59,537 bases of DNA from Marinifilum caeruleilacunae (GTDB lineage: Bacteria > Bacteroidota > Bacteroidia > Bacteroidales > Marinifilaceae): NCBI RefSeq assembly GCF_013141825.1, contig NZ_RZNH01000034.1, positions 1-59,537 on the forward strand, read 5' to 3'. Below, one piece after another: positions 1 through 59,537 of the stretch (position 1 is its first letter; the number at the start of each line of letters is the position of its first letter). The notes under the pieces were generated by a model that saw nothing but the letters and a program-made list of their open reading frames with translations, did not search any database and was not told the DNA's origin. The translations under genes were made by a program, and so were the position numbers.

Positions 1-69
1 CTGTTTGGATCTATAATAACAAGAGACCTCATTTGAGTTTGAATTATAAAACACCTAATTTTATACATC

Positions 70-99
70 AAAAATCCAGTGAGGCTAGCCTCACTGGAT
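70..99 (-). terminator. Rho-independent terminator after the Fe-type SOD gene
   Basis: A perfect 26-base palindrome lies at 74-99 (arms built on CCAGTGAGGCT). On the minus strand it is followed by five T's. It sits just past the stop codon at 123, so it should end transcription of the superoxide dismutase gene. Confidence 0.8.
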
Positions 100-122
100 C
101 ATATAATTAATTTATAAATGTG

Positions 123-722
123 TCAACCTATTTTAGGACGACTCACTTCAAATCTTTTTTCGATCAGATCCCAATCAATCAATTGCCAGAAGTTTTCGAT
201 GTACTTTGGACGTGCATTTTGAGTATCCAGATAGTAGGCATGCTCCCAAACATCCATGGTTAAAATTGGTTTGTAACCATCTCTTAATGGGTTTCCAGCA
301 TTCTTTTTCTGCATAATGCTAAGTTTACCAGCTGCATCAACAACCAGCCAAACCCAACCCGAACCGAATAATGTAGCTCCAGCCTTGGTAAATTCGGCCT
401 TAAAATTTTCGAATGATTCGAATGCCAATTGAATCGCTTCCAACAATTTTCCTTTTGGTTCTCCACCTCCATTCGCCTTAAAGGCTTCAAAGTAAAAAGT
501 ATGATTATAAACCTGTGCACCATTGTTAAAAATTCCTCCTTCGGAGTGCTTTACAATATCTTCAAGACTTGCTTCTTCGAAAGCGGTTCCTTTAATTAAA
601 TTGTTCAAATTCGTAACATAAGCCTGATGATGCTTTCCGTAATGAAATTCAAGAGTGCTCTTTGTAATATAAGGCTCTAATCCGCCTAATTCATAAGATA
701 AGGTAGGTAGTTTGTGTTCCAT
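123..722 (-). CDS. sodB: Superoxide dismutase, Fe-type
   Basis: Converts superoxide to peroxide and oxygen in the cytoplasm. The 199-residue length is normal for the Fe/Mn SOD family. Metal ligands are visible as H27, H74, D157 and H161 (DVWEHAYY). The active-site glutamine is Q70 in NNGAQVYNH, with alanine (A142) at the C-terminal position. Family knowledge says this places the glutamine as in iron enzymes. The gene follows a second SOD of the Mn pattern on the same strand, with a terminator between them, so the two are probably transcribed separately. Metal assignment from residues is indicative only, because some enzymes are cambialistic. Confidence 0.95.
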   Translation of the reverse strand: MEHKLPTLSYELGGLEPYITKSTLEFHYGKHHQAYVTNLNNLIKGTAFEEASLEDIVKHSEGGIFNNGAQVYNHTFYFEAFKANGGGEPKGKLLEAIQLAFESFENFKAEFTKAGATLFGSGWVWLVVDAAGKLSIMQKKNAGNPLRDGYKPILTMDVWEHAYYLDTQNARPKYIENFWQLIDWDLIEKRFEVSRPKIG

Positions 723-788
723 ATTTTATTGTTTTTGATTTTCTCTTCAATTTCACAATAAAAAATTACAAATTCAATAAAAAAACAG

Positions 789-821
789 AAAAAGGCCGAT
801 CCCTTTAAAAAAGAACCGGCC
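789..821 (-). terminator. Terminator between the two SOD genes
   Basis: On the minus strand a nine-pair stem with wobbles (GGCCGGTTC with GGATCGGCC) is followed by five T's. It lies between the stop of the Mn-type SOD gene and the start of the Fe-type gene and suggests separate transcripts. Confidence 0.7.
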
Positions 822-848
822 CCAAAATCAAAAAAACAATAAACAAAA

Positions 849-1451
849 CTAATCCTGAAAGCGTTTAGCCACTTCCTCCCAATTGATTACTTCCCAGAAA
901 ACTGAGATGTAATCAGGTCTTCTATTTTGAAACTTTAAGTAATATGCGTGTTCCCAAACATCCAATCCAAGAATTGGTGTTCCTTTCACTTCTGCTATAT
1001 CCATTAATGGATTATCCTGATTTGCTGTTGATGAAACAACCAACTTCCCGTCGGCTTGTTTTACCAACCATGCCCAACCCGAACCAAATCGTGTTGCAGC
1101 AGCTTTAGCGAATTCAGCTTTGAAAAAATCAAAAGATCCAAAATCTTTTTCAATGGCCGAAAGCAAATCTCCAGTCGGTTGTCCACCTCCATTTGGCGAC
1201 ATCACTTTCCAGAATAAATCGTGATTAAAAAATCCGCCTCCATTATTTCTAATTGCAACTGAATGCTGTGAAATATTGCCTAGTATTTCTTCAATACTCT
1301 GATTTGCCAAATCAGTTCCTTCGATAGCAGCGTTTAAATTATTTGTATATCCCGCATGATGCTTAGAATGATGTATTTCCATTGTTCTGGCATCGATATG
1401 CGGCTCTAGTGCATCATATGCATATGCTAATTTTGGTAACTCGAAAGCCAT
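849..1451 (-). CDS. sodA: Superoxide dismutase, Mn-type
   Basis: A second Fe/Mn-family superoxide dismutase of 200 residues. Ligands H27, H77, D164 and H168 are present. The residue four before H77 is glycine (GGGFFNH) and the glutamine is instead at Q145 in ANQDNPL, the arrangement typical of manganese enzymes. It is clearly diverged from its neighbour, so the pair is not a recent duplication. A plausible promoter lies at 1502-1532 on the minus strand. Having both metal types would allow superoxide defence when either iron or manganese is scarce; that role is inferred. Confidence 0.95.
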
Positions 1452-1501
1452 ATATTTTATCTTTTTCTTATGGTTGATATAGGTTTATTTGTCACTAAAA
1501 A

Positions 1502-1532
1502 CAAATCTAATTTTTACTCAGATTAAATCCAA
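1502..1532 (-). promoter_or_regulatory. Promoter for the Mn-type SOD gene
   Basis: Minus-strand TAGATTTG at 1509-1502 fits the Bacteroidota -7 consensus TAnnTTTG, with TTG twenty bases upstream (1532-1530). Transcription would start near 1496, giving a leader of about 45 bases. Confidence 0.6.
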
Positions 1533-1632
1533 ATTATTTTAAGACTTTTTTGTCTTTTATTTTTTGTGCTTTTTAAATATTCTTGAAAACAAGATTTTTA
1601 GCTACTTTCGTGTCCTGATAAAAAATTGAATT

Positions 1633-2937
1633 GTGAACAGGAAAATTTTAAATATCGCCTTACCTAATATTGTTAGTAATATTACCATTCCCCTTTTGGG
1701 ATTGGTCGATTTGGCCTTAATGGGACATTTGGGTAAAGTAGACTTTATTGGGGCTATTGCTTTAGGCGGTACCATTTTCAATTTTTTATATTGGGGTTTC
1801 GCCTTCCTGAGAATGGGCACTACAGGCATTACAGCTCAGGCATATGGAGCACGAAATTTGAGTGAAGCCATACTTTCCCTTTCCAGAGCTTTAACAGTTG
1901 CACTGGTAGGTAGTATATTGATTCTGATCCTCCAAAAACCAATCGAAATGCTCAGTTTCTGGCTAATCGAAAGTGAAGAGTCGGTCGAATCCATTGCAAA
2001 ATCGTACTTCTACATTCGTGTTTGGGCTGCTCCGGCAACCATTGGATTGTATGCATTAAACGGATGGTTTATTGGGATGCAAAACGCAAAAACGCCAATG
2101 CTTATAGCAGTTACAGGAAATGTCATTAATATCGCATTATCGGCATTTTTTGTGTATGGATTACTACTCGATGCCAGGGGTGTTGCCTTAGGAACACTAA
2201 TTGCACAATACTGTAGCCTGTTTATTGCTCTCTTCTTTGTCTTTAAAAACTACAGTCGATTATTTAAATACTGGAGTGCGAAGGGAATGATGAAAGTGCA
2301 GGAGTTAAAGCACTTTTTCCTGGTAAACAAAGATATCTTTATCAGAACACTCTGCATTATTTTTGTTTTTACTTTTTTCACCACCGAATCGGCAAGCGTA
2401 AACAAAGAAATTCTTGCAGTGAATTCTTTATTGCTTCAATTCCTTTTTATCTTCTCCTATTTTATGGATGGATTTGCCTTTGCTGCCGAAGCCTTGGTTG
2501 GAAAATTTATTGGGGCCAACAACTCGAAAAACCTTTCAAAGGTAATCCGATTGCTATTTATTTGGGGAATTGGCATCAGTGTAATTTTCACCATTGCCTA
2601 TGGCCTATTTGGCATTGATATCTTATCCGTATTAACCGATGCAGAATCGACCATTAGAATTGCAAGAGATTACCTGAAGTGGATAATTCTGTTGCCAATT
2701 TTAAGTTTTGCTTCATTCTTAATGGATGGTATTTTTATAGGAGCTACAGCTTCAAGTTACATGAGGAAAACCATGCTTGCAGCAACCATATTCATTTTTA
2801 TTCCGCTTTACTATTTCTTGAATAACTCACTAGAAAATCACGGACTTTGGATTGCCATGCTGGGCTTCATGTTTACACGAGGTTTATTTCAGGCCATATA
2901 TTACAAGAAAGCCGTATTGGTGCACTTTAGGAAATAG
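1633..2937 (+). CDS. MATE family efflux transporter
   Basis: A 434-residue inner-membrane protein with about twelve hydrophobic segments. The N-terminal pattern (NIALPNIVSNITIPLLGLVD followed by LMGHLG) is typical of the DinF/NorM branch of MATE exporters, which expel drugs or metabolites using a sodium or proton gradient. The substrate cannot be read from sequence. The start is a GTG codon; no better start lies nearby and the first residues match the family. A TTG at 1583 and TACTTTCG at 1603 could be a weak promoter. Its 3' end overlaps the convergent futalosine hydrolase gene by 11 bases. Confidence 0.9.
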   Translation: MNRKILNIALPNIVSNITIPLLGLVDLALMGHLGKVDFIGAIALGGTIFNFLYWGFAFLRMGTTGITAQAYGARNLSEAILSLSRALTVALVGSILILILQKPIEMLSFWLIESEESVESIAKSYFYIRVWAAPATIGLYALNGWFIGMQNAKTPMLIAVTGNVINIALSAFFVYGLLLDARGVALGTLIAQYCSLFIALFFVFKNYSRLFKYWSAKGMMKVQELKHFFLVNKDIFIRTLCIIFVFTFFTTESASVNKEILAVNSLLLQFLFIFSYFMDGFAFAAEALVGKFIGANNSKNLSKVIRLLFIWGIGISVIFTIAYGLFGIDILSVLTDAESTIRIARDYLKWIILLPILSFASFLMDGIFIGATASSYMRKTMLAATIFIFIPLYYFLNNSLENHGLWIAMLGFMFTRGLFQAIYYKKAVLVHFRK

Positions 2938-3619
2938 CGATTTCCGATCCTGAAAAAATCAATTCAATCTTCTCGTTTACCGATTTTATCATTGATTCGC
3001 TTGGTTCATCTGCATTGTGAGCATTTTCGATTCGATCAATAACATAGAAAAGCTGAATTAAGCTTACAGATTCTTTCTGGCAGACATAAAGCATATTTGC
3101 TCCTTCCCTGCTAATTACATCGGGATAATTTTTCACATAAGCATTTGCAATTGCATTAACCTGGTTGGGAATCGTGTTGCAAGTAATGCCACTTGCCTTT
3201 CTCAGATCTGAAAAAACGCCTGGTATCAAACTATCATTTTCCAAAATCTCATTTTTAAATGGCAATTCGTTTTTATTCCTTTGGCCAAGATCAAAGACCG
3301 AAGCAAAACTATGATCTGCTCCTATTCCAATATCTCCAAAGTAATCGTCAATTATACAAAGCATCTGATCTTTTTCAATCTGATCTTTTAAGGCATAACA
3401 CTGTCCAAAATGCAATACCAAATCGTATTTATTCTTTGTAAGAGCCTGGGTATAGGAATATACCGACATGCTTCCTCCATAGCCCGAAATTAAGATATCA
3501 ACAGATTGGTCATTATGAGTGAAACGGGCATAATTTTGACCTAAATTTTCTTCCAATTCGAGTTGAGAAATAAAATTTTTAAGTACCTCAAAAGTCTCTG
3601 AAACGAGTAAAATATCCAT
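2927..3619 (-). CDS. mqnB: Futalosine hydrolase
   Basis: A 230-residue member of the nucleoside phosphorylase/hydrolase fold. The GADHSFASVFDLGQ stretch and the short length fit MqnB, which removes the base from futalosine in the alternative menaquinone pathway. An MTA/SAH nucleosidase is the main alternative, but the sequence is divergent from MTAN and looks more like the Bacteroidota MqnB group. Other mqn genes are not in this window, so pathway membership is inferred. The gene is monocistronic, between convergent mate and divergent folE. Confidence 0.75.
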   Translation of the reverse strand: MDILLVSETFEVLKNFISQLELEENLGQNYARFTHNDQSVDILISGYGGSMSVYSYTQALTKNKYDLVLHFGQCYALKDQIEKDQMLCIIDDYFGDIGIGADHSFASVFDLGQRNKNELPFKNEILENDSLIPGVFSDLRKASGITCNTIPNQVNAIANAYVKNYPDVISREGANMLYVCQKESVSLIQLFYVIDRIENAHNADEPSESMIKSVNEKIELIFSGSEIAIS

Positions 3620-3727
3620 AAATGCAAGAACTTAGCTAAAACAAAGCATGTAAAAGTTTGTTATAAAGGTGAAATTATTACTTATTTTGCAAAGCAAAAC
3701 AACGACTTATTAAAAACACTGTGACGA

Positions 3728-4354
3728 ATGGAATTTTCAATTAACGGACAAGAAGATAAAGGATTCACAAAAATAGAAAAATACAATCAGGAAACTACAG
3801 AAGAACTGATGTATCATTATAAAAAAGTTTTGGAATTACTTGGTGAGGATGCAGAACGAGAAGGACTGGAGAAAACTCCTTTACGTGTTGCCAAAGCCAT
3901 GCAATTTTTAACTCAGGGATACCATATCAAACCAGAAGATATTTTACGATCGGCCATGTTTAAGGAAGATTATAAGCAGATGGTAATTGTAAAAGATATT
4001 GAGGTTTACTCGATGTGTGAGCATCACATGCTGCCATTTGTAGGTAGAGCTCATGTGGCTTATATCCCGAATGGATACATTACAGGTCTTAGTAAAGTAG
4101 CTCGCGTTGTTGATGCTTTTGCGCGTCGTTTACAAGTGCAGGAGCGCTTAACAACACAAATTAAAGATTGTATTCAGGATACTTTGAATCCTTTAGGAGT
4201 GGCGGTAGTAATCGAGGCTCAGCACTTGTGCATGTCGATGCGTGGTGTTCAGAAACAAAATTCGGTTACAACAACTTCTGATTTTACTGGTGCTTTTGAA
4301 AAGGTAGCAACCAGGGAAGAATTTATTCGATTAATTTCTGCGAAAACAATTTAA
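3728..4354 (+). CDS. folE: GTP cyclohydrolase I
   Basis: Converts GTP to 7,8-dihydroneopterin triphosphate, the first step of folate and pterin synthesis. At 208 residues it has the family's normal size. Zinc ligands are visible in MCEHHMLPF (Cys and His) and in QHLCMSMRG (Cys). The core [27 protein letters not shown] is canonical. It is divergent from mqnB and lies upstream of fabD; the 160-base gap and an independent fabD promoter suggest separate expression. Confidence 0.97.
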
Positions 4355-4411
4355 AATTTATCAACCTGAAAGGGTGCATATTTTAATCCGTAAGCATAAG
4401 CAATTCTAAAA

Positions 4412-4442
4412 TTGCAGATTGCGAACGGATTAGATATCTTTG
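4412..4442 (+). promoter_or_regulatory. Promoter for fabD
   Basis: TTG at 4412-4414, a 20-base spacer, then TATCTTTG at 4435-4442 match the Bacteroidota -33/-7 promoter pattern closely. Transcription would begin near 4449, about 65 bases ahead of the fabD start. Confidence 0.75.
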
Positions 4443-4468
4443 TGCCCGAATAATTCAAAACTTACCAT

Positions 4469-4498
4469 GATGATTGGTCATTAACTAGACCGATCGTT
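4469..4498 (+). promoter_or_regulatory. Hairpin or operator in the fabD leader
   Basis: GATTGGTC (4472-4479) and GACCGATC (4488-4495) form an inverted repeat with an 8-base spacer. Extended with wobble pairs it reaches 11 base pairs. It lies between the predicted start of transcription and the fabD start codon, so it could be an RNA hairpin or a repressor operator. Function is unknown. Confidence 0.4.
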
Positions 4499-4514
4499 TA
4501 AATTGAGAATGAAT

Positions 4515-5405
4515 ATGAAAGCATATGTATTTCCGGGACAAGGTGCCCAATTTGTAGGTATGGGTAAAGACCTATACGAAAATTCGGAACTTGCTAAGGA
4601 ACTTTTCGAAAAAGCTAACGAAATTCTTGGTTTCCGTATTACTGATTTGATGTTTGAAGGAACTGACGAAGATCTAAGACAAACCAAAGTTACTCAACCT
4701 GCGATTTTCTTGCACTCGGTAATTTTAGCCAAAACTTTAGGTGAAGATTTCAAACCAGAAATGGTAGCAGGTCACTCATTGGGTGAATTCTCTGCTTTGG
4801 TAGCAAACGGAACTCTATCTTTCGAAGATGGTTTAAAATTGGTTTCTCAGCGTGCTATGGCAATGCAAAAAGCTTGCGAAATGGAACCTTCAACTATGGC
4901 TGCAATCATCGGTTTAGATGATGAAACTGTTGAGAAAGTTTGTGCTGAAATTGAGGAAGTAGTTGTTCCTGCGAACTTCAACTGTCCTGGTCAGTTGGTA
5001 ATTTCTGGCAGCATGAAAGGTATCGAACTTGCTTGCGAAAAATTAAAAGAAGCTGGTGCAAAAAGAGCTTTACCATTGAAAGTTGGTGGTGCTTTCCACT
5101 CACCATTAATGGAACCTGCTCGTGTTGAGCTTGAAGAAGCTATCGAAAACACAGCTTTTGCAACTCCAGCATGTCCTGTTTACCAAAACGTAAATGCAAA
5201 ACCAGTTACTGATCCTGCTGAAATCAAGAAAAACCTTGTTGCACAGTTAACTGCTCCGGTACGTTTTACTCAAACTATGGTGAATATGATTGCTGATGGC
5301 GCTTCATCTTTTACTGAAGTTGGTCCTGGTAAAGTGATCCAGGGATTGGTAAAGAAAGTAGATCGTAAAATGGAAACAGCTGGTATCGATTCATACCAGG
5401 CTTAA
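4515..5405 (+). CDS. fabD: Malonyl-CoA:acyl carrier protein transacylase
   Basis: Loads malonate from CoA onto acyl carrier protein for fatty acid synthesis. The nucleophile serine lies in GHSLGEFSA and the N-terminal FPGQGAQFVGMG is canonical. The reading frame is open to a TTG at 4503, with ATGs at 4509 and 4515; I chose 4515 (MKAYVFPGQG) because the family normally begins there. Length is about 296 residues. Other fab genes are not adjacent. A strong promoter lies upstream and a clear terminator downstream, so it is probably monocistronic. Confidence 0.96.
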   Translation: MKAYVFPGQGAQFVGMGKDLYENSELAKELFEKANEILGFRITDLMFEGTDEDLRQTKVTQPAIFLHSVILAKTLGEDFKPEMVAGHSLGEFSALVANGTLSFEDGLKLVSQRAMAMQKACEMEPSTMAAIIGLDDETVEKVCAEIEEVVVPANFNCPGQLVISGSMKGIELACEKLKEAGAKRALPLKVGGAFHSPLMEPARVELEEAIENTAFATPACPVYQNVNAKPVTDPAEIKKNLVAQLTAPVRFTQTMVNMIADGASSFTEVGPGKVIQGLVKKVDRKMETAGIDSYQA

Positions 5406-5426
5406 TTCATTTCAAATGATATTGAA

Positions 5427-5455
5427 AAGGCTGATCTATCGATCAGCCTTTTTTT
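5427..5455 (+). terminator. Terminator after fabD
   Basis: AAGGCTGATC and GATCAGCCTT form a perfect ten-pair stem with a TATC loop, followed by a T run on the plus strand. Confidence 0.9.
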
Positions 5456-5461
5456 ATACGT

Positions 5462-5486
5462 AAAAAAGGAGGCTTTAAGCCTCCTT
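5462..5486 (-). terminator. Terminator after the receiver/PEP-binding fusion gene
   Basis: AAGGAGGCTT and AAGCCTCCTT pair with a one-base spacer (tight loop). On the minus strand a run of T's follows. It lies just downstream of the stop at 5490, back to back with the fabD terminator. Confidence 0.85.
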
Positions 5487-5489
5487 GTA

Positions 5490-8465
5490 TTATTTAAAAC
5501 TAATTACACTAGTTTGTTTTTTACCGTCCATTAAAACCTCCAATGGCTCCTTAAATCGCACATGCTTAAAGTAGTGGATTTGCTCTACTTTTTCCTGCTT
5601 ATCAAGAACCTCCATGTTCACAAAATTATAGTCTGAATTGCTCTTAATTGAGAAATAACCTACATTCATTGATGTTACATTGTGGAAAAAGTGAGATCCC
5701 AGGGATGCATCCAATGGAAAATCTTCGAGACCTTGTTCAACAATTACCTTTGCATTTGAAATTTGCGACCAAAGAACTGGTATTCCAGTGAACTTATCGC
5801 GAGTACCCCAACGGCCCGGACCAAATAGGATATATTGTCGATCCTGTTCCTTCATTTTTTGATTCAGAACTTCCATCTCCTCGGCCATCTCTTCGGTTTT
5901 GGTTCTGTCGAACTTATCCAAATCCATGTAAATTACATCGCGGATATGATTTACCTTACCATTACCCATACCTTTGTTGGCAAGCATAACAAGTTTGTTG
6001 CGATCTACCTTCGACATGTCAATTTCAACGCTCATTTCCTGACGAATTAGTGGTTTAATTTGCAACAAATGGAAAGTCGGATTTCCATCTTTACCTTTCG
6101 ATAAATCGACTGCATATTCGATTTCAACCGGAGCTCCCATTGCCTGCTTAAAGATATTCAACAATACGCTTAAGGCATGTGCAATTGGCACCTGGTTGTA
6201 TTTCAGGATATTTGCAAAGTCAACCACTCGTGGTCCGCGCAAATTCAAATCTGGTTCTAATCTGTCATTCTGGAAATCGTAAACCGAAGCACAGTGTAGT
6301 AAATTGCCGTCTTTTTCGGCTTCAGCCAATTCGTATTTAACGGTTACTGCATCTTCTCCATCATTTACCAAATCGATATTCTCCTTCTCCATATCAATGG
6401 CATAGAAGTATTTCTGAGAATCTTTAATCTGATCTTCGATAGAAGCCAATTGCAATTTCGGGTGTTCAGGGCAAAAACGATGAGTTTTCTCTCCACCAAC
6501 AACATATTTACCCAAACCAATTGCCATAACCGAGAAACCATCTTCGGGCTTCATGTATGAGAATGGATAATAGTTGTAAGATTGAGCTACACCACTAATA
6601 TTTGGATAGAATTTTCCATTGTATTCCTGACCAACCACCTCCTGGATGATTACAGCCATTTTCTCCTCTTCAATCTTGTAATCGACAGCACTGAAATACG
6701 ATTGTGCTTCAGGCGTAAAAATAGAAGCATAAATTAGCTTAATTGCAGTTACCAGTTGCTGATATCTTACTTCGATATCCGGATCGTTATTTGGTAGCAG
6801 ATAAGTTGCATAAACACCGGCAAATGGTTGCATCAACGAATCTTCGAACAAGCCCGAAGATCTTACTGCCAACGGTTTATTAATTTCCTCGAGATACTGA
6901 CGAAGTTTATTACCCAGTTTTTCAGGAATATCTCCTTTAAGGAACAATTCCTTCACCTTTTTATAGTTCTTATCCAGGTAGATTTTATCGTATAGGTTAT
7001 TCTTCTCGATAAAGTTATCGTACTCATCAACTCCAATAATTGCTGTTTGAGGAATCGAAACATTGATGTCCTTTATCAGTTTCTTAAAGTAGATATTCTC
7101 GATAAAGTTACTCAGGAAAGCCAGACCACGTCCTTTTCCTCCTAATGAGCCTCTACCCATACGAACGATATAATGATTCGAATTAACGATATTTGGCTTA
7201 AATCGGATGATTCGACCTCTTAGCTGTTTAATTCTTGAAGCTTCGAACACATCCAAACAGAATTTTCTCAAATCCTTTACGGATTTAAAATCTTCGATCT
7301 GATATCTTCTTAATTTTTTTGCGACATTAATTTCTCCACGTGCCATTAACCAGGTGGAAATTCCATTTCGCTTGGAGTGGAAAAGCAAGGATTCATCAGG
7401 AACAAATCTTAGTTTCTCTTCGAACTCTTCCATCGATTTGGCAACAGCTACACGTGTTCCACTTTGGTTGCGGAAAACAAAATCGCCAAATCCAAGTTTG
7501 GTATAAATGAAGTTATAGATATCCAATGCCAGTGTATCACTGTTTTTGTTGATAAAATCAGCATCAACCTGCATGGCTCTAATAGCATTATCGGTATCGT
7601 GCGACTGCATTAAACATGGTATTCTCATGTTTTTGGCCTGCACGTATTTGATTAAATCTACACCCGAATCGTCATCCAGTTTTCCATCGCGTGCAAAGCG
7701 AACATCCGAGATTACACACAAAAGGTTTTCCAGGTATTTATCTACCACTTCAACCGCATCTTCGAATGTACTTACCAAAATTACTTTTGGACGGGCACGC
7801 ATTTTCAAAATCTTGTGTAATTCATCAATATCTCCTTCATCGGAAATTACCTTCTGGGTTTGGGTCATTACCGAAGTATAAAGGAGAGGAAGGTATCTGG
7901 AGTAATATTTTACGGAGTCTTCGGCCAAAAGAATTACACGAACATCTCCACTTTTGGTATCGGTTTCAAGGTTCATTTTATCCTCGATATATTTGGTCAT
8001 TGCCATAAATATCTTGGTTGAACCATTCCAAACAAATACTCTATCGATATTGTTTTTGATTTTATCGGCAGCACGATCGAAATAAGCAAGATCGCTATTG
8101 TTGTTCACCAAAACCAAAACAGGAATATCCGGATTTACCGTTTTAATTTGCTGGCTCAGTTCCAGTGGCGATTCTTTATCCAATCCAGCCATTAGAATCA
8201 CCATATCGTAATGACGATTCTGGAGTGCTTCTAATGCCTCTTCGTTGGTAGCAACACTGGTAAAACGGGGGGCCGCATATAAATTCAGCTGTAAATATTC
8301 ACCTACAATTTTATCGGAAAACTGTCCTTCACGAACAATTGTATATGCATCGTAATAGGTTGCAATCAACAGAATCTCCTTCACTTTGTAAGGCATCAAT
8401 TCCTGAAAAATATCACGGTCGTTCTTCTTGCGCTTGTAAATTTTCGAAATCGAAATTTCTTCCAT
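5490..8465 (-). CDS. Receiver-like and PEP/pyruvate-binding domain fusion protein
   Basis: A 991-residue protein. Residues about 30-160 and 175-320 resemble response-regulator receiver domains; the second has a candidate phosphoacceptor D254 (CVISDVRF), while the first has lost it (VILMAGLD). From about 435 to 800 is a PEP synthase/PPDK N-terminal ATP-grasp domain (GRGSLGGKGRGLAFL; PLAVRSSGLFEDS). I see no typical phosphohistidine or PEP-binding TIM-barrel domain. A C-terminal module holds GPGRWGTRDKFTG and GSHFFHN. Family knowledge: the ATP-grasp domain transfers phosphate from ATP. The fusion suggests a signalling or regulatory phosphotransferase rather than a metabolic PEP synthase. Function is not established. 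Confidence 0.8.
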   Translation of the reverse strand: MEEISISKIYKRKKNDRDIFQELMPYKVKEILLIATYYDAYTIVREGQFSDKIVGEYLQLNLYAAPRFTSVATNEEALEALQNRHYDMVILMAGLDKESPLELSQQIKTVNPDIPVLVLVNNNSDLAYFDRAADKIKNNIDRVFVWNGSTKIFMAMTKYIEDKMNLETDTKSGDVRVILLAEDSVKYYSRYLPLLYTSVMTQTQKVISDEGDIDELHKILKMRARPKVILVSTFEDAVEVVDKYLENLLCVISDVRFARDGKLDDDSGVDLIKYVQAKNMRIPCLMQSHDTDNAIRAMQVDADFINKNSDTLALDIYNFIYTKLGFGDFVFRNQSGTRVAVAKSMEEFEEKLRFVPDESLLFHSKRNGISTWLMARGEINVAKKLRRYQIEDFKSVKDLRKFCLDVFEASRIKQLRGRIIRFKPNIVNSNHYIVRMGRGSLGGKGRGLAFLSNFIENIYFKKLIKDINVSIPQTAIIGVDEYDNFIEKNNLYDKIYLDKNYKKVKELFLKGDIPEKLGNKLRQYLEEINKPLAVRSSGLFEDSLMQPFAGVYATYLLPNNDPDIEVRYQQLVTAIKLIYASIFTPEAQSYFSAVDYKIEEEKMAVIIQEVVGQEYNGKFYPNISGVAQSYNYYPFSYMKPEDGFSVMAIGLGKYVVGGEKTHRFCPEHPKLQLASIEDQIKDSQKYFYAIDMEKENIDLVNDGEDAVTVKYELAEAEKDGNLLHCASVYDFQNDRLEPDLNLRGPRVVDFANILKYNQVPIAHALSVLLNIFKQAMGAPVEIEYAVDLSKGKDGNPTFHLLQIKPLIRQEMSVEIDMSKVDRNKLVMLANKGMGNGKVNHIRDVIYMDLDKFDRTKTEEMAEEMEVLNQKMKEQDRQYILFGPGRWGTRDKFTGIPVLWSQISNAKVIVEQGLEDFPLDASLGSHFFHNVTSMNVGYFSIKSNSDYNFVNMEVLDKQEKVEQIHYFKHVRFKEPLEVLMDGKKQTSVISFK

Positions 8466-8654
8466 ATCAGGTAATATTATTTTAGTGTGTTGTTTGTTTT
8501 GGCAATACCGATTACAAAATACTAATAATATTGCCCAATGCCTTTAATTCTATGACTTATTCAAGATGTTTTTGATCATTAAATCTCATCCTTATTCTTG
8601 AACGATGTCCACTTTTAAAAGGTTGGCGAAAATAGTTAATTTTTTTTGTAAAAA

Positions 8655-8681
8655 ACAAAGAGGAAACTCATAGTTTCCTCT
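8655..8681 (-). terminator. Terminator after korB
   Basis: AGAGGAAACT (8659-8668) and AGTTTCCTCT (8672-8681) form a ten-pair stem with a 3-base loop. A T-rich tract follows on the minus strand. The rest of the 243-base gap up to 8708 holds no gene that I can support. Confidence 0.85.
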
Positions 8682-8708
8682 CTGATATATATACGATTAC
8701 AATATAGG

Positions 8709-9749
8709 CTATTCAACTTCCCATGTATCACCGCTGTTCAATAGATCATCCATACATTTAATAGATGATTGTTCTTGAATATCCTTGATTTGCTGTACCA
8801 TCTTTTCTTCGTAAGAAAGAGCTGCTACATCACGAATTACACCAAGTGCCACCGGATACTCTGGTGCTGTCATATTCGACAATAACCAGTGCATGTGTGG
8901 ATCTGGAGTATGAGCATCGTGAATCAAAATATCCTGCTCGGTGATTCCATGTTCGCCAATGGTAACTACAACAAGTTTACCATTACCTCCCATTACCAAT
9001 CCTTTGTTCTTTTCTTTACCAAAGATCATTCTTTCGCCATGGCGAAGTACCAACTGGTATTCTTCTTTGGTATTTTTATCGGTAATTAAAGAGTGAGCTC
9101 CATCGTTATAGATAACACAGTTCTGTAATACCTCAACAATCGAAGTTCCTTTGTGCTTGGTTGCATCAAGAAGAATTTCCGAAGTTAACTTGATATTGGT
9201 ATCGATAGAACGTGCATAAAACTTCGATTGAGCACCTAAAGCCAACTCGGCTGGGTGGAATGGCTGTTCAACTGTTCCGAATGGAGAAGTTTTGGTTACC
9301 ATACCATGCTTCGAAGTAGGAGAATACTGACCTTTTGTAAGACCATAGATTTCGTTATTGAATAACAAAATGGTCATGTCAATATTTCTACGCACCGCGT
9401 GAATAAAGTGGTTACCTCCGATTGCCAATGCATCACCATCACCCGAAACCTGAAGGATTTCAAGATCTGGATTAGCCGACTTTGCACCCGATGCAATAGC
9501 AGCTGCTCTACCGTGAATTGAATGGAATCCGTAAGTATCCATATAGTATGGGAAACGAGAAGAACATCCGATACCAGAAATTACTGCAAAGTCTTCTTTT
9601 GGTTTTCCCATTAAAGCCATTGCTTTCTGTACCGAATTCAAAACTCCATGGTCACCACATCCAGGGCACCATCTTACTTCCTGATCACTCTTAAAATCTT
9701 TTGGAGTCAATTTCTCAGGAGCTGGTTGCTTTAATAATGTATCTGCCAT
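8709..9749 (-). CDS. korB: 2-oxoacid:ferredoxin oxidoreductase beta subunit (probably 2-oxoglutarate)
   Basis: The thiamine-diphosphate subunit of a ferredoxin-dependent 2-oxoacid oxidoreductase; 346 residues. Seen: WCPGCGDHG near residue 28, GIGCSSRFPYY, and the TPP/Mg motif around VSGDGDALAIGGNH...FNNEIYGLT. It is two bases downstream of korA, so they are translated as a pair. Family knowledge favours 2-oxoglutarate for the two-subunit KorAB type, producing succinyl-CoA and reduced ferredoxin. Pyruvate or branched-chain 2-oxoacids are alternatives. The presence of this oxygen-sensitive enzyme type fits a facultative or low-oxygen lifestyle. Confidence 0.93.
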   Translation of the reverse strand: MADTLLKQPAPEKLTPKDFKSDQEVRWCPGCGDHGVLNSVQKAMALMGKPKEDFAVISGIGCSSRFPYYMDTYGFHSIHGRAAAIASGAKSANPDLEILQVSGDGDALAIGGNHFIHAVRRNIDMTILLFNNEIYGLTKGQYSPTSKHGMVTKTSPFGTVEQPFHPAELALGAQSKFYARSIDTNIKLTSEILLDATKHKGTSIVEVLQNCVIYNDGAHSLITDKNTKEEYQLVLRHGERMIFGKEKNKGLVMGGNGKLVVVTIGEHGITEQDILIHDAHTPDPHMHWLLSNMTAPEYPVALGVIRDVAALSYEEKMVQQIKDIQEQSSIKCMDDLLNSGDTWEVE

Positions 9750-9751
9750 GA

Positions 9752-11596
9752 TTATTTCTCCTCCAATAATTGATTAAACTTCTCTTTCAATTCTTTTACA
9801 GTAAATGGTAAACCTTGCAATTTGTTGTATTGCTCGAATTTAATATCCTGGAAGTTGCTTCTTAAGTATTCAGCAAACTGTCCGTCGTTCAATTCACAAA
9901 CGATAATTTTCTTATAGCGTTTTAATACCTCTTCTGTATTCTTTGGCAATGGGAAAATATAGTTAAAGTGTGCCAATGCAATGCTCTTGTCATCAGCTTG
10001 AAGCTCACGTACTGCTGTGGTAAGGTGACCATATGTTCCACCCCATCCTACTACCAATACATCAGCATTATCATCACCTTTAACAGGAAGATCCGGAATA
10101 AAGTTAGCTACTCTTCTAACTCTTTCTGATCTGATATCGGTCATTACCTGGTGGTTTTCCGGAACGTATGATACTGTACCAGTAACATCCATTTTTTCCA
10201 ATCCACCAATTCTATGTTCTAATCCTTTGGTTCCAGGAACAGCCCATTTTCTTGCTAATTTTTCTTCGTCTCTTGCATATGGCATATAATCATCACCTTC
10301 TTTTGCCAATGGCACTGTAATAGGCGAAAGATCGGCCATTTTAGGAATTCTCCATGGCTCTGCACCATTTGCAAGGAATCCATCGGTTAAAAGAATAACC
10401 GGTGTCATGTGCTCCAATGCAATTTTACTTGCACGATAAGCATACTCGAAACAGTTTGATGGAGTACTTGCTGCAATAACTGGCATTGGACACTCTCCAC
10501 TTCTACCATGAATTGCCTGCATTAAATCCGATTGTTCAGTTTTTGTTGGCAAACCAGTAGATGGACCACCACGCTGAACATTTACAATTACCAATGGTAA
10601 TTCTGTCATCACTGCCAAACCAGCAGCTTCGGTTTTTAATGCCAGACCTGGACCTGAAGTTGTAGTTACCGCAAAATTACCTGCGAAACTTGCTCCAATT
10701 GCAGTACAAATACCAGCAATCTCATCTTCTGCCTGGAATGTTTTTACACCTAAATCTTTACGCGCAGCTAACTCTTGTAAAATTTCGGTTGCAGGAGTGA
10801 TTGGATATGATCCACAGAACAATTCCAAACCTGCTTTTTCGGCAGCTGCAATTAAACCCCATGCTGTTGCCTTGTTACCTGTAATATTACGATAGGTTCC
10901 CTTCTTAATTTTAGCAGGAGCTACACTGTAGTTGTAAGCTAATGCTTCAATTGTTTTTGCAAAGTTATAACCTGCACGCAATACTTTTTTGTTACCCTCA
11001 ACAACTAAAGGGTGCTTCTTAAACTTGTTTTCGATAAACTCTTCGGTATGTGCCAATGGACGATCGAACATCCAGTATACCATACCCAGAGCAAACATGT
11101 TTTTGCTTCGAAGAATACTTTTCTGATCCAGTCCTGAATCTTTCAAACACTCTTTAGTTAAAGAAGTGACTTTAGCCTTAATCAGATTGTAATCTGATAG
11201 TTTATCATCCTGTAGTGGATCTGCATCGTAACCTGCTTTTTCCAGGTTTCGATCGGTAAAACTATCCTCGTTCACGATGATTGTTCCACTCGCTTTCACC
11301 CACTTCAAGTTTGCTTTAAGAGCTGCTGGGTTCATTGCAACCAATACATCAGCATAATCACCAGGAGTGTTTACCTCTTTATGCCCGAAATGCAATTGGA
11401 ATCCTGAAACACCACCTACTGTCCCTTGCGGAGCCCTAATTTCTGCAGGGTAATCCGGGAAAGTAGCTACATCGTTCCCAAATAATGCGGAAGTATCGGA
11501 AAACTGTGTTCCTGTAAGCTGCATACCGTCTCCGGAGTCACCAGAGAATCTAATTACAACTTCTTCCTTTTCAATGACTTTTGTCTTTTGACTCAT
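9752..11596 (-). CDS. korA: 2-oxoacid:ferredoxin oxidoreductase alpha subunit (gamma-alpha fusion)
   Basis: A 614-residue subunit in which the gamma domain (about 10-200, with RFSGDSGDGMQLTG) precedes the pyrimidine-binding alpha domain (about 235-480, with FCGSYPITPATEI and QAEDEIAGI) and a C-terminal transketolase-like domain. Fused gamma-alpha architecture is usual for KorA. It works with KorB in the cytoplasm to oxidise a 2-oxoacid to its CoA ester with reduction of ferredoxin. An inverted repeat lies immediately upstream at 11606-11626, and a weak -7 like motif (TACCTTTA on the minus strand) lies near 11702. Confidence 0.93.
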   Translation of the reverse strand: MSQKTKVIEKEEVVIRFSGDSGDGMQLTGTQFSDTSALFGNDVATFPDYPAEIRAPQGTVGGVSGFQLHFGHKEVNTPGDYADVLVAMNPAALKANLKWVKASGTIIVNEDSFTDRNLEKAGYDADPLQDDKLSDYNLIKAKVTSLTKECLKDSGLDQKSILRSKNMFALGMVYWMFDRPLAHTEEFIENKFKKHPLVVEGNKKVLRAGYNFAKTIEALAYNYSVAPAKIKKGTYRNITGNKATAWGLIAAAEKAGLELFCGSYPITPATEILQELAARKDLGVKTFQAEDEIAGICTAIGASFAGNFAVTTTSGPGLALKTEAAGLAVMTELPLVIVNVQRGGPSTGLPTKTEQSDLMQAIHGRSGECPMPVIAASTPSNCFEYAYRASKIALEHMTPVILLTDGFLANGAEPWRIPKMADLSPITVPLAKEGDDYMPYARDEEKLARKWAVPGTKGLEHRIGGLEKMDVTGTVSYVPENHQVMTDIRSERVRRVANFIPDLPVKGDDNADVLVVGWGGTYGHLTTAVRELQADDKSIALAHFNYIFPLPKNTEEVLKRYKKIIVCELNDGQFAEYLRSNFQDIKFEQYNKLQGLPFTVKELKEKFNQLLEEK

Positions 11597-11605
11597 GACT
11601 GTTTT

Positions 11606-11626
11606 AATTTAATCTCAGATTAAATT
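11606..11626 (-). promoter_or_regulatory. Inverted repeat directly upstream of korA
   Basis: ATTTAATCT and AGATTAAAT flank a single base, and the outer pair extends the match to ten bases per arm. It ends 10 bases before the korA start codon. As RNA the one-base loop is too tight without opening pairs, so a dimeric repressor site is also possible. The remainder of the 380-base gap (11597-11976) holds only a likely promoter near 11700 and the susD terminator. Confidence 0.35.
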
Positions 11627-11920
11627 TTTGTTTTTTTAGTTTATTGCTGTTGAACTTTATTAAACAACTTAAACAAGCGTTTAAACGTCATTTAACGTGG
11701 TAAAGGTAGCGTTTCCCCAATTTTAGACAAGAAAAGATATGAAATTTTGATTACTTTTTGCAAACGTTTGTATTATAAAAAGTTACATCAAACTTATGTA
11801 TAAAAATTTGTCTGATTTTGAGTTGATTAAGTCTGAATAAGCCGTTTTTTTCAATGAAAAATTCCAATTTTTATGAAGAGTGTAGTAAAAAAGTGAAATT
11901 TTCGAAATCAACCGTATAGA

Positions 11921-11951
11921 AAAAGGGGCAAAGTTTACACTTTGCCCCTTT
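11921..11951 (-). terminator. Terminator after the susCD operon
   Basis: AAAGGGGCAAAGT (11922-11934) and ACTTTGCCCCTTT (11939-11951) form a perfect 13-pair stem with loop TTAC. A T run follows on the minus strand, just after the susD-type stop codon. Confidence 0.92.
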
Positions 11952-11976
11952 AATTTATTTGAAAGAAATATGATTA

Positions 11977-13440
11977 TTAGCTTTCGTAACCTGGGTTTTG
12001 AACCATATTTGGATTTGCATCCAATTCGATTCTTGGAATTGGCTGAATAATTTTGTAATCAGTCATCTCAATTGTTTTGTAAGTAGTTCCCCAGTAGTCA
12101 TCACCACGAGTAATCGTTAAGTTATTACGAACTAAATCGTGGAATCTATGTCCTTCTGCAACAAGCTCAAGACTTCTTTCCTCAAGAATTCTTGCAAGAT
12201 TGATAGTAGCAGCAGTAACAGTAGGAACATCAGCTGGATGATCAAACAATACAGTTGTACCATCAGCATCAATTACATCTTCTGTTGGGTATGCTCTTTC
12301 AATAACAGCATTCAAATATTCAGCAGCTTTTGCAGCATCGCTAGCCAATGCAGCTTCAGCAGCAATTAAATAAACTTCTGACAAACGAATTACTCTTGTA
12401 TTAGAAGTATATGAAGGCTCATTAGCTTTACCAGGGTATTTCATAACACGACCCATACGATCTAACTCATCTTTAGCCAACATTTGGTTTCTTACATCAT
12501 ATGTAGCAGCTTGCAATTTAGCGATAAATGGATCTGTTGCTACAAATTGTCCGTAACCATCAGGATCTGACAAATAACCAACTGATTCAAGACCACCATT
12601 ATCTTCTGAAGAGTTTACAATTTCGAATAATGACTCAGACATGCCATCTTTTGCCCACTCACCAACATAGTTGTCGCGAGACATTAATGATACATTTGAA
12701 TTATTAATTACTTCTTCAGCATAAGTTAATGCGTTAGCCATATCACCTTTATAAAGATATACTCTAGCTAATAAAGCTTGAGCAGCAGCTTTATTGATGT
12801 GACCTAGGTTTGCATCATTACTTAACAAATCGATACCTGCTTTGAAATCTGCAATAACTTGATTGTAAACTTCCTCAACAGTATTTCTAGACATTTTTTG
12901 GTCAAAAGCAACCAAATCAGTAACGATTGGTACACCTAATGCAGTATTAGCATCACCGTGAGTATAAGGCTTACCAAAAGTCTTAACAAGATCAAAATGA
13001 ATTAATCCTCTTAATGCCAATGCTTGTCCTTTGATATCATTTCTTGCAGCAATCGCATCAGCACCTTCTGCTTCTACATTATCAATTACAGCTAATAATG
13101 AAGCAACGTTTTTCATTGCTCTATATGGACGTGACCACATTTCAGTATCCGAACTTTCAGTATAGAAAGTATAACGGTAGTAATCATCCAAACGACCAGT
13201 TTCACTAGCACGCATATCATCAGCCATTACATCAAAGTTGAAGATATACTTACCATTGTAATATGCGTCGTCACTCATTTGATCGTAAACACCATCGATA
13301 GCATATTGAGCCTGTGTTACAGTTTGAACACTTCCATCCACAGCTAATTTATCACTTGGATCCTCTTCCAACCAAGAGTCAGAGCAAGAGGTACCTAGAA
13401 GTGCAACCCCTAATAGGGTATATATAAATCTGTTCTTCAT
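11977..13440 (-). CDS. SusD/RagB-family outer-membrane nutrient-binding lipoprotein
   Basis: A 487-residue surface lipoprotein. The N-terminus has a signal with lipobox LLGTSC, so the mature protein starts at about C19. The remainder shows the SusD pattern: N-terminal helix region (VDGSVQTVTQAQYAIDGVYDQMS), TPR-like helices (KGQALALRGLIHFDLVKTFG), and C-terminal RSLELVAEGHRFHDLVR...NPNMVQNPGYE. It acts as the lid and binding partner of the SusC-type transporter encoded 18 bases upstream. The substrate is unknown: no glycoside hydrolase, peptidase or regulator lies beside the pair. Confidence 0.95.
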   Translation of the reverse strand: MKNRFIYTLLGVALLGTSCSDSWLEEDPSDKLAVDGSVQTVTQAQYAIDGVYDQMSDDAYYNGKYIFNFDVMADDMRASETGRLDDYYRYTFYTESSDTEMWSRPYRAMKNVASLLAVIDNVEAEGADAIAARNDIKGQALALRGLIHFDLVKTFGKPYTHGDANTALGVPIVTDLVAFDQKMSRNTVEEVYNQVIADFKAGIDLLSNDANLGHINKAAAQALLARVYLYKGDMANALTYAEEVINNSNVSLMSRDNYVGEWAKDGMSESLFEIVNSSEDNGGLESVGYLSDPDGYGQFVATDPFIAKLQAATYDVRNQMLAKDELDRMGRVMKYPGKANEPSYTSNTRVIRLSEVYLIAAEAALASDAAKAAEYLNAVIERAYPTEDVIDADGTTVLFDHPADVPTVTAATINLARILEERSLELVAEGHRFHDLVRNNLTITRGDDYWGTTYKTIEMTDYKIIQPIPRIELDANPNMVQNPGYES

Positions 13441-13458
13441 TTTCTTCTTTTTTAAAAA

Positions 13459-16400
13459 TTAAAATCCAATGTTTACACCGAAAGTATAAGTCTTAGTAGT
13501 TGGGATTTCCCAAGTAGTTGAACCGTGTACTGGTTGTTCAACGTCTACTTCATCCTGAGAGCTAAATGTTAGCAAGTTAGTTCCAGTAAAGTAGAATTTA
13601 ACATTGGATAATGAAACTTTATTCACCCACTCGCTTGGAAGACTATAACCTAGAGTTAATGATTTCAATCTTAGGTAGTCGTTATCCATGATACGACGAG
13701 ATGAGTTCCAGTTTGAACGAGTATCTGAATTCCAGTAACGCTTAGGGTTTCTAGCTTTGTCACCTGGCTTTTGCCATCTGTCTAACTGATTCTCCATCAT
13801 GTTAGCAGTAGGAGCATTACCATCACCCATCATGTTATATGCTGCATGATTGTAGATATCACCTCCAATAGAGAAGTTGAATAAGAAATCAAGGCTTAAT
13901 CCTTTATAGCTTAAGCTATTGTTAATACCTCCTGTGAAATCAGGATCAGCACATCCAACAATTGCCTTAGCAGCTTGTGCAGGATTTTTAGTTTTAATGT
14001 GGTTACCGCTATCATCTTTAGCACGGTTACCATCTTCGTCAATTACGTACCACTGAGCAGCTCCATCATCAGGATCAACTCCAGCCCAATCTCTCAAATA
14101 GAAAGTATTATAAGCTTCACCTTCTTTTCTGATGTAAGGGAAGTCGAAAATTGGCTCACCATTACTTAACTTAGTGATTTCATTCTTGTAATGAGATACG
14201 TTAAACGAAACATCCCACTTCAATTCAGAATCTCTTAATACGTTAGCATTTAAAGTGAATTCCCAACCTTTGTTTTCCATTTCACCAATGTTCTGCCACA
14301 TGCTAGAGAAACCAGTAACTCTTGAAAGAGGTACTTGCATCAACATAGACTCAGTTTTCTTTTGGAAATACTCGAAGCTACCACTGAATCTTCCCAATAC
14401 ACGGAAATCGAAACCTGCATTGAAGTTTTTACTTTCTTCCCATGATAAGCTTGGGTTAGCAATTTGAGAGTAATCAAGTGCTGGCTGGCTATTGTAAGCA
14501 TTTACAGAGTAAAGTGCTTTGTGACCATACCATGATACTGGTAAAGTACCGTTTGTACCATATGAAGCTCTAACTTTAAGGTCATCTAACCAAGTAGCAG
14601 AAGAAATAAAATCTTCTTGAGATAATCTCCAAGATCCAGAAACAGACCAGAAGTTAGCCCATCTTTCATCAGCACCTAATTTTGAAGAACCATCACGACG
14701 AATACTAGCAGAAACATAGTACTTGTTCATGAAGTCATAATCAACTTTACCTAGGTAAGAGATCAAAGTATTAGTGTCATCCCATCCACCAACAGCGTTT
14801 GGTTTAGCAGCACCATCATTTACTTTAATACCTTCAGGTACATTGTACCCTTCAGCTTCCATAGCCCAGCTATTTTCTTCTTCAACTTCGTAACCAGCTA
14901 AAACATTAATGTGATGTTTTTCATTAAATGTTTTGTCATATGTTAAGATGTTTGAAGAAGTAAGAATCTTGTTCTTAACACTTCTTTGCCATACTTCACC
15001 TTTATTAGCTCTACCTGCTCTTGAAACTGGAGAAGAGTATACTAAGTTATCAGTGTTAATCCAGTCATATGAGAATGTAGATTTGAAAGTAAGACCTTCT
15101 AAAATCTTATATTCTACAGAAGAGTTAATAGTATTTCTCCATGTATCAGAAGAACGCTCGTTCAAGCTGTACTCACGAACCATGTTGTAGTAACCGAAAG
15201 TTGACTCTTCAGTTAAGCTACCATCAGGGTTTCTTACTAAGTCAGTTGGTAATAATAACTGACGAGAAGCAAAGAATGGGTTAGCATAGTAGAATCCACC
15301 CAAAGCAATATTTTGCTTTACAGAACCAAAAGATAGGTTTGTAGTGAAAGTTAACTTATCAGTTGCTTTGTGTTTTAGGTTTACACGACCAGTAATTCTT
15401 TCCATGTCTGAGTTACGAGCAACACCATCAGTTTGGTTTGCACTAACAGAAGCAAAGAAAGTTGTTTTTTCGTTACCACCAGAAGCAGACAACTCATAGT
15501 TATGAACTTGTCCTTTTCTCATTAATTCGTCATCCCAGTTTGTGAAATTGCCATCAGCAGGTGTTGGATAGTAGTTATTCATAACTCCATCAACATAAGC
15601 AGTTGCAGCATCACCTGATAATCCTTGTAGGTCAATAGCATTGTTCATTAAACCTTCTCTCTGCAACATGATGAAATCTTCACCACTTACAGTTTCGAAG
15701 TTGTCCATTGCTAAATCAGTCACACCATGAGAAGTGCTAAAGTTAAATCTAGTTTTACCAGACTTACCTTGCTTGGTAGTAATAACAATTACACCATTTG
15801 CAGCACGTGAACCATACAATGAAGCTGCAGCAGCATCCTTAAGTACAGTTACAGATTCGATATCTGCAGGGTTAATTGTCGACAATGGAGTAGTTGTAGA
15901 TCCTTCCTCGCCTGAGTAAGTAATACCAGTAGAAGAAGTTGTTACAGGTACACCATCAATTACGTAAAGTGGGTTTTGGTCAGCAGAAAATGAACCAATA
16001 CCACGAATACGAATTTCAGTTGATGCACCAGGCTGACCTGACACACTTGATACTTGCAAACCAGGAACGTTACCTGAAAGTGCTTTTTCGAACGAAGTTA
16101 CAGGAGTATCCTTTAACTTATCAGAATTAACGGTCGAAGCCGAACCTGTAAACGAAGATTTTTTAGTTACACCATAAGCAACTACCATTACCTCATCTAC
16201 ACCAATAGATTCTGATTCCATAACTACATTTAATGTAGCTCCTGAAACAGCTACTTCCTGAGTAGTCATACCCACGAAAGAGAAAACCAATACGCTTTCA
16301 CCTTCTGGAACATTTAAAGAGTATTGTCCATCGAAGTTGGTTGTGGTACCGATGGTTGTACCTTTCACGATTACGGAAACTCCGGGGATCGACAGCCCAT

Positions 16401-16503
16401 CTTCGGCTGAGGTAACCACCCCTGAAATTTCTCGACCTTGAGCTAGAACGCCCTGCAATCCTACGAAAAATAGGATTAACATCGAAACTAAACTTTTTTT
16501 CAT
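13459..16503 (-). CDS. SusC/RagA-family TonB-linked outer-membrane transporter
   Basis: A 1014-residue outer-membrane receptor. Seen in order: signal peptide (1 to about 21), carboxypeptidase D-like regulatory domain (about 25-100, ISGVVTSAEDGLSIPGVSV), TonB box region (DEVMVVAYG), plug (about 110-230 with ESVTVLKDAAAASLYGSRAA), and a 22-strand-type barrel ending in TYTFGVNIGF with C-terminal Phe. It imports a ligand captured by the SusD partner using energy from TonB. Its upstream region is unusually long (454 bases) and contains paired repeats and hairpins. No sigma/anti-sigma pair is next to it. Confidence 0.96.
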   Translation of the reverse strand: MKKSLVSMLILFFVGLQGVLAQGREISGVVTSAEDGLSIPGVSVIVKGTTIGTTTNFDGQYSLNVPEGESVLVFSFVGMTTQEVAVSGATLNVVMESESIGVDEVMVVAYGVTKKSSFTGSASTVNSDKLKDTPVTSFEKALSGNVPGLQVSSVSGQPGASTEIRIRGIGSFSADQNPLYVIDGVPVTTSSTGITYSGEEGSTTTPLSTINPADIESVTVLKDAAAASLYGSRAANGVIVITTKQGKSGKTRFNFSTSHGVTDLAMDNFETVSGEDFIMLQREGLMNNAIDLQGLSGDAATAYVDGVMNNYYPTPADGNFTNWDDELMRKGQVHNYELSASGGNEKTTFFASVSANQTDGVARNSDMERITGRVNLKHKATDKLTFTTNLSFGSVKQNIALGGFYYANPFFASRQLLLPTDLVRNPDGSLTEESTFGYYNMVREYSLNERSSDTWRNTINSSVEYKILEGLTFKSTFSYDWINTDNLVYSSPVSRAGRANKGEVWQRSVKNKILTSSNILTYDKTFNEKHHINVLAGYEVEEENSWAMEAEGYNVPEGIKVNDGAAKPNAVGGWDDTNTLISYLGKVDYDFMNKYYVSASIRRDGSSKLGADERWANFWSVSGSWRLSQEDFISSATWLDDLKVRASYGTNGTLPVSWYGHKALYSVNAYNSQPALDYSQIANPSLSWEESKNFNAGFDFRVLGRFSGSFEYFQKKTESMLMQVPLSRVTGFSSMWQNIGEMENKGWEFTLNANVLRDSELKWDVSFNVSHYKNEITKLSNGEPIFDFPYIRKEGEAYNTFYLRDWAGVDPDDGAAQWYVIDEDGNRAKDDSGNHIKTKNPAQAAKAIVGCADPDFTGGINNSLSYKGLSLDFLFNFSIGGDIYNHAAYNMMGDGNAPTANMMENQLDRWQKPGDKARNPKRYWNSDTRSNWNSSRRIMDNDYLRLKSLTLGYSLPSEWVNKVSLSNVKFYFTGTNLLTFSSQDEVDVEQPVHGSTTWEIPTTKTYTFGVNIGF

Positions 16504-16622
16504 AAACTTTTAGTTAGTGGTTAATTAACAATTAATACACATCTATATATACACTCTAAAACCTACTTTCCCAATTAGGTTTTAGAAAGAATATGCTCCC
16601 TTTAGAATTATTCTATAAAATG

Positions 16623-16697
16623 AATTGGAAAATCACTTATTACCCCTATGTAATCTATTTCCAATTTTCAGATTTTTATTACCCCTAATAAATCTGA
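16623..16697. repeat. Paired hairpins with a shared 12-base motif upstream of susC
   Basis: The direct repeat TTATTACCCCTA occurs at 16637-16648 and 16676-16687, 39 bases apart. Each copy sits in an inverted repeat: AATTGGAAA (16623-16631) with TTTCCAATT (16658-16666), and TCAGATTT (16668-16675) with AAATCTGA (16690-16697). The second can pair further into a near-perfect 12-pair stem with a CCCC loop. About 120-180 bases ahead of the susC start, they are candidate regulator sites or leader RNA hairpins. Confidence 0.6.
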
Positions 16698-16900
16698 GCT
16701 GTCAAAAGTGTGAAAAATTCTTAAAATTTCAAATCATTTTTTACGTAAACCTTTTAAATCTAAATAAGAACGCCTTCGAAAACTTACAATCCATAACTTT
16801 TTTGATTAATTTAATGACAATTTCAAAAGAAAGTAGCTCATTGATATTCAGCATTATTAGTGCTATCGTTTGCGTAACTTTTTTTATAACATACTCCAAT

Positions 16901-16933
16901 TTGGACCACCCGATCTAATTTTCATTATCTTTG
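16901..16933 (+). promoter_or_regulatory. Promoter for the gamma carbonic anhydrase gene
   Basis: TATCTTTG at 16926-16933 with TTG at 16901-16903 upstream. Transcription would start near 16940, 18 bases before the start codon. Confidence 0.7.
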
Positions 16934-16957
16934 TATTTATAATCAAACTAAATAAGA

Positions 16958-17491
16958 ATGGCTTTTATTAGAGATTTAAATGGAAAAACACCAAAATTCG
17001 GTGCAAACTGCTTTCTGGCTGAGAATGCGGCCATTATAGGTAATGTTGAAATGGGGAATGATTGCAGTATTTGGTACAGTGCTGTTCTTCGTGGTGATGT
17101 TCATTACATTAAGCTAGGCAACAATGTAAATGTTCAGGATAACGCTACTATTCATGCTACATATAAAAAATCACCTACTAATATTGGCGATAATGTTTCA
17201 ATTGCACACAATGCAGTTGTGCATGGTTGTACAATTAAAGACAATGTTTTAATTGGAATGGGAGCTGTAGTTTTGGATGATGCGGTTATTGAGAGCAATT
17301 CCATTATTGCTGCCGGTTCGGTTGTAACCAAAGGAACTCATGTTGAATCGGGAAGTGTTTATGCCGGTTCTCCTGCCAAAAAGATAAAGGAAATCAGTCC
17401 GGAACTACTCGAAGGTGAAATTAATCGTATTGCCAACAGCTATGCAATGTATGCTAGTTGGTACCAAACCGATGAAGAAGCTGTAAAATAA
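16958..17491 (+). CDS. Gamma carbonic anhydrase-family protein
   Basis: A 177-residue left-handed beta-helix protein built of hexapeptide repeats. The gamma-class metal ligands can be seen: one His in NATIHATY and two in IAHNAVVHG. The conserved IWYSAVLRGDV follows the first strands. The family (YrdA/PaaY/CaiE type) includes active zinc carbonic anhydrases and proteins of unknown activity, so catalysis is possible but not shown. It stands alone between its own promoter and a bidirectional terminator shared with murI. Confidence 0.88.
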   Translation: MAFIRDLNGKTPKFGANCFLAENAAIIGNVEMGNDCSIWYSAVLRGDVHYIKLGNNVNVQDNATIHATYKKSPTNIGDNVSIAHNAVVHGCTIKDNVLIGMGAVVLDDAVIESNSIIAAGSVVTKGTHVESGSVYAGSPAKKIKEISPELLEGEINRIANSYAMYASWYQTDEEAVK

Positions 17492-17494
17492 ATT

Positions 17495-17532
17495 AAAACA
17501 AAAGCCATTGCAATTGCAGTGGCTTTTGTTTT
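17495..17532. terminator. Bidirectional terminator between the carbonic anhydrase gene and murI
   Basis: AAAACAAAAGCCA and TGGCTTTTGTTTT form a perfect 13-pair stem with A and T tracts on both sides, serving two convergent genes. Its right arm reaches the first base of the murI stop codon. Confidence 0.88.
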
Positions 17533-18359
17533 TAGTAGTTGATATGTTCTGCTTTTAGACTTGTATTCAAAAAACGGCTCGCTTTTTCCTCGAAACTATC
17601 CACAAATTCGGTGGTATAAAATTCTCTTTCCGAATTTTTGCTGCACCTCACATCCATCTCCGGATGCCTTCTTAAATAATCTTTTAGGCTTTTTGCGACA
17701 ATCTCGCCTTGCGAAATAAGATTCACACCCGATGGCAGGTATTTTCTGATCTCCTCCTTTAGCAAAGGATAATGAGTACAACCTAAAATAATGGTATCAA
17801 TCTTCGGATCTTTTTGCAAAAGGTTCTCAATATTTTTCTTTATAAAATATTGGCCACCTTGGCTTGCAAATTCATTATTTTCGACCAAAGGCACCCACAT
17901 CGGACAGGCTTCCTGTACAACATTTATTTCGGGATGGAGTTTTTCAATCTCTAAAGGATATGAATTAGATCGAACTGTTCCTACCGTTCCCAATATACCT
18001 ACATGCTTCGTTTTTGTGAGCAGGCCTACTTCCTCCACACTTGGTCTGATAACGCCCAAAACTCGCTTGTTTGGGCTAATTTTGGGTAAATCGCGTTGCT
18101 GAATGGTGCGAAGTGCCTTAGCTGATGCAGTATTGCAAGCCAGTATCACCAATTCACAATTCATAGAAAATAATTGCTCTACCGCTTCCAATGTGTAATC
18201 GTAAACCACATCATACGACCTGGTACCGTATGGACTTCTTGCATTATCGCCTAAATAGATAAAATCATATTCTGGCAATTCTTTTAAGAGTTCATTTAGA
18301 ATGGTTAATCCACCGTAACCTGAATCAAAAACTCCGATTGCTTGCTTTTTAGTAATCAT
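17532..18359 (-). CDS. murI: Glutamate racemase
   Basis: Makes D-glutamate for peptidoglycan. The 275-residue protein has both catalytic cysteine motifs, LACNTASAKA and LGCTHYPLL, and the N-terminal GVFDSGYGGLTIL. It is the last gene of a minus-strand envelope cluster (DUF6089, uppS, bamA, two ompH, murI), although a terminator separates it from the ompH genes. Divided transcription with some read-through is therefore likely. Confidence 0.97.
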   Translation of the reverse strand: MITKKQAIGVFDSGYGGLTILNELLKELPEYDFIYLGDNARSPYGTRSYDVVYDYTLEAVEQLFSMNCELVILACNTASAKALRTIQQRDLPKISPNKRVLGVIRPSVEEVGLLTKTKHVGILGTVGTVRSNSYPLEIEKLHPEINVVQEACPMWVPLVENNEFASQGGQYFIKKNIENLLQKDPKIDTIILGCTHYPLLKEEIRKYLPSGVNLISQGEIVAKSLKDYLRRHPEMDVRCSKNSEREFYTTEFVDSFEEKASRFLNTSLKAEHINY

Positions 18360-18396
18360 CCAAATCGATTATTAAAATGTGAGTGCTTCATAAAAA

Positions 18397-18426
18397 TAAA
18401 AAAGGTGGTATTAATATACCACCTTT
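18397..18426 (-). terminator. Terminator after the second ompH gene
   Basis: AAAGGTGGTAT (18401-18411) and ATACCACCTTT (18416-18426) form an eleven-pair stem with TAAT loop. A T run follows on the minus strand. Confidence 0.9.
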
Positions 18427-18447
18427 TAGAATAATATCTTAAAAAGA

Positions 18448-18963
18448 TTACTGTAGCCCAAGCTTTGCTTTTACCAATGGCATAACATCAACACTATTAT
18501 CTGAGTTAAATAAGATAACTCCTGTACTAATGTCTAAAATGTAAGTAAATCCATTTTCAGCACCTACGTCTTTAATCGCTTTCGAAGCTTTATCAAAAAT
18601 AGGTTTTAACAACTCGTTTTGCTTGTTTTGCAATTCTGTTTGTGCAAAACCATCAAATTCTCTCATACGAGTTTGCAATTGCTGTATTTCTTTTTGCTTA
18701 TCAGCTTTGATTGCTTCAGATAAAGTAGCTTCTTGCTCAACGTAAGCTTTTACCAAAGTTTGGTATTCAACCTGCATTGCTTTAATCTGGTTATCGTATT
18801 CAGCTGCCTGAGCTTGAATTTGCTTTTGAGCTTCGTCTTTTTCAGGCATAATTGATAATAATTTATTTGAATCAATATGACCTAATTTTACTGTTTGTGC
18901 AAATAGATTAGCTCCTGTTAAAAGGAAAGTGGCTACTAATGTTACTTTTAAAAATTGTCTCAT
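18448..18963 (-). CDS. OmpH/Skp-family periplasmic chaperone (second copy)
   Basis: A 171-residue secreted protein with signal peptide ending near ANLFAQ, then a charged, Gln-rich helical region (about 35-130) of the coiled-coil kind that forms the arms of Skp. Skp proteins hold unfolded outer-membrane proteins in the periplasm before BamA inserts them. It follows another ompH gene by 29 bases and bamA lies just upstream, which fits that role. The two copies are diverged; a division of labour is possible but not visible. Confidence 0.9.
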   Translation of the reverse strand: MRQFLKVTLVATFLLTGANLFAQTVKLGHIDSNKLLSIMPEKDEAQKQIQAQAAEYDNQIKAMQVEYQTLVKAYVEQEATLSEAIKADKQKEIQQLQTRMREFDGFAQTELQNKQNELLKPIFDKASKAIKDVGAENGFTYILDISTGVILFNSDNSVDVMPLVKAKLGLQ

Positions 18964-18992
18964 AGTATACTCAGTTAGTTTTTATTTGATAT

Positions 18993-19514
18993 TTATTTAG
19001 TTCTTATACCTAACTTATACAGCACCTTATCACTTAAATCGAACTTTGTATTGCTGTATATTATCGTTGGCCCATTAGCACGATCAATAATCATACCATA
19101 ACTTCCAGATTTCGCTATCTCCTTGATTGCCTCATAGATATCGTCCTGAATAGGCTTCATTAATTCCTGCCTTTTTTTATAAAGCTCCCCATTTCTACCA
19201 AAATATCTTTGTTGCAATTTTTGCGCAGATATTTCTTTATCATGGATCTCTTTTTCTCTTTTTTCTCTCATTTCAGATGATAGAAATACTTCATCTGCTC
19301 TAAACTTAGCGTGCAGATCCTTAATTTCAGCAGTAATACTTTCAATTTCGCCCTGCCATTGCTTCGAGAACTTATCTAATTGTTCCTGGGCATTCTTGTA
19401 ATCTGGCATCTTATTTAAAATGTATTCGGTATCGACAAATCCATATCGTTGCTGGGAGTATACACTTCCAAAACCAATCACCAATACTATTATCAATAAG
19501 AATATTTTTTTCAT
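18993..19514 (-). CDS. OmpH/Skp-family periplasmic chaperone (first copy)
   Basis: About 173 residues when started at the ATG at 19514, which gives a normal signal peptide (MKKIFLLIIVLVIG, cleavage near YSQQ). An upstream in-frame ATG at 19535 would add seven residues and is less likely. The body is the usual Skp coiled coil with many Lys, Glu and Gln residues, ending in a short beta region (YGMIIDRANGPTIIYS). It lies 75 bases downstream of bamA and is probably cotranscribed with it. Confidence 0.9.
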   Translation of the reverse strand: MKKIFLLIIVLVIGFGSVYSQQRYGFVDTEYILNKMPDYKNAQEQLDKFSKQWQGEIESITAEIKDLHAKFRADEVFLSSEMREKREKEIHDKEISAQKLQQRYFGRNGELYKKRQELMKPIQDDIYEAIKEIAKSGSYGMIIDRANGPTIIYSNTKFDLSDKVLYKLGIRTK

Positions 19515-19589
19515 ATTAATGCCTTTTACAAACAAACCCTAAATTAAGCTAATTTAAATGAGTACCCAATACCCATTTCTTAAAATATG

Positions 19590-22103
19590 TTAAAATTGTT
19601 GACCAATTACGAAATGGAATTGACTACCGTTCTGACCAACCTGATAAGCTTCATCGAATCCATAAGCCCAATCAATACCCAATAATCCGAACATTGGCAG
19701 GAAGATTCTTAAACCAACTCCTGCAGATCGTTTTAGATTGAATGGTTGGAAATCTTCAAAATCGTACCAAGAGTTACCTGCTTCGGCAAAGGCCAATGCA
19801 TAAATGGTAGCTGATTGACTTAATGATAGTGGATATCTAACCTCTGCAGTTAATTTCGAGTAAATGTTACCACCCAAACGTCTACCATTCGATTGAATCG
19901 GGGTTAAGGAACCATTCTCATAACCTCTTACACCAATATTATCACTACCGTACATACTGTAACCCGACATTCCATCACCACCAACTTCGAAGCCTTCAAA
20001 TGGAGATCTCTTGTCTTTATCGTAGTATCCTAAGTAACCGAATTCTGCACCTGTATAAAGTACCAACTTGTCATTTTTAGGAAGCAGACCGTTGTACATT
20101 TTTCCTTTAAATACCCACTTGTGGTACTCAATCCACTTGTACTTTTCATCATCGCTTGCTCGAGAATAATCAAGATCTTCAAACAACGAGTATGGTGGCG
20201 TAAATTTTAAGCTTAACGAGAACGACGAACCTCTACGTGTATACAATGGGTTATCAATCGAACTTCTCGATAATGTTGTAGTAAAGCTAAAGTTATTTGA
20301 GGTACCATCTGAAATCAGGTAATAAGCCCAATTCTTCAGTCTGAAGTTCTGATAACTCACTTCGTTATACAAAGAGAAGTAATCATCAGGCCATTTTAGT
20401 CTTCGCGCCAAACCTACGCTGGCACCAAAAATTTTCTGACTCTGGTCTGAATCTACATTACTAAATCCGTAGTAATTACCGTAAGCCGATCTACTAAATC
20501 CTGATTGCTGAGAATAATAAATCGATGTACTTAATGAGGTTGGTTTTTTACCACCTAACCATGGCTCCGTAAATGATAAACTGTAAGAGTTATAGTATGA
20601 ACCATTGGTTTGTGCACGAATACTTAGCGTTTGACCATCACCGGTTGGTAGTGGACTCCATGCTTCTTTATTAAAGATGTTTCGGATCGAAAAGTTTGAG
20701 AATCTCAAACCAACGGTACCAATAATCATACCAGCACCCCAACCTCCGGAAAGTTCAATCTGGTCGTTGGCTTTCTCTGCCAATTCATAGGTAATATCTA
20801 CTGTTCCACTTTCTGGGTGTGGTTTGATATCAGGATTAATGGCCTCCGGATCAAAGTGTCCTAGCTGAGCCAACTCTCGAACCGAACGAATAATGTCCGA
20901 CTTACTAAATAATTCGCCCGGGTATGTATACAGCTCACGACGAGCAACGTGTTCGTGAGTTTTGGTATTCCCAACAATATTTACTCGATCGATGGTTGCT
21001 TGTTTCCCTTCAACCATTCTCATCTCAATATTAATGGAATCCTGACCAATTACCTTTTCAATAGGATTCACGTTAAAGAACAGGTAACCTTTATCCAGGT
21101 ACAAGTTACTAACTGCATCATCATCTTCTCTTAATCGCTCATTCAGGAAAGTTTGGTTGTAAACATCACCTTTCTGAATTTTTAGAACTCGTTTTAAGTC
21201 ATATGATGTATATACAGTATTACCAACCCAGGTAATATCGTTAAAGAAGTACTGGCTTCCTTCTTTCAATTTTAGGTAAAGATTTACCCTGTCTTCCGAT
21301 ACTTGTTCTACACTATCAGATAGAATAATGGCATCGCGGTACCCCTGCTCGTTATACTTTGTAATCAGTCCAATTTTATCTTCATGCCATTTGTCTTCGA
21401 TATACTTCGACGATTTAAAGAAGTTTCTTATTCTTTTCTCCTTTGAACCCTTAATAGCCTTTTTTACCTTTTTATCGGTAAGAGCAGTATTGCCTTCGAT
21501 AAAGATATTGCTGATTTTAATTTTATTGTTTCGGTCCATATTGATATCCAAAATCACACTGTTTGCTTCATTTGGATCATCGCGTTGAAGAATATTTACA
21601 TCAACATTATAGAAACCTTTTTCTTTAAAGTAATTCCCAACTATTGTTTCAATGTTGGCAATCATATAATCTGTAACCTGTGTTCCTTTCTGAAGTTTTA
21701 ACCTGTCTTTAATTTTATTGGTTTCACTTTTCGAGGTTCCATTGTAGTTTACTTCCGATAATCGCGGTCTCTCCTGCAAGTGGATATTCAGGTAAATCTT
21801 TTTGTCGATTAACTTGGTTGCAGTAATTTGAATATCTGAAAACAAGCCTTGCTTGTATAGTTTTTTTACTGCATTTGTTACTCTTTCGCCAGGTATTTCA
21901 ATCTGAGATCCGGCACGTAATCCTGAAATCTGAACAAGGACATTATTCTCCAGATGCTTTACACCCGATACACTTACTCCACCCAATTCGTATGTTTTAG
22001 GGGAAGTGTAATATAGAGTTGGATTGTAAATAGTATCAGTTTCCTGCGCCACGGCAGCAAAACTTAAAAATAGAGTAAAAATGAAAGTTAATCGTTTAAT
22101 CAT
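19590..22103 (-). CDS. bamA: Outer-membrane protein assembly factor BamA
   Basis: The 837-residue core of the machine that folds beta-barrel proteins into the outer membrane. It has a signal peptide (1-19, AAVAQ), a series of POTRA domains (about 40-440; for example GVKHLENNVLVQISGLRAG and VNIVGNTKTHEHVARREL), then a C-terminal barrel with the conserved VRGYENGSL motif of loop 6 and a terminal Phe. It lies 24 bases downstream of uppS and just upstream of two Skp genes, an arrangement common in Bacteroidota. Confidence 0.97.
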   Translation of the reverse strand: MIKRLTFIFTLFLSFAAVAQETDTIYNPTLYYTSPKTYELGGVSVSGVKHLENNVLVQISGLRAGSQIEIPGERVTNAVKKLYKQGLFSDIQITATKLIDKKIYLNIHLQERPRLSEVNYNGTSKSETNKIKDRLKLQKGTQVTDYMIANIETIVGNYFKEKGFYNVDVNILQRDDPNEANSVILDINMDRNNKIKISNIFIEGNTALTDKKVKKAIKGSKEKRIRNFFKSSKYIEDKWHEDKIGLITKYNEQGYRDAIILSDSVEQVSEDRVNLYLKLKEGSQYFFNDITWVGNTVYTSYDLKRVLKIQKGDVYNQTFLNERLREDDDAVSNLYLDKGYLFFNVNPIEKVIGQDSINIEMRMVEGKQATIDRVNIVGNTKTHEHVARRELYTYPGELFSKSDIIRSVRELAQLGHFDPEAINPDIKPHPESGTVDITYELAEKANDQIELSGGWGAGMIIGTVGLRFSNFSIRNIFNKEAWSPLPTGDGQTLSIRAQTNGSYYNSYSLSFTEPWLGGKKPTSLSTSIYYSQQSGFSRSAYGNYYGFSNVDSDQSQKIFGASVGLARRLKWPDDYFSLYNEVSYQNFRLKNWAYYLISDGTSNNFSFTTTLSRSSIDNPLYTRRGSSFSLSLKFTPPYSLFEDLDYSRASDDEKYKWIEYHKWVFKGKMYNGLLPKNDKLVLYTGAEFGYLGYYDKDKRSPFEGFEVGGDGMSGYSMYGSDNIGVRGYENGSLTPIQSNGRRLGGNIYSKLTAEVRYPLSLSQSATIYALAFAEAGNSWYDFEDFQPFNLKRSAGVGLRIFLPMFGLLGIDWAYGFDEAYQVGQNGSQFHFVIGQQF

Positions 22104-22127
22104 TACTTTGCTTATAATGGTTAATTC

Positions 22128-22874
22128 CTAATTATCGGTTAATTGTTCACTTGTTTTCCCGAACCTACGTTCTCTGTTCTGGTAATTGTACAAGGCTTTG
22201 TATAACTCCTCCTTATTAAAGTCGGGCCAAAAAAGTTCGGTGAAATACAATTCTGCATAGGCAAGTTGCCACAACAAGAAATTGCTAATTCTGGTTTCAC
22301 CACTGGTTCTGATCATCAGTTCAGGATCTGGAATACCCGCTGTTGTCAAGTGATTCTCAAAAATAGAATCATCAATATCATCAACTGATAACTGCTGATT
22401 CTCAATTTTGCCTGCAATTGATTTAACAGCATTTACAATTTCCCATCTAGAACTATAGCTTAAAGCTAATACCAGGGTTAAACCTGTATTCACAGATGTT
22501 GTATTAATGGTTCCATTTAATTTTTCTCTTACCTCTTCAGGCAAACTATTCAGATTTCCAATTGCCTTTAATCGAACATTGTTCTTCATTAAGGTTGGAG
22601 TCTCGTTTTCGATTGCCTCTACCAATAGCGACATCAAACCGAGAACCTCATCTTGCGGACGGTTCCAGTTTTCTGTTGAAAAGGCATAAAGAGTAAGATA
22701 AGAAATTCCTAATTCGGCGACTCCTTCGACAGTTTGTCTTACCGCTTCAACGCCATTCTGATGGCCTACAATACGATGTTCGCCGCGCATTTTAGCCCAG
22801 CGACCATTACCATCCATAATTATTGCCAAGTGAGAAGGCAACTTTTCTTTTATAATTTTTTCTTTGAATGACAT
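22128..22874 (-). CDS. uppS: Isoprenyl (undecaprenyl) diphosphate synthase
   Basis: Builds the C55 lipid carrier for peptidoglycan and other envelope polymers. The 248-residue length is usual. The catalytic motif [14 protein letters not shown] is near the N-terminus and [21 protein letters not shown] holds the C-terminal substrate-binding residues. It begins 3 bases after the DUF6089 gene and is followed by bamA, so it belongs to an envelope-biogenesis operon. Confidence 0.97.
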
Positions 22875-22877
22875 ATA

Positions 22878-23543
22878 TTACTTTACAAGTCGACCGTATG
22901 AATGACACTCTTCATTATCTGGAAATAGTTTATAACTAAACATGATTCCAAAGAAGGATGCCCAATCGTTATTGTGCATTAAATTGCTTTCATTAAAATT
23001 ATTCGGATCATCTAAATGATCCAGGTTATCGGTGAATGTTTTTCTAAAACTCCACTCTAAGGCGGCTGTCCATCTTCCTCCCAGGTTATACTTTAATCCA
23101 GCTCCCATGGGAATTGTAAATGATGATTCGGTACTACTTGGTGCAATGTAACCAATCCCTGCCGTAACATAAGGAACCAACTTTTTGGTTCTTGATTTTG
23201 CTGGTGCCCAAAAGGGTTGAAAATTAAATTCTGCCTGTAACGACAAGTCAACCAAATCGGTATCGAAAGATGCTCCCCTGTTTTGCTGATAGAAATTTTT
23301 AGCGTCGAGATCATCTCCCTTTAAACCTGCAAACAACATACTTGCTCTTAGTGAATACCTGGAATTAAAATTGTACCTGTAAATTCCACCTATTGCAACA
23401 GAACTTGAGTAAAAGTGATAAGTCGGATTAATATCTCCCATATAGTAGGCTACACCACCATAAAAACCTAACTCTGCTTTGGTTTGCGAATATGCCGTAT
23501 TACAAACGACAAAAAAAAGTATCCCAAAAATCAGTCTGCGCAT
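22878..23543 (-). CDS. DUF6089-type outer-membrane beta-barrel protein
   Basis: About 221 residues from the ATG at 23543, which gives a signal peptide (MRRLIFGILFFVVCNTAYSQ). An upstream ATG at 23639 would put 32 non-signal residues in front and is unlikely. The mature part alternates aromatic and glycine-rich strands (LGFYGGVAYYMGDINPT; GAGLKYNLGG), as in small outer-membrane barrels. Members of this family often lie in front of uppS-bamA in Bacteroidota. The precise function is not known; the context suggests outer-membrane assembly. Confidence 0.8.
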   Translation of the reverse strand: MRRLIFGILFFVVCNTAYSQTKAELGFYGGVAYYMGDINPTYHFYSSSVAIGGIYRYNFNSRYSLRASMLFAGLKGDDLDAKNFYQQNRGASFDTDLVDLSLQAEFNFQPFWAPAKSRTKKLVPYVTAGIGYIAPSSTESSFTIPMGAGLKYNLGGRWTAALEWSFRKTFTDNLDHLDDPNNFNESNLMHNNDWASFFGIMFSYKLFPDNEECHSYGRLVK

Positions 23544-23649
23544 AAAAACAAATTTGTTTTTCACTTGCGAACAATGCTGAAACCCTTGCACCAACTCAAA
23601 AGCCTTGCTTAAAAGAGGATGCACTGTCCCAAATTTCATTCACAAGCTA

Positions 23650-23657
23650 CAAAAGTA
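23650..23657 (-). promoter_or_regulatory. -7 motif for the DUF6089-uppS-bamA operon
   Basis: TACTTTTG on the minus strand matches TAnnTTTG. Transcription would begin near 23643, leaving a leader of about 100 bases before the preferred start at 23543. No clear -33 TTG is visible. Confidence 0.5.
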
Positions 23658-23750
23658 ACATATAATCTTAAAAATCCTTATTTCAGGGGTAAAATATAAT
23701 GCCGATCGAGTTAAATTTTGTTAAAATGAAAAAGCGTATTACTTAGATTA

Positions 23751-24635
23751 TTAATTACGTTTATCAACTCCCCACATGAGCTTATTGCGTAAGGTTGCGT
23801 AAAAACTGTGACTCCTTAATTTGAGAACTTTAATTTGAAAGTCTGATTTTTTTATTTTAAGTTCAATTGAAGACTCAAATGTACATGATCGTGAATCGAG
23901 CGAAGCCAAATAAGTTTCACTTCTTCCCTCTACCCGTAAGGTAATTTCATGATGGTTGGGAACAACAATTGGTCGCACCGTTAGGTTGTGTGGCGATATC
24001 GGCGAAATAATAAAATTTTGAGTATTTGGAATTAATATTGGACCTCCGGCACTTAATGAGTAGGCGGTTGAACCTGTTGGTGTGGAAATAATTAGTCCAT
24101 CGGCCCAGTAAGAATTAAGGTATTCATTATTTAAATAAGTGTGTATGGTAATCATAGAGGCCGTATCGGTTTTATGAACTGTAAACTCATTCAGTGCATA
24201 GTTAAATTCCGAAAACAAGCCATTTTTCGAGCTTTCGAGTTTCAGCAAGCTTCTTTCTTCGATGCTATAGTTGCCAGCAAAAATATCCGCTAGTGCCTGC
24301 GGAATTTCGTCTTGCGCAATATCTGCCATAAAGCCTAACCTTCCACTGTTTATTCCAACAATAGGAATTCCTGCATCACGTACAATGGTAACAGCTTCAA
24401 GAAATGTTCCATCTCCTCCTATCGAGAAAACAAAATCGACATCCTTGTCCAGATCATGATAGCCACTAAAGTAATTGTTTACCGGTGGTTTAAAATTGAT
24501 ATCCCGAATCAGGAAATCATAAAAAGGCTGATAGATATCTATCTCGACCTGATGCCTGCTAAATTCTTCGAACATTAGTTTGAAGCTTTCGGTAAAACTT
24601 TCATTAAAAAGTTTACCAAATAGAGCGATTTTCAT
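23751..24635 (-). CDS. nadK: NAD kinase
   Basis: Phosphorylates NAD to NADP in the cytoplasm. The 294-residue protein has the family signature SIGGDGTFLEAV (GGDG loop) and the NAD-binding stretch TPTGSTAYSLSAGGPI. A -7 motif TATATTTG lies upstream at 24718-24725 on the minus strand, so it is probably transcribed alone. Confidence 0.97.
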   Translation of the reverse strand: MKIALFGKLFNESFTESFKLMFEEFSRHQVEIDIYQPFYDFLIRDINFKPPVNNYFSGYHDLDKDVDFVFSIGGDGTFLEAVTIVRDAGIPIVGINSGRLGFMADIAQDEIPQALADIFAGNYSIEERSLLKLESSKNGLFSEFNYALNEFTVHKTDTASMITIHTYLNNEYLNSYWADGLIISTPTGSTAYSLSAGGPILIPNTQNFIISPISPHNLTVRPIVVPNHHEITLRVEGRSETYLASLDSRSCTFESSIELKIKKSDFQIKVLKLRSHSFYATLRNKLMWGVDKRN

Positions 24636-24717
24636 TTTGTTAGTCTTTGTTTAGTTGATTTGTACCGATTACATGATTGAATTGTTATTCATCAAAATCA
24701 CACATAATCTGCATAAG

Positions 24718-24725
24718 CAAATATA
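24718..24725 (-). promoter_or_regulatory. -7 motif for nadK
   Basis: TATATTTG on the minus strand matches the Bacteroidota consensus, about 85 bases ahead of the start codon. Confidence 0.5.
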
Positions 24726-24776
24726 AAAGTTTCCCTTGTTCCTGAAACTTTATCTACAAAAGATTTGGATACAAAA

Positions 24777-25442
24777 TCAAATGTTTAAAAACCTCATAAA
24801 TGAATTGTATCGATCTTCGAGCATGTCTTTCATGTCATCTTCACGAACATAAGTGGTCTTGATTGTATAATCGTAACGTAAAAATGTTTGAATTATTGAG
24901 GTAAGGTTGCTTCGATTTATTTTAATGGTAAGTTCAATCTTTCGGGAATCGGTTGCAGACTTGACGTACAGACTTAATATTTTCGCATCGTTACTTTCAA
25001 TAATTCTGGAAATTTCACTGAGGGAATAATCCACCGAGTTCAAATCAAGAACGATAATACCACCCGGCTCACGCACGGAGTATATTCTTTCGATATACTG
25101 CATTAAGTCGTTTAGCGTAATCAGACCTACATAGGTTTTTTCATCTTCCAATACAGGAATCACCGTAAGCTTTAGTCTCGAAATAATTTCAATTACATCG
25201 TAAATGTGATGGTTTTCCATTACGTAAGGACTAAACAAAGACAACTTCTGCTTACCTATTGGCTCTTCGGCCTGATTAAGGTCGTAGATGTCGTTATCCG
25301 ATATCAAACCCAAAAACTCATCTCCTTTTACTATTGGCAAATGAGACACACGAAAAATCTCCATCCAGTTTAGTGCCTGAATTCCAGTATCCGTTTCCCT
25401 TAAAACAGGAACTACATCAGAAATTAAATCTTTTGCGATCAT
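24777..25442 (-). CDS. CBS-domain protein
   Basis: A 221-residue soluble protein with two CBS motifs (about 8-60 and 72-125; HLPIVKGDEFLGLISDNDI and VIPVLEDEKTYVGLITLNDL) that usually sense adenosine nucleotides. The C-terminal third (about 130-200) resembles an ACT-like ligand-binding fold. No catalytic domain is present, so it is probably a regulator or sensor. It is divergent from pdxJ, with no obvious partner. Confidence 0.85.
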   Translation of the reverse strand: MIAKDLISDVVPVLRETDTGIQALNWMEIFRVSHLPIVKGDEFLGLISDNDIYDLNQAEEPIGKQKLSLFSPYVMENHHIYDVIEIISRLKLTVIPVLEDEKTYVGLITLNDLMQYIERIYSVREPGGIIVLDLNSVDYSLSEISRIIESNDAKILSLYVKSATDSRKIELTIKINRSNLTSIIQTFLRYDYTIKTTYVREDDMKDMLEDRYNSFMRFLNI

Positions 25443-25467
25443 AAATAGTTTTTCTAGGAATTACTTT

Positions 25468-25475
25468 TATTTTTG
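25468..25475 (+). promoter_or_regulatory. -7 motif for pdxJ
   Basis: TATTTTTG matches TAnnTTTG and lies about 75 bases ahead of the pdxJ start codon. Confidence 0.45.
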
Positions 25476-25548
25476 CCGATAGGTAAATAAGTTACGAATT
25501 TTTGAACTGTGTTTACCTGCCATTCTATTCAATTAAGATTCTATTAAA

Positions 25549-26262
25549 ATGACTAGACTAAGTGTAAATATAAACAAAATTGCGACATTACGAAATGCCC
25601 GAGGTGGCAATACTCCTAATGTTTGCGAAGCAGCTGTGAATTGCGAAAGATTTGGAGCTGAAGGAATTACAGTTCATCCTCGTCCGGACGAAAGACATAT
25701 TCGTTACCAGGATGTTTTAGATTTAAAACCTTTGGTTACAACAGAGTTTAATATAGAAGGTTACCCTTCGCAAGATTTTATCGATTTGGTTCTTAAAGTA
25801 AAACCTGAACAGGTGACTTTGGTTCCTGATCCACCGGAAGCAATTACTTCGAATGCGGGTTGGGATACAGTTAAAAATAAAGATCTTTTAATCGATATTA
25901 TCTCTCAATTTAAAGCAGCTGGAATTAGAACTTCTATTTTTGTTGATACCAATTTGGCAAATATTGAAGGTGCTGTAGCTACAGGAACCGATCGTATTGA
26001 ATTGTATACAGAACCTTACGCTACTGAATATCCTAAGAACAAAGAGGAAGCTGTTCGTCCTTTCGTGATTGCAGCAAAAAGAGCTCATGAATTGGGACTT
26101 GAAATTAACGCAGGTCACGATTTAAGCCTTGAAAATCTTCAGTATTTCTACCAGGAAATTCCTAACCTGGCTGAGGTTTCTATTGGTCATGCCTTAATTT
26201 CCGACGCTTTGTATTTTGGTTTGGAAAATACCATTCAGATGTACAGAAAATGTTTGAAATAA
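25549..26262 (+). CDS. pdxJ: Pyridoxine 5'-phosphate synthase
   Basis: Condenses 1-deoxyxylulose 5-phosphate with 3-amino-2-oxopropyl phosphate to make pyridoxine phosphate (vitamin B6). The 237-residue TIM barrel shows [19 protein letters not shown] at the start, the conserved [23 protein letters not shown], and GHDLSLENL. Its presence indicates the DXP-dependent B6 pathway. A terminator lies shortly downstream. Confidence 0.97.
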
Positions 26263-26284
26263 AACATTCATGATATATTTATTA

Positions 26285-26315
26285 GAAGGGCGCCGGCAGG
26301 TGCCCTTTCTTTTTG
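26285..26315 (+). terminator. Terminator after pdxJ
   Basis: GAAGGGCGCC (26285-26294) pairs with GGTGCCCTTT (26299-26308) using wobble pairs, followed by a T-rich tail. It is notably GC-rich for this window. Confidence 0.8.
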
Positions 26316-26436
26316 CAATCTAAAGATCTGTTATATCTTTATACGGATTTGTTTCTAAAGTGGCGCTTTGTTTGGGCGCCTCTAGAAATCTATCGGCATA
26401 ATACCTACAGCATTATTATTAAAATGATATTTCTTT

Positions 26437-27246
26437 ATGAAATTGAATTATAGAAAAATTGGAGAAGGATATCCATTAATCATTGTACATGGTTTGTATG
26501 GCTCTTCAGACAATTGGTTAACTGTTGCCAAAGAGCTAGCCAACAATTTTGAAGTCTTTATTTTGGATCAAAGAAATCATGGTGCTTCGCCTCATTCAGA
26601 TTCTCATACTTACGAAAATCTGAAAGAAGATTTGCTTGAGTTTATGGATGAGCACAATATAGATAAGGCCACACTAATTGGCCACTCGATGGGTGGAAAA
26701 ACCGTAATGTTTTTTGCGGCTGATTATCCGGAAAGAGTAAATCAATTAATTGTTGCTGATATTGCTCCCAAGAATTACACGAAAATTTCCGATTACGCTC
26801 CTCAAACCATCGATCACGAAAACATAGTTTCTGCCATGTTGAATTTCGATTTATCAGTTTATAAAAGCCGAACCGAAATCGATCAAAAACTATCTGAAAA
26901 TATCAAAAGTGAGCGCGTTCGACAATTTCTTTTGAAGAATTTAAAACGAGATGATAATAAAGAATTTGTCTGGAAACTAAATATTAAAACCATAAGTGAG
27001 TTTTTGCCACAAATAATGGATGGCATGGATAAGGAACAATTTCAGAAGGGCAAAGGAATTACAGGTTTTCCTGTACTTTTTATTAAAGGTGAGAATTCAA
27101 ACTACATTACCGATGATGATCATCAACTGATTCGAACTATTTTTCCTTATGCCGAAATCACCACCATTCCTAAAGCCGGGCATTGGGTTCATGCAGAACA
27201 ACCCAGGTTATTGGTAAAAACCATAGAGTATTTTGTTTTAGATTAA
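26437..27246 (+). CDS. Alpha/beta-fold hydrolase
   Basis: A 269-residue cytoplasmic hydrolase. The catalytic serine is in GHSMGGK, a likely acid follows the sixth strand (GENSNYITDDD), and the catalytic histidine is in AGHWVHAEQP. It resembles the YbfF-type esterases (HGLYGSSDNWLTVAKEL; DQRNHGASPHS). The substrate is unknown. The preceding gap contains a hairpin near 26353-26388 (GGCGC with GCGCC). Confidence 0.9.
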   Translation: MKLNYRKIGEGYPLIIVHGLYGSSDNWLTVAKELANNFEVFILDQRNHGASPHSDSHTYENLKEDLLEFMDEHNIDKATLIGHSMGGKTVMFFAADYPERVNQLIVADIAPKNYTKISDYAPQTIDHENIVSAMLNFDLSVYKSRTEIDQKLSENIKSERVRQFLLKNLKRDDNKEFVWKLNIKTISEFLPQIMDGMDKEQFQKGKGITGFPVLFIKGENSNYITDDDHQLIRTIFPYAEITTIPKAGHWVHAEQPRLLVKTIEYFVLD

Positions 27247-27251
27247 CCGCA

Positions 27252-27282
27252 TAAAAAAACTCCGCATGATGCGGAGTTTTCT
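27252..27282. terminator. Bidirectional terminator between the hydrolase and lipoprotein genes
   Basis: AACTCCGCA (27258-27266) and TGCGGAGTT (27270-27278) form a nine-pair stem. Runs of A on the left and T on the right let it work for both convergent genes. Confidence 0.88.
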
Positions 27283-27301
27283 ATTTAAATTGATCTTTTT
27301 A

Positions 27302-28414
27302 CTACCAAACACCTGCTTTAAACACATAGCGTGTTACTGCTTGTATGTTAATCTCTTTGTTTGAAGAGTTATCCGGGTGAATATCATCCTCATACTTAAA
27401 GCCTGATATTTTCACATAGTAATCTTCACCAACCTCCAATTCCGACAAGGCTTCTAATTCACTGGCAGTAGATGCATCAATTACAATCTGCTTATCCTCA
27501 CCTGCATCTGCAGACTGTCTTGTACTTCTAAATTTAGGCAGATATTCATTTTTATTCTTGTCCAGAATTTCTACATAGTAATAAATGTTATCCTCATCAA
27601 TTGCTTTCCAGTTAATACTTACACTACCACTCTGACTTGCATGAGTGGCTGTAATGGAAAAGTTATCCAATGCTTTAATGGCAGAATCGTAAAGCTGATC
27701 TTCCAACTTATAATTCTCATTATTTGCTTTTACAAAGAATTTAACCGTTTGATTGCCGTCAAAATCTTCGAAGTATTCATCCCTATCGGCTTCTTTTAAA
27801 TAGTAAACTTTTTTTCCTTCAAAATTCGTAAAATCTTCCATTTCGATACTGGTAGAAGCATCAGGCAAAACTCGCACCTCACTAATCTGATCACCAAAAA
27901 CCGCATACTCTAACTTATAATCCGACTCATAAGTTCCATTCACCAATCTTAAATCATTTACAAGATATGCATCCGCAGAAATATCATTAATGGCCTCGAT
28001 ATCGGTATAAAATTCCCTTGTTCCGTTAGAGCTATTCAATTTTAAATAGTTGTTTTTCGAGCTCGATTGAATGAACCATTCCTGGCGATTATTCGCATCG
28101 ATGGATTCATCTTCAATCACCAATTGGTTATCTACTAATGACCATTCTCCCACAACCTGGTCTCTGCGACCACTAAATTCTTGTTTTTTTAACACACCTC
28201 CACCTTCAAATCGATACACAATTAAAGCATCGTCGCGGTTATAGTCTGCCGACAAATATGGATTCGCATACCAGTATTTATTCGTTAAATCTGATGATTT
28301 GAATTCAAATTCCTCCTCATCACCTCCTCCACTACTGCCGCCACATGAAAACAAGGAAAGCGATCCCACCAATAACAGGGCAAACGAAAAGTTCTTATAA
28401 ATTGAATGATTCAT
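27302..28414 (-). CDS. Uncharacterised lipoprotein
   Basis: About 370 residues from the ATG at 28414, which gives a lipoprotein signal (lipobox LSLFSC) followed by a Gly/Ser and acidic linker. A more upstream ATG at 28498 would spoil the signal. Residues about 30-130 resemble a lipocalin-like small barrel (NKYWYANPY, GEWSLVDNQLVI). The C-terminal part (about 260-365) resembles a fibronectin type III fold (GSVSINWKAIDEDNIYYYVEI). I do not recognise the family. It is probably anchored in the outer membrane. Confidence 0.7.
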   Translation of the reverse strand: MNHSIYKNFSFALLLVGSLSLFSCGGSSGGGDEEEFEFKSSDLTNKYWYANPYLSADYNRDDALIVYRFEGGGVLKKQEFSGRRDQVVGEWSLVDNQLVIEDESIDANNRQEWFIQSSSKNNYLKLNSSNGTREFYTDIEAINDISADAYLVNDLRLVNGTYESDYKLEYAVFGDQISEVRVLPDASTSIEMEDFTNFEGKKVYYLKEADRDEYFEDFDGNQTVKFFVKANNENYKLEDQLYDSAIKALDNFSITATHASQSGSVSINWKAIDEDNIYYYVEILDKNKNEYLPKFRSTRQSADAGEDKQIVIDASTASELEALSELEVGEDYYVKISGFKYEDDIHPDNSSNKEINIQAVTRYVFKAGVW

Positions 28415-28503
28415 TCTTTTAATATTTTTCAGGTTTAGATTTTTATCTGTATTCGAATTGTTAAACACGAAAAAAGTTAAATTATTGTACAATAACAAAG
28501 TTA

Positions 28504-29226
28504 TTACAACAATATTCTTTCAAAATTTTCTTCGGGAATTAAAGGTTCTCCCTGGTAGCGTAAAAACAATTGTGCTGTAGCCAATATATCTTTTTCACAG
28601 TAAATCGCGATTCGTTCTAAATCATTTTCTTTCCAGTACACTTCACCTACCATCGAACCATCAATATCATCTTTTGGTGTTGGAATATTAAATACCTCGC
28701 ACAATAAAGCCAAAGATGTATAGTGCTTGTAATCGCCAAATTTCCACAATTCCATCGTATCAATAAACTGAACTTCCCACGGCTTTTTCCCTGCAATATC
28801 AAGAATATCAGGCAAAGTAATACCGTTAATCAACATTCTACGGGCGATATACGGAAAATCAAATTCTTTCCCATTGTGTGCACATAAGTTGCGATATGGT
28901 TTGCTGCAAAATCGAGTCAGCATATCGGCAAACTCTTCCAACAACAGTCTTTCATCATCGCCATAAAACGATTTTGCAACAAATTTGCGTCCTCCTTCTT
29001 TATAGGTTATCATTCCTGTTGATATGCAAACAATTTTACCAAACTCTGCATAAATTCCTGCTCGCTGATAAACATCGGCAGGAGTCTCGTCTTCTTTTCG
29101 AAAATAATTGGATTTCTTTTCCCATAAATCCTGCAGTTTAGGTGAAAGTTGTTCGAAATCCTCGGTTCCCGAAACTGTCTCTATATCAATAAAAAGTAAA
29201 CTATCGGCTTTGATTTTATTAAGCAT
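28504..29226 (-). CDS. Predicted 3'-5' exonuclease (PolB-like DEDD family)
   Basis: A 240-residue RNase H-fold nuclease. Acidic metal ligands are visible in FIDIETVSG (DxE), in the HNGKEFDFPYIARR stretch (D), and in YCEKDILAT (D), which fit the DEDDy group. Family members are called PolB-associated or predicted exonucleases of unknown biological role. The gene lies between the lipoprotein gene and udk, with the udk terminator upstream. Confidence 0.85.
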   Translation of the reverse strand: MLNKIKADSLLFIDIETVSGTEDFEQLSPKLQDLWEKKSNYFRKEDETPADVYQRAGIYAEFGKIVCISTGMITYKEGGRKFVAKSFYGDDERLLLEEFADMLTRFCSKPYRNLCAHNGKEFDFPYIARRMLINGITLPDILDIAGKKPWEVQFIDTMELWKFGDYKHYTSLALLCEVFNIPTPKDDIDGSMVGEVYWKENDLERIAIYCEKDILATAQLFLRYQGEPLIPEENFERILL

Positions 29227-29260
29227 GGCAATGATTTATCATAAACAAAGTGAAAAGGTA

Positions 29261-29292
29261 TAAAAAAAGGAGACTCAAACAAAGCCTCCTTT
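29261..29292 (-). terminator. Terminator after udk
   Basis: AAAGGAGACT and AGCCTCCTTT pair with one internal mismatch, followed by seven T's on the minus strand. Confidence 0.7.
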
Positions 29293-29310
29293 CAATATCT
29301 TATTCACAAT

Positions 29311-29928
29311 TTATAATTTCACAATCAGGTTCTTCTCAATAAAATGAGTCAGAATATTAATTGCAACCACATTGTTTCCTCCTTGTGGTACAATGATATC
29401 TGCATAGCGTTTCGAGGGTTCGATAAATTGCAGGTGCATTGGTTTTACGGTTTTTTCATAGCGATCCAAAACCTTATTCACCGAACGCCCGCGCTCAACA
29501 ATATCTCTTTTTATTACCCTGTTCAATCGATCATCGGCATCGCAATCAACAAAAATTTTCAAATCCATTAATTCGCGAAGTTCAGGGTGTGTTAATGCCA
29601 AAATACCTTCAACAATGATTACTTCCTTCGGCTCAACCTTAATGGTTTCTTCAGATCGTAGGCAGGTTAAATACGAGTAGATAGGCTGATCAATAGCCTC
29701 TCCTTTTTTTAATTTTGCAATATGATCAACCAGCAATTCGAACTCAATAGATCTTGGATGATCAAAATTGATTTCCTGGCGCTCTTCCAATGGCAGGTGA
29801 GCATTATCTCTATAGTATGAGTCCTGTGGCAATACAGCAACTTCTCCTTGTGGCAGCTTTTCTATTATTTTTCTAACAACCGTAGTTTTACCTGATCCGG
29901 TACCTCCTGCAATTCCAATAATCAACAT
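29311..29928 (-). CDS. udk: Uridine kinase
   Basis: Salvages uridine and cytidine to UMP and CMP. The 205-residue P-loop kinase has GGTGSGKTTV at the N-terminus, the lid and substrate motifs DSYYRD and NFDHPRSIEFELL, and RRD-type residues near VIKRDIVERGRS. It is divergent from the Dabb gene. Confidence 0.96.
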   Translation of the reverse strand: MLIIGIAGGTGSGKTTVVRKIIEKLPQGEVAVLPQDSYYRDNAHLPLEERQEINFDHPRSIEFELLVDHIAKLKKGEAIDQPIYSYLTCLRSEETIKVEPKEVIIVEGILALTHPELRELMDLKIFVDCDADDRLNRVIKRDIVERGRSVNKVLDRYEKTVKPMHLQFIEPSKRYADIIVPQGGNNVVAINILTHFIEKNLIVKL

Positions 29929-29963
29929 GTTGTATGATATTTAGATGTTTGCTGCAAAATTGA

Positions 29964-29971
29964 TACTTTTG
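29964..29971 (+). promoter_or_regulatory. -7 motif for the Dabb gene
   Basis: TACTTTTG matches TAnnTTTG, 46 bases ahead of the start codon. Confidence 0.45.
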
Positions 29972-30017
29972 CAATAATTCGGCAAGCAAATTACTAATTA
30001 TTTAAAAAAGAATTGAG

Positions 30018-30320
30018 ATGATCAAACACATTGCAATGTTTAAGTTCAAGGCTTTCGGGTCTGAAGAGGAGAAGAAGAAGTACCAGGAAAGATTAGTAAA
30101 AGCATTTGACGGATTAGATAAAATCATTCCGGAAATCAAGTTTTTGCAAATCGGTTTCGACCAGTTAAAATCAGATGCATCCTATGATTTTATTGTGAAT
30201 GTTGATATTGAAAACCTGCAAGCCTTATCGGTATACGCCACACATCCTGATCACGTAAAAGCAGTTGAAGTAATTAAAGAAATGGCGATTGACCGTAAGG
30301 TAATCGACTACGAATTTTAA
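30018..30320 (+). CDS. Dabb-family (stress-responsive alpha/beta barrel) protein
   Basis: A 100-residue single-domain protein beginning MIKHIAMFKFKA and ending near HPDHVKAVEVIKEM, which fits the dimeric alpha+beta barrel (Dabb) family. Such proteins are small cytoplasmic dimers, some enzymes and some of unknown role. Nothing nearby fixes the function. It lies 53 bases ahead of manA on the same strand. Confidence 0.88.
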   Translation: MIKHIAMFKFKAFGSEEEKKKYQERLVKAFDGLDKIIPEIKFLQIGFDQLKSDASYDFIVNVDIENLQALSVYATHPDHVKAVEVIKEMAIDRKVIDYEF

Positions 30321-30373
30321 TAGATTCCAAAAGCCATAAAAAACATCAATCAAATTATTTAATCGTACAAAAA

Positions 30374-31354
30374 ATGAGTTTGTATCCTTTAAAATTTAAG
30401 CCAATCCTAAAAGATAAAATTTGGGGTGGCAGCAAATTAAAAACAGTTTTGAACAAAGATTTTTCTCCTCTGCCTAATGCGGGTGAGAGTTGGGAAATTT
30501 CGGGAGTAGAAGGAGATATTTCCCTTGTAAGCAATGGTACGCTTGCAGGGAACAATCTTGAAGAGTTAATTGAAGTTTATATGGGCGACCTTGTTGGCGA
30601 TCATGTTTACGACAAATTCGGAATGGAATTTCCTTTGCTAATTAAATTTATCGACGCCAACGATGTATTATCGATTCAAGTGCATCCTGACGACGAGCTA
30701 TCAAAAGAAAGACACAATGCTTTCGGAAAAACCGAAATGTGGTATGTCATCGAAGCTGATAAAGGATCCGAACTAATTGTAGGCTTCAACCAGGAGGTTG
30801 ATAAAGCAAAGTATGTTGCCAAGCTTGATGAAGGAAAATTGGAAGAAATACTGAACAACGAACCTGTAGAAAAAGGAAGTTGTTTCTTTATTCCTGCCGG
30901 TAGAGTTCATGCCATTGGAAAAGGCATTTTACTTGCCGAAATTCAGCAAACCTCTGATGTTACCTACCGCATGTACGATTGGAACAGAACCGATGACCAG
31001 GGAAATCCACGCGAATTGCACACCGAATTAGCGGTTGATGCTATTGATTATAGCTTCGAGAAAAAATACAGAACAGACTACGAAACCAAATTGAACGAAA
31101 CGAAAGAATTGGTTCGCTGTCCTTATTTTACAACCAATACTCTCGAATTCGATAAGCAAACCGAAAAGGACTATTCACAATTGGATTCATTTGTAATTTA
31201 CATGTGCCTTGATGGTGATTTTACCATTGAAAGCGAAGGTGGGATTACCACTGAAGTTGCCAAAGGTGAAACCGTCTTAATTCCAGCTGCCCTGGAAAAC
31301 GTGATTCTATTCCCAAAAGGAAAAACTGAAATTCTTGAAGTATATATCAAGTAA
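30374..31354 (+). CDS. manA: Mannose-6-phosphate isomerase, class I
   Basis: Interconverts fructose 6-phosphate and mannose 6-phosphate. The 326-residue cupin protein shows the metal ligands in LSIQVHPDDELSKERH (Gln, His), in KTEMWYV (Glu) and in PAGRVHAIGKG (His). It is the short form common in Bacteroidota and Firmicutes. It could supply mannose or fucose precursors for surface polysaccharide. A strong terminator follows. Confidence 0.95.
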   Translation: MSLYPLKFKPILKDKIWGGSKLKTVLNKDFSPLPNAGESWEISGVEGDISLVSNGTLAGNNLEELIEVYMGDLVGDHVYDKFGMEFPLLIKFIDANDVLSIQVHPDDELSKERHNAFGKTEMWYVIEADKGSELIVGFNQEVDKAKYVAKLDEGKLEEILNNEPVEKGSCFFIPAGRVHAIGKGILLAEIQQTSDVTYRMYDWNRTDDQGNPRELHTELAVDAIDYSFEKKYRTDYETKLNETKELVRCPYFTTNTLEFDKQTEKDYSQLDSFVIYMCLDGDFTIESEGGITTEVAKGETVLIPAALENVILFPKGKTEILEVYIK

Positions 31355-31370
31355 TTTTCTTAACATATTT

Positions 31371-31410
31371 AAAACCCTCTTCTGGCTTTTGTTAGAAGAG
31401 GGTTTTATTT
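31371..31410 (+). terminator. Terminator after manA
   Basis: AAAACCCTCTTCT (31371-31383) and AGAAGAGGGTTTT (31394-31406) form a perfect 13-pair stem followed by T's. Confidence 0.92.
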
Positions 31411-31456
31411 TGTTGAAACTAAAATGATTTTATTTCGGAATATATAAGAATCTGTA

Positions 31457-31464
31457 TACCTTTG
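31457..31464 (+). promoter_or_regulatory. -7 motif for engB, which settles its start codon
   Basis: TACCTTTG matches TAnnTTTG. It overlaps the TTG codon at 31462 that would otherwise be a possible start, and transcription beginning near 31471 supports the ATG at 31486. Confidence 0.65.
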
Positions 31465-31485
31465 CGGTCGAAAACGGAGAACCAA

Positions 31486-32088
31486 ATGAATATTACTGCA
31501 GCAGAATTTGTGATGTCTAATTCGGATGTAAAAAAATGTCCGAAACCAGATAAGCCAGAGTACGCTTTTATTGGGCGTTCGAATGTTGGAAAATCATCCT
31601 TAATTAATATGATTACCAACAATAAGAACCTGGCCAAAACATCTTCCAAGCCTGGAAAAACTCAACTTGTAAACCATTTCCTGATTAATAAGGACTGGTA
31701 TCTTGTAGATTTACCTGGCTATGGATTCGCAAAAGTTGCAAAAAATACCAAACAGCGCTTTTCGCGATTAATTTTTAAATACATCGAGAGCAGACCCAAT
31801 TTAGTCACTCTTTTTGTACTAATTGATTCGCGTCATGAGCCTCAGGCAAAAGATACTGAGTTTATGGAGTGGTTGGGTATTAATGGAATTCCTTTTTCGA
31901 TCATCTTTACCAAAGCCGATAAGCTAACCAAACGAAAACTTAGCGAAAGTATCGACACCTATAAGAAAGTGATGCTTGAAACATGGGAAGAAATGCCTCC
32001 CTATTTTATCAGCTCATCATCTTCAGGCTTAGGCAAGGATGAAATCTTAGATTATATCGAAGAAACCATAAAAATGACAAGGGAATAA
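31486..32088 (+). CDS. engB: Ribosome biogenesis GTPase YihA/YsxC
   Basis: An essential small GTPase that helps assemble the large ribosomal subunit. About 200 residues from the ATG at 31486. G1 [12 protein letters not shown]3 DLPGYG and G4 TKADK motifs are all visible. An upstream in-frame TTG at 31462 is rejected because it lies inside the likely -7 element. It is followed by prs and rplY, which have their own promoters. Confidence 0.96.
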
Positions 32089-32229
32089 ATCCCTAAAATC
32101 ATATACAAGGAAGATCTCTATTTAAGAAATCTTCTTTTTATTTTAAATAGGCATAGACCTAAGAGAAATTAATTGGTCAAAATATTAACTGTTAGGAAAT
32201 TTAATACATTTTTTTGCTGCAATAATTTT

Positions 32230-32237
32230 TAAATTTG
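32230..32237 (+). promoter_or_regulatory. -7 motif for prs
   Basis: TAAATTTG matches TAnnTTTG and lies 43 bases ahead of the start codon. The gap between engB and prs otherwise contains only a weak hairpin near 32113-32132. Confidence 0.55.
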
Positions 32238-32279
32238 CATTGTAAAAACTTATCTGATTTATAAACAAATAATACATTA

Positions 32280-33212
32280 ATGAAAGCCCCGATTAAAATC
32301 TTTGCTGGTTCCAATAGCGAACACCTGGCAACAAAAATTGCAGATGCTGCTGGTTTAAAAGTTGGAGAATCTAGCATTATTCGATTCAGCGATGGAGAAT
32401 TTGAAACTGCTTACGAAGAAACAGTACGTGGTGCACACGTATTTATCGTACAATCAACTTATCCTCCTACTGACAATTTAATGGAACTATTGTGGATGAT
32501 TGATGCAGCAAAAAGAGCATCGGCCTACAAAGTTTGCGCTGTAATCCCTTATTTCGGTTTCGCACGTCAAGACAGAAAAGATCGCCCAAGAGTTGCAATT
32601 GGTGCAAAATTGGTTGCTAACCTTTTAATGGCTGCTGGTGTTGACCGTGTAATGACAATGGATTTACATGCTGACCAAATTCAAGGATTCTTTGATGTAC
32701 CTGTTGACCACCTTTATGGTTCTTCAGTTCTTCTTCCTTATATCGAAGAATTAAAGCTTGATAACCTTGTAGTGGCATCTCCTGATATGGGTGGTAGTAA
32801 AAGAGCAAATGCCTATGCAAAATATTTAAATGCAGGTTTAGCAATTTGCCACAAACGTAGAGAGAAAGCAAATGTAGTTGGAGAAATGACTGCAATTGGT
32901 GAAGTTGAAGGCAAAAATGTTGTAATCGTAGACGATATGATTGATACTGCGGGTACCATTGCAAAAGCTGCAAATATGTTGAAAGAAAAAGGTGCAAAAA
33001 GCGTTCGCGCCATTGCGTCACATCCAGTACTTTCAGGACCAGCTTATGAAAGAATCGAGGAATCGGCTTTAGAAGAGGTAATCTTTACCGACTCTATTCC
33101 ACTAAGAGGAGAAAGTCAAAAGATTAAATCTTTAACCATTGCTGATATTTTCGCGAAAACAATTCAGAATGTTTACAATTGCGAATCAATCAGTTCCAAT
33201 TTTATTTTATAA
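32280..33212 (+). CDS. prs: Ribose-phosphate pyrophosphokinase
   Basis: Makes PRPP from ribose 5-phosphate and ATP for nucleotide, His, Trp and NAD synthesis. The 310-residue protein has the flexible-loop region YFGFARQDRKDRPR, the DLHADQIQGFF segment, and the PRPP motif VVIVDDMIDTAGT. It is the usual class I enzyme. It immediately precedes the rplY promoter. Confidence 0.97.
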   Translation: MKAPIKIFAGSNSEHLATKIADAAGLKVGESSIIRFSDGEFETAYEETVRGAHVFIVQSTYPPTDNLMELLWMIDAAKRASAYKVCAVIPYFGFARQDRKDRPRVAIGAKLVANLLMAAGVDRVMTMDLHADQIQGFFDVPVDHLYGSSVLLPYIEELKLDNLVVASPDMGGSKRANAYAKYLNAGLAICHKRREKANVVGEMTAIGEVEGKNVVIVDDMIDTAGTIAKAANMLKEKGAKSVRAIASHPVLSGPAYERIEESALEEVIFTDSIPLRGESQKIKSLTIADIFAKTIQNVYNCESISSNFIL

Positions 33213-33216
33213 TTAT

Positions 33217-33224
33217 TATCTTTG
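33217..33224 (+). promoter_or_regulatory. -7 motif for rplY
   Basis: TATCTTTG, a perfect TAnnTTTG match, starts five bases after the prs stop codon. Transcription would begin near 33231, giving a leader of about 97 bases. Confidence 0.7.
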
Positions 33225-33253
33225 CGCGGATTTTAGGTAAAACTATTATAAAC

Positions 33254-33313
33254 GTGTGATGGGATATCAATAGAACTTTTTTACCGGGTGATGACATTGG
33301 TATTGAGTAACAC
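33254..33313 (+). promoter_or_regulatory. Putative L25-binding leader RNA that mimics 5S rRNA loop E
   Basis: In the rplY 5' leader GUGU (33254-33257) pairs with ACAC (33310-33313), and GAUAUCAAU (33263-33271) pairs with AUUGGUAUU (33296-33304) with two wobbles. Between them GAUGG (33258-33262) faces GAGUA (33305-33309). From memory of E. coli 5S rRNA, loop E is GAUGGUA facing GAGAGUA, so the five-base core on each strand is identical. Loop E is the known binding site of L25. The element ends 14 bases before the rplY start codon, so bound L25 could block translation. The structure is read by eye and the function is inferred. Confidence 0.55.
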
Positions 33314-33327
33314 AAAATAATTTTCAA

Positions 33328-33909
33328 ATGAAAACATTAGAATTAAAAGGTTCTTTAAGAACTGACTTAGGAAAAAAAGCGACTAAAGCTTTACGTAGAG
33401 CAGAAATGGTTCCTTGTGAATTGTATGGTGGTGAAGAAAACATTCACTTTGCAATTAGCGAGAAAGACATCAACAAATTGCTTTATACTCCAGAAACTTT
33501 CATCGTAAAATTCGACGTTGAAGGTAAAGTGTTTACTGCAGTAATGAGAGAAGTTCAATTCCACGCTACTAATGATAAAGCACTTCACGCTGATTTTTTC
33601 CAGGTTTTCGAAGACAAAGCTTTCGAAGTTCAGATTCCAATTAAGGTTGAAGGATTCGCGAAAGGTGTTCAGGCCGGTGGTAAATTGGCAGTGAACTTGA
33701 GAAAACTAAAAGTAAAAGGTTTAATGAAAGATCTTCCTGAATTCTTGCCTATCGATGTAACTGAATTAGGTCTTGGTAAGAGTACTCAGATTAGAGAACT
33801 TGCTTTCGATAACCTAGAACTATTGAATGCTAAAAACGCCGTAGTTGTACAGGTTAAGCTTACAAGAGCTGCTCGTGCTGCTGCACAGGCTGCAACTACA
33901 GAAGAATAA
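33328..33909 (+). CDS. rplY: 50S ribosomal protein L25, Ctc form
   Basis: A 193-residue L25 with the N-terminal 5S-rRNA-binding domain (about 1-90; GSLRTDLGKKATKALRRAEMVPCELYGG) and the C-terminal beta domain (about 95-185) that marks the longer Ctc/TL5 type. It binds loop E of 5S rRNA in the large subunit. Family knowledge is secure. The leader contains a loop E-like structure, which suggests autogenous control. A strong terminator follows, so it is transcribed alone. Confidence 0.97.
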   Translation: MKTLELKGSLRTDLGKKATKALRRAEMVPCELYGGEENIHFAISEKDINKLLYTPETFIVKFDVEGKVFTAVMREVQFHATNDKALHADFFQVFEDKAFEVQIPIKVEGFAKGVQAGGKLAVNLRKLKVKGLMKDLPEFLPIDVTELGLGKSTQIRELAFDNLELLNAKNAVVVQVKLTRAARAAAQAATTEE

Positions 33910-33931
33910 TTTATTCTCTGGCAAAAAATAT

Positions 33932-33964
33932 AACCTCCCGGGCCTTTGGCATGGGAGGTTTTTT
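33932..33964 (+). terminator. Terminator after rplY
   Basis: AACCTCCC and GGGAGGTT close a stem with an inner GGCCTTTGGC segment, followed by a T run. Confidence 0.88.
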
Positions 33965-34016
33965 AATACCAAATTTTCTGATATCAATACACATCCATAG
34001 ATTCAAACAATTATTC

Positions 34017-34024
34017 TAACTTTG
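34017..34024 (+). promoter_or_regulatory. -7 motif for pth
   Basis: TAACTTTG matches TAnnTTTG. Transcription would start near 34031, only about two bases ahead of the first possible pth start at 34033, so either that message is nearly leaderless or translation starts at 34102. Confidence 0.5.
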
Positions 34025-34032
34025 GATTTGTT

Positions 34033-34677
34033 ATGATTCAATTCCTGAAAAACATATTGGGGAAAATATCTTCCCCTAATAGTGATAAAAAAAATGATCC
34101 AATGAAATATCTGGTTGTGGGTTTAGGCAATATTGGCGCAGAATATCACAATACCCGTCACAATATTGGCTTTAGTATTTTGGATGCATTGGCAGAAACC
34201 GCAAAAATTGAGTTTAAAGATGCTCGATACGGTGCCATGACAGAATACAAATTTAAAGGCAGGACTTATATTCTGGTGAAGCCAAGCACCTATATGAACC
34301 TTAGCGGAAAAGCCGTAAACTACTGGTTGCAAAAAGAAAAAATCCCAGTTGAAAACATGATGATATTGGTGGATGATCTTGCTCTTCCATTTGGAACTTT
34401 ACGCTTAAGGCCAAAAGGCAGCGATGCCGGACATAATGGTTTAAAGCACATCAACGAAACTTTGGGGCATCAAAGTTATGCTCGCCTTCGATTTGGTATA
34501 GGCGACGATTTTCACAAAGGCCAGCAGGTTGATTACGTTCTGGGAAAATGGACCGATGAAGAAAAGGAAAAACTACCGGAACTATACAAAATCTGTATTA
34601 ACATGATTAAAGGAATGAGCACCATTGGTATCCAACGTACAATGACTGCTTATAACACCAAGAAAAACGGTAAATAA
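34033..34677 (+). CDS. pth: Peptidyl-tRNA hydrolase
   Basis: Releases tRNA from peptidyl-tRNA that drops off the ribosome. The core begins at [24 protein letters not shown], with the catalytic His in TRHNIG and the conserved YMNLSG and DDLALPFG. The annotated 214 residues include a 23-residue lysine-rich N-terminal extension ([11 protein letters not shown]...). The usual family start corresponds to the ATG at 34102. The promoter position leaves the choice open. It lies 7 bases ahead of the S4-domain gene, so the two are likely cotranscribed. Confidence 0.9.
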
Positions 34678-34684
34678 TAATAGT

Positions 34685-35062
34685 ATGGACGAGAAGGTAA
34701 GAGTTGACAAATGGATGTGGGCGGTACGAATTTTCAAAACACGCAGCATGGCAGCCGATGCTTGTAAAAAAGGTAAGGTTACTATAAACGGTGTTAGCAT
34801 TAAACCTTCGCGCGAAGTAAAACTGAACGAAAAAATTGATATTCGAGTTCCTCCGATTATTCGCAGCTACCAGGTAAAAGCAATTTCGGGCAAAAGAATG
34901 TCGGCCAAATTAGCTGTTGATTTTGTAGAGGATGTTACAGCTCAAGATCAACTTGACTTGCTAAATGCTACCAAAACCTATGGGTTTGAACAAAGACAGA
35001 GAGGAAGCGGTCGTCCAACGAAACAAGAGCGTCGATTAATAGATAAGCTTAAAAAAGGCTAA
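34685..35062 (+). CDS. S4-domain RNA-binding protein (Hsp15-like)
   Basis: A 125-residue protein with an S4 RNA-binding domain at about 5-65 (VRVDKWMWAVRIFKTRSMAADACKKGKVTING) and a basic C-terminus. It resembles Hsp15 (HslR), which in E. coli binds free 50S subunits carrying stalled nascent chains. Placement directly behind pth, another rescue factor for peptidyl-tRNA, supports a ribosome-rescue role. That link is inferred. Confidence 0.9.
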   Translation: MDEKVRVDKWMWAVRIFKTRSMAADACKKGKVTINGVSIKPSREVKLNEKIDIRVPPIIRSYQVKAISGKRMSAKLAVDFVEDVTAQDQLDLLNATKTYGFEQRQRGSGRPTKQERRLIDKLKKG

Positions 35063-35132
35063 ACACGCCAAAATAATAATCTGTAAAAGCTTAATAATGC
35101 TTATAAAAACAAGCACAAACTGATAATTCATC

Positions 35133-35672
35133 ATGATCATAGCACAAGAAAAAAGAAAAACCAACTTAGCCGAATACATTTTATACATGTGGCAGGTAGA
35201 AGATATCTTAAGAGCCTACAAATTCGATATTGAAGCTGTGGATAAAAACATCATTTCGCAGTTTAAACAGGATGAAGCGAAGCATCAGGAAATCAGAGCA
35301 TGGTACGAGAACCTGATTGAAATGATGAAGCTTGAAAAAGTGGAAGAACGTGGTCATTTGCAAATTCTAAAAAACAATGTGAATGAATTGTTCGATTATC
35401 ACATGCACCTTTTAAACAACAAAAAGGATGCAGCCTACATTGGTTTATTTGAAAAAGCTGCTGGCAACATTAACGAATTTCGCCAAAAATCGCAGGCAAA
35501 AGAAGAGAATAATGATATTGAAGTCTGCCTCACTGCTTTATATGGCATTTTAATGCTAAAACTTCAGCAGAAAGAAATCTCTAAAGAAACGATAGCAGCA
35601 GTAACCACATTTAGCCAGTTAATTTCAGATTTAACTGCCAAGTACAAAGCCTTCGAAGAAGAAAAAGAATAA
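35133..35672 (+). CDS. DUF4924-family protein
   Basis: A 179-residue, mostly helical cytoplasmic protein beginning MIIAQEKRKTNLAEYILYMWQVEDILRAY, which fits the Bacteroidota family DUF4924. No catalytic motif is visible. The function is unknown. It lies between ribosome-related genes and a transporter, with 70 bases upstream and 18 bases downstream, so it is probably part of the same transcript as the EamA gene. Confidence 0.8.
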   Translation: MIIAQEKRKTNLAEYILYMWQVEDILRAYKFDIEAVDKNIISQFKQDEAKHQEIRAWYENLIEMMKLEKVEERGHLQILKNNVNELFDYHMHLLNNKKDAAYIGLFEKAAGNINEFRQKSQAKEENNDIEVCLTALYGILMLKLQQKEISKETIAAVTTFSQLISDLTAKYKAFEEEKE

Positions 35673-35690
35673 TTCAAGCCTTAAATATTT

Positions 35691-36557
35691 ATGGAAGGAT
35701 CGAACAAAAAAAGCAATTGGTTTTTACTTTTACTGGTATCATTCATTTGGGGAAGCCCATACATATTAAGGGAAATTGCCTTAGAAAGCTTTAGCCACGA
35801 TCAGGTTGCTGCATTTCAGGTTTTTCTCTCCTTTATACTCTTTCTTCCATTAATATTTAAGAATCTCAAAAAACTTGGCAAGAATAATTTTATTCCATTA
35901 ATACTATCGGGTTTAACCGGTAACATTGGTCCTTCGTACTTTTTTGCCAAAGCTCAAACCTTAATAAGTTCCTCTATTGCTGGTATGCTTACTGCAATGC
36001 TGCCAACAATCACTTTATTAATGGCAATCCTGCTGTTTAAAAACAAAACCAACATAAAAATAATCGGTGGTATTGTTCTAGGTTTTGCAGGCACATTAAT
36101 TATCATTTTTTCAGGTGAATCTCATGGAACTACACATATAATGGGCGTTTTCTATGTTTTTATGGCCATGGTTTCGGTGGCTGCCAGTATTAACATTATA
36201 AGCTTTGCCTTACCAAAATTAACGGGAACCGAAATTGCATCTTTGGCTTTTCTTTTTGTAGGGCCAAGTGCGGGATGTTATCTTTTATTTACAGATTTGA
36301 GCGCACCTTTAATGGCCGAAAACTTTACAAACAGTGCATTAATGCTGGCTTTACTTGCCAGTCTGACTTTTGCCGGTGTAATGTTCTACAATCGCCTCAT
36401 CAAACAGTCATCACACGTTTTTGCAGCCTCAATTGCCTATCTTATTCCAATAGTCGCAATTTTCTGGGGAATTGTAATTGGTGGCGATCATATCAGTTTA
36501 GCTCAAATCGCATCAATTATCATTATCTTAGTGGGAGTTAATCTAACACATCGATAA
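35691..36557 (+). CDS. EamA/DMT-family transporter
   Basis: A 288-residue inner-membrane protein with about ten hydrophobic helices arranged as two EamA repeats (about 10-140 and 150-285). The N-terminal FIWGSPYILREIAL resembles drug/metabolite transporters. The substrate is unknown. It ends 2 bases before the lnt start codon, so the two are translated in tandem. Confidence 0.88.
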   Translation: MEGSNKKSNWFLLLLVSFIWGSPYILREIALESFSHDQVAAFQVFLSFILFLPLIFKNLKKLGKNNFIPLILSGLTGNIGPSYFFAKAQTLISSSIAGMLTAMLPTITLLMAILLFKNKTNIKIIGGIVLGFAGTLIIIFSGESHGTTHIMGVFYVFMAMVSVAASINIISFALPKLTGTEIASLAFLFVGPSAGCYLLFTDLSAPLMAENFTNSALMLALLASLTFAGVMFYNRLIKQSSHVFAASIAYLIPIVAIFWGIVIGGDHISLAQIASIIIILVGVNLTHR

Positions 36558-36559
36558 TT

Positions 36560-38083
36560 GTGAATAAAAACCTACTTCTTGCCTTAAGTTCTGGAATATT
36601 ACTCGGAATTCCCTTTTGCATTCCATCATTATTCTTCCTGATACTTTTTGCATGGATTCCTCTCCTGTTTTTGGAGTCGAAACTTAGTAAGCATCACAAT
36701 CCATACCTGATTTACAATTACTCATTTCTGGCTTTTAGCTTATGGAATATCATGGCCTATTGGTGGGTGGCCCAGGCACACTTTTTAGGTGCAATACTCA
36801 TTATTTTAATTAATTCTCTTCTGCTTGCGCTGATATTTTGGTTCATCAGCAAGGCCAGAAAAACACTGCGAATCTCTATTTTATTTCCATTCCTGATTAT
36901 TTGGTTGGGATTTGAATATTTCCATACAATTTGGGATTTGGCATGGCCTTGGCTAAACCTGGGCAATTCATTTGCATCGGCACCATCCTGGATTCAATGG
37001 TACGAATTTACCGGAACCAGGGGAGGAAGCTTATGGATCATCCTGATCAACTACAGCATTTTTGAAATCATCCGAAGAGAAAAAAGTTTTAAATATTCTC
37101 AAATCGTCATCTTACTCATACTTTTCGGAATCCCATTATTATACTCTTCAATACTTAATGATATTAAACCAGCAAAACTTGATGGCAATAAATCATTTGC
37201 ATTGATACAGCCAAATCTGGATCCTTACACCGAAAAATTTGCACCCGAAAACGAAGAAAAGCACTTCGATGAATTTATCAGAATTGCCGATTCTATTTGC
37301 AGAAAAGACGCTCCTGATTTTCTGTTCGGCCCGGAAACTTTAATTCTTCAATCTATAGATGAAAACCATCCATCGGCTTCACAACATTACCAAAAACTGA
37401 TGGATTTAAAGAACCAATATCCGAAAACAAAATTCTTGATAGGAGTTCATTCTAAGATTGAAAACGAGTCGTTTAATTCTGCACTTCTGCTTTCCGATTC
37501 AGTTCCGCAATTCTACCACAAAACCAAGTTGGTTCCCATGTTCGAACGCATTCCTTTTGACAAATACCTGGGATTTCTCGATAAATATTCGCTCGAAATT
37601 GGTGGTTACAATGGCACTTACAGCAGTAGAAATGAAACCAATTATTTCATAGAAAAGGGAACTGCCATTATTCCTATCGTTTGTTTTGAATCTATATTTG
37701 GCGACTATTGTGCACAACGAATACCAGAAACCAAAGGCTTTATTTGCATGATAACCAATGATGGCTGGTGGAAGAATACTGCCGGATACCTTCACCACTT
37801 TAATTTTAGTCGATTACGTGCAATCGAAAGCCGACGAGAATATGTTCGTGTGGCCAACAATGGGATATCTGCCCTTATCGATTCCAAAGGCACGATAATT
37901 GCTAAAACAAGTTGGTGGAACAAAACAATACTTTCGGGAAATGTGAGTTTACTATCTGGAACGACTTTTTACACTGAGCATGGAGATTTTATCGGCAGAA
38001 TTTGCCTGTTCTTTGCCATACTTCTCTTAATCTTTGTTAAAATTCGCACATACACGCACCGAATATCCGGAAGAAAATATTAA
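36560..38083 (+). CDS. lnt: Apolipoprotein N-acyltransferase
   Basis: Adds the third acyl chain to lipoproteins in the inner membrane. The 507-residue protein has about six or seven N-terminal membrane helices (1-200) and a C-terminal nitrilase domain. The catalytic triad is visible: Glu in LFGPETLIL, Lys in YHKTKLVPMFERIP and Cys in IPIVCFESIFGDY. It starts with GTG at 36560, two bases after the preceding stop. Bacteroidota with many surface lipoproteins often carry such an enzyme. Confidence 0.93.
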   Translation: MNKNLLLALSSGILLGIPFCIPSLFFLILFAWIPLLFLESKLSKHHNPYLIYNYSFLAFSLWNIMAYWWVAQAHFLGAILIILINSLLLALIFWFISKARKTLRISILFPFLIIWLGFEYFHTIWDLAWPWLNLGNSFASAPSWIQWYEFTGTRGGSLWIILINYSIFEIIRREKSFKYSQIVILLILFGIPLLYSSILNDIKPAKLDGNKSFALIQPNLDPYTEKFAPENEEKHFDEFIRIADSICRKDAPDFLFGPETLILQSIDENHPSASQHYQKLMDLKNQYPKTKFLIGVHSKIENESFNSALLLSDSVPQFYHKTKLVPMFERIPFDKYLGFLDKYSLEIGGYNGTYSSRNETNYFIEKGTAIIPIVCFESIFGDYCAQRIPETKGFICMITNDGWWKNTAGYLHHFNFSRLRAIESRREYVRVANNGISALIDSKGTIIAKTSWWNKTILSGNVSLLSGTTFYTEHGDFIGRICLFFAILLLIFVKIRTYTHRISGRKY

Positions 38084-38131
38084 TTCCACTATTTTTGGAA
38101 TGAACAATTGAAAATTTAAAACACACACAAT

Positions 38132-39175
38132 ATGCAACGTTTATTACTTGTATTATTAGCTGTTTGCACAATATCGGGAACAAGCTTGGCAGCTAAACAC
38201 AAAAAAATTGACAAAACTTTTAAGTCGGTTGAGAATTTAAAAATTGATGCTCACCACGGAAAAGTCCAGGTTAAAAACTGGGATAAGGATGAAATTCGTT
38301 TCGAAATTGTAATTACTGTTGATGGTTCAAATGAAGACAAAAACGAAACCATGGCCGATAATATCAATATCGATTTTACCGAAGGTGGTCAACAACTGGT
38401 AGCTCAAACTGTTTTGGGCGATTTCTTTTCCATTAAGAAGCTTAGCAATTCATTATTTAATAAGGGGAAAATTAAGATTTCGTATACAGTTCAAATGCCC
38501 GCATCTGTAAACCTTGAAATTATCCAGAAAAATGGAGATGTTTTTGTGGACGATCACAATGCGAAATTTAGACTAGACCAGAATGGAGGAAACTTTACTG
38601 CCAACAGCCTAAGTGGCAATAACAATTTGAAGCTTTCAAATGTAAATGTAAAAATCAATCAGCTTGCAAATACAGAGTTGGATGCGGCAGGTTCGGAAGT
38701 TGAAATTGAAAATGCAGATAAAATTTCTGGTGAAAGTCGCGACTCGGAGTACAACATACAGGTAATCGACAATTTGAACATTAAATCGTCGAGAGACAAG
38801 TTTGATATCGAAGAAATTGAAAGCCTTTATGGTACTTCAAATTTCACGAAAATTGAAATTGCTCAATTGGGCGATGAAGTAGATTACGAGTTGAAATTTG
38901 GTCACATAAACATTTTCAACATCAACAACATGTATTCATTCATCAAGCTTGATTCGAAATATGGGAATATTGGCCTTAGTTTCATGAAAGGAAGTAATCT
39001 GGATTACGAAATCAACCACAAATCGGTAAAATTCGATAATTCGAATGATTTCACTTTAAAGAATGAAGAAACTGCCGATAAGAACACCTATGTAGCAAAA
39101 GGGAAAGTTGGATCGAAAAAATCAATTTCGAAATTGAACATTCGAGCGAATAATTGTAAGATGAGATTGGACTAA
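38132..39175 (+). CDS. Secreted DUF4097-like beta-helix protein
   Basis: A 347-residue exported protein with signal peptide (1 to about 20, TSLAAK). The mature part is made of short repeating strands (VNLEIIQKNGDVFVDDHNAKFRLDQNGGNFTANSL), as in DUF4097/GIN-type adhesin domains. No enzyme motif is visible. It follows lnt by 48 bases and is followed by a terminator, so it may be cotranscribed. Its role at the cell surface is inferred only from the fold. Confidence 0.7.
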   Translation: MQRLLLVLLAVCTISGTSLAAKHKKIDKTFKSVENLKIDAHHGKVQVKNWDKDEIRFEIVITVDGSNEDKNETMADNINIDFTEGGQQLVAQTVLGDFFSIKKLSNSLFNKGKIKISYTVQMPASVNLEIIQKNGDVFVDDHNAKFRLDQNGGNFTANSLSGNNNLKLSNVNVKINQLANTELDAAGSEVEIENADKISGESRDSEYNIQVIDNLNIKSSRDKFDIEEIESLYGTSNFTKIEIAQLGDEVDYELKFGHINIFNINNMYSFIKLDSKYGNIGLSFMKGSNLDYEINHKSVKFDNSNDFTLKNEETADKNTYVAKGKVGSKKSISKLNIRANNCKMRLD

Positions 39176-39195
39176 AAGTAAGATGATAATAGATA

Positions 39196-39230
39196 AACGG
39201 CCATCTCCATTTGGACATGGTCGTTTTTTT
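39196..39230 (+). terminator. Terminator after the DUF4097-like gene
   Basis: AACGGCCAT (39196-39204) pairs with ATGGTCGTT (39217-39225) with one wobble, followed by a T run on the plus strand. It may also serve the minus-strand small gene. Confidence 0.8.
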
Positions 39231-39239
39231 ATCCAATTA

Positions 39240-39410
39240 TTAATTATTCAAGAGTACAAAACTCAATATCAAGGTTGCCCAAAATATCAAACTAAAAAGA
39301 ATTTCCTTAAAACTTACTTCTATGCCAATTTTGTACTTACCTCCAGAAATCAACCAAAGTATAATGAAACCTGGAGCTCTAAAAAAAATGTAAACTAAAG
39401 CTTCTTCCAT
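39240..39410 (-). CDS. Small membrane protein, 56 residues
   Basis: This short frame runs from the ATG at 39410 to the TAA at 39240. The protein has two hydrophobic segments (about 5-22, LVYIFFRAPGFIILWLIS, and 38-54, LFSLIFWATLILSFVLL) separated by a basic/acidic turn (GGKYKIGIEVSFKEI). This two-helix hairpin, with charged residues confined to the loop, is unlikely to arise by chance. It starts 28 bases downstream of the M23 peptidase gene and is probably cotranscribed with it. I do not know the family. The plus-strand frame of similar length across it is probably a shadow. Confidence 0.6.
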   Translation of the reverse strand: MEEALVYIFFRAPGFIILWLISGGKYKIGIEVSFKEILFSLIFWATLILSFVLLNN

Positions 39411-39438
39411 ATATTAGAATCAATTCAATGAGTTGATC

Positions 39439-40041
39439 TTATTTTAATCGTTCATTTAAAAAGTCAATCGGATCATAAAAATACTTGTACAAATCTTCCC
39501 TCGTGTAGCAGATTAATGAGTAAGATGCGAATAATCTGTTAGGCTTCGATTCTGTTCTTTCCAGGCGAACAGGTTTGATTTTAAGAACTTCCAAATGAAC
39601 ATGATCAAAATGCCATCCGTATCGATCCAATTCTTCTTTGTTCATAAATCGAGCAATTGGTCTTTCCGGCGAAACCTCATCAAACAATCCAACTTTAATT
39701 CCTGCTACATGTTCGTAAACTGTCCAGAATTTCCCACCTTTATCATGTTCAATAATTAACTGAGCATAAGGACCATCTTGTCGTTTGCTGATTACAATTC
39801 CCTCACAAATTGGATAAATGGGTTCATCAATATAATTTGAACCTGGCCTCTTTATATCCACTCCAGTATGATAATGAGCAGGAACACTCTTTCGCTCCTT
39901 TCTCATCAATCCGAACTCTCCAATATTTGTTAGCTCTATTTGATCTATCGCTTTTCTGTCGTAAGCTTTAACAGGAAGCTTATACTCCAGGTCTCCCCAC
40001 AAAGTCATGAGAAACATTAGTAAAAAATATTTACAAGACAT
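39439..40041 (-). CDS. M23-family metallopeptidase
   Basis: A 200-residue exported protein with a short signal peptide and an M23/LytM domain. The zinc-binding pattern is visible in HYHTGVDIKRPG (His, Asp) and FDHVHLE (HxH). Family members cut peptidoglycan cross-bridges or act as inactive activators; here the ligands are intact, so activity is likely. It is compact and lacks LysM or coiled-coil parts. A 56-residue membrane protein gene lies just downstream. Confidence 0.85.
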   Translation of the reverse strand: MSCKYFLLMFLMTLWGDLEYKLPVKAYDRKAIDQIELTNIGEFGLMRKERKSVPAHYHTGVDIKRPGSNYIDEPIYPICEGIVISKRQDGPYAQLIIEHDKGGKFWTVYEHVAGIKVGLFDEVSPERPIARFMNKEELDRYGWHFDHVHLEVLKIKPVRLERTESKPNRLFASYSLICYTREDLYKYFYDPIDFLNERLK

Positions 40042-40344
40042 GATTTATTTTCTTAGATACTCTGATTTAGACATATACTTTTAAATCTCCTTCTGATATG
40101 ATCTGAGAATTCAAACATATGAAATTAAAAACAATCGAACGATAACAAAATTATTCTTCCTTAAAAGATAAGTAAATGCAAATTGCTATTACTGTAAATG
40201 AAGAATTAGATACTCACAAAAAACATGACGTTTTATCACTAAGGATTTGAATAAAATAGCAGTCTAAATAAGCAGTTTTAACATCTTTTAAGTCCGGGCA
40301 CAAGTTCCTTTTTACTATATTCAAACGAATCAAATGAAACAAAC
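40042..40344. other. 303-base intergenic region
   Basis: AT-rich gap between the divergent M23 gene and the secreted protein gene. I see no RNA gene, terminator or clear promoter. One 24-codon open frame at 40176 is too weak to call. Confidence 0.5.
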
Positions 40345-40914
40345 ATGAAAAAAATTGCGGCTTTAATCGTACTTGCTTTGGTTTTTACTACTGCATTTGC
40401 ACAGAAAAATCTGAAAAATAGATTTGAAAAAGACCTGATTAATTATACCACTGCTTTTAACAACAAGGAATGGAATACAGTAACCGATATGATGTATCCT
40501 CGCATATTCGAAAAGATGAGCAAAGACAATATGATCATGCTAATGGAAGGCATGGACAATATGGGCGTAAAAATGACAACCGATTTTAAATACATAGATC
40601 GAATATCGGAGGTTGTTGAATCGGGTAATGAAAAATATTGCAAAATCCATTATTATGGCGTGGTTAAGGTGAAGCTTTCAGGTTTAATGTCGCAAGGTTC
40701 TGGTTTGGTTCAGCCTAAATTCGAACAGGAATTTGGAAAAGAAAATGTGAAATACAACGAAGAGAGCAATTCATTTACCATTCAGGCCCGCCGATCGATG
40801 TTGGCTGTTGCCAATAAAAATTCAAGCAATTGGAAATACATCGATATTAACTCTCCACAGGCAAAAGGACTTCAAACATTAATTCCTGAACATGTAAAGA
40901 GAAAGTTGCAATAA
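40345..40914 (+). CDS. Uncharacterised secreted protein
   Basis: A 189-residue protein with a clear signal peptide (MKKIAALIVLALVFTTAFAQ). The mature part is alpha+beta with a conserved-looking pattern (DLINYTTAFNNKEWNTVTDMMYPRIFEKMS), somewhat like NTF2-fold or DUF-type periplasmic proteins. I do not recognise a family. It stands alone, 107 bases ahead of the DNPH1-DUF4269 gene. Confidence 0.75.
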   Translation: MKKIAALIVLALVFTTAFAQKNLKNRFEKDLINYTTAFNNKEWNTVTDMMYPRIFEKMSKDNMIMLMEGMDNMGVKMTTDFKYIDRISEVVESGNEKYCKIHYYGVVKVKLSGLMSQGSGLVQPKFEQEFGKENVKYNEESNSFTIQARRSMLAVANKNSSNWKYIDINSPQAKGLQTLIPEHVKRKLQ

Positions 40915-41020
40915 GTAAAATAAATTGTTTTAAGAAATATTGAACTATTGGAATATATACAGATTTCAATTATATTAGAATTACACGAAGAGATGAAAAG
41001 AACAATTTAAACAACACACT

Positions 41021-41980
41021 ATGAAAATATACTTCTCAGGATCGATCCGAGGCGGACAAGAGGACGCTGATATCTACAAACAAATTATCGATGAATTAAA
41101 AAAATACGGTAATGTTTTAACTGAGCATATTGGCTCAAAAATTCAGGAAAGCAATTTAAGCGACGAAGAAATTCACGATCGCGATTTAAAGTGGGTCATG
41201 GAATCGGATGTGGTAGTTGCCGAGGTTACCACGCCATCGCTTGGAGTTGGTTATGAAATTGGCCGCGCTGCAGAATTTAACAAACCCATTATTTGCCTGT
41301 ATCGAAAAAATGGCAAAAAGCAAGTATCGGCAATGATTGCTGGCTGCTCGCAGATTAAAAGTTTCGAATACTCCAGCCTCGAAGATGCAAAGCAAGTTTT
41401 AAATGAACAGTTCCGCGATATCAATAAAGATTGGAGAAATATCAATTATCTAAAAGATGGGTCGCCTGTTCAGGTTAAAGCCTACAATTGTCTTACAAAG
41501 CTTGGAATACTGGACTCTCTTGCCGAATACAATCCAACCTTAACGGGTACCATTCCTATTGGAATTTCTGTTAAAGAAAGCGATTTGGATATTGCCTGTA
41601 GATTTTTCGATGCCGACCGATTCGAACGTGTGGTAGAATCGATTTTTGGAAAGCAGGAAGGATTCAAAATCGAACAAAAAGAAAAAGCAGGTTATTGGGT
41701 GGTAATTGCCAACTTTAATTTCGAAGGGTTTGATATTGAAATTTATGGTTCGGCATATCCGGTAACGGCTCAGAACTCATACCGACACATGTTGCTAGAA
41801 GATCGTATTTTAAAACTTCTTGGAGAAGATTTTAACAAAGAAGTGGTTAAATTAAAGGAGTTGGGTACAAAAACCGAACCTGCCTTCACCAAACTTCTCA
41901 AGATCGAAGGAGATCCATTTTCGTCACTATTAAAGCTCGAGGCTTATAGCGATAACGAAATCAAAAAACTTTGGAATTAA
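41021..41980 (+). CDS. Fusion of a DNPH1-like nucleoside hydrolase with a DUF4269 domain
   Basis: A 319-residue cytoplasmic protein with two parts. Residues 1 to about 130 resemble DNPH1/RCL and nucleoside 2-deoxyribosyltransferases: KIYFSGSIRGG at the start, ESDVVVAEVT and GVGYEIGRA, with E79 at the catalytic glutamate position. Residues about 145-319 resemble DUF4269: TGTIPIGISVKESDLDI (D188 and D190) looks like a minimal nucleotidyltransferase signature, and EIYGSAYPVTAQNSYRHM is typical. The first family cleaves 2'-deoxynucleoside 5'-monophosphates. The function of DUF4269 is unknown. The linkage suggests nucleotide sanitation or signalling. Confidence 0.75.
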   Translation: MKIYFSGSIRGGQEDADIYKQIIDELKKYGNVLTEHIGSKIQESNLSDEEIHDRDLKWVMESDVVVAEVTTPSLGVGYEIGRAAEFNKPIICLYRKNGKKQVSAMIAGCSQIKSFEYSSLEDAKQVLNEQFRDINKDWRNINYLKDGSPVQVKAYNCLTKLGILDSLAEYNPTLTGTIPIGISVKESDLDIACRFFDADRFERVVESIFGKQEGFKIEQKEKAGYWVVIANFNFEGFDIEIYGSAYPVTAQNSYRHMLLEDRILKLLGEDFNKEVVKLKELGTKTEPAFTKLLKIEGDPFSSLLKLEAYSDNEIKKLWN

Positions 41981-42094
41981 AAAAATTACATCCTTGATGT
42001 AAGAGGTTGATTTACCCTAAAATAAGTATGCTTAATCAAATCAATATCCGATTTTAAATGAGGATATTTATTTTAGGGCGGGAGAACGATAAAG

Positions 42095-42394
42095 ATGAGC
42101 AAATTAAATTGTTGGGAATACTTTAAGTGCGGTAGAGAAATTGGAGGCGAAAACACCCAGGAATTGGGCGTTTGCCCTGCAAGTACTTCTGCCGCAAATA
42201 CTGGTATTAATAACGGAGTTCGAGCTGGAAGAAGCTGCTGGACTGTTGAAGGAACTCTTTGTAATAAAAGCATTCAGGGTGAGATAGAAGAAAAACTACT
42301 GGGGTGCATTAACTGTAGCTTTTTTAAGTTGGTTGACGACGAAGAAGGAAGAGCATTTGTACTATTGGATGAAGCCATTGTAAGAAAAAGGTAG
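42095..42394 (+). CDS. Small cysteine-rich two-CW-domain protein
   Basis: A 99-residue protein with seven cysteines (about 6, 12, 27, 48, 56, 71, 74) and two Cys-Trp pairs (CWEYFKCGRE and CWTVEG), as in proteins named for a two-CW domain. The cysteine spacing, including CINC, suggests a bound metal or iron-sulfur cluster; that is inference. There is no signal peptide, so it is probably cytoplasmic. It lies 59 bases ahead of a PAS histidine kinase on the same strand. Confidence 0.7.
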   Translation: MSKLNCWEYFKCGREIGGENTQELGVCPASTSAANTGINNGVRAGRSCWTVEGTLCNKSIQGEIEEKLLGCINCSFFKLVDDEEGRAFVLLDEAIVRKR

Positions 42395-42453
42395 TAGAAG
42401 AAATTCCGCTTCTGTTATCTTGATTATATAGTTGCAATGTAAACAAAATATAG

Positions 42454-43545
42454 ATGGAGTTTACGGATTTTTTTAAAAACCAGGTTTCGATTGAGACTCT
42501 TGTGGAGTCGATGTCGGAAGGTGTTGTCTTTATTGATAATAGTGGGAAAATTGTGTTCGTAAATTCAAAAGCCAATCAACTATTCGACTACAAGGAAGAG
42601 GAACTTATTGGTAAGAAAATAGATACCCTCATTCCAGATCGATTTCGATCGGTTCACAGTTCTCACATCCAATATTACTTCAAGAATCCAAAAATTCGTT
42701 CGATGGGAGATTCAAGCTCCAAACTCCTGGCTAAAAAGAGATCCGGAGAAGAGTTTCCTGTAGAAATCAGTCTAAGTTTTCTAAACTCGAATGGCACCAG
42801 TGTAGGAATGGCATTCATTACCGATATTTCACCAAGGGTAAAGGCCGAAAATGAGTTGAAACAACGCAATGTTGAACTCGATGCATATGCCCATACGGTT
42901 GCTCACGACCTGCAAGCCCAATTAAATAGTATTATAGGTTTTGGCGAATTGCTTCGAATCAAAGAGGATTTGAGCGATGAAAAGCGAAAATACTATGCCG
43001 AGCTAATTGTAAAAAATGGCTCCAAAATGAGCAGTATCATCAAAGAAATTCTACTCTATGCCAGTCGTGGTAAGGAAGAGTTAGAAATTTCTGAATTAGA
43101 CATGAATTCTATTGTTTCAGAAGCTATTGACAGGATACCAAATCAGATCAGAGAAAAAGTTTCATTTCACATTCAGGAAAATATGGCACCGGCCTATGCC
43201 TATGCTCCACTTATCGAAGAAGTTTGGTACAACTACATTGCCAATGCAATGAAATATGGCGGTAATCCACCAAAAATAGAAATTGGCAGCTCATTAAAAG
43301 AGAATGGCTATTGTAAATATTGGGTAAAAGATAATGGTAAAGGACTGAGCGAAGAGCAAATGAAACACATTTTTTCTGATCCTAAAAAACTTGGAAAAAA
43401 AATCATAAAAGGCCATGGACTTGGGCTTTCTATTGTTCAACGAATTGTAAACCGATTTGAAGGCTGGGTATATGTCGAAAGTACACTAAAGGAAGGAAGC
43501 ACATTTAGCTTTTACCTGCCAAGCGAAGTTAATAACAAAGCCTGA
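42454..43545 (+). CDS. PAS-domain sensor histidine kinase, soluble
   Basis: A 363-residue kinase without membrane segments. A PAS domain covers about 12-130 (EGVVFIDNSGKIVFVNSKANQLF). The dimerisation domain has the phosphoacceptor H151 in VAHDLQAQLNSI, where the usual H-box proline is replaced by glutamine. The ATPase domain has an N-box (NYIANAMKYGG), G1 (VKDNGKGL) and G2 (GHGLGLSIVQ). No receiver or response regulator is next to it. It probably senses a cytoplasmic signal. Cotranscription with the two-CW gene is likely. Confidence 0.9.
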   Translation: MEFTDFFKNQVSIETLVESMSEGVVFIDNSGKIVFVNSKANQLFDYKEEELIGKKIDTLIPDRFRSVHSSHIQYYFKNPKIRSMGDSSSKLLAKKRSGEEFPVEISLSFLNSNGTSVGMAFITDISPRVKAENELKQRNVELDAYAHTVAHDLQAQLNSIIGFGELLRIKEDLSDEKRKYYAELIVKNGSKMSSIIKEILLYASRGKEELEISELDMNSIVSEAIDRIPNQIREKVSFHIQENMAPAYAYAPLIEEVWYNYIANAMKYGGNPPKIEIGSSLKENGYCKYWVKDNGKGLSEEQMKHIFSDPKKLGKKIIKGHGLGLSIVQRIVNRFEGWVYVESTLKEGSTFSFYLPSEVNNKA

Positions 43546-43568
43546 TCATTTCAATAATCAGGCTTGTG
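43538..43568. terminator. Hairpin at the end of the histidine kinase gene
   Basis: AAGCCTGAT (43538-43546) and ATCAGGCTT (43557-43565) form a nine-pair stem that includes the stop codon. The T tract after it is poor on the plus strand, so termination strength is uncertain; it may serve both convergent genes. Confidence 0.6.
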
Positions 43569-43588
43569 TTTATTTATGAGTATTTTTT

Positions 43589-44980
43589 TTACAATTGTTT
43601 CAGTAATTCCCTGGCAATTACAACTCCGTTTACCGAAGCCTGCATTAGCCCGCGAGTAATTCCCGCTCCATCGCCACCTAAATACAGGTTCTTTACCGAT
43701 GTCGACTGGAAACTTTCATCCACTTTCGTGATATTGCTGTAAAATTTCACCTCTACACCATATAGTAAGGTTTCATCAGACGCCAAGCCTGGTGTCACCT
43801 TATCCAAGGCATAAATCATCTCTTCAATATCCTTTAAGATACGATGTGGCAAAACCAAACTCATATCTCCAGGAACGGCATCCTTCAAGGTTGGAATAAT
43901 ATTATTTCGATACAAACGCTTGGATGTTGTTCTTCGTCCACGAACCAAATCGCCAAAACGTTGTACCAAAATTTGGTTATTGGTGAGCATATTTGCCAAG
44001 CGTGCAATGTGTTTTCCATACTCAATTGGAGCTTTAAATGGCTCGGTAAATTTTTGAGAAACCAGTAAGGCAAAATTAGTATTATCGCTCTTTAGGTCTT
44101 TGTAACTATGACCATTCACCACTGCCAAATCGCCATCGTAATACTCCGACGAAACAAATCCGCCAGGATTACTACAGAATGTTCTCACCTTGTCGTCGAA
44201 GGTTTGGGTATAGTGAATCAACTTTGCTTCGTAAAAATTTTCATTGATATCCTGCATGATTTCATTTCTACACTCTACTCTTACCCCTATATCAACAACA
44301 CCAACTTCGGTAGAAATACTTTCCTTGCTGCATTCTTTCATCAACCAATCGGCTCCATCTCTACCCACCGAAACCATAACCAAATCGGCATAATAGCTTC
44401 CTTTACCATTTTTCACACCCTTAATTTGGTCTCCATCCAGAATCAGATTTTCAACAGCACAATTAAAATGTACCTCTACTCCCTTAGCGGTTACATACTC
44501 GTATAATTTTCTATACAAATCCTGCGCTTTCTCGGTTCCCAAATGTCGAACTGGGCAATGAACCAATTTTAGGTTCGACTCAATCGCTTTGCGACGAATA
44601 TTCTCCATTGCTGGAGTCAGTTTCTCACCATGAATATCGGTTGCTGCACCAAATTCCAAATAGATATCGTCTGTGTAAGATATCAGGTCTATGGTTTCTT
44701 CCACACCCAGGTATTCGGGTAGTGTACCGCCCACTTCGTGCGACAATGACAATTTACCATCAGAGAATGCTCCTGCTCCTGCCCAGCCTGTAGTTATGCT
44801 ACAAGGTTTACAATGCACACAAGTTCCACCATTGGTATGTTTCGGACAAGATCTTTTGTCCATTCCTCTTCCCTTTTCAAGGATTAAGATTTTTAAGTCG
44901 TCTCGATTTTTTACTAGTTCGTAAGCACAAAAAATACCGGCAGGACCGGCTCCGACAATAATCACATCGTATTTTTCCAT
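43589..44980 (-). CDS. NAD(P)/FAD-dependent dehydrogenase-like protein
   Basis: A 463-residue flavoprotein with an N-terminal FAD motif (DVIIVGAGPAGIFCAYEL), a cysteine-rich segment near residue 43-63 (SCPKHTNGGTCVHCKPC), and a C-terminal FAD motif (NLYLGGDGAGITRGL). It matches the uncharacterised FAD-dependent dehydrogenase group (COG2509-like). The cysteines could bind a cluster or take part in redox chemistry. The substrate is unknown. It converges with the histidine kinase gene. Confidence 0.85.
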   Translation of the reverse strand: MEKYDVIIVGAGPAGIFCAYELVKNRDDLKILILEKGRGMDKRSCPKHTNGGTCVHCKPCSITTGWAGAGAFSDGKLSLSHEVGGTLPEYLGVEETIDLISYTDDIYLEFGAATDIHGEKLTPAMENIRRKAIESNLKLVHCPVRHLGTEKAQDLYRKLYEYVTAKGVEVHFNCAVENLILDGDQIKGVKNGKGSYYADLVMVSVGRDGADWLMKECSKESISTEVGVVDIGVRVECRNEIMQDINENFYEAKLIHYTQTFDDKVRTFCSNPGGFVSSEYYDGDLAVVNGHSYKDLKSDNTNFALLVSQKFTEPFKAPIEYGKHIARLANMLTNNQILVQRFGDLVRGRRTTSKRLYRNNIIPTLKDAVPGDMSLVLPHRILKDIEEMIYALDKVTPGLASDETLLYGVEVKFYSNITKVDESFQSTSVKNLYLGGDGAGITRGLMQASVNGVVIARELLKQL

Positions 44981-45106
44981 ACGTAATTTAAATTTTTAAA
45001 AGATTAAAGCGGCTTACCATTTTTTCGAAAGGCAAACTTTCAAAAATAGCCATTCTTTTTCAGGCTGAAAACAGTTTAAACTTATAATGAGTATAAATAT
45101 CAGGCA

Positions 45107-45138
45107 ATAAAAAACCGGAACAAACTGATGTTCCGGTT
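45107..45138 (-). terminator. Terminator after dsbD
   Basis: AACCGGAAC (45113-45121) and GTTCCGGTT (45130-45138) form a nine-pair stem, followed by T's on the minus strand. Confidence 0.88.
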
Positions 45139-45160
45139 GGTACTTGAATTTCTTCAATCC

Positions 45161-47158
45161 TTATCTTTTAGCAAATTCCTTCTTCCCATTTTCAAGGAAC
45201 TCCAGGAATCTATCTGCATTCAGGTCGTAGGCTCTTGGTTCTACCAGGATATTTTCCTCGTGATCCAACAGTACATAGTAAGGTTGCGCATTTACACCGA
45301 ACCTGGTAATTTGAAAATCTGCATATTTTTTACCCAAAGTTTTTTTCACCTTTCCGTCGTAGCTCGATGTTACCCAATCTTCCTCTGGCAACTTTTGTTT
45401 ATCATCTACATATAAGGCGATGATTATATAATCTTCGCGAAGTACTTTCTGCACCCTTGCATCGGACCAAACATTGGCCTCCATCTCGCGACAATTTACA
45501 CAACCATGGCCTGTAAAATCGATAAAAATAGGCTTGTTCTGTTCTTTTGCACAGGCCAATCCTTGTTCAAAATCGAAGTAGCCTTGTAAACCATGGGGCA
45601 AATGCAATTTGTCGGCATACTTAGGCGTTTCGCAAATTTCACTTTTGGCATCTTTAAAGCTTGCACCAGACTGATCTCTTACAATTGCAGCCAGATCGAA
45701 ATCGTGGGTTGTTTGAGGTGGTAAATAGCCCGAAATCGCCTTTAAAGGCGCACCAAACATTCCTGGAACCATATACACTACAAATGAAAACGAACAAATG
45801 GCAAGCATCAATCTTGGTACAGAAATATATTTTAAGTCGCTATCGTGACTGAACTTTAATTTACCCAGTAAATAGAATCCCATTAGGGTGAAAATTACAA
45901 TCCAGATGCCCAGGTAAATTTCCCGGTCAAGGAGTCCCCAATGGTAGGTTTGATCGGCGATACTTAAAAACTTCAATCCCAAAGCCAATTCTAAAAATCC
46001 CAGAACTACTTTAACCGAGTTTAACCATCCTCCCGATTTTGGCAGGTTGTTCAACCATGAAGGAAAAATAGCGAATAGCGTAAACGGTAAAGCAAATGCA
46101 AGCGAGAATCCAAACATACCGATTATTGGCTCAAGCACCTCTCCTCCTGCCGATTTTACAAGAATCGACCCTACAATTGGCCCGGTACAGGAGAAGGACA
46201 CCAATACAAGCGTAAAGGCCATAAAAAACGACCCGGCCAAACCTCCCTGATCTTCTTTCGACACCGATTTATTCACCAGCCAGCTTGGCATCGTAATTTC
46301 AAACATGCCAAAAAATGAAAAGGCAAAAATGAAGAAAATGGCAAAAAAGATTACGTTAGGAATCCAATGAGTACTTAACCAGTTGGCAAAATCGGCACCT
46401 AAAGTAATGGCTACAATGGTTCCAATAATGGTGTAAATTCCAATAATAGAGACTCCATAAAAAACAGCATTAAAAATGGCTTTCTTCCTGTTTTCTGAGC
46501 TGTGCATAAAAAATGAAACTGTCATCGGTATCATAGGAAACACACAAGGCGTAAGTAAGGCAATCAACCCAAAAGTAAATGCAATAAAAAACAAGGACCA
46601 CAAGGAAGCATATTCCTTACGGGGATTTTTCATTGGATTTAGCTTTTCCCTTTCGGTTTTAACATCCTGTTTTTCTACCTCATTCGAAACCGTACTTCCT
46701 TCGTTCACAGAAAATTCAAAGTCTGGCGTAAACAGCACACACTCCCCTTCTCTACAAGTTTGATATTCCATCTCTCCCGCGACCACAAAAGCTGCATCAG
46801 AGAGAATCTTAATTTTCTGTTTTAAGATGGCTTCGTGTTCGAAATACTCAATATCCATTTCGAAAATCTCATCGAATGTTTTCTTGGCTTTTGTAATTTC
46901 TTCAACGGCCCCAATTCGTTCGTAATTTTCAGATTCTTCGAAAATAAAACTTAAACGAACAGGACCTCCATCTTCAAAATTTTGCGAATACAAATGCCAC
47001 TCAGGATCGATCTGAGCTTTAAACACAAGATAAAGCTCAGTATCGTTTATTTTTTCGGTAGAAAATTTCCAGGAAACAGTTTCTAAAATTTGAGCTTGCA
47101 AACTAAAGAAACCAGTAAGGAGAATTCCCAGAAGTAAGGTGAGAAATTTTTGTTTCAT
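45161..47158 (-). CDS. dsbD: Thiol:disulfide interchange protein DsbD
   Basis: Carries reducing power from cytoplasmic thioredoxin to the periplasm. About 665 residues from the ATG at 47158, which gives a signal peptide (TGFFSLQAQ). An upstream ATG at 47209 would prepend 17 residues and is less likely. Parts: N-terminal alpha-like domain with a Cys pair (YQTCREGECVLF), a membrane domain with eight or so helices and the two redox cysteines (LTPCVFPMIP and SFSCTGPIVG), and a C-terminal thioredoxin domain with C553-V-N-C556. Confidence 0.94.
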   Translation of the reverse strand: MKQKFLTLLLGILLTGFFSLQAQILETVSWKFSTEKINDTELYLVFKAQIDPEWHLYSQNFEDGGPVRLSFIFEESENYERIGAVEEITKAKKTFDEIFEMDIEYFEHEAILKQKIKILSDAAFVVAGEMEYQTCREGECVLFTPDFEFSVNEGSTVSNEVEKQDVKTEREKLNPMKNPRKEYASLWSLFFIAFTFGLIALLTPCVFPMIPMTVSFFMHSSENRKKAIFNAVFYGVSIIGIYTIIGTIVAITLGADFANWLSTHWIPNVIFFAIFFIFAFSFFGMFEITMPSWLVNKSVSKEDQGGLAGSFFMAFTLVLVSFSCTGPIVGSILVKSAGGEVLEPIIGMFGFSLAFALPFTLFAIFPSWLNNLPKSGGWLNSVKVVLGFLELALGLKFLSIADQTYHWGLLDREIYLGIWIVIFTLMGFYLLGKLKFSHDSDLKYISVPRLMLAICSFSFVVYMVPGMFGAPLKAISGYLPPQTTHDFDLAAIVRDQSGASFKDAKSEICETPKYADKLHLPHGLQGYFDFEQGLACAKEQNKPIFIDFTGHGCVNCREMEANVWSDARVQKVLREDYIIIALYVDDKQKLPEEDWVTSSYDGKVKKTLGKKYADFQITRFGVNAQPYYVLLDHEENILVEPRAYDLNADRFLEFLENGKKEFAKR

Positions 47159-47322
47159 CTGTTTATAATTTGCTTTTAACACCAGATGGAACCTTCCATA
47201 ATAAAACAATCATTCTGTTTATGTTTCAAAATGATTTGGGCATGGAAGTCTCATTTGGTTTAGTTTTTTTACTGATAACGCATATAAAATTAGCATTATA
47301 AGCAAATTACACAAAACCATTA

Positions 47323-47351
47323 AATCCTCTTAACACTTATTTAAGAGGATT
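47323..47351 (-). terminator. Terminator after rng
   Basis: AATCCTCTTAA and TTAAGAGGATT form an eleven-pair stem with a 7-base loop. The following T run on the minus strand is short. Confidence 0.7.
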
Positions 47352-47372
47352 GATTCATATGGTATAACAGAA

Positions 47373-48923
47373 TTATAATTCGATTTCCTGGTTATTCTGA
47401 TCAAAAATCTTGTAACCTAATAAATCGTAGGAAGGAATCTCTTTAACCGCAAGTTTAATTCCCAGTTTCGATTGCCACTCTCTTCTTAGTGTTTTCCAGA
47501 ATCCTTTATTAATGTAGGCAGCTACAAAAGGATGCACCTTAAGTGTAAGTTTCTTTTCACCTCGCTCCGATACTGATTTTAGCTTTTCCTCAATCTGGTC
47601 GGTTAAGAGTACAGCTGGTGAAATTTTTCCCGAGCCCAGGCAGGTCGGACAAGTTTCCTGAATTTCAATATTCATCTCAGGGCGAACACGCTGACGTGTG
47701 ATTTGCATCAAACCAAACTTACTCAAAGGCAAAATGTTGTGCTTGGTTCTATCCTGCCCCATCACTTCCTTCATACGTTCGAACACCTTTTGGCGATTCT
47801 CGGCAGAATGCATATCGATAAAATCGACAACAATAATTCCACCCATATCACGCAAGCGAAGCTGACGAGCAATTTCATCTGCAGCAGCAAGGTTTACTTC
47901 CAAGGCATTTGTTTCCTGGTCGTTTCCTGCTTTCGAACGGTTTCCACTATTTACATCAATAACGTGGAAAGCCTCGGTATGTTCAATGATTAGGTAAGCT
48001 CCATTTTTAAATGAAACCGTTTTCCCAAATGACGATTTAATTTGTTTATCAACACCCAACTGATCAAAAATTGGCATATCACCTGTAACATGCTTTACAA
48101 TTTTTGATTTTTCGGGAGCAATTCCTGCAATGTAATTTTTGATATCTTTTGCAGCACTGGCATCGTTTACGTAGATATTTTCAAACGAAGAGTTCAAAAT
48201 ATCTCTTAAAATGGCAGTGGTTCTATCCATCTCCCCCAGCACCAATTTTGGTGGTTGCATATCCCTGATATGCTGGAAGCTTCCTTCCCATTTTTCTACC
48301 AAAGATCTTAGTTCCTGATCTAACTCAGCAACACGTTTTCCTTCGGCTACAGTTCTTACAATAATCCCATAATTTTTAGGCTTAATGCTTTGAAGCAGCT
48401 GTCGTAATCGGTTTTTCTCTTCGGTTGATTTAATTTTCTGAGAAATGGAAACTTTATCAGAAAAAGGAATCAGAACAATATTTCGTCCTGCAATGGATAT
48501 CTCCGAGCAAAGTCTCGGACCTTTTGTAGATATTGGTTCTTTGGCAACTTGTACCAGAATGTATTGTCCCGATTTCAGAACATCAGACATTTTACCATTC
48601 TTGTCGATATCCTGTTCCAATCTCATTTTAGAGATAGAAAGGTTACGACCTTTTCTTGCCAAAGCCTGTTGCAAGAATTTATTTAGTGAACGGAATTGAT
48701 GTCCAAGGTCAAGATAATGCAAAAATGCATCTTTCTCATACCCCACATCAACGAACGCAGCATTTAACCCGGGCATAATCTTCTTTACCTTCCCCAAATA
48801 TATATCACCTACCGCAAACTGAAGATTACTTTTTTCTCTGGTTAACTCAACCAACTGTCGGTTGCTTAGCAGAGCAATTACAATTTCATTAGGGTTTACA
48901 TCAATTACAAGCTCGTTACTCAC
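47373..48923 (-). CDS. rng: Ribonuclease E/G family protein (RNase G)
   Basis: A 516-residue endoribonuclease. It has an N-terminal S1 domain (about 35-120; GDIYLGKVKKIMPGLNAAFVDVG), the RNase H-like catalytic domain with magnesium-binding aspartates (HVIDVNSG and VVDFIDM), and a zinc-link (CPTCLGSG) needed for dimerisation. It lacks the long C-terminal scaffold of RNase E. It processes rRNA ends and mRNA. It follows the HU gene and a 30-codon gene, and the grouping with HU is common in Bacteroidota. Confidence 0.95.
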   Translation of the reverse strand: MSNELVIDVNPNEIVIALLSNRQLVELTREKSNLQFAVGDIYLGKVKKIMPGLNAAFVDVGYEKDAFLHYLDLGHQFRSLNKFLQQALARKGRNLSISKMRLEQDIDKNGKMSDVLKSGQYILVQVAKEPISTKGPRLCSEISIAGRNIVLIPFSDKVSISQKIKSTEEKNRLRQLLQSIKPKNYGIIVRTVAEGKRVAELDQELRSLVEKWEGSFQHIRDMQPPKLVLGEMDRTTAILRDILNSSFENIYVNDASAAKDIKNYIAGIAPEKSKIVKHVTGDMPIFDQLGVDKQIKSSFGKTVSFKNGAYLIIEHTEAFHVIDVNSGNRSKAGNDQETNALEVNLAAADEIARQLRLRDMGGIIVVDFIDMHSAENRQKVFERMKEVMGQDRTKHNILPLSKFGLMQITRQRVRPEMNIEIQETCPTCLGSGKISPAVLLTDQIEEKLKSVSERGEKKLTLKVHPFVAAYINKGFWKTLRREWQSKLGIKLAVKEIPSYDLLGYKIFDQNNQEIEL

Positions 48924-48975
48924 TATTTAAATTCTTCTTATTTTTACTAAAGTTAATCAGTTCTTACAAATAGAT

Positions 48976-49007
48976 AAACCTAAAGTACTAAAAAGTTCTT
49001 TAGGTTT
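48976..49007 (-). terminator. Terminator after the COX24-like small gene
   Basis: AAACCTAAAG (48976-48985) and CTTTAGGTTT (48998-49007) form a ten-pair stem in front of rng. The tail on the minus strand is only moderately T-rich. Confidence 0.65.
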
Positions 49008-49042
49008 ATTTATTTCGTTCTTACAAACAAGCTATAAGAAAA

Positions 49043-49135
49043 TTATTTCTTCTTCTTATGACGGTTTTTTCTTAGTCTTTTCTTACGCTTGTGCGTAGCC
49101 ATCTTATGTCTTTTTCTTTTCTTTCCGCTAGGCAT
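49043..49135 (-). CDS. COX24/AURKAIP1-like 30-residue basic protein
   Basis: A 30-codon gene from the ATG at 49135 to the TAA at 49043. More than half of its residues are Lys or Arg (begins MPSGKKRKRHKM, then ATHKRKKRLRKNRHKKKK). This matches the tiny Bacteroidota proteins related to mitochondrial COX24/AURKAIP1 (mS38), which sit in the small ribosomal subunit. I am confident of the gene because the motif is highly conserved; the ribosomal role is family knowledge. It lies 37 bases downstream of the HU gene. Confidence 0.88.
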   Translation of the reverse strand: MPSGKKRKRHKMATHKRKKRLRKNRHKKKK

Positions 49136-49172
49136 AACTTCGAATTATTTAATGAATTTTTAAAATCTAAAA

Positions 49173-49457
49173 CTACTTTACGTTAGTTTTCACTTTACTT
49201 ACGAAAGTTTTCGCAGGCTTGAAAGCTGGAATAAAGTGCTCAGGGATTATAATTGTAGTGTTTTTAGAAATGTTTCTTGCAGTTTTCTCTGCTCTTTTCT
49301 TAACGATAAAACTTCCGAAACCTCTCAAATACACATTCTTTCCTTTTACCAATGAACCTTTAATAGTATCCATGAAAGCTTCTACAGTTTTCTGAACTGT
49401 AATTTTCTCAATTCCTGTGTTTTTAGAAATCTCGTTAACAATATCTGCTTTAGTCAT
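49173..49457 (-). CDS. hup: HU-family DNA-binding protein
   Basis: A 94-residue histone-like protein. The start TKADIVNEISKNTGIEKITVQKTVEAFM and the arm region (GKNVYLRGFGSFIVKKRAEKTARN) are typical of HU/IHF. It binds DNA as a dimer. Its own -7 motif lies at 49516-49523. Confidence 0.97.
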   Translation of the reverse strand: MTKADIVNEISKNTGIEKITVQKTVEAFMDTIKGSLVKGKNVYLRGFGSFIVKKRAEKTARNISKNTTIIIPEHFIPAFKPAKTFVSKVKTNVK

Positions 49458-49515
49458 CTCTTAAAAAATCTTTAATTATCAATTATTTACAACATCATTT
49501 CCTCAAATCAGAATG

Positions 49516-49523
49516 CAAATATA
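49516..49523 (-). promoter_or_regulatory. -7 motif for hup
   Basis: TATATTTG on the minus strand matches TAnnTTTG, about 58 bases ahead of the start codon. Confidence 0.55.
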
Positions 49524-49607
49524 TAAGATTTCCAGTTATTAACGAAATTGAAAACAAATATTTTTACGCATTTTTGAAAAAAATTGAATCATACATTTTT
49601 TTTCGAG

Positions 49608-50657
49608 ATGCTTAATAACCAAATCATAAACTGGTATTGCGAGAATAAACGCGATCTTCCGTGGCGAAAAACCAAGGATCCATATTTAATATGGATTTCT
49701 GAAATCATGTTACAACAAACCAGAGTTGCCACAGCAATTGACTATTATTACAAATTTACGGAAAGATTTCCAACTGTAAGTGATTTAGCCCAGGCTGATG
49801 AGCAAGAAGTATTGAATTTATGGCAGGGCCTGGGATATTACTCCAGAGCCAGGAATCTTCATCATGCTGCTAAAACAATTGATACCTTATATAAGGGTGT
49901 ATTTCCGAATACCTATAAAGAGATACTTAATTTAAAGGGTATTGGTGCATATACTGCAGCAGCAATATCATCTTTTGCCTTTAATTTGCCTTATGCTGCC
50001 ATCGACGGAAATGTTTACCGAGTACTTTCCAGGTTATTTGGAATTGATACTCCTATAGACAGTACCGAAGGGAAAAAAATATTTCAGGAATTGGCACAGG
50101 AGACAATGGGCAATGCAACTCCTGAAATTTACAACCAGGCCATTATTGAGTTTGGCGCCTTGCAGTGTACACCCAAATCGCCAAATTGTTCCATTTGCCC
50201 GGTCAATTCGAGCTGTTTTGCATCAAATTCGAATATTGTTGATCAATTCCCAAAAAAGAGCAAACAAATTAAGCCTAAGAATCGCTATTTTTACTATTTG
50301 TTCCTATCTTGTTCTGGTCGATTTGCTATTGAGAAGAGAGAAGGAAAGGACATTTGGAAAAACATGTACCAATATCCTTTAATTGAGAGCAATACAAAGC
50401 TGTCAACCGATCTGTTGATTCAATCAGATCAATGGAAAGAAATTTTTAATTCCAACGATTTGGTAATACAGTCAATTAGTGATAATATCGTGCACAAATT
50501 AACACATCAGAATATCAATACAAGATTTATCCATATTGAGATCAGTGCTGATGAATTGAAAAATTATGAAAGGTTTATTTTTATCAACAAAAAAGAAGCT
50601 GAACAATACCCGCTTCCAAAACTGATTGATAATCATATAAAATATCAGGATTTTTAA
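49608..50657 (+). CDS. mutY: A/G-specific adenine DNA glycosylase
   Basis: Removes adenine mispaired with 8-oxoguanine. About 349 residues from the ATG at 49608; the frame is also open to a TTG at 49584, but the family starts near LNNQIINWYCENKRDLPWR. The helix-hairpin-helix (LKGIGAYTAAAISSFAF), catalytic Asp in PYAAIDGNVYRVLSR, and the iron-sulfur cluster cysteines (CTPKSPNCSICPVNSSC) are visible. A NUDIX-like C-terminus follows. It is first in the conserved order mutY-ssb-gldE-gldD. Confidence 0.95.
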   Translation: MLNNQIINWYCENKRDLPWRKTKDPYLIWISEIMLQQTRVATAIDYYYKFTERFPTVSDLAQADEQEVLNLWQGLGYYSRARNLHHAAKTIDTLYKGVFPNTYKEILNLKGIGAYTAAAISSFAFNLPYAAIDGNVYRVLSRLFGIDTPIDSTEGKKIFQELAQETMGNATPEIYNQAIIEFGALQCTPKSPNCSICPVNSSCFASNSNIVDQFPKKSKQIKPKNRYFYYLFLSCSGRFAIEKREGKDIWKNMYQYPLIESNTKLSTDLLIQSDQWKEIFNSNDLVIQSISDNIVHKLTHQNINTRFIHIEISADELKNYERFIFINKKEAEQYPLPKLIDNHIKYQDF

Positions 50658-50735
50658 AATAAACCAAAGTGATATTATGATACAAATTAAAAGTTTGTAT
50701 CTTTATTGTATTGTTAACCAAAAAATTTAAATAAT

Positions 50736-51164
50736 ATGTCAGTGAATAAAGTAATTCTCGTAGGAAATGTAGGGAAAGACCCGGAAGTGAAGTATTTCGA
50801 CAATGATGTAAGTGTATGTAACTTTCCTTTGGCAACTAGTGAAACCTACACAAAAAACGGCGAAAAAGTAACCCAAACCGAGTGGCATAATATTGTGCTT
50901 TGGCGCGGATTGGCGAAAGTTGCCGAAAATTACGTAAAAAAAGGAATGCAATTGTATATCGAAGGTAGTTTACGAACCAGATCATGGGAAGATCAGGATG
51001 GAAATAAGAAATACATTACAGAAGTAATGGCTTCGAACATGCAAATGTTAGGTAGAAAAGGTGACAACGAAGGTGGTGCTCCTCAGGCTAGTTCTGAGAT
51101 GAATCAACCAACAGCAGCTGCCGATAGTTCTGCGGAGGAAGAAACAGATGATCTTCCATTCTAA
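50736..51164 (+). CDS. ssb: Single-stranded DNA-binding protein
   Basis: A 142-residue SSB with an N-terminal OB fold (SVNKVILVGNVGKDPEVKYF; TEWHNIVLWRGLA) and a low-complexity linker ending in the acidic tip DDLPF, which recruits repair and replication proteins. It lies 78 bases behind mutY and 31 bases ahead of gldE, an order also found in other Bacteroidota. Confidence 0.96.
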   Translation: MSVNKVILVGNVGKDPEVKYFDNDVSVCNFPLATSETYTKNGEKVTQTEWHNIVLWRGLAKVAENYVKKGMQLYIEGSLRTRSWEDQDGNKKYITEVMASNMQMLGRKGDNEGGAPQASSEMNQPTAAADSSAEEETDDLPF

Positions 51165-51195
51165 TTAGACGAGTGTTAACTAACTATAGAAAACA

Positions 51196-52527
51196 TTGGA
51201 AGCAGACAGTTTTTCGACCCTATTTGTAAACAATTCTGATATTGTTTTTCATTCTTTAGATATAAGTACCATTATAAGTATACTTGTAATGGTACTTCTT
51301 TTGTTTTGTTCGGCACTGATTTCGGGTTCTGAAGTTGCTTTGTTTTCATTATCGCCTCAACAAATTAGCGGTATCGAAGCAGAAGAAAATCAGAAAAACC
51401 GCCGATTGTTAAAATTGCTGAGGATGCCAGAGGAATTGCTGGCAACCATTCTAATCGGGAATAACTTTGTAAATGTTGGTATTGTAATTCTATCCAGCTT
51501 TATTACCAATTCAATTGTTGATTTTTCCAACGCACCAACCATTGGCTTTTTGGTGCAGGTGGTAATCATCACTTTTTTACTTTTACTTTTTGGAGAGATT
51601 ATTCCAAAGGTATATGCCACCCAAACCTCGGTAAAGTTTTCGAAGTTCATGGCTTTTCCATTGTATTATATGGAGAAGATATTCAGACCCATGTCTGCGA
51701 TTCTGATTAAATCGACTTCGATTGTAAACAAGAGAATTTCCAAAAAACAAAATATTTCGATGGGCGATTTATCGCAAGCTCTGGAGTTAACTGCTGACGA
51801 GATGAGCGATGAAATGGAAATTCTGGAAGGAATTGTAAATTTTGGAAACATCAATGTTGTTGAAGTCATGAAATCGCGTGTTGATGTTGTTGCGATTGAT
51901 GTTAGAACTGGCTTTGGAAAACTTAAATCTATACTAATAGATTCCGGATACTCCCGAATTCCTGTTTATGATGGGACATTCGACAATGTAAAAGGAATTT
52001 TATACGTAAAAGACCTGCTTCCTCATCATCACAAACCAAACACATTCCGCTGGCAATCTATTATTCGTCCACCCTACTATGTGCCCGAAACCAAAAAAAT
52101 TAATGATCTTCTGGAAGAATTTCAAACGCAGAAAAATCATATGGCCGTTGTAGTAGATGAATATGGCGGAACATCCGGCATTATCACAATGGAAGATATT
52201 TTGGAAGAAATTATTGGTGATATCACCGATGAATCGGATGAAGAAAAAGAAACCTTCACACTTGAAAAGGATGGCACCTATGTTTTCGAAGGAAAAACGC
52301 TATTGAACGATTTTTTCAAAATTACAGAATTAGATTCCGACCTCTTTGAAGATATAAAAGGAGATGCCGATACCTTGGCTGGGCTTCTTCTTGAAATAAA
52401 AGGTGAAATCCCTCAAAAGAAAGAAGAATTCTCTCATCAGGAATTTAAATTTATCGTGGAAGCGGTAGACAATAGAAGAATCAAAAAAATTCGATTTCTG
52501 CCTCCAAAAGTAAAATCAAGCAAATAA
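51196..52527 (+). CDS. gldE: Gliding-motility-associated GldE / CNNM-CorC-type protein
   Basis: A 443-residue membrane protein of the hemolysin/CorC family. It has an N-terminal membrane domain of about four helices (DUF21, about 25-190), a CBS pair (about 210-340; SRIPVYDGTFDNVKGILYVKD and VVVDEYGGTSGIITMEDILEEIIG) and a C-terminal CorC/HlyC domain. Position directly before gldD supports the name GldE. The start appears to be TTG at 51196, because no other start precedes the first membrane segment. Non-gliding Bacteroidota also keep this pair, so motility cannot be claimed. Confidence 0.88.
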   Translation: MEADSFSTLFVNNSDIVFHSLDISTIISILVMVLLLFCSALISGSEVALFSLSPQQISGIEAEENQKNRRLLKLLRMPEELLATILIGNNFVNVGIVILSSFITNSIVDFSNAPTIGFLVQVVIITFLLLLFGEIIPKVYATQTSVKFSKFMAFPLYYMEKIFRPMSAILIKSTSIVNKRISKKQNISMGDLSQALELTADEMSDEMEILEGIVNFGNINVVEVMKSRVDVVAIDVRTGFGKLKSILIDSGYSRIPVYDGTFDNVKGILYVKDLLPHHHKPNTFRWQSIIRPPYYVPETKKINDLLEEFQTQKNHMAVVVDEYGGTSGIITMEDILEEIIGDITDESDEEKETFTLEKDGTYVFEGKTLLNDFFKITELDSDLFEDIKGDADTLAGLLLEIKGEIPQKKEEFSHQEFKFIVEAVDNRRIKKIRFLPPKVKSSK

Positions 52528-52553
52528 AATTTATCGTTCTGAATATTATAAAA

Positions 52554-53138
52554 ATGAAATTGAATCAATTCGTTTACTATACTCTTTTTGCAGTCTTGTT
52601 TCTTGCAATGGTTTCGTGTAAAAAGAAATACACTCCTAAACCAAAGGCTTATTTTCGTATCGATTTACCAGAGAAACAATACGAGAACTGGAACAATGAT
52701 TTCCCATACAGTTTCGATAAATTATCTATTGCGGATGTGCAGGCAGACAAGAGCAAAGGTGCCGAAAAGTACTGGTTGAATATCCAATACCCAGATTACA
52801 AGGCAACCATACATTTGAGCTACAAAAAAGTTGAGGGTAATATTGAAGAATATCTGGAAGATTCCAGGAAAATGGCCTATAAACACAGCATTAAAGCTGA
52901 TGCCATTGGTGAACAGGCATTCCACAATAAAACTAAGGATGTGTATGCCTTAATTTATAGAATTAAAGGAAATGCAGCCTCATCGGTGCAATTTGTAGCT
53001 ACCGACAGTACCCATCACTTTTTACGTGGTGCACTTTATTTTAAGGAGCATCCAAACCAGGATTCTTTGGCTCCCGTAATTCAGTATATCGATAAAGATA
53101 TGGTAAAGTTGATCGAAACTTTAGAGTGGAAAAAATAA
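52554..53138 (+). CDS. gldD: Gliding motility lipoprotein GldD
   Basis: A 194-residue lipoprotein with lipobox AMVSC (mature start at about C22) and the conserved KPKAYFRIDLPEKQY shortly after. The middle and end (NIQYPDYKATIHLSYK; VQFVATDSTHHFLRGALYF) are typical of GldD. It is required for gliding in Flavobacterium and related to type IX secretion; its role in species without gliding is unclear. It follows gldE by 26 bases. Confidence 0.93.
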   Translation: MKLNQFVYYTLFAVLFLAMVSCKKKYTPKPKAYFRIDLPEKQYENWNNDFPYSFDKLSIADVQADKSKGAEKYWLNIQYPDYKATIHLSYKKVEGNIEEYLEDSRKMAYKHSIKADAIGEQAFHNKTKDVYALIYRIKGNAASSVQFVATDSTHHFLRGALYFKEHPNQDSLAPVIQYIDKDMVKLIETLEWKK

Positions 53139-53152
53139 TAGATTGAAGCAAA

Positions 53153-53794
53153 ATGCCATTCTCTAAACACCTAGAAATCTGCGAAGGCTGCAATCTTTAC
53201 ATTTGGAAGATTGAAGAAGAGGTAGATGTATTGAAAAATCTCGTGAAACTTAGCGAGAAAGAAAAGGTCAAATATGATTCTTTTAAAAGCGAATCGAGAA
53301 AAAAAGAATATTTAGCCACAAGGTTGCTTGTTCAGAAATATATTGGCTCCAATCTAATTATTGAGAATAACGAACATGGCCGACCTTTTTTGCTGAATTC
53401 CGATCTGAATATCAGCATTAGTCACACCAAAAATTTTGCCGCCATTTTTGTTTGTAAAGATGCTAAACCGGCTCTTGATATGGAGTACCTTTCCGATCGG
53501 GTTCATCGAATTGCCAGAAGGTTTCTGTCGGAAACAGAGGTGAAAAACATTTCCAAAGATCATAAAACACTGCATCTTTATCAACATTGGTGTGCAAAAG
53601 AGTGCTTAATTAAGTTTTATGGCAAAAAGGATGTGCATTTAATCGATGAACTAAAAATCCATCCTTTCCAGGCAGGTCAGGAATCATTTACTGGTGAAGT
53701 TTGTCGCAAAGACTTTTCAAAAACCTACACTTTTAAGCACATTCTGTTCGATGGGTACTTGCTTGTTTACGCTGTAGATTTTGGAAAGCATTAA
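53153..53794 (+). CDS. 4'-phosphopantetheinyl transferase
   Basis: A 213-residue transferase of the Sfp-like type, which adds the phosphopantetheine arm to carrier proteins. The magnesium-binding D109 and E111 (ALDMEYL) and the motif WCAKECLIK (K149, E150, K154) are present. Its substrate could be fatty acid ACP or a secondary-metabolite carrier. It starts 14 bases behind gldD, so it shares that transcript. Confidence 0.92.
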   Translation: MPFSKHLEICEGCNLYIWKIEEEVDVLKNLVKLSEKEKVKYDSFKSESRKKEYLATRLLVQKYIGSNLIIENNEHGRPFLLNSDLNISISHTKNFAAIFVCKDAKPALDMEYLSDRVHRIARRFLSETEVKNISKDHKTLHLYQHWCAKECLIKFYGKKDVHLIDELKIHPFQAGQESFTGEVCRKDFSKTYTFKHILFDGYLLVYAVDFGKH

Positions 53795-53800
53795 TTGAAT

Positions 53801-53829
53801 GGGAATCCGTTTTCTGTTCGGAATCCCAA
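53801..53829 (+). terminator. Hairpin after the gldD-PPTase operon
   Basis: GGGAATCCG (53801-53809) pairs with CGGAATCCC near 53819-53827 with one mismatch. There is no strong T tract, so it may be a weak terminator or may work with the convergent gene. Confidence 0.45.
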
Positions 53830-53861
53830 CCAATCACTGTTCACCACTTGCTGATTTCTGT

Positions 53862-55487
53862 CTATTGTGTAAGTTCTTCGATAGGATTACCGTCGCAACC
53901 CGAAGGTGTTGAAATATTTAAGAAGCCTGAAATTGTTGGTACAATATCCTCTACAAAAATGGTTCGGGAAACAGTACCTCTTTTAATTTTCCATCCAAAC
54001 CAAAATAGTGGAACCTGGTTGGTATAACTGTATTGGGCAATTTCATCTCTTTCATCTTTCATTTTGTGCATCCAGCCTGGTTCAAGGGTAATTAAAACAT
54101 CACCCGAACGCTTTTGATTGAACGAACGTTGAACCTTTTGCATTACCCCGTGAGTATAATTGGCAGTAATTAAACTGCTGGCCGGAATTGTACTGGCCAC
54201 ACCTGTAAATTGAATCAAAAAATTTGCGGCTTTCAATTGCATCTCTTCCAAAGATAGTTTCGAATCTTCAATCAACTGATGGTTTAAATAAACCTGCTGT
54301 GAATCGTATCCTAAAATCCAATCTCCACTTCCATACAAAACATTCAAATAAGATTTCAAAAGTGCCATGGCATTGTATGAACTGAAATATCCGTTAGGAA
54401 TATTTTGTGCTTTTAAATTTTCTGGTGTGTAGTTGGCCGATTGATCTGCCGTTAAAAATACCAGGACATTTTCCAGGCCAATCTGCTCATCCAGGAAATC
54501 CAAAAAGTGTTCAATCTCTCGGTCTAACCTGATAAAATTATCAATCATCTCGGCAGCAAATGGAGAAAATTCCCGATGCTTATAATCAAGGCACGAAAAA
54601 GTGATTGCCAAAAAGTCGGTATCATCATCGCGCCCTAAATTTTCATTGATAATGGCTGAAATTGCAAAATCCTTCACCAACATATTTCCAAATGGAGTGG
54701 CTTTGATAGCCTTATAACCGTAGGTTCTTTTTTCTTTATTCAAATCATAGTAAAAATCAGACGACAGTCCTACTTTTCCAAGTATCTTTTCAGAGATTCC
54801 CGGCTTATCCTGTCCATCGAAAGGAGTCCAAATTCGGTCCATATAAAAATCAGCAAAATTCTTATTATTGAATTCGCTCACCCAATTGTAAATGGTATCC
54901 TGATAATGTGAGGAGGTGATAAATTTGCCTGAGAAGTTATCCATCCAATAAGCTCCATCGGCCGCATGACCAGCAGAAAACAGGGCTGCTTCGGCATTTA
55001 ATCCTACTCCTATTACTCTTGAATGATGGTTGAACAGCTTAATCTCATCGCCTACTGTTGGGGCCAAGAGGTTTTTGGGAGATTTTCCTTTCTCTTTCGA
55101 TTCAACTCCTACCAGCTTTGCAGTTTCATCCTCTTTTGCAAGATTTAATTCTCCAGATAAACGATCGTACCACCCATGAGAAATAATACCATGATATGCA
55201 GGAGGAGTTCCTGTAAAAATGGTAGCATGATCGGGACCTGTTTGTGAATACAGATAGCTAAACTTGGTATTCTTACAGTAAGTTCCCTGGTTCATTAAAC
55301 GTTTAAAACCCTTGTCGCCAATTAAGTTTGAAAATCGGAAGTAATAGTCAGGTCTCAAATGATCCACAACAATACCTACAACCAATTTGGGTTGTTCCGA
55401 AGGTATTTTTCTGGTTCTTTGCGCGTTTACTAATAAGGTATTTGTGATAAAAAATATCAGTAATATGATTCCGATTCGTCTGTTCAT
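53862..55487 (-). CDS. PafA-like alkaline-phosphatase-superfamily protein, probably catalytically inactive
   Basis: A 541-residue exported protein (signal ending near VNAQ) with the PafA-type fold: VVGIVVDHLRPDYYFRF, SQTGPDHATIFTGT and AGHAADGAYWMD. Compared from memory with Elizabethkingia PafA, D42 and T83 match D38 and T79 with equal spacing. However, N100 is H104, K162 and R164 are N164 and E166, H309 is R305 (D305 is kept as D301), H353 is Q349 (D352 is kept as D348), and H486 is Q491. All three zinc histidines and the three phosphate-binding residues are therefore changed. It may be a pseudoenzyme or have other chemistry. Confidence 0.8.
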   Translation of the reverse strand: MNRRIGIILLIFFITNTLLVNAQRTRKIPSEQPKLVVGIVVDHLRPDYYFRFSNLIGDKGFKRLMNQGTYCKNTKFSYLYSQTGPDHATIFTGTPPAYHGIISHGWYDRLSGELNLAKEDETAKLVGVESKEKGKSPKNLLAPTVGDEIKLFNHHSRVIGVGLNAEAALFSAGHAADGAYWMDNFSGKFITSSHYQDTIYNWVSEFNNKNFADFYMDRIWTPFDGQDKPGISEKILGKVGLSSDFYYDLNKEKRTYGYKAIKATPFGNMLVKDFAISAIINENLGRDDDTDFLAITFSCLDYKHREFSPFAAEMIDNFIRLDREIEHFLDFLDEQIGLENVLVFLTADQSANYTPENLKAQNIPNGYFSSYNAMALLKSYLNVLYGSGDWILGYDSQQVYLNHQLIEDSKLSLEEMQLKAANFLIQFTGVASTIPASSLITANYTHGVMQKVQRSFNQKRSGDVLITLEPGWMHKMKDERDEIAQYSYTNQVPLFWFGWKIKRGTVSRTIFVEDIVPTISGFLNISTPSGCDGNPIEELTQ

Positions 55488-55523
55488 CCTGTAAAAATGT
55501 TGGCGTTAAAAAATTGTCCGCAA

Positions 55524-55531
55524 CAAATATA
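55524..55531 (-). promoter_or_regulatory. -7 motif for the PafA-like gene
   Basis: TATATTTG on the minus strand matches TAnnTTTG, with transcription starting near 55517 and a leader of about 30 bases. Confidence 0.6.
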
Positions 55532-55576
55532 GTGGATTCACACCTATTTAGGGAATTGTTGTGCAGGTTTAGATGT

Positions 55577-55927
55577 TTATTTAGATTGAGCTTGGTAACG
55601 GATTACATCCACTTGCTCCATGGTGATCATTCCTCCTCCACCCGATTTTTCGATTAGCAATTCCAGAATGTGCAGAAAGCCCTCTACTTTTTCTGTAGAA
55701 TCAACAATTTCAACAATAATTGGCAAATCGTCGGCAAGCGAAAAGATTTTTGAGCTGTGAATTCTTGTGCTGGCTCCGTATGACATGATTCCCCGATGTA
55801 CTGTAACACCAGCCAAACCATATTTTTTGGCACCATAAACTATGGCTTCATACAGTGGGCGCTGATATACCCTATCGGCCTCTCCAATAAATACACGAAG
55901 TAATTTTGCTTTTCCTTTTAGTTTCAT
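55577..55927 (-). CDS. DUF190 (PII-like) protein
   Basis: A 116-residue protein with the DUF190 pattern (LLRVFIGEADRVYQRPLYEAIVYGAKKYGLAGVTVHRGIMSYG), a fold related to PII signalling proteins. DUF190 genes are often next to crcB, as here (57 bases downstream of it). A regulatory or nucleotide-binding role in fluoride or ion homeostasis is suggested by context but not established. Confidence 0.88.
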   Translation of the reverse strand: MKLKGKAKLLRVFIGEADRVYQRPLYEAIVYGAKKYGLAGVTVHRGIMSYGASTRIHSSKIFSLADDLPIIVEIVDSTEKVEGFLHILELLIEKSGGGGMITMEQVDVIRYQAQSK

Positions 55928-55984
55928 TTTGATAGATATGAGCTTTCAGATCTTAGATCTACGCACCTCTATCTAATCTCTGAA

Positions 55985-56362
55985 CTAAAACAACTTGTGA
56001 ATCTGGGTACCTAAATACACCGCCAGGAGACCAAGAAAAACGCTTCCTCCCAGATACATAGAAAGATACAAAAAACCGCTGTCTTTTAAAAGATTCAATT
56101 TATCGAAAGCAAAAGAAGAAAAAGTGGTAAACCCGCCACAAAAACCTACGGCAAGAAACATCCTCACCTCAGGACTAATTAAATTATCGCGTTCGGCAAG
56201 AGAGTAGACCACTCCAATAATAAAGCTACCCACTATATTTACAGTCATGGTGCCTATCGGGAAAATTGTATCGAATAAGCGATGTAATCCCTGACCGATT
56301 AAAAAACGAGAAACACTTCCCAAAAAACCTCCCATACCAATTAGCAGTAGCGTACGTAACAT
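55985..56362 (-). CDS. crcB: Fluoride exporter CrcB/Fluc
   Basis: A 125-residue membrane protein with four helices. Key sequence: GGFLGSVSRFLIG, the GTMTVNIVGSFIIG pore segment with the conserved Asn, and GFCGGFTTFSSFAF. It works as a dual-topology dimer that passes fluoride. I chose the ATG at 56362; the ATG at 56386 would add eight residues. I saw no fluoride riboswitch in the leader. A -7 motif lies at 56420-56427. Confidence 0.94.
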   Translation of the reverse strand: MLRTLLLIGMGGFLGSVSRFLIGQGLHRLFDTIFPIGTMTVNIVGSFIIGVVYSLAERDNLISPEVRMFLAVGFCGGFTTFSSFAFDKLNLLKDSGFLYLSMYLGGSVFLGLLAVYLGTQIHKLF

Positions 56363-56419
56363 CTTACAATAATTAATAATGAACAATTCGTAATGAATAA
56401 TATGGATTTATTCGTAGGG

Positions 56420-56427
56420 CAAAGGTA
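56420..56427 (-). promoter_or_regulatory. -7 motif for crcB
   Basis: TACCTTTG on the minus strand matches TAnnTTTG; transcription would start near 56413, about 50 bases before the start codon. Confidence 0.6.
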
Positions 56428-56454
56428 GTGTTATTGTTTTAATTATTAGTGAAG

Positions 56455-56490
56455 CACAAAAAATGGCCACTCATAATTGAATGGCCATTT
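56455..56490 (-). terminator. Terminator after ychF
   Basis: AAATGGCCA (56461-56469) and TGGCCATTT (56482-56490) form a nine-pair stem followed by six T's on the minus strand. Confidence 0.9.
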
Positions 56491-56511
56491 ACTATATCGC
56501 TTTGATGAAAA

Positions 56512-57612
56512 TTATACATTAAAACGGAAGTGCATAATGTCACCATCCTGTACAACGTATTCTTTCCCTTCAACATTCATTTTACCAGCATCCTTACAGG
56601 CACTTTCCGAACCAAGATCAACGTAATCGCTGTACTTAATAACCTCTGCTCTAATGAAACCTTTTTCGAAATCGGTGTGAATTACTCCTGCCGCTTGTGG
56701 CGCTTTTGCACCTTTCGGATAGGTCCAGGCACGAACCTCTTTTTTACCTGCAGTAAAATAAGTCTCTAATTCCAACAAGGTGTATGCTGTTTTAATCAAC
56801 TTATTCACGCCTGGTTCTTCCAAACCTAAATCTTCCAAAAACATTTGCTTCTCTTCGTAAGTTTCCAGTTCCGAAATATCAGCTTCAATAGCTGCACCAA
56901 TTAAAAGAATTTCGGCATGTTCGTCTTTAACAGCTTCTTTTACTGCTTCAACATATTTGTTACCTGTTTTTACAGCTGCCTCATCAACATTACAAACATA
57001 AAGAATAGGTTTTGTTGTAAGTAGGTAAAGGTCTTTTGTAACTTCTTCTTCCGATTCAGTTAACTCTACAGTTCTTGCAGATTTACCTTGCTCTAAAGCT
57101 TCTTTATAGCGATTTAGAACCTCAACCAGTTTTTTAGCTTTCGCATCTTTACCGGTTTGAGCAATCTTAGCTGATTTTTGGATGCGTGCTTCAACCGTTT
57201 CCAAATCCTTCAACTGTAATTCCGTATCAATTGTTTCCTTATCGCGAACCGGATCAACATTTCCATCAACATGGGTAATATTATCGTTCTCGAAACAACG
57301 TAACACATGAATAATTGCATCTGTTTCGCGAATGTTAGAAAGGAATTTATTCCCTAAACCTTCACCCTTGCTGGCTCCTTTTACCAAACCTGCAATATCA
57401 ACAATCTCAACAGTAGCTGGCTGTACTCTTTCAGGATCAACCAAATCAGAAAGTTTAATCAATCTATCATCTGGTACAGTAATTACACCTACATTGGGTT
57501 CAATTGTACAAAAAGGAAAGTTAGCCGATTGTGCTTTCGCATTCGACAAACAATTAAACAAAGTTGATTTACCTACATTTGGTAAGCCCACAATTCCGCA
57601 CTGTAATGCCAT
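56512..57612 (-). CDS. ychF: Redox-regulated ATPase YchF
   Basis: A 366-residue Obg-family P-loop NTPase that prefers ATP. The G1 motif is GLPNVGKSTLFNCLS, followed by DIAGLVKGASKGEGLGN, with a coiled-coil insert (about 120-200) and a C-terminal TGS domain (about 280-365) ending in HFRFNV. It binds ribosomes and modulates stress responses in other bacteria. A strong promoter lies upstream on the minus strand. Confidence 0.97.
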   Translation of the reverse strand: MALQCGIVGLPNVGKSTLFNCLSNAKAQSANFPFCTIEPNVGVITVPDDRLIKLSDLVDPERVQPATVEIVDIAGLVKGASKGEGLGNKFLSNIRETDAIIHVLRCFENDNITHVDGNVDPVRDKETIDTELQLKDLETVEARIQKSAKIAQTGKDAKAKKLVEVLNRYKEALEQGKSARTVELTESEEEVTKDLYLLTTKPILYVCNVDEAAVKTGNKYVEAVKEAVKDEHAEILLIGAAIEADISELETYEEKQMFLEDLGLEEPGVNKLIKTAYTLLELETYFTAGKKEVRAWTYPKGAKAPQAAGVIHTDFEKGFIRAEVIKYSDYVDLGSESACKDAGKMNVEGKEYVVQDGDIMHFRFNV

Positions 57613-57665
57613 GGCAATTCTATATTATTTTGATTTGCTTATAATTCTATTTTCAAAAATCTGTG

Positions 57666-57694
57666 CAAAAGTACACTTTAATTTTCGATGTGCC
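57666..57694 (-). promoter_or_regulatory. Promoter for ychF
   Basis: TACTTTTG at 57673-57666 on the minus strand, with TTG (57694-57692) 18 bases upstream. Transcription would start near 57659. Confidence 0.65.
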
Positions 57695-57785
57695 AATTTT
57701 CATTCATCTCTCCTAAAAATTTGTTAATCGAATAAAAAGGATGAGATTAATGAACTATTTAACTTATATTTTGCTAGTTTTATAA

Positions 57786-58838
57786 ATGTCGCATATGATC
57801 CGAAAACTACTTATTATATTATCATTTGTTTTGATTTCCTTGGCAACACCTAGTGCCCAGGAAAAGCCTGTGATTAAATTTGGGCATATCGACAAACATG
57901 TTAGAAAAACTCCTGATAGTGTTACATACAATCTGGTTAAACTTCACAATTACCTGGCAGAACCAGCGGTGACCCAAAGCGAAGCCGTAAGAGCATTTTA
58001 CTTTTGGATCATCAAAAATATCAGTTATAAAAATAAAATCGAGCTATTATATGACCCAAAAGTCTTGTTCTATATGGGCTCAAACAACTGCTCTACCCCG
58101 GTATGCGTTCTGAAAAGAAAAATGGCTGTTTGCGAAGGCTTTTCCCGACTGTTTCAATATTTCTGCCAGCAATCTGGAATCGAATGTTACTCAATTAGCG
58201 GATATATCACCAAAAATGGTGCTTTACAAGATAGAGCCACTCATGCCTGGAATGTTGCCAAGGTAGATGGTGTTTGGTTCTGTTTCGACTTAAGTTGGGC
58301 CAATGCAATTCTGCATCATACAGGGATTAAAAGTAAGGCCAACGAGTTTTTTATGGCTACGCCCGAAGAATTTATCAATACACATATGCCACTGATACCA
58401 ATGTGGCAATTCCTGGAAAATCCTGTTCCATTAGAAATTTTCAATGCGGGTGAAGATGCCATTGACAGGTATATCGCTGAAACTCCAAAATCCTATCATT
58501 TTACCGACAGCATTGCTGAGTACAATAAGCTAACAAGTTCGAAACGAAGATTGAAAACCGCTGAAGAAATTTACCGTGTAAATCCGGCCAATAAATTTAA
58601 CCTGGCTATGGAATATTACAGGTATTCCAGAATTATTCTGAATTTCGAAGGCGATATCGATGCTTTGCAGTATTACCACTTTATTAAAGCAAGGAAAAAA
58701 CTGATTAAAGCAGTGGAGCTGTTTAGTACTTCTACAGATATTTCATCCAAAATAATGAAACTACAGTCGATGGATAACTTAAGGATAATTGAAAGAGTAA
58801 TTGATCAGGAAAGTGAGAACTTTATTTACCTTGATTAG
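57786..58838 (+). CDS. Secreted transglutaminase-fold protein
   Basis: A 350-residue exported protein with signal peptide (LISLATPSAQ). A transglutaminase/protease-like domain at about 60-175 keeps the triad: C116 in MAVCEGFSRLF, H153 in ATHAWN and D168 in CFDLSWA. Such periplasmic domains are peptidases or amidases of unknown substrate. The C-terminal half is helical and unassigned. The start could be 57786 or the ATG at 57795. Its 3' end overlaps the convergent truncated gene by 4 bases. Confidence 0.88.
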   Translation: MSHMIRKLLIILSFVLISLATPSAQEKPVIKFGHIDKHVRKTPDSVTYNLVKLHNYLAEPAVTQSEAVRAFYFWIIKNISYKNKIELLYDPKVLFYMGSNNCSTPVCVLKRKMAVCEGFSRLFQYFCQQSGIECYSISGYITKNGALQDRATHAWNVAKVDGVWFCFDLSWANAILHHTGIKSKANEFFMATPEEFINTHMPLIPMWQFLENPVPLEIFNAGEDAIDRYIAETPKSYHFTDSIAEYNKLTSSKRRLKTAEEIYRVNPANKFNLAMEYYRYSRIILNFEGDIDALQYYHFIKARKKLIKAVELFSTSTDISSKIMKLQSMDNLRIIERVIDQESENFIYLD

Positions 58839-59390
58839 TGGAGAAGTGTCGATAGTTCGACCTGCTTGTACCCATCTCCAATCTCAAATAAAGATTTTGA
58901 AAGTTTCTTCTTAATTAATTGTTCCACTTCGGTTTCGGTAACATGCTCACCTCCATACATTCTTATCCGCATTGGAAATCCATTTTCAATAACTTCCATG
59001 AACGATTCTAAATGCAAATACAATTTCGATTCGGTGTGCTGCAGTAAACTTTCCATAAAGTCGCTATACAAATCAAGATTTAAATCGTAGTGAATGTAAT
59101 TTTTTAAGTTTTCGGCCACCCAAATTTCTTCTACCACCTTATTATTTTGCTTCACCAAATATTTCCTTGATACAAAACCTGCAATTGAATTGTAGTTGGG
59201 GGTCATTTTAATTTCAGTTTTAGGAACAACATTGTTTTGTTTTCCTGATATGCCTTCCACAATTTTTTGTAATTCTTCCTGATCCTTTTTACGCAAGCTC
59301 TTTTTAAAGTAATTATTCTGAGCGGTATATTGAATGTCGGCACTCAATCTTGAACTTAGCATGGCTTTATTAAAAGCCTTAATACTTCCC
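58835..59390 (-). pseudogene. 5'-truncated secreted DUF4412-like gene, cut by an IS element
   Basis: The minus-strand frame is open from the IS boundary at 59390 to the stop at 58835; an internal ATG at 59362 would give 175 residues. It has no signal peptide. The stretch NYNSIAGFVSRKYLVKQNNKVVEEIWVAENL resembles DUF4412-type periplasmic proteins, which normally begin with a signal. The frame stays open across the junction and meets a stop inside the element, so the 5' part was probably separated by the insertion. The DUF4412 match is tentative. Confidence 0.65.
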
Positions 59391-59537
59391 TGAAGTGAAC
59401 CCCAAATATTGGACGGTTATAAAATAAGTTAATGATATTGAGTTCGGTATTTTACCGGACTCAATCCGTTTAAATGAGTCTTTATTCTAATATTATTGTA
59501 GTAATTTATATACTCCTCCAGTTCCTTTAGAAAGTGT
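59391..59537 (-). mobile_element. End of an IS3-family insertion sequence, running off the right edge
   Basis: The terminus at 59391 begins TGAAGTGAACCCCAAATATT and continues GGAC, close to the inverted repeats of IS3-family elements (TG...CCCC...TTGGAC). The 3' end of the transposase gene lies inside. The other end and target duplication are outside the window. Confidence 0.85.
59429..59537 (-). CDS. IS3-family transposase OrfB, C-terminal end (partial)
   Basis: A partial frame entering from the right edge and ending at the TAA at 59429. The last residues read [20 protein letters not shown] and then VKYRTQYH, the usual C-terminus of the integrase-type (rve) transposase of IS3 elements. The catalytic DDE residues lie outside the window, so activity cannot be judged. 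Confidence 0.9.

Follow-up and report, generated by a model that had tools for sequence, protein, structure and literature searches.

The rplY leader of Marinifilum caeruleilacunae raises the question of whether an mRNA can carry a copy of the rRNA site bound by the protein that it encodes. We analysed a 59,537-nt stretch of this genome (contig NZ_RZNH01000034.1, forward strand; hereafter the window). A first-pass annotation, made from the letters alone, had described a GUGU/ACAC helix, an internal loop of GAUGG facing GAGUA and a nine-pair helix at 33254-33313, 14 nt from the ATG of rplY. All of these were recovered when the coordinates were rechecked, and the element proved to be larger than first noted, with a pseudoknot, a K-turn-like junction and an order-wide distribution coming on top. 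We propose, with a probability of about 0.8, that the leader is a cis-acting autogenous element of rplY which mimics loop E of 5S rRNA and represses translation via ribosomal protein L25. The features of the locus, with the two helices named P1 and P2, are as follows.

32280-33212, plus strand: prs
33217-33224, plus strand: match to the Bacteroidota -7 promoter box, TATCTTTG, read from the sequence
33236-33242, plus strand: 5′ strand of the predicted pseudoknot, GGUAAAA, with the hairpin loop as partner, placed by partner-exchange scores
33254-33257, plus strand: 5′ strand of P1, GUGU (DNA GTGT), read from the sequence
33258-33262, plus strand: 5′ strand of the loop E copy, GAUGG (DNA GATGG), equal to 5S positions 72-76, by comparison with GAUGGUA of the host 5S rRNA
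33263-33271, plus strand: 5′ strand of P2, GAUAUCAAU (DNA GATATCAAT), placed by covariation
33273-33294, plus strand: K-turn-like junction, with GA/GA by position in 24/54 leaders of the family; G273 A274 face G293 A294, with a three-nt bulge GAU at 33290-33292 and a C-stem ACU 33275-33277 / GGU 33287-33289
33279-33285, plus strand: 3′ strand of the predicted pseudoknot, UUUUACC, within the apical loop, placed by partner-exchange scores
33296-33304, plus strand: 3′ strand of P2, AUUGGUAUU (DNA ATTGGTATT), placed by covariation
33305-33309, plus strand: 3′ strand of the loop E copy, GAGUA (DNA GAGTA), equal to 5S positions 100-104, by comparison with GAGAGUA of the host 5S rRNA
33310-33313, plus strand: 3′ strand of P1, ACAC, read from the sequence
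33314-33327, plus strand: A/U-rich 14-nt spacer followed by the ATG at 33328, marked by the tight motif-to-start distance
33328-33909, plus strand: rplY, two-domain (CTC-type) bL25, 193 aa, by NF004132 profile match
34033-34677, plus strand: pth

The gap between prs and rplY is 115 nt in the window. The sequence TAnnTTTG, which we take to be the Bacteroidota -7 promoter consensus, is matched by TATCTTTG, and a leader starting from this box would be roughly 95-100 nt long. The rplY product was identified as bL25 by its score against NF004132 (244 bits, cut-off 225); it matched bL25/CTC models along its full length and is not the short one-domain bL25. Relatives of this protein are present in the solved ribosomes 9i5t and 7jil, and the two-domain L25 is therefore a ribosomal protein. 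L25 retains the blocks GK, LR, YGG, Q-H and H-DF of its E. coli counterpart, which have a role in RNA contact. In G471, G475, G478, G517, G537 and G556, the L25 matches were seen to break near residues 30-42, pointing to an insertion within the 5S-binding domain of L25 in some families.

In the host genome, three 5S matches were found, all of them reading GAUGGUA ... GAGAGUA over loop E. The two strands of the leader loop, which we take to stand for 5S positions 72-76 and 100-104 in E. coli numbering, agree with this loop E over 5 + 5 nt in order, strand and register, so that the likeness first drawn from the E. coli strands holds for the 5S rRNA of the host as well. In both RNAs, helices enclose pair positions 72-76 with 100-104 (GAUGG/GAGUA) on either side, although the sequences of these helices differ between 5S rRNA and the window leader. 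Five of the seven pair positions of loop E are copied; 77-78/98-99 (UA/GA in 5S rRNA) are absent from the window leader, where GA/UU forms G-U and A-U pairs instead. Unlike the window leader, the leaders of a second family, f2 (presumably Bacteroidaceae, judging from its L25 sequence; 81 genomes, 78 of them with L25), retain A99 of 5S rRNA: the element was present in 30/30 leaders read, the best 30 of the 78 loci, with the core RAUGG-N ... A-GAGUA.

A survey of 5S rRNA across the order gave a match in 34/60 genomes, and among the 30 loci listed 27 were readable over loop E, with 21 as in the host, 2 with AAUGGUA, 2 with AAGAGUA and 2 with GAUGAUA/GAAAGUA. Position 72 was G in 71, A in 32 and C in 1 of the 104 distinct leader arms. 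As A72 was found both in these arms and in 2/27 readable 5S loci, the change G72A appears to be tolerated by both RNAs. The two GAUGAUA/GAAAGUA loci, L371 (G499) and L358 (G500), are altered on both strands, at 76/100, and no leader element was found at rplY of these two genomes (L115, L075).

The first-pass annotation had named covariation as a check on the helices, and in P2 it was indeed detected. A tree-aware test was carried out with anchors set from sequence only, which reduced 139/191 leaders to 104 distinct arm pairs; in its null the substitutions were re-placed on the tree, as our own approximation of R-scape, with the tree derived from the same 36 columns. The nine P2 pairs took ranks 1-9 of 630 column pairs, four of them with E <= 0.01, and an earlier tree-aware run with a cruder choice of candidates was weaker (best E 0.005, two pairs under 0.05). 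When the arms were swapped between sequences at loci with a single candidate core, 20 multi-core loci being left out, P2 pairing fell to 65.7% in the window's family (94.7% with own arms; 38 sequences) and to 63.9% in the other families (83.6% with own arms; 54 sequences). In the alignment A3, whose rows were preselected so that its counts lean towards structure, 93.5% of the P2 cells were paired, compared with 78.1% when shuffled and at most 46.7% when slid; the sequence-anchored tree-aware test is free of that bias. P1 was paired in 98.3% of the A3 cells with nearly invariant pairs, two of the four being constant and the other two changing two-sidedly in 2 and 3 of 75 rows, while the inner pair was unpaired in 5/75 rows. 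Being nearly invariant, P1 offers little covariation evidence and is not proven by it. The comparison shows a conserved RNA structure with covariation upstream of a ribosomal protein gene.

In isolation, the 64-nt motif was predicted to form both helices, with pair probabilities of 0.87-0.95 for P1 and 0.63-0.88 for P2. When a 146-nt stretch that includes the leader was folded, the predicted minimum did not contain the motif (z -0.81), and we therefore relied on the comparison, through which the fold, the match to loop E of the host, the position and the linkage to rplY have been established.

Partner exchange between the 5′ end of the leader and the apical loop gave further support to a larger fold in the window's family. 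Among its 50 distinct sequences, own partners scored 16.97, whereas exchanged loops reached 13.79 (sd 0.43, maximum of 2000 15.42); in the comparison with shuffled loops the scores were 15.47 for own partners and 11.97 for shuffles (sd 0.31). The pairings GGUAAAA/UUUUACC and CGGGG/CCCCG (the two main forms) and GGGUAG/CUACCC occur there, as expected of an H-type pseudoknot with changes on both sides, which is accordingly predicted for the window's family only. In the other families the own partners scored 10.78 and exchanged loops 10.26 (sd 0.27, maximum 11.34), the comparison with shuffled loops stood at 10.26 for own partners and 9.61 for shuffles (sd 0.30, maximum of 50 10.39), and f2 gave no support for the pseudoknot (own 9.37, shuffled loops 9.61); only single cases, such as L059 with nine pairs, stand out outside the window's family. 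GCTT in the 5′ lead together with RAGC in the hairpin was seen in 26/30 f2 leaders and 14/55 others; this combination, which has no statistical support, could be a short pseudoknot. The K-turn signature, GA/GA by position, was found in 24/54 family leaders, the window included, and all 24 have a fully paired three-bp C-stem (for example ACU/AGU, GCC/GGC, GCU/AGC and ACC/GGU). The window and these leaders thus display by sequence a C-stem, a three-nt bulge and tandem G-A/A-G, consistent with a K-turn.

The element was then followed through related genomes. In the window's family, an L25 match was obtained in 54/57 genomes and AUGG...AGUA lay near the start in all 54 leaders read, 53 of which passed the P1 + P2 pairing rule (L033 fails through one A-C mismatch in P2). 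Close relatives therefore retain the loop and, by this mechanical rule, both helices, as the first-pass proposal implied that they should. In an order-wide sample, L25 was present in 109/119 genomes and 108 leaders were read, one contig-edge gene being left out. The rule recognised the element in 56/108, and eight variants (L041, L048, L057, L066, L073, L084, L104 and L140) were added by eye, so that 52/108 leaders fail the rule and 44/108 remain after inspection. About two fifths of the sample have no recognisable element, and autoregulation of this kind would thus not be universal even within the order. Genes scored without the leader often follow prs immediately: the end of prs was seen within 250 nt of 40/47 of them (gap 14-158 nt, median 35.5; 26/40 within 40 nt), as opposed to 45/114 genes scored as having it, where the gap was 90-140 nt (median 116). 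The box TAnnTTTGC stood within 140 nt of the start in 101/114 leader-positive versus 13/47 negative genes, where the 47 negatives include three (L067, L074 and L077) that do pass the P1/P2 rule. The class sample had L25 in 116/119 genomes, and 29 leaders were read besides that of the window, one of them mispositioned; the three from the same order all carry the element, and it was not seen by eye in the 26 from other orders, among which is the mispositioned one.

Linkage to rplY was traced further by pattern and model searches. An exact-pattern scan of named genomes returned at least 80 loci, the named lineages being Bacteroidota and mostly Bacteroidales, with Parabacteroides, Porphyromonas, Dysgonomonas, Odoribacter, Barnesiella, Prevotella and Muribaculaceae among the loci listed. 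In 79 of the 80 listed, tblastn placed an L25 start on the same strand no more than 200 nt downstream; the remaining locus, L210, is near the locus end, and its downstream sequence resembles an L25 start by eye. A covariance model built from the window's family only, R1, matched just 4/395 genomes of a phylum sample and was too narrow. A second model, R2, built from rows chosen beforehand for having at least five of eight P2 pairs, matched 125 of 295 order genomes at E <= 0.01 with one match each; the 30 matches listed of these 125 were all directly upstream of L25, and 19 of the 30 came from genomes outside the model. In the phylum sample, R2 matched 6/6 genomes of the same order, all six used for model building, and in the 389 other Bacteroidota genomes it gave only two weak matches (E about 0.04), at loci without an L25 match at E <= 1e-3. 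The host genome contained a single R2 match at E <= 10, and R1 had a second match there at E 5.5. By these searches, the element appears consistently linked to one ribosomal protein gene, rplY.

Some individual loci deserve mention in their own right. In G526, where no leader element was seen, rplY is immediately preceded, at the end of a contig, by a terminator-like hairpin and, before it, the 3′ part of a 5S rRNA gene (L056:2062-2170, minus strand), and rplY of this genome may stand behind an rRNA operon. The f2 leaders L169, L314, L317, L321 and L323 carry an extra CATCGTGTGATA about 20 nt upstream of the 5′ arm of the motif, which looks like a duplication of the 5′ half. In L019 (G051), the leader and the first half of the L25 gene are close to those of another genus (L018, 96.7% over 1642 nt) and the middle part of the gene to its own genus (L017); the gene looks like a recombination-like mosaic.

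Since the core of the leader copies the 5S site that L25 binds, L25 probably stops its own production once 5S rRNA runs out. With L25 in excess over free 5S rRNA, the N-terminal domain of the protein would bind the copied loop, that is, the five pair positions (72-76 with 100-104) between the two helices. Binding would stabilise the hairpin, which stops 14 nt short of the rplY ATG, the stabilised hairpin would keep the 30S subunit off the rplY mRNA in a phylum that makes no use of Shine-Dalgarno sequences, and L25 synthesis would fall. The pseudoknot to the 5′ end of the transcript, in the window's family, and the K-turn-like bend, in part of the family, would tighten the fold. The distance from motif to start codon has a median of 14.5 nt and a 5-95% range of 11.6-19 (n = 132), and that from promoter box to motif floats between 19 and 38 nt (n = 132). 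No terminator-like site was found in 33180-34000, which favours translational control. According to PMC6847099, Bacteroidetes lack Shine-Dalgarno sequences and mRNA structure tunes initiation; 5′ UTRs of B. thetaiotaomicron have a median of 32 nt with 13.5% above 100 nt, as given in PMC7366714. From the fixed distance to the start, the lack of a terminator and the lack of Shine-Dalgarno sequences, we infer a competition between L25 and the 30S subunit.

Binding and its outcome are separate questions, and what the leader presents is a candidate binding site; L25 might thus bind it with a different result, a change in mRNA stability, premature termination or activation. We regard this as unlikely, as no terminator-like site was found in 33180-34000, and the motif is fixed relative to the start codon and floating relative to the promoter box, as a translational element would be. 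It is also conceivable, with still lower probability, that the internal loop is a generic loop E-like module and that another protein recognises the leader or that the leader acts alone. Loop E-like stacks of noncanonical pairs do recur in unrelated RNAs, and two of the seven pair positions are missing from the copy. However, its ten specified bases agree in order, strand and register with the site that L25 itself binds, they stand before the L25 gene and, in the R2 search, nowhere else in the host genome, and f2 extends the copy with A99 in 30/30 leaders read.

A reading at the level of DNA, in which a transcription factor binds an inverted repeat, draws on the sequence conservation of the P1 arms GTGT/ACAC and on their place just downstream of the promoter box, but we give it hardly any weight and rejected it: P2 varies freely yet keeps RNA pairing, G-U included, the core strands lie a variable 13-47 nt apart, and the distance held fixed is that to the start codon. 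Chance origin was likewise rejected, given the core in 54/54 family leaders, the covariation of P2 and the single R2 match in the host genome. Translational repression by L25 through a mimic of loop E accordingly remains our preferred reading of the leader.

Beyond the single locus, we lean towards the view that Bacteroidales evolved, without a shared origin with the gammaproteobacterial system, an mRNA decoy of 5S rRNA, a sensor of free L25 with five or six loop E pair positions, locked in some lineages by a K-turn and a 5′-end pseudoknot, that would couple L25 output to 5S supply. If true, no earlier mRNA copy of a protein site on 5S rRNA is known to us, and the coupling would operate in an order to which major gut bacteria belong. 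The ligand can be named from the sequence because its binding site is copied. As a putative mimic of 5S rRNA, the leader lends itself to tests of molecular mimicry, and it marks out a defined candidate site of regulation in common gut bacteria, which translate without Shine-Dalgarno sequences.

Resemblance to the rRNA site of the encoded protein is a frequent trait of ribosomal leaders, and the window leader shares it with them. Further ribosomal leaders resemble the rRNA site of their protein beyond those cited below; among the leaders known to us, none copies 5S rRNA. Such resemblance is described for some leaders in Eckert et al. (2020, PMC7247131); Table 1 of that paper holds 20 leaders, none for L25, the L25 entry is the known enterobacterial leader, and the paper alludes to additional unpublished motifs. 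No Bacteroidota L25 leader was found in the open-access literature searched: the main text of PMC8040213 gives candidate leaders for L7/L12, L20 and L10 and does not mention L25, which is absent from the main text of PMC2864571 as well. The element may be present, unannotated, among the 3161 candidate RNAs in the supplementary tables of PMC8040213. Rfam 15 gave no match to the element, either in the window or across 18 related loci, the one hit among the latter being a tRNA. RF03131, the rplY leader of E. coli, did not match the window, its model had no hit to the window's rplY leader at E <= 10 and none to the 18 related loci at gathering score, and the E. coli control was found.

Autoregulation of rplY in gammaproteobacteria, which the first-pass annotation had mentioned, is borne out by the review PMC10931766, in which bL25 represses its own translation and this control is tied to the short one-domain bL25 and a weak GAGA Shine-Dalgarno sequence. 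RF03131 and the window leader are both structured elements before the rplY start codon. However, RF03131 is a 26-nt hairpin, CCUGUUGCUGGGUCGCCUGUAGCAGG, without the loop E core, whereas the window leader has the loop E copy, and the gammaproteobacterial system serves a short one-domain bL25, whereas the protein of the window has two domains and 193 aa. According to that review, features of L25 autoregulation occur only in species with short bL25 (PMC10931766); the element described here suggests that two-domain bL25 has a second solution of its own, unrelated to the gammaproteobacterial one.
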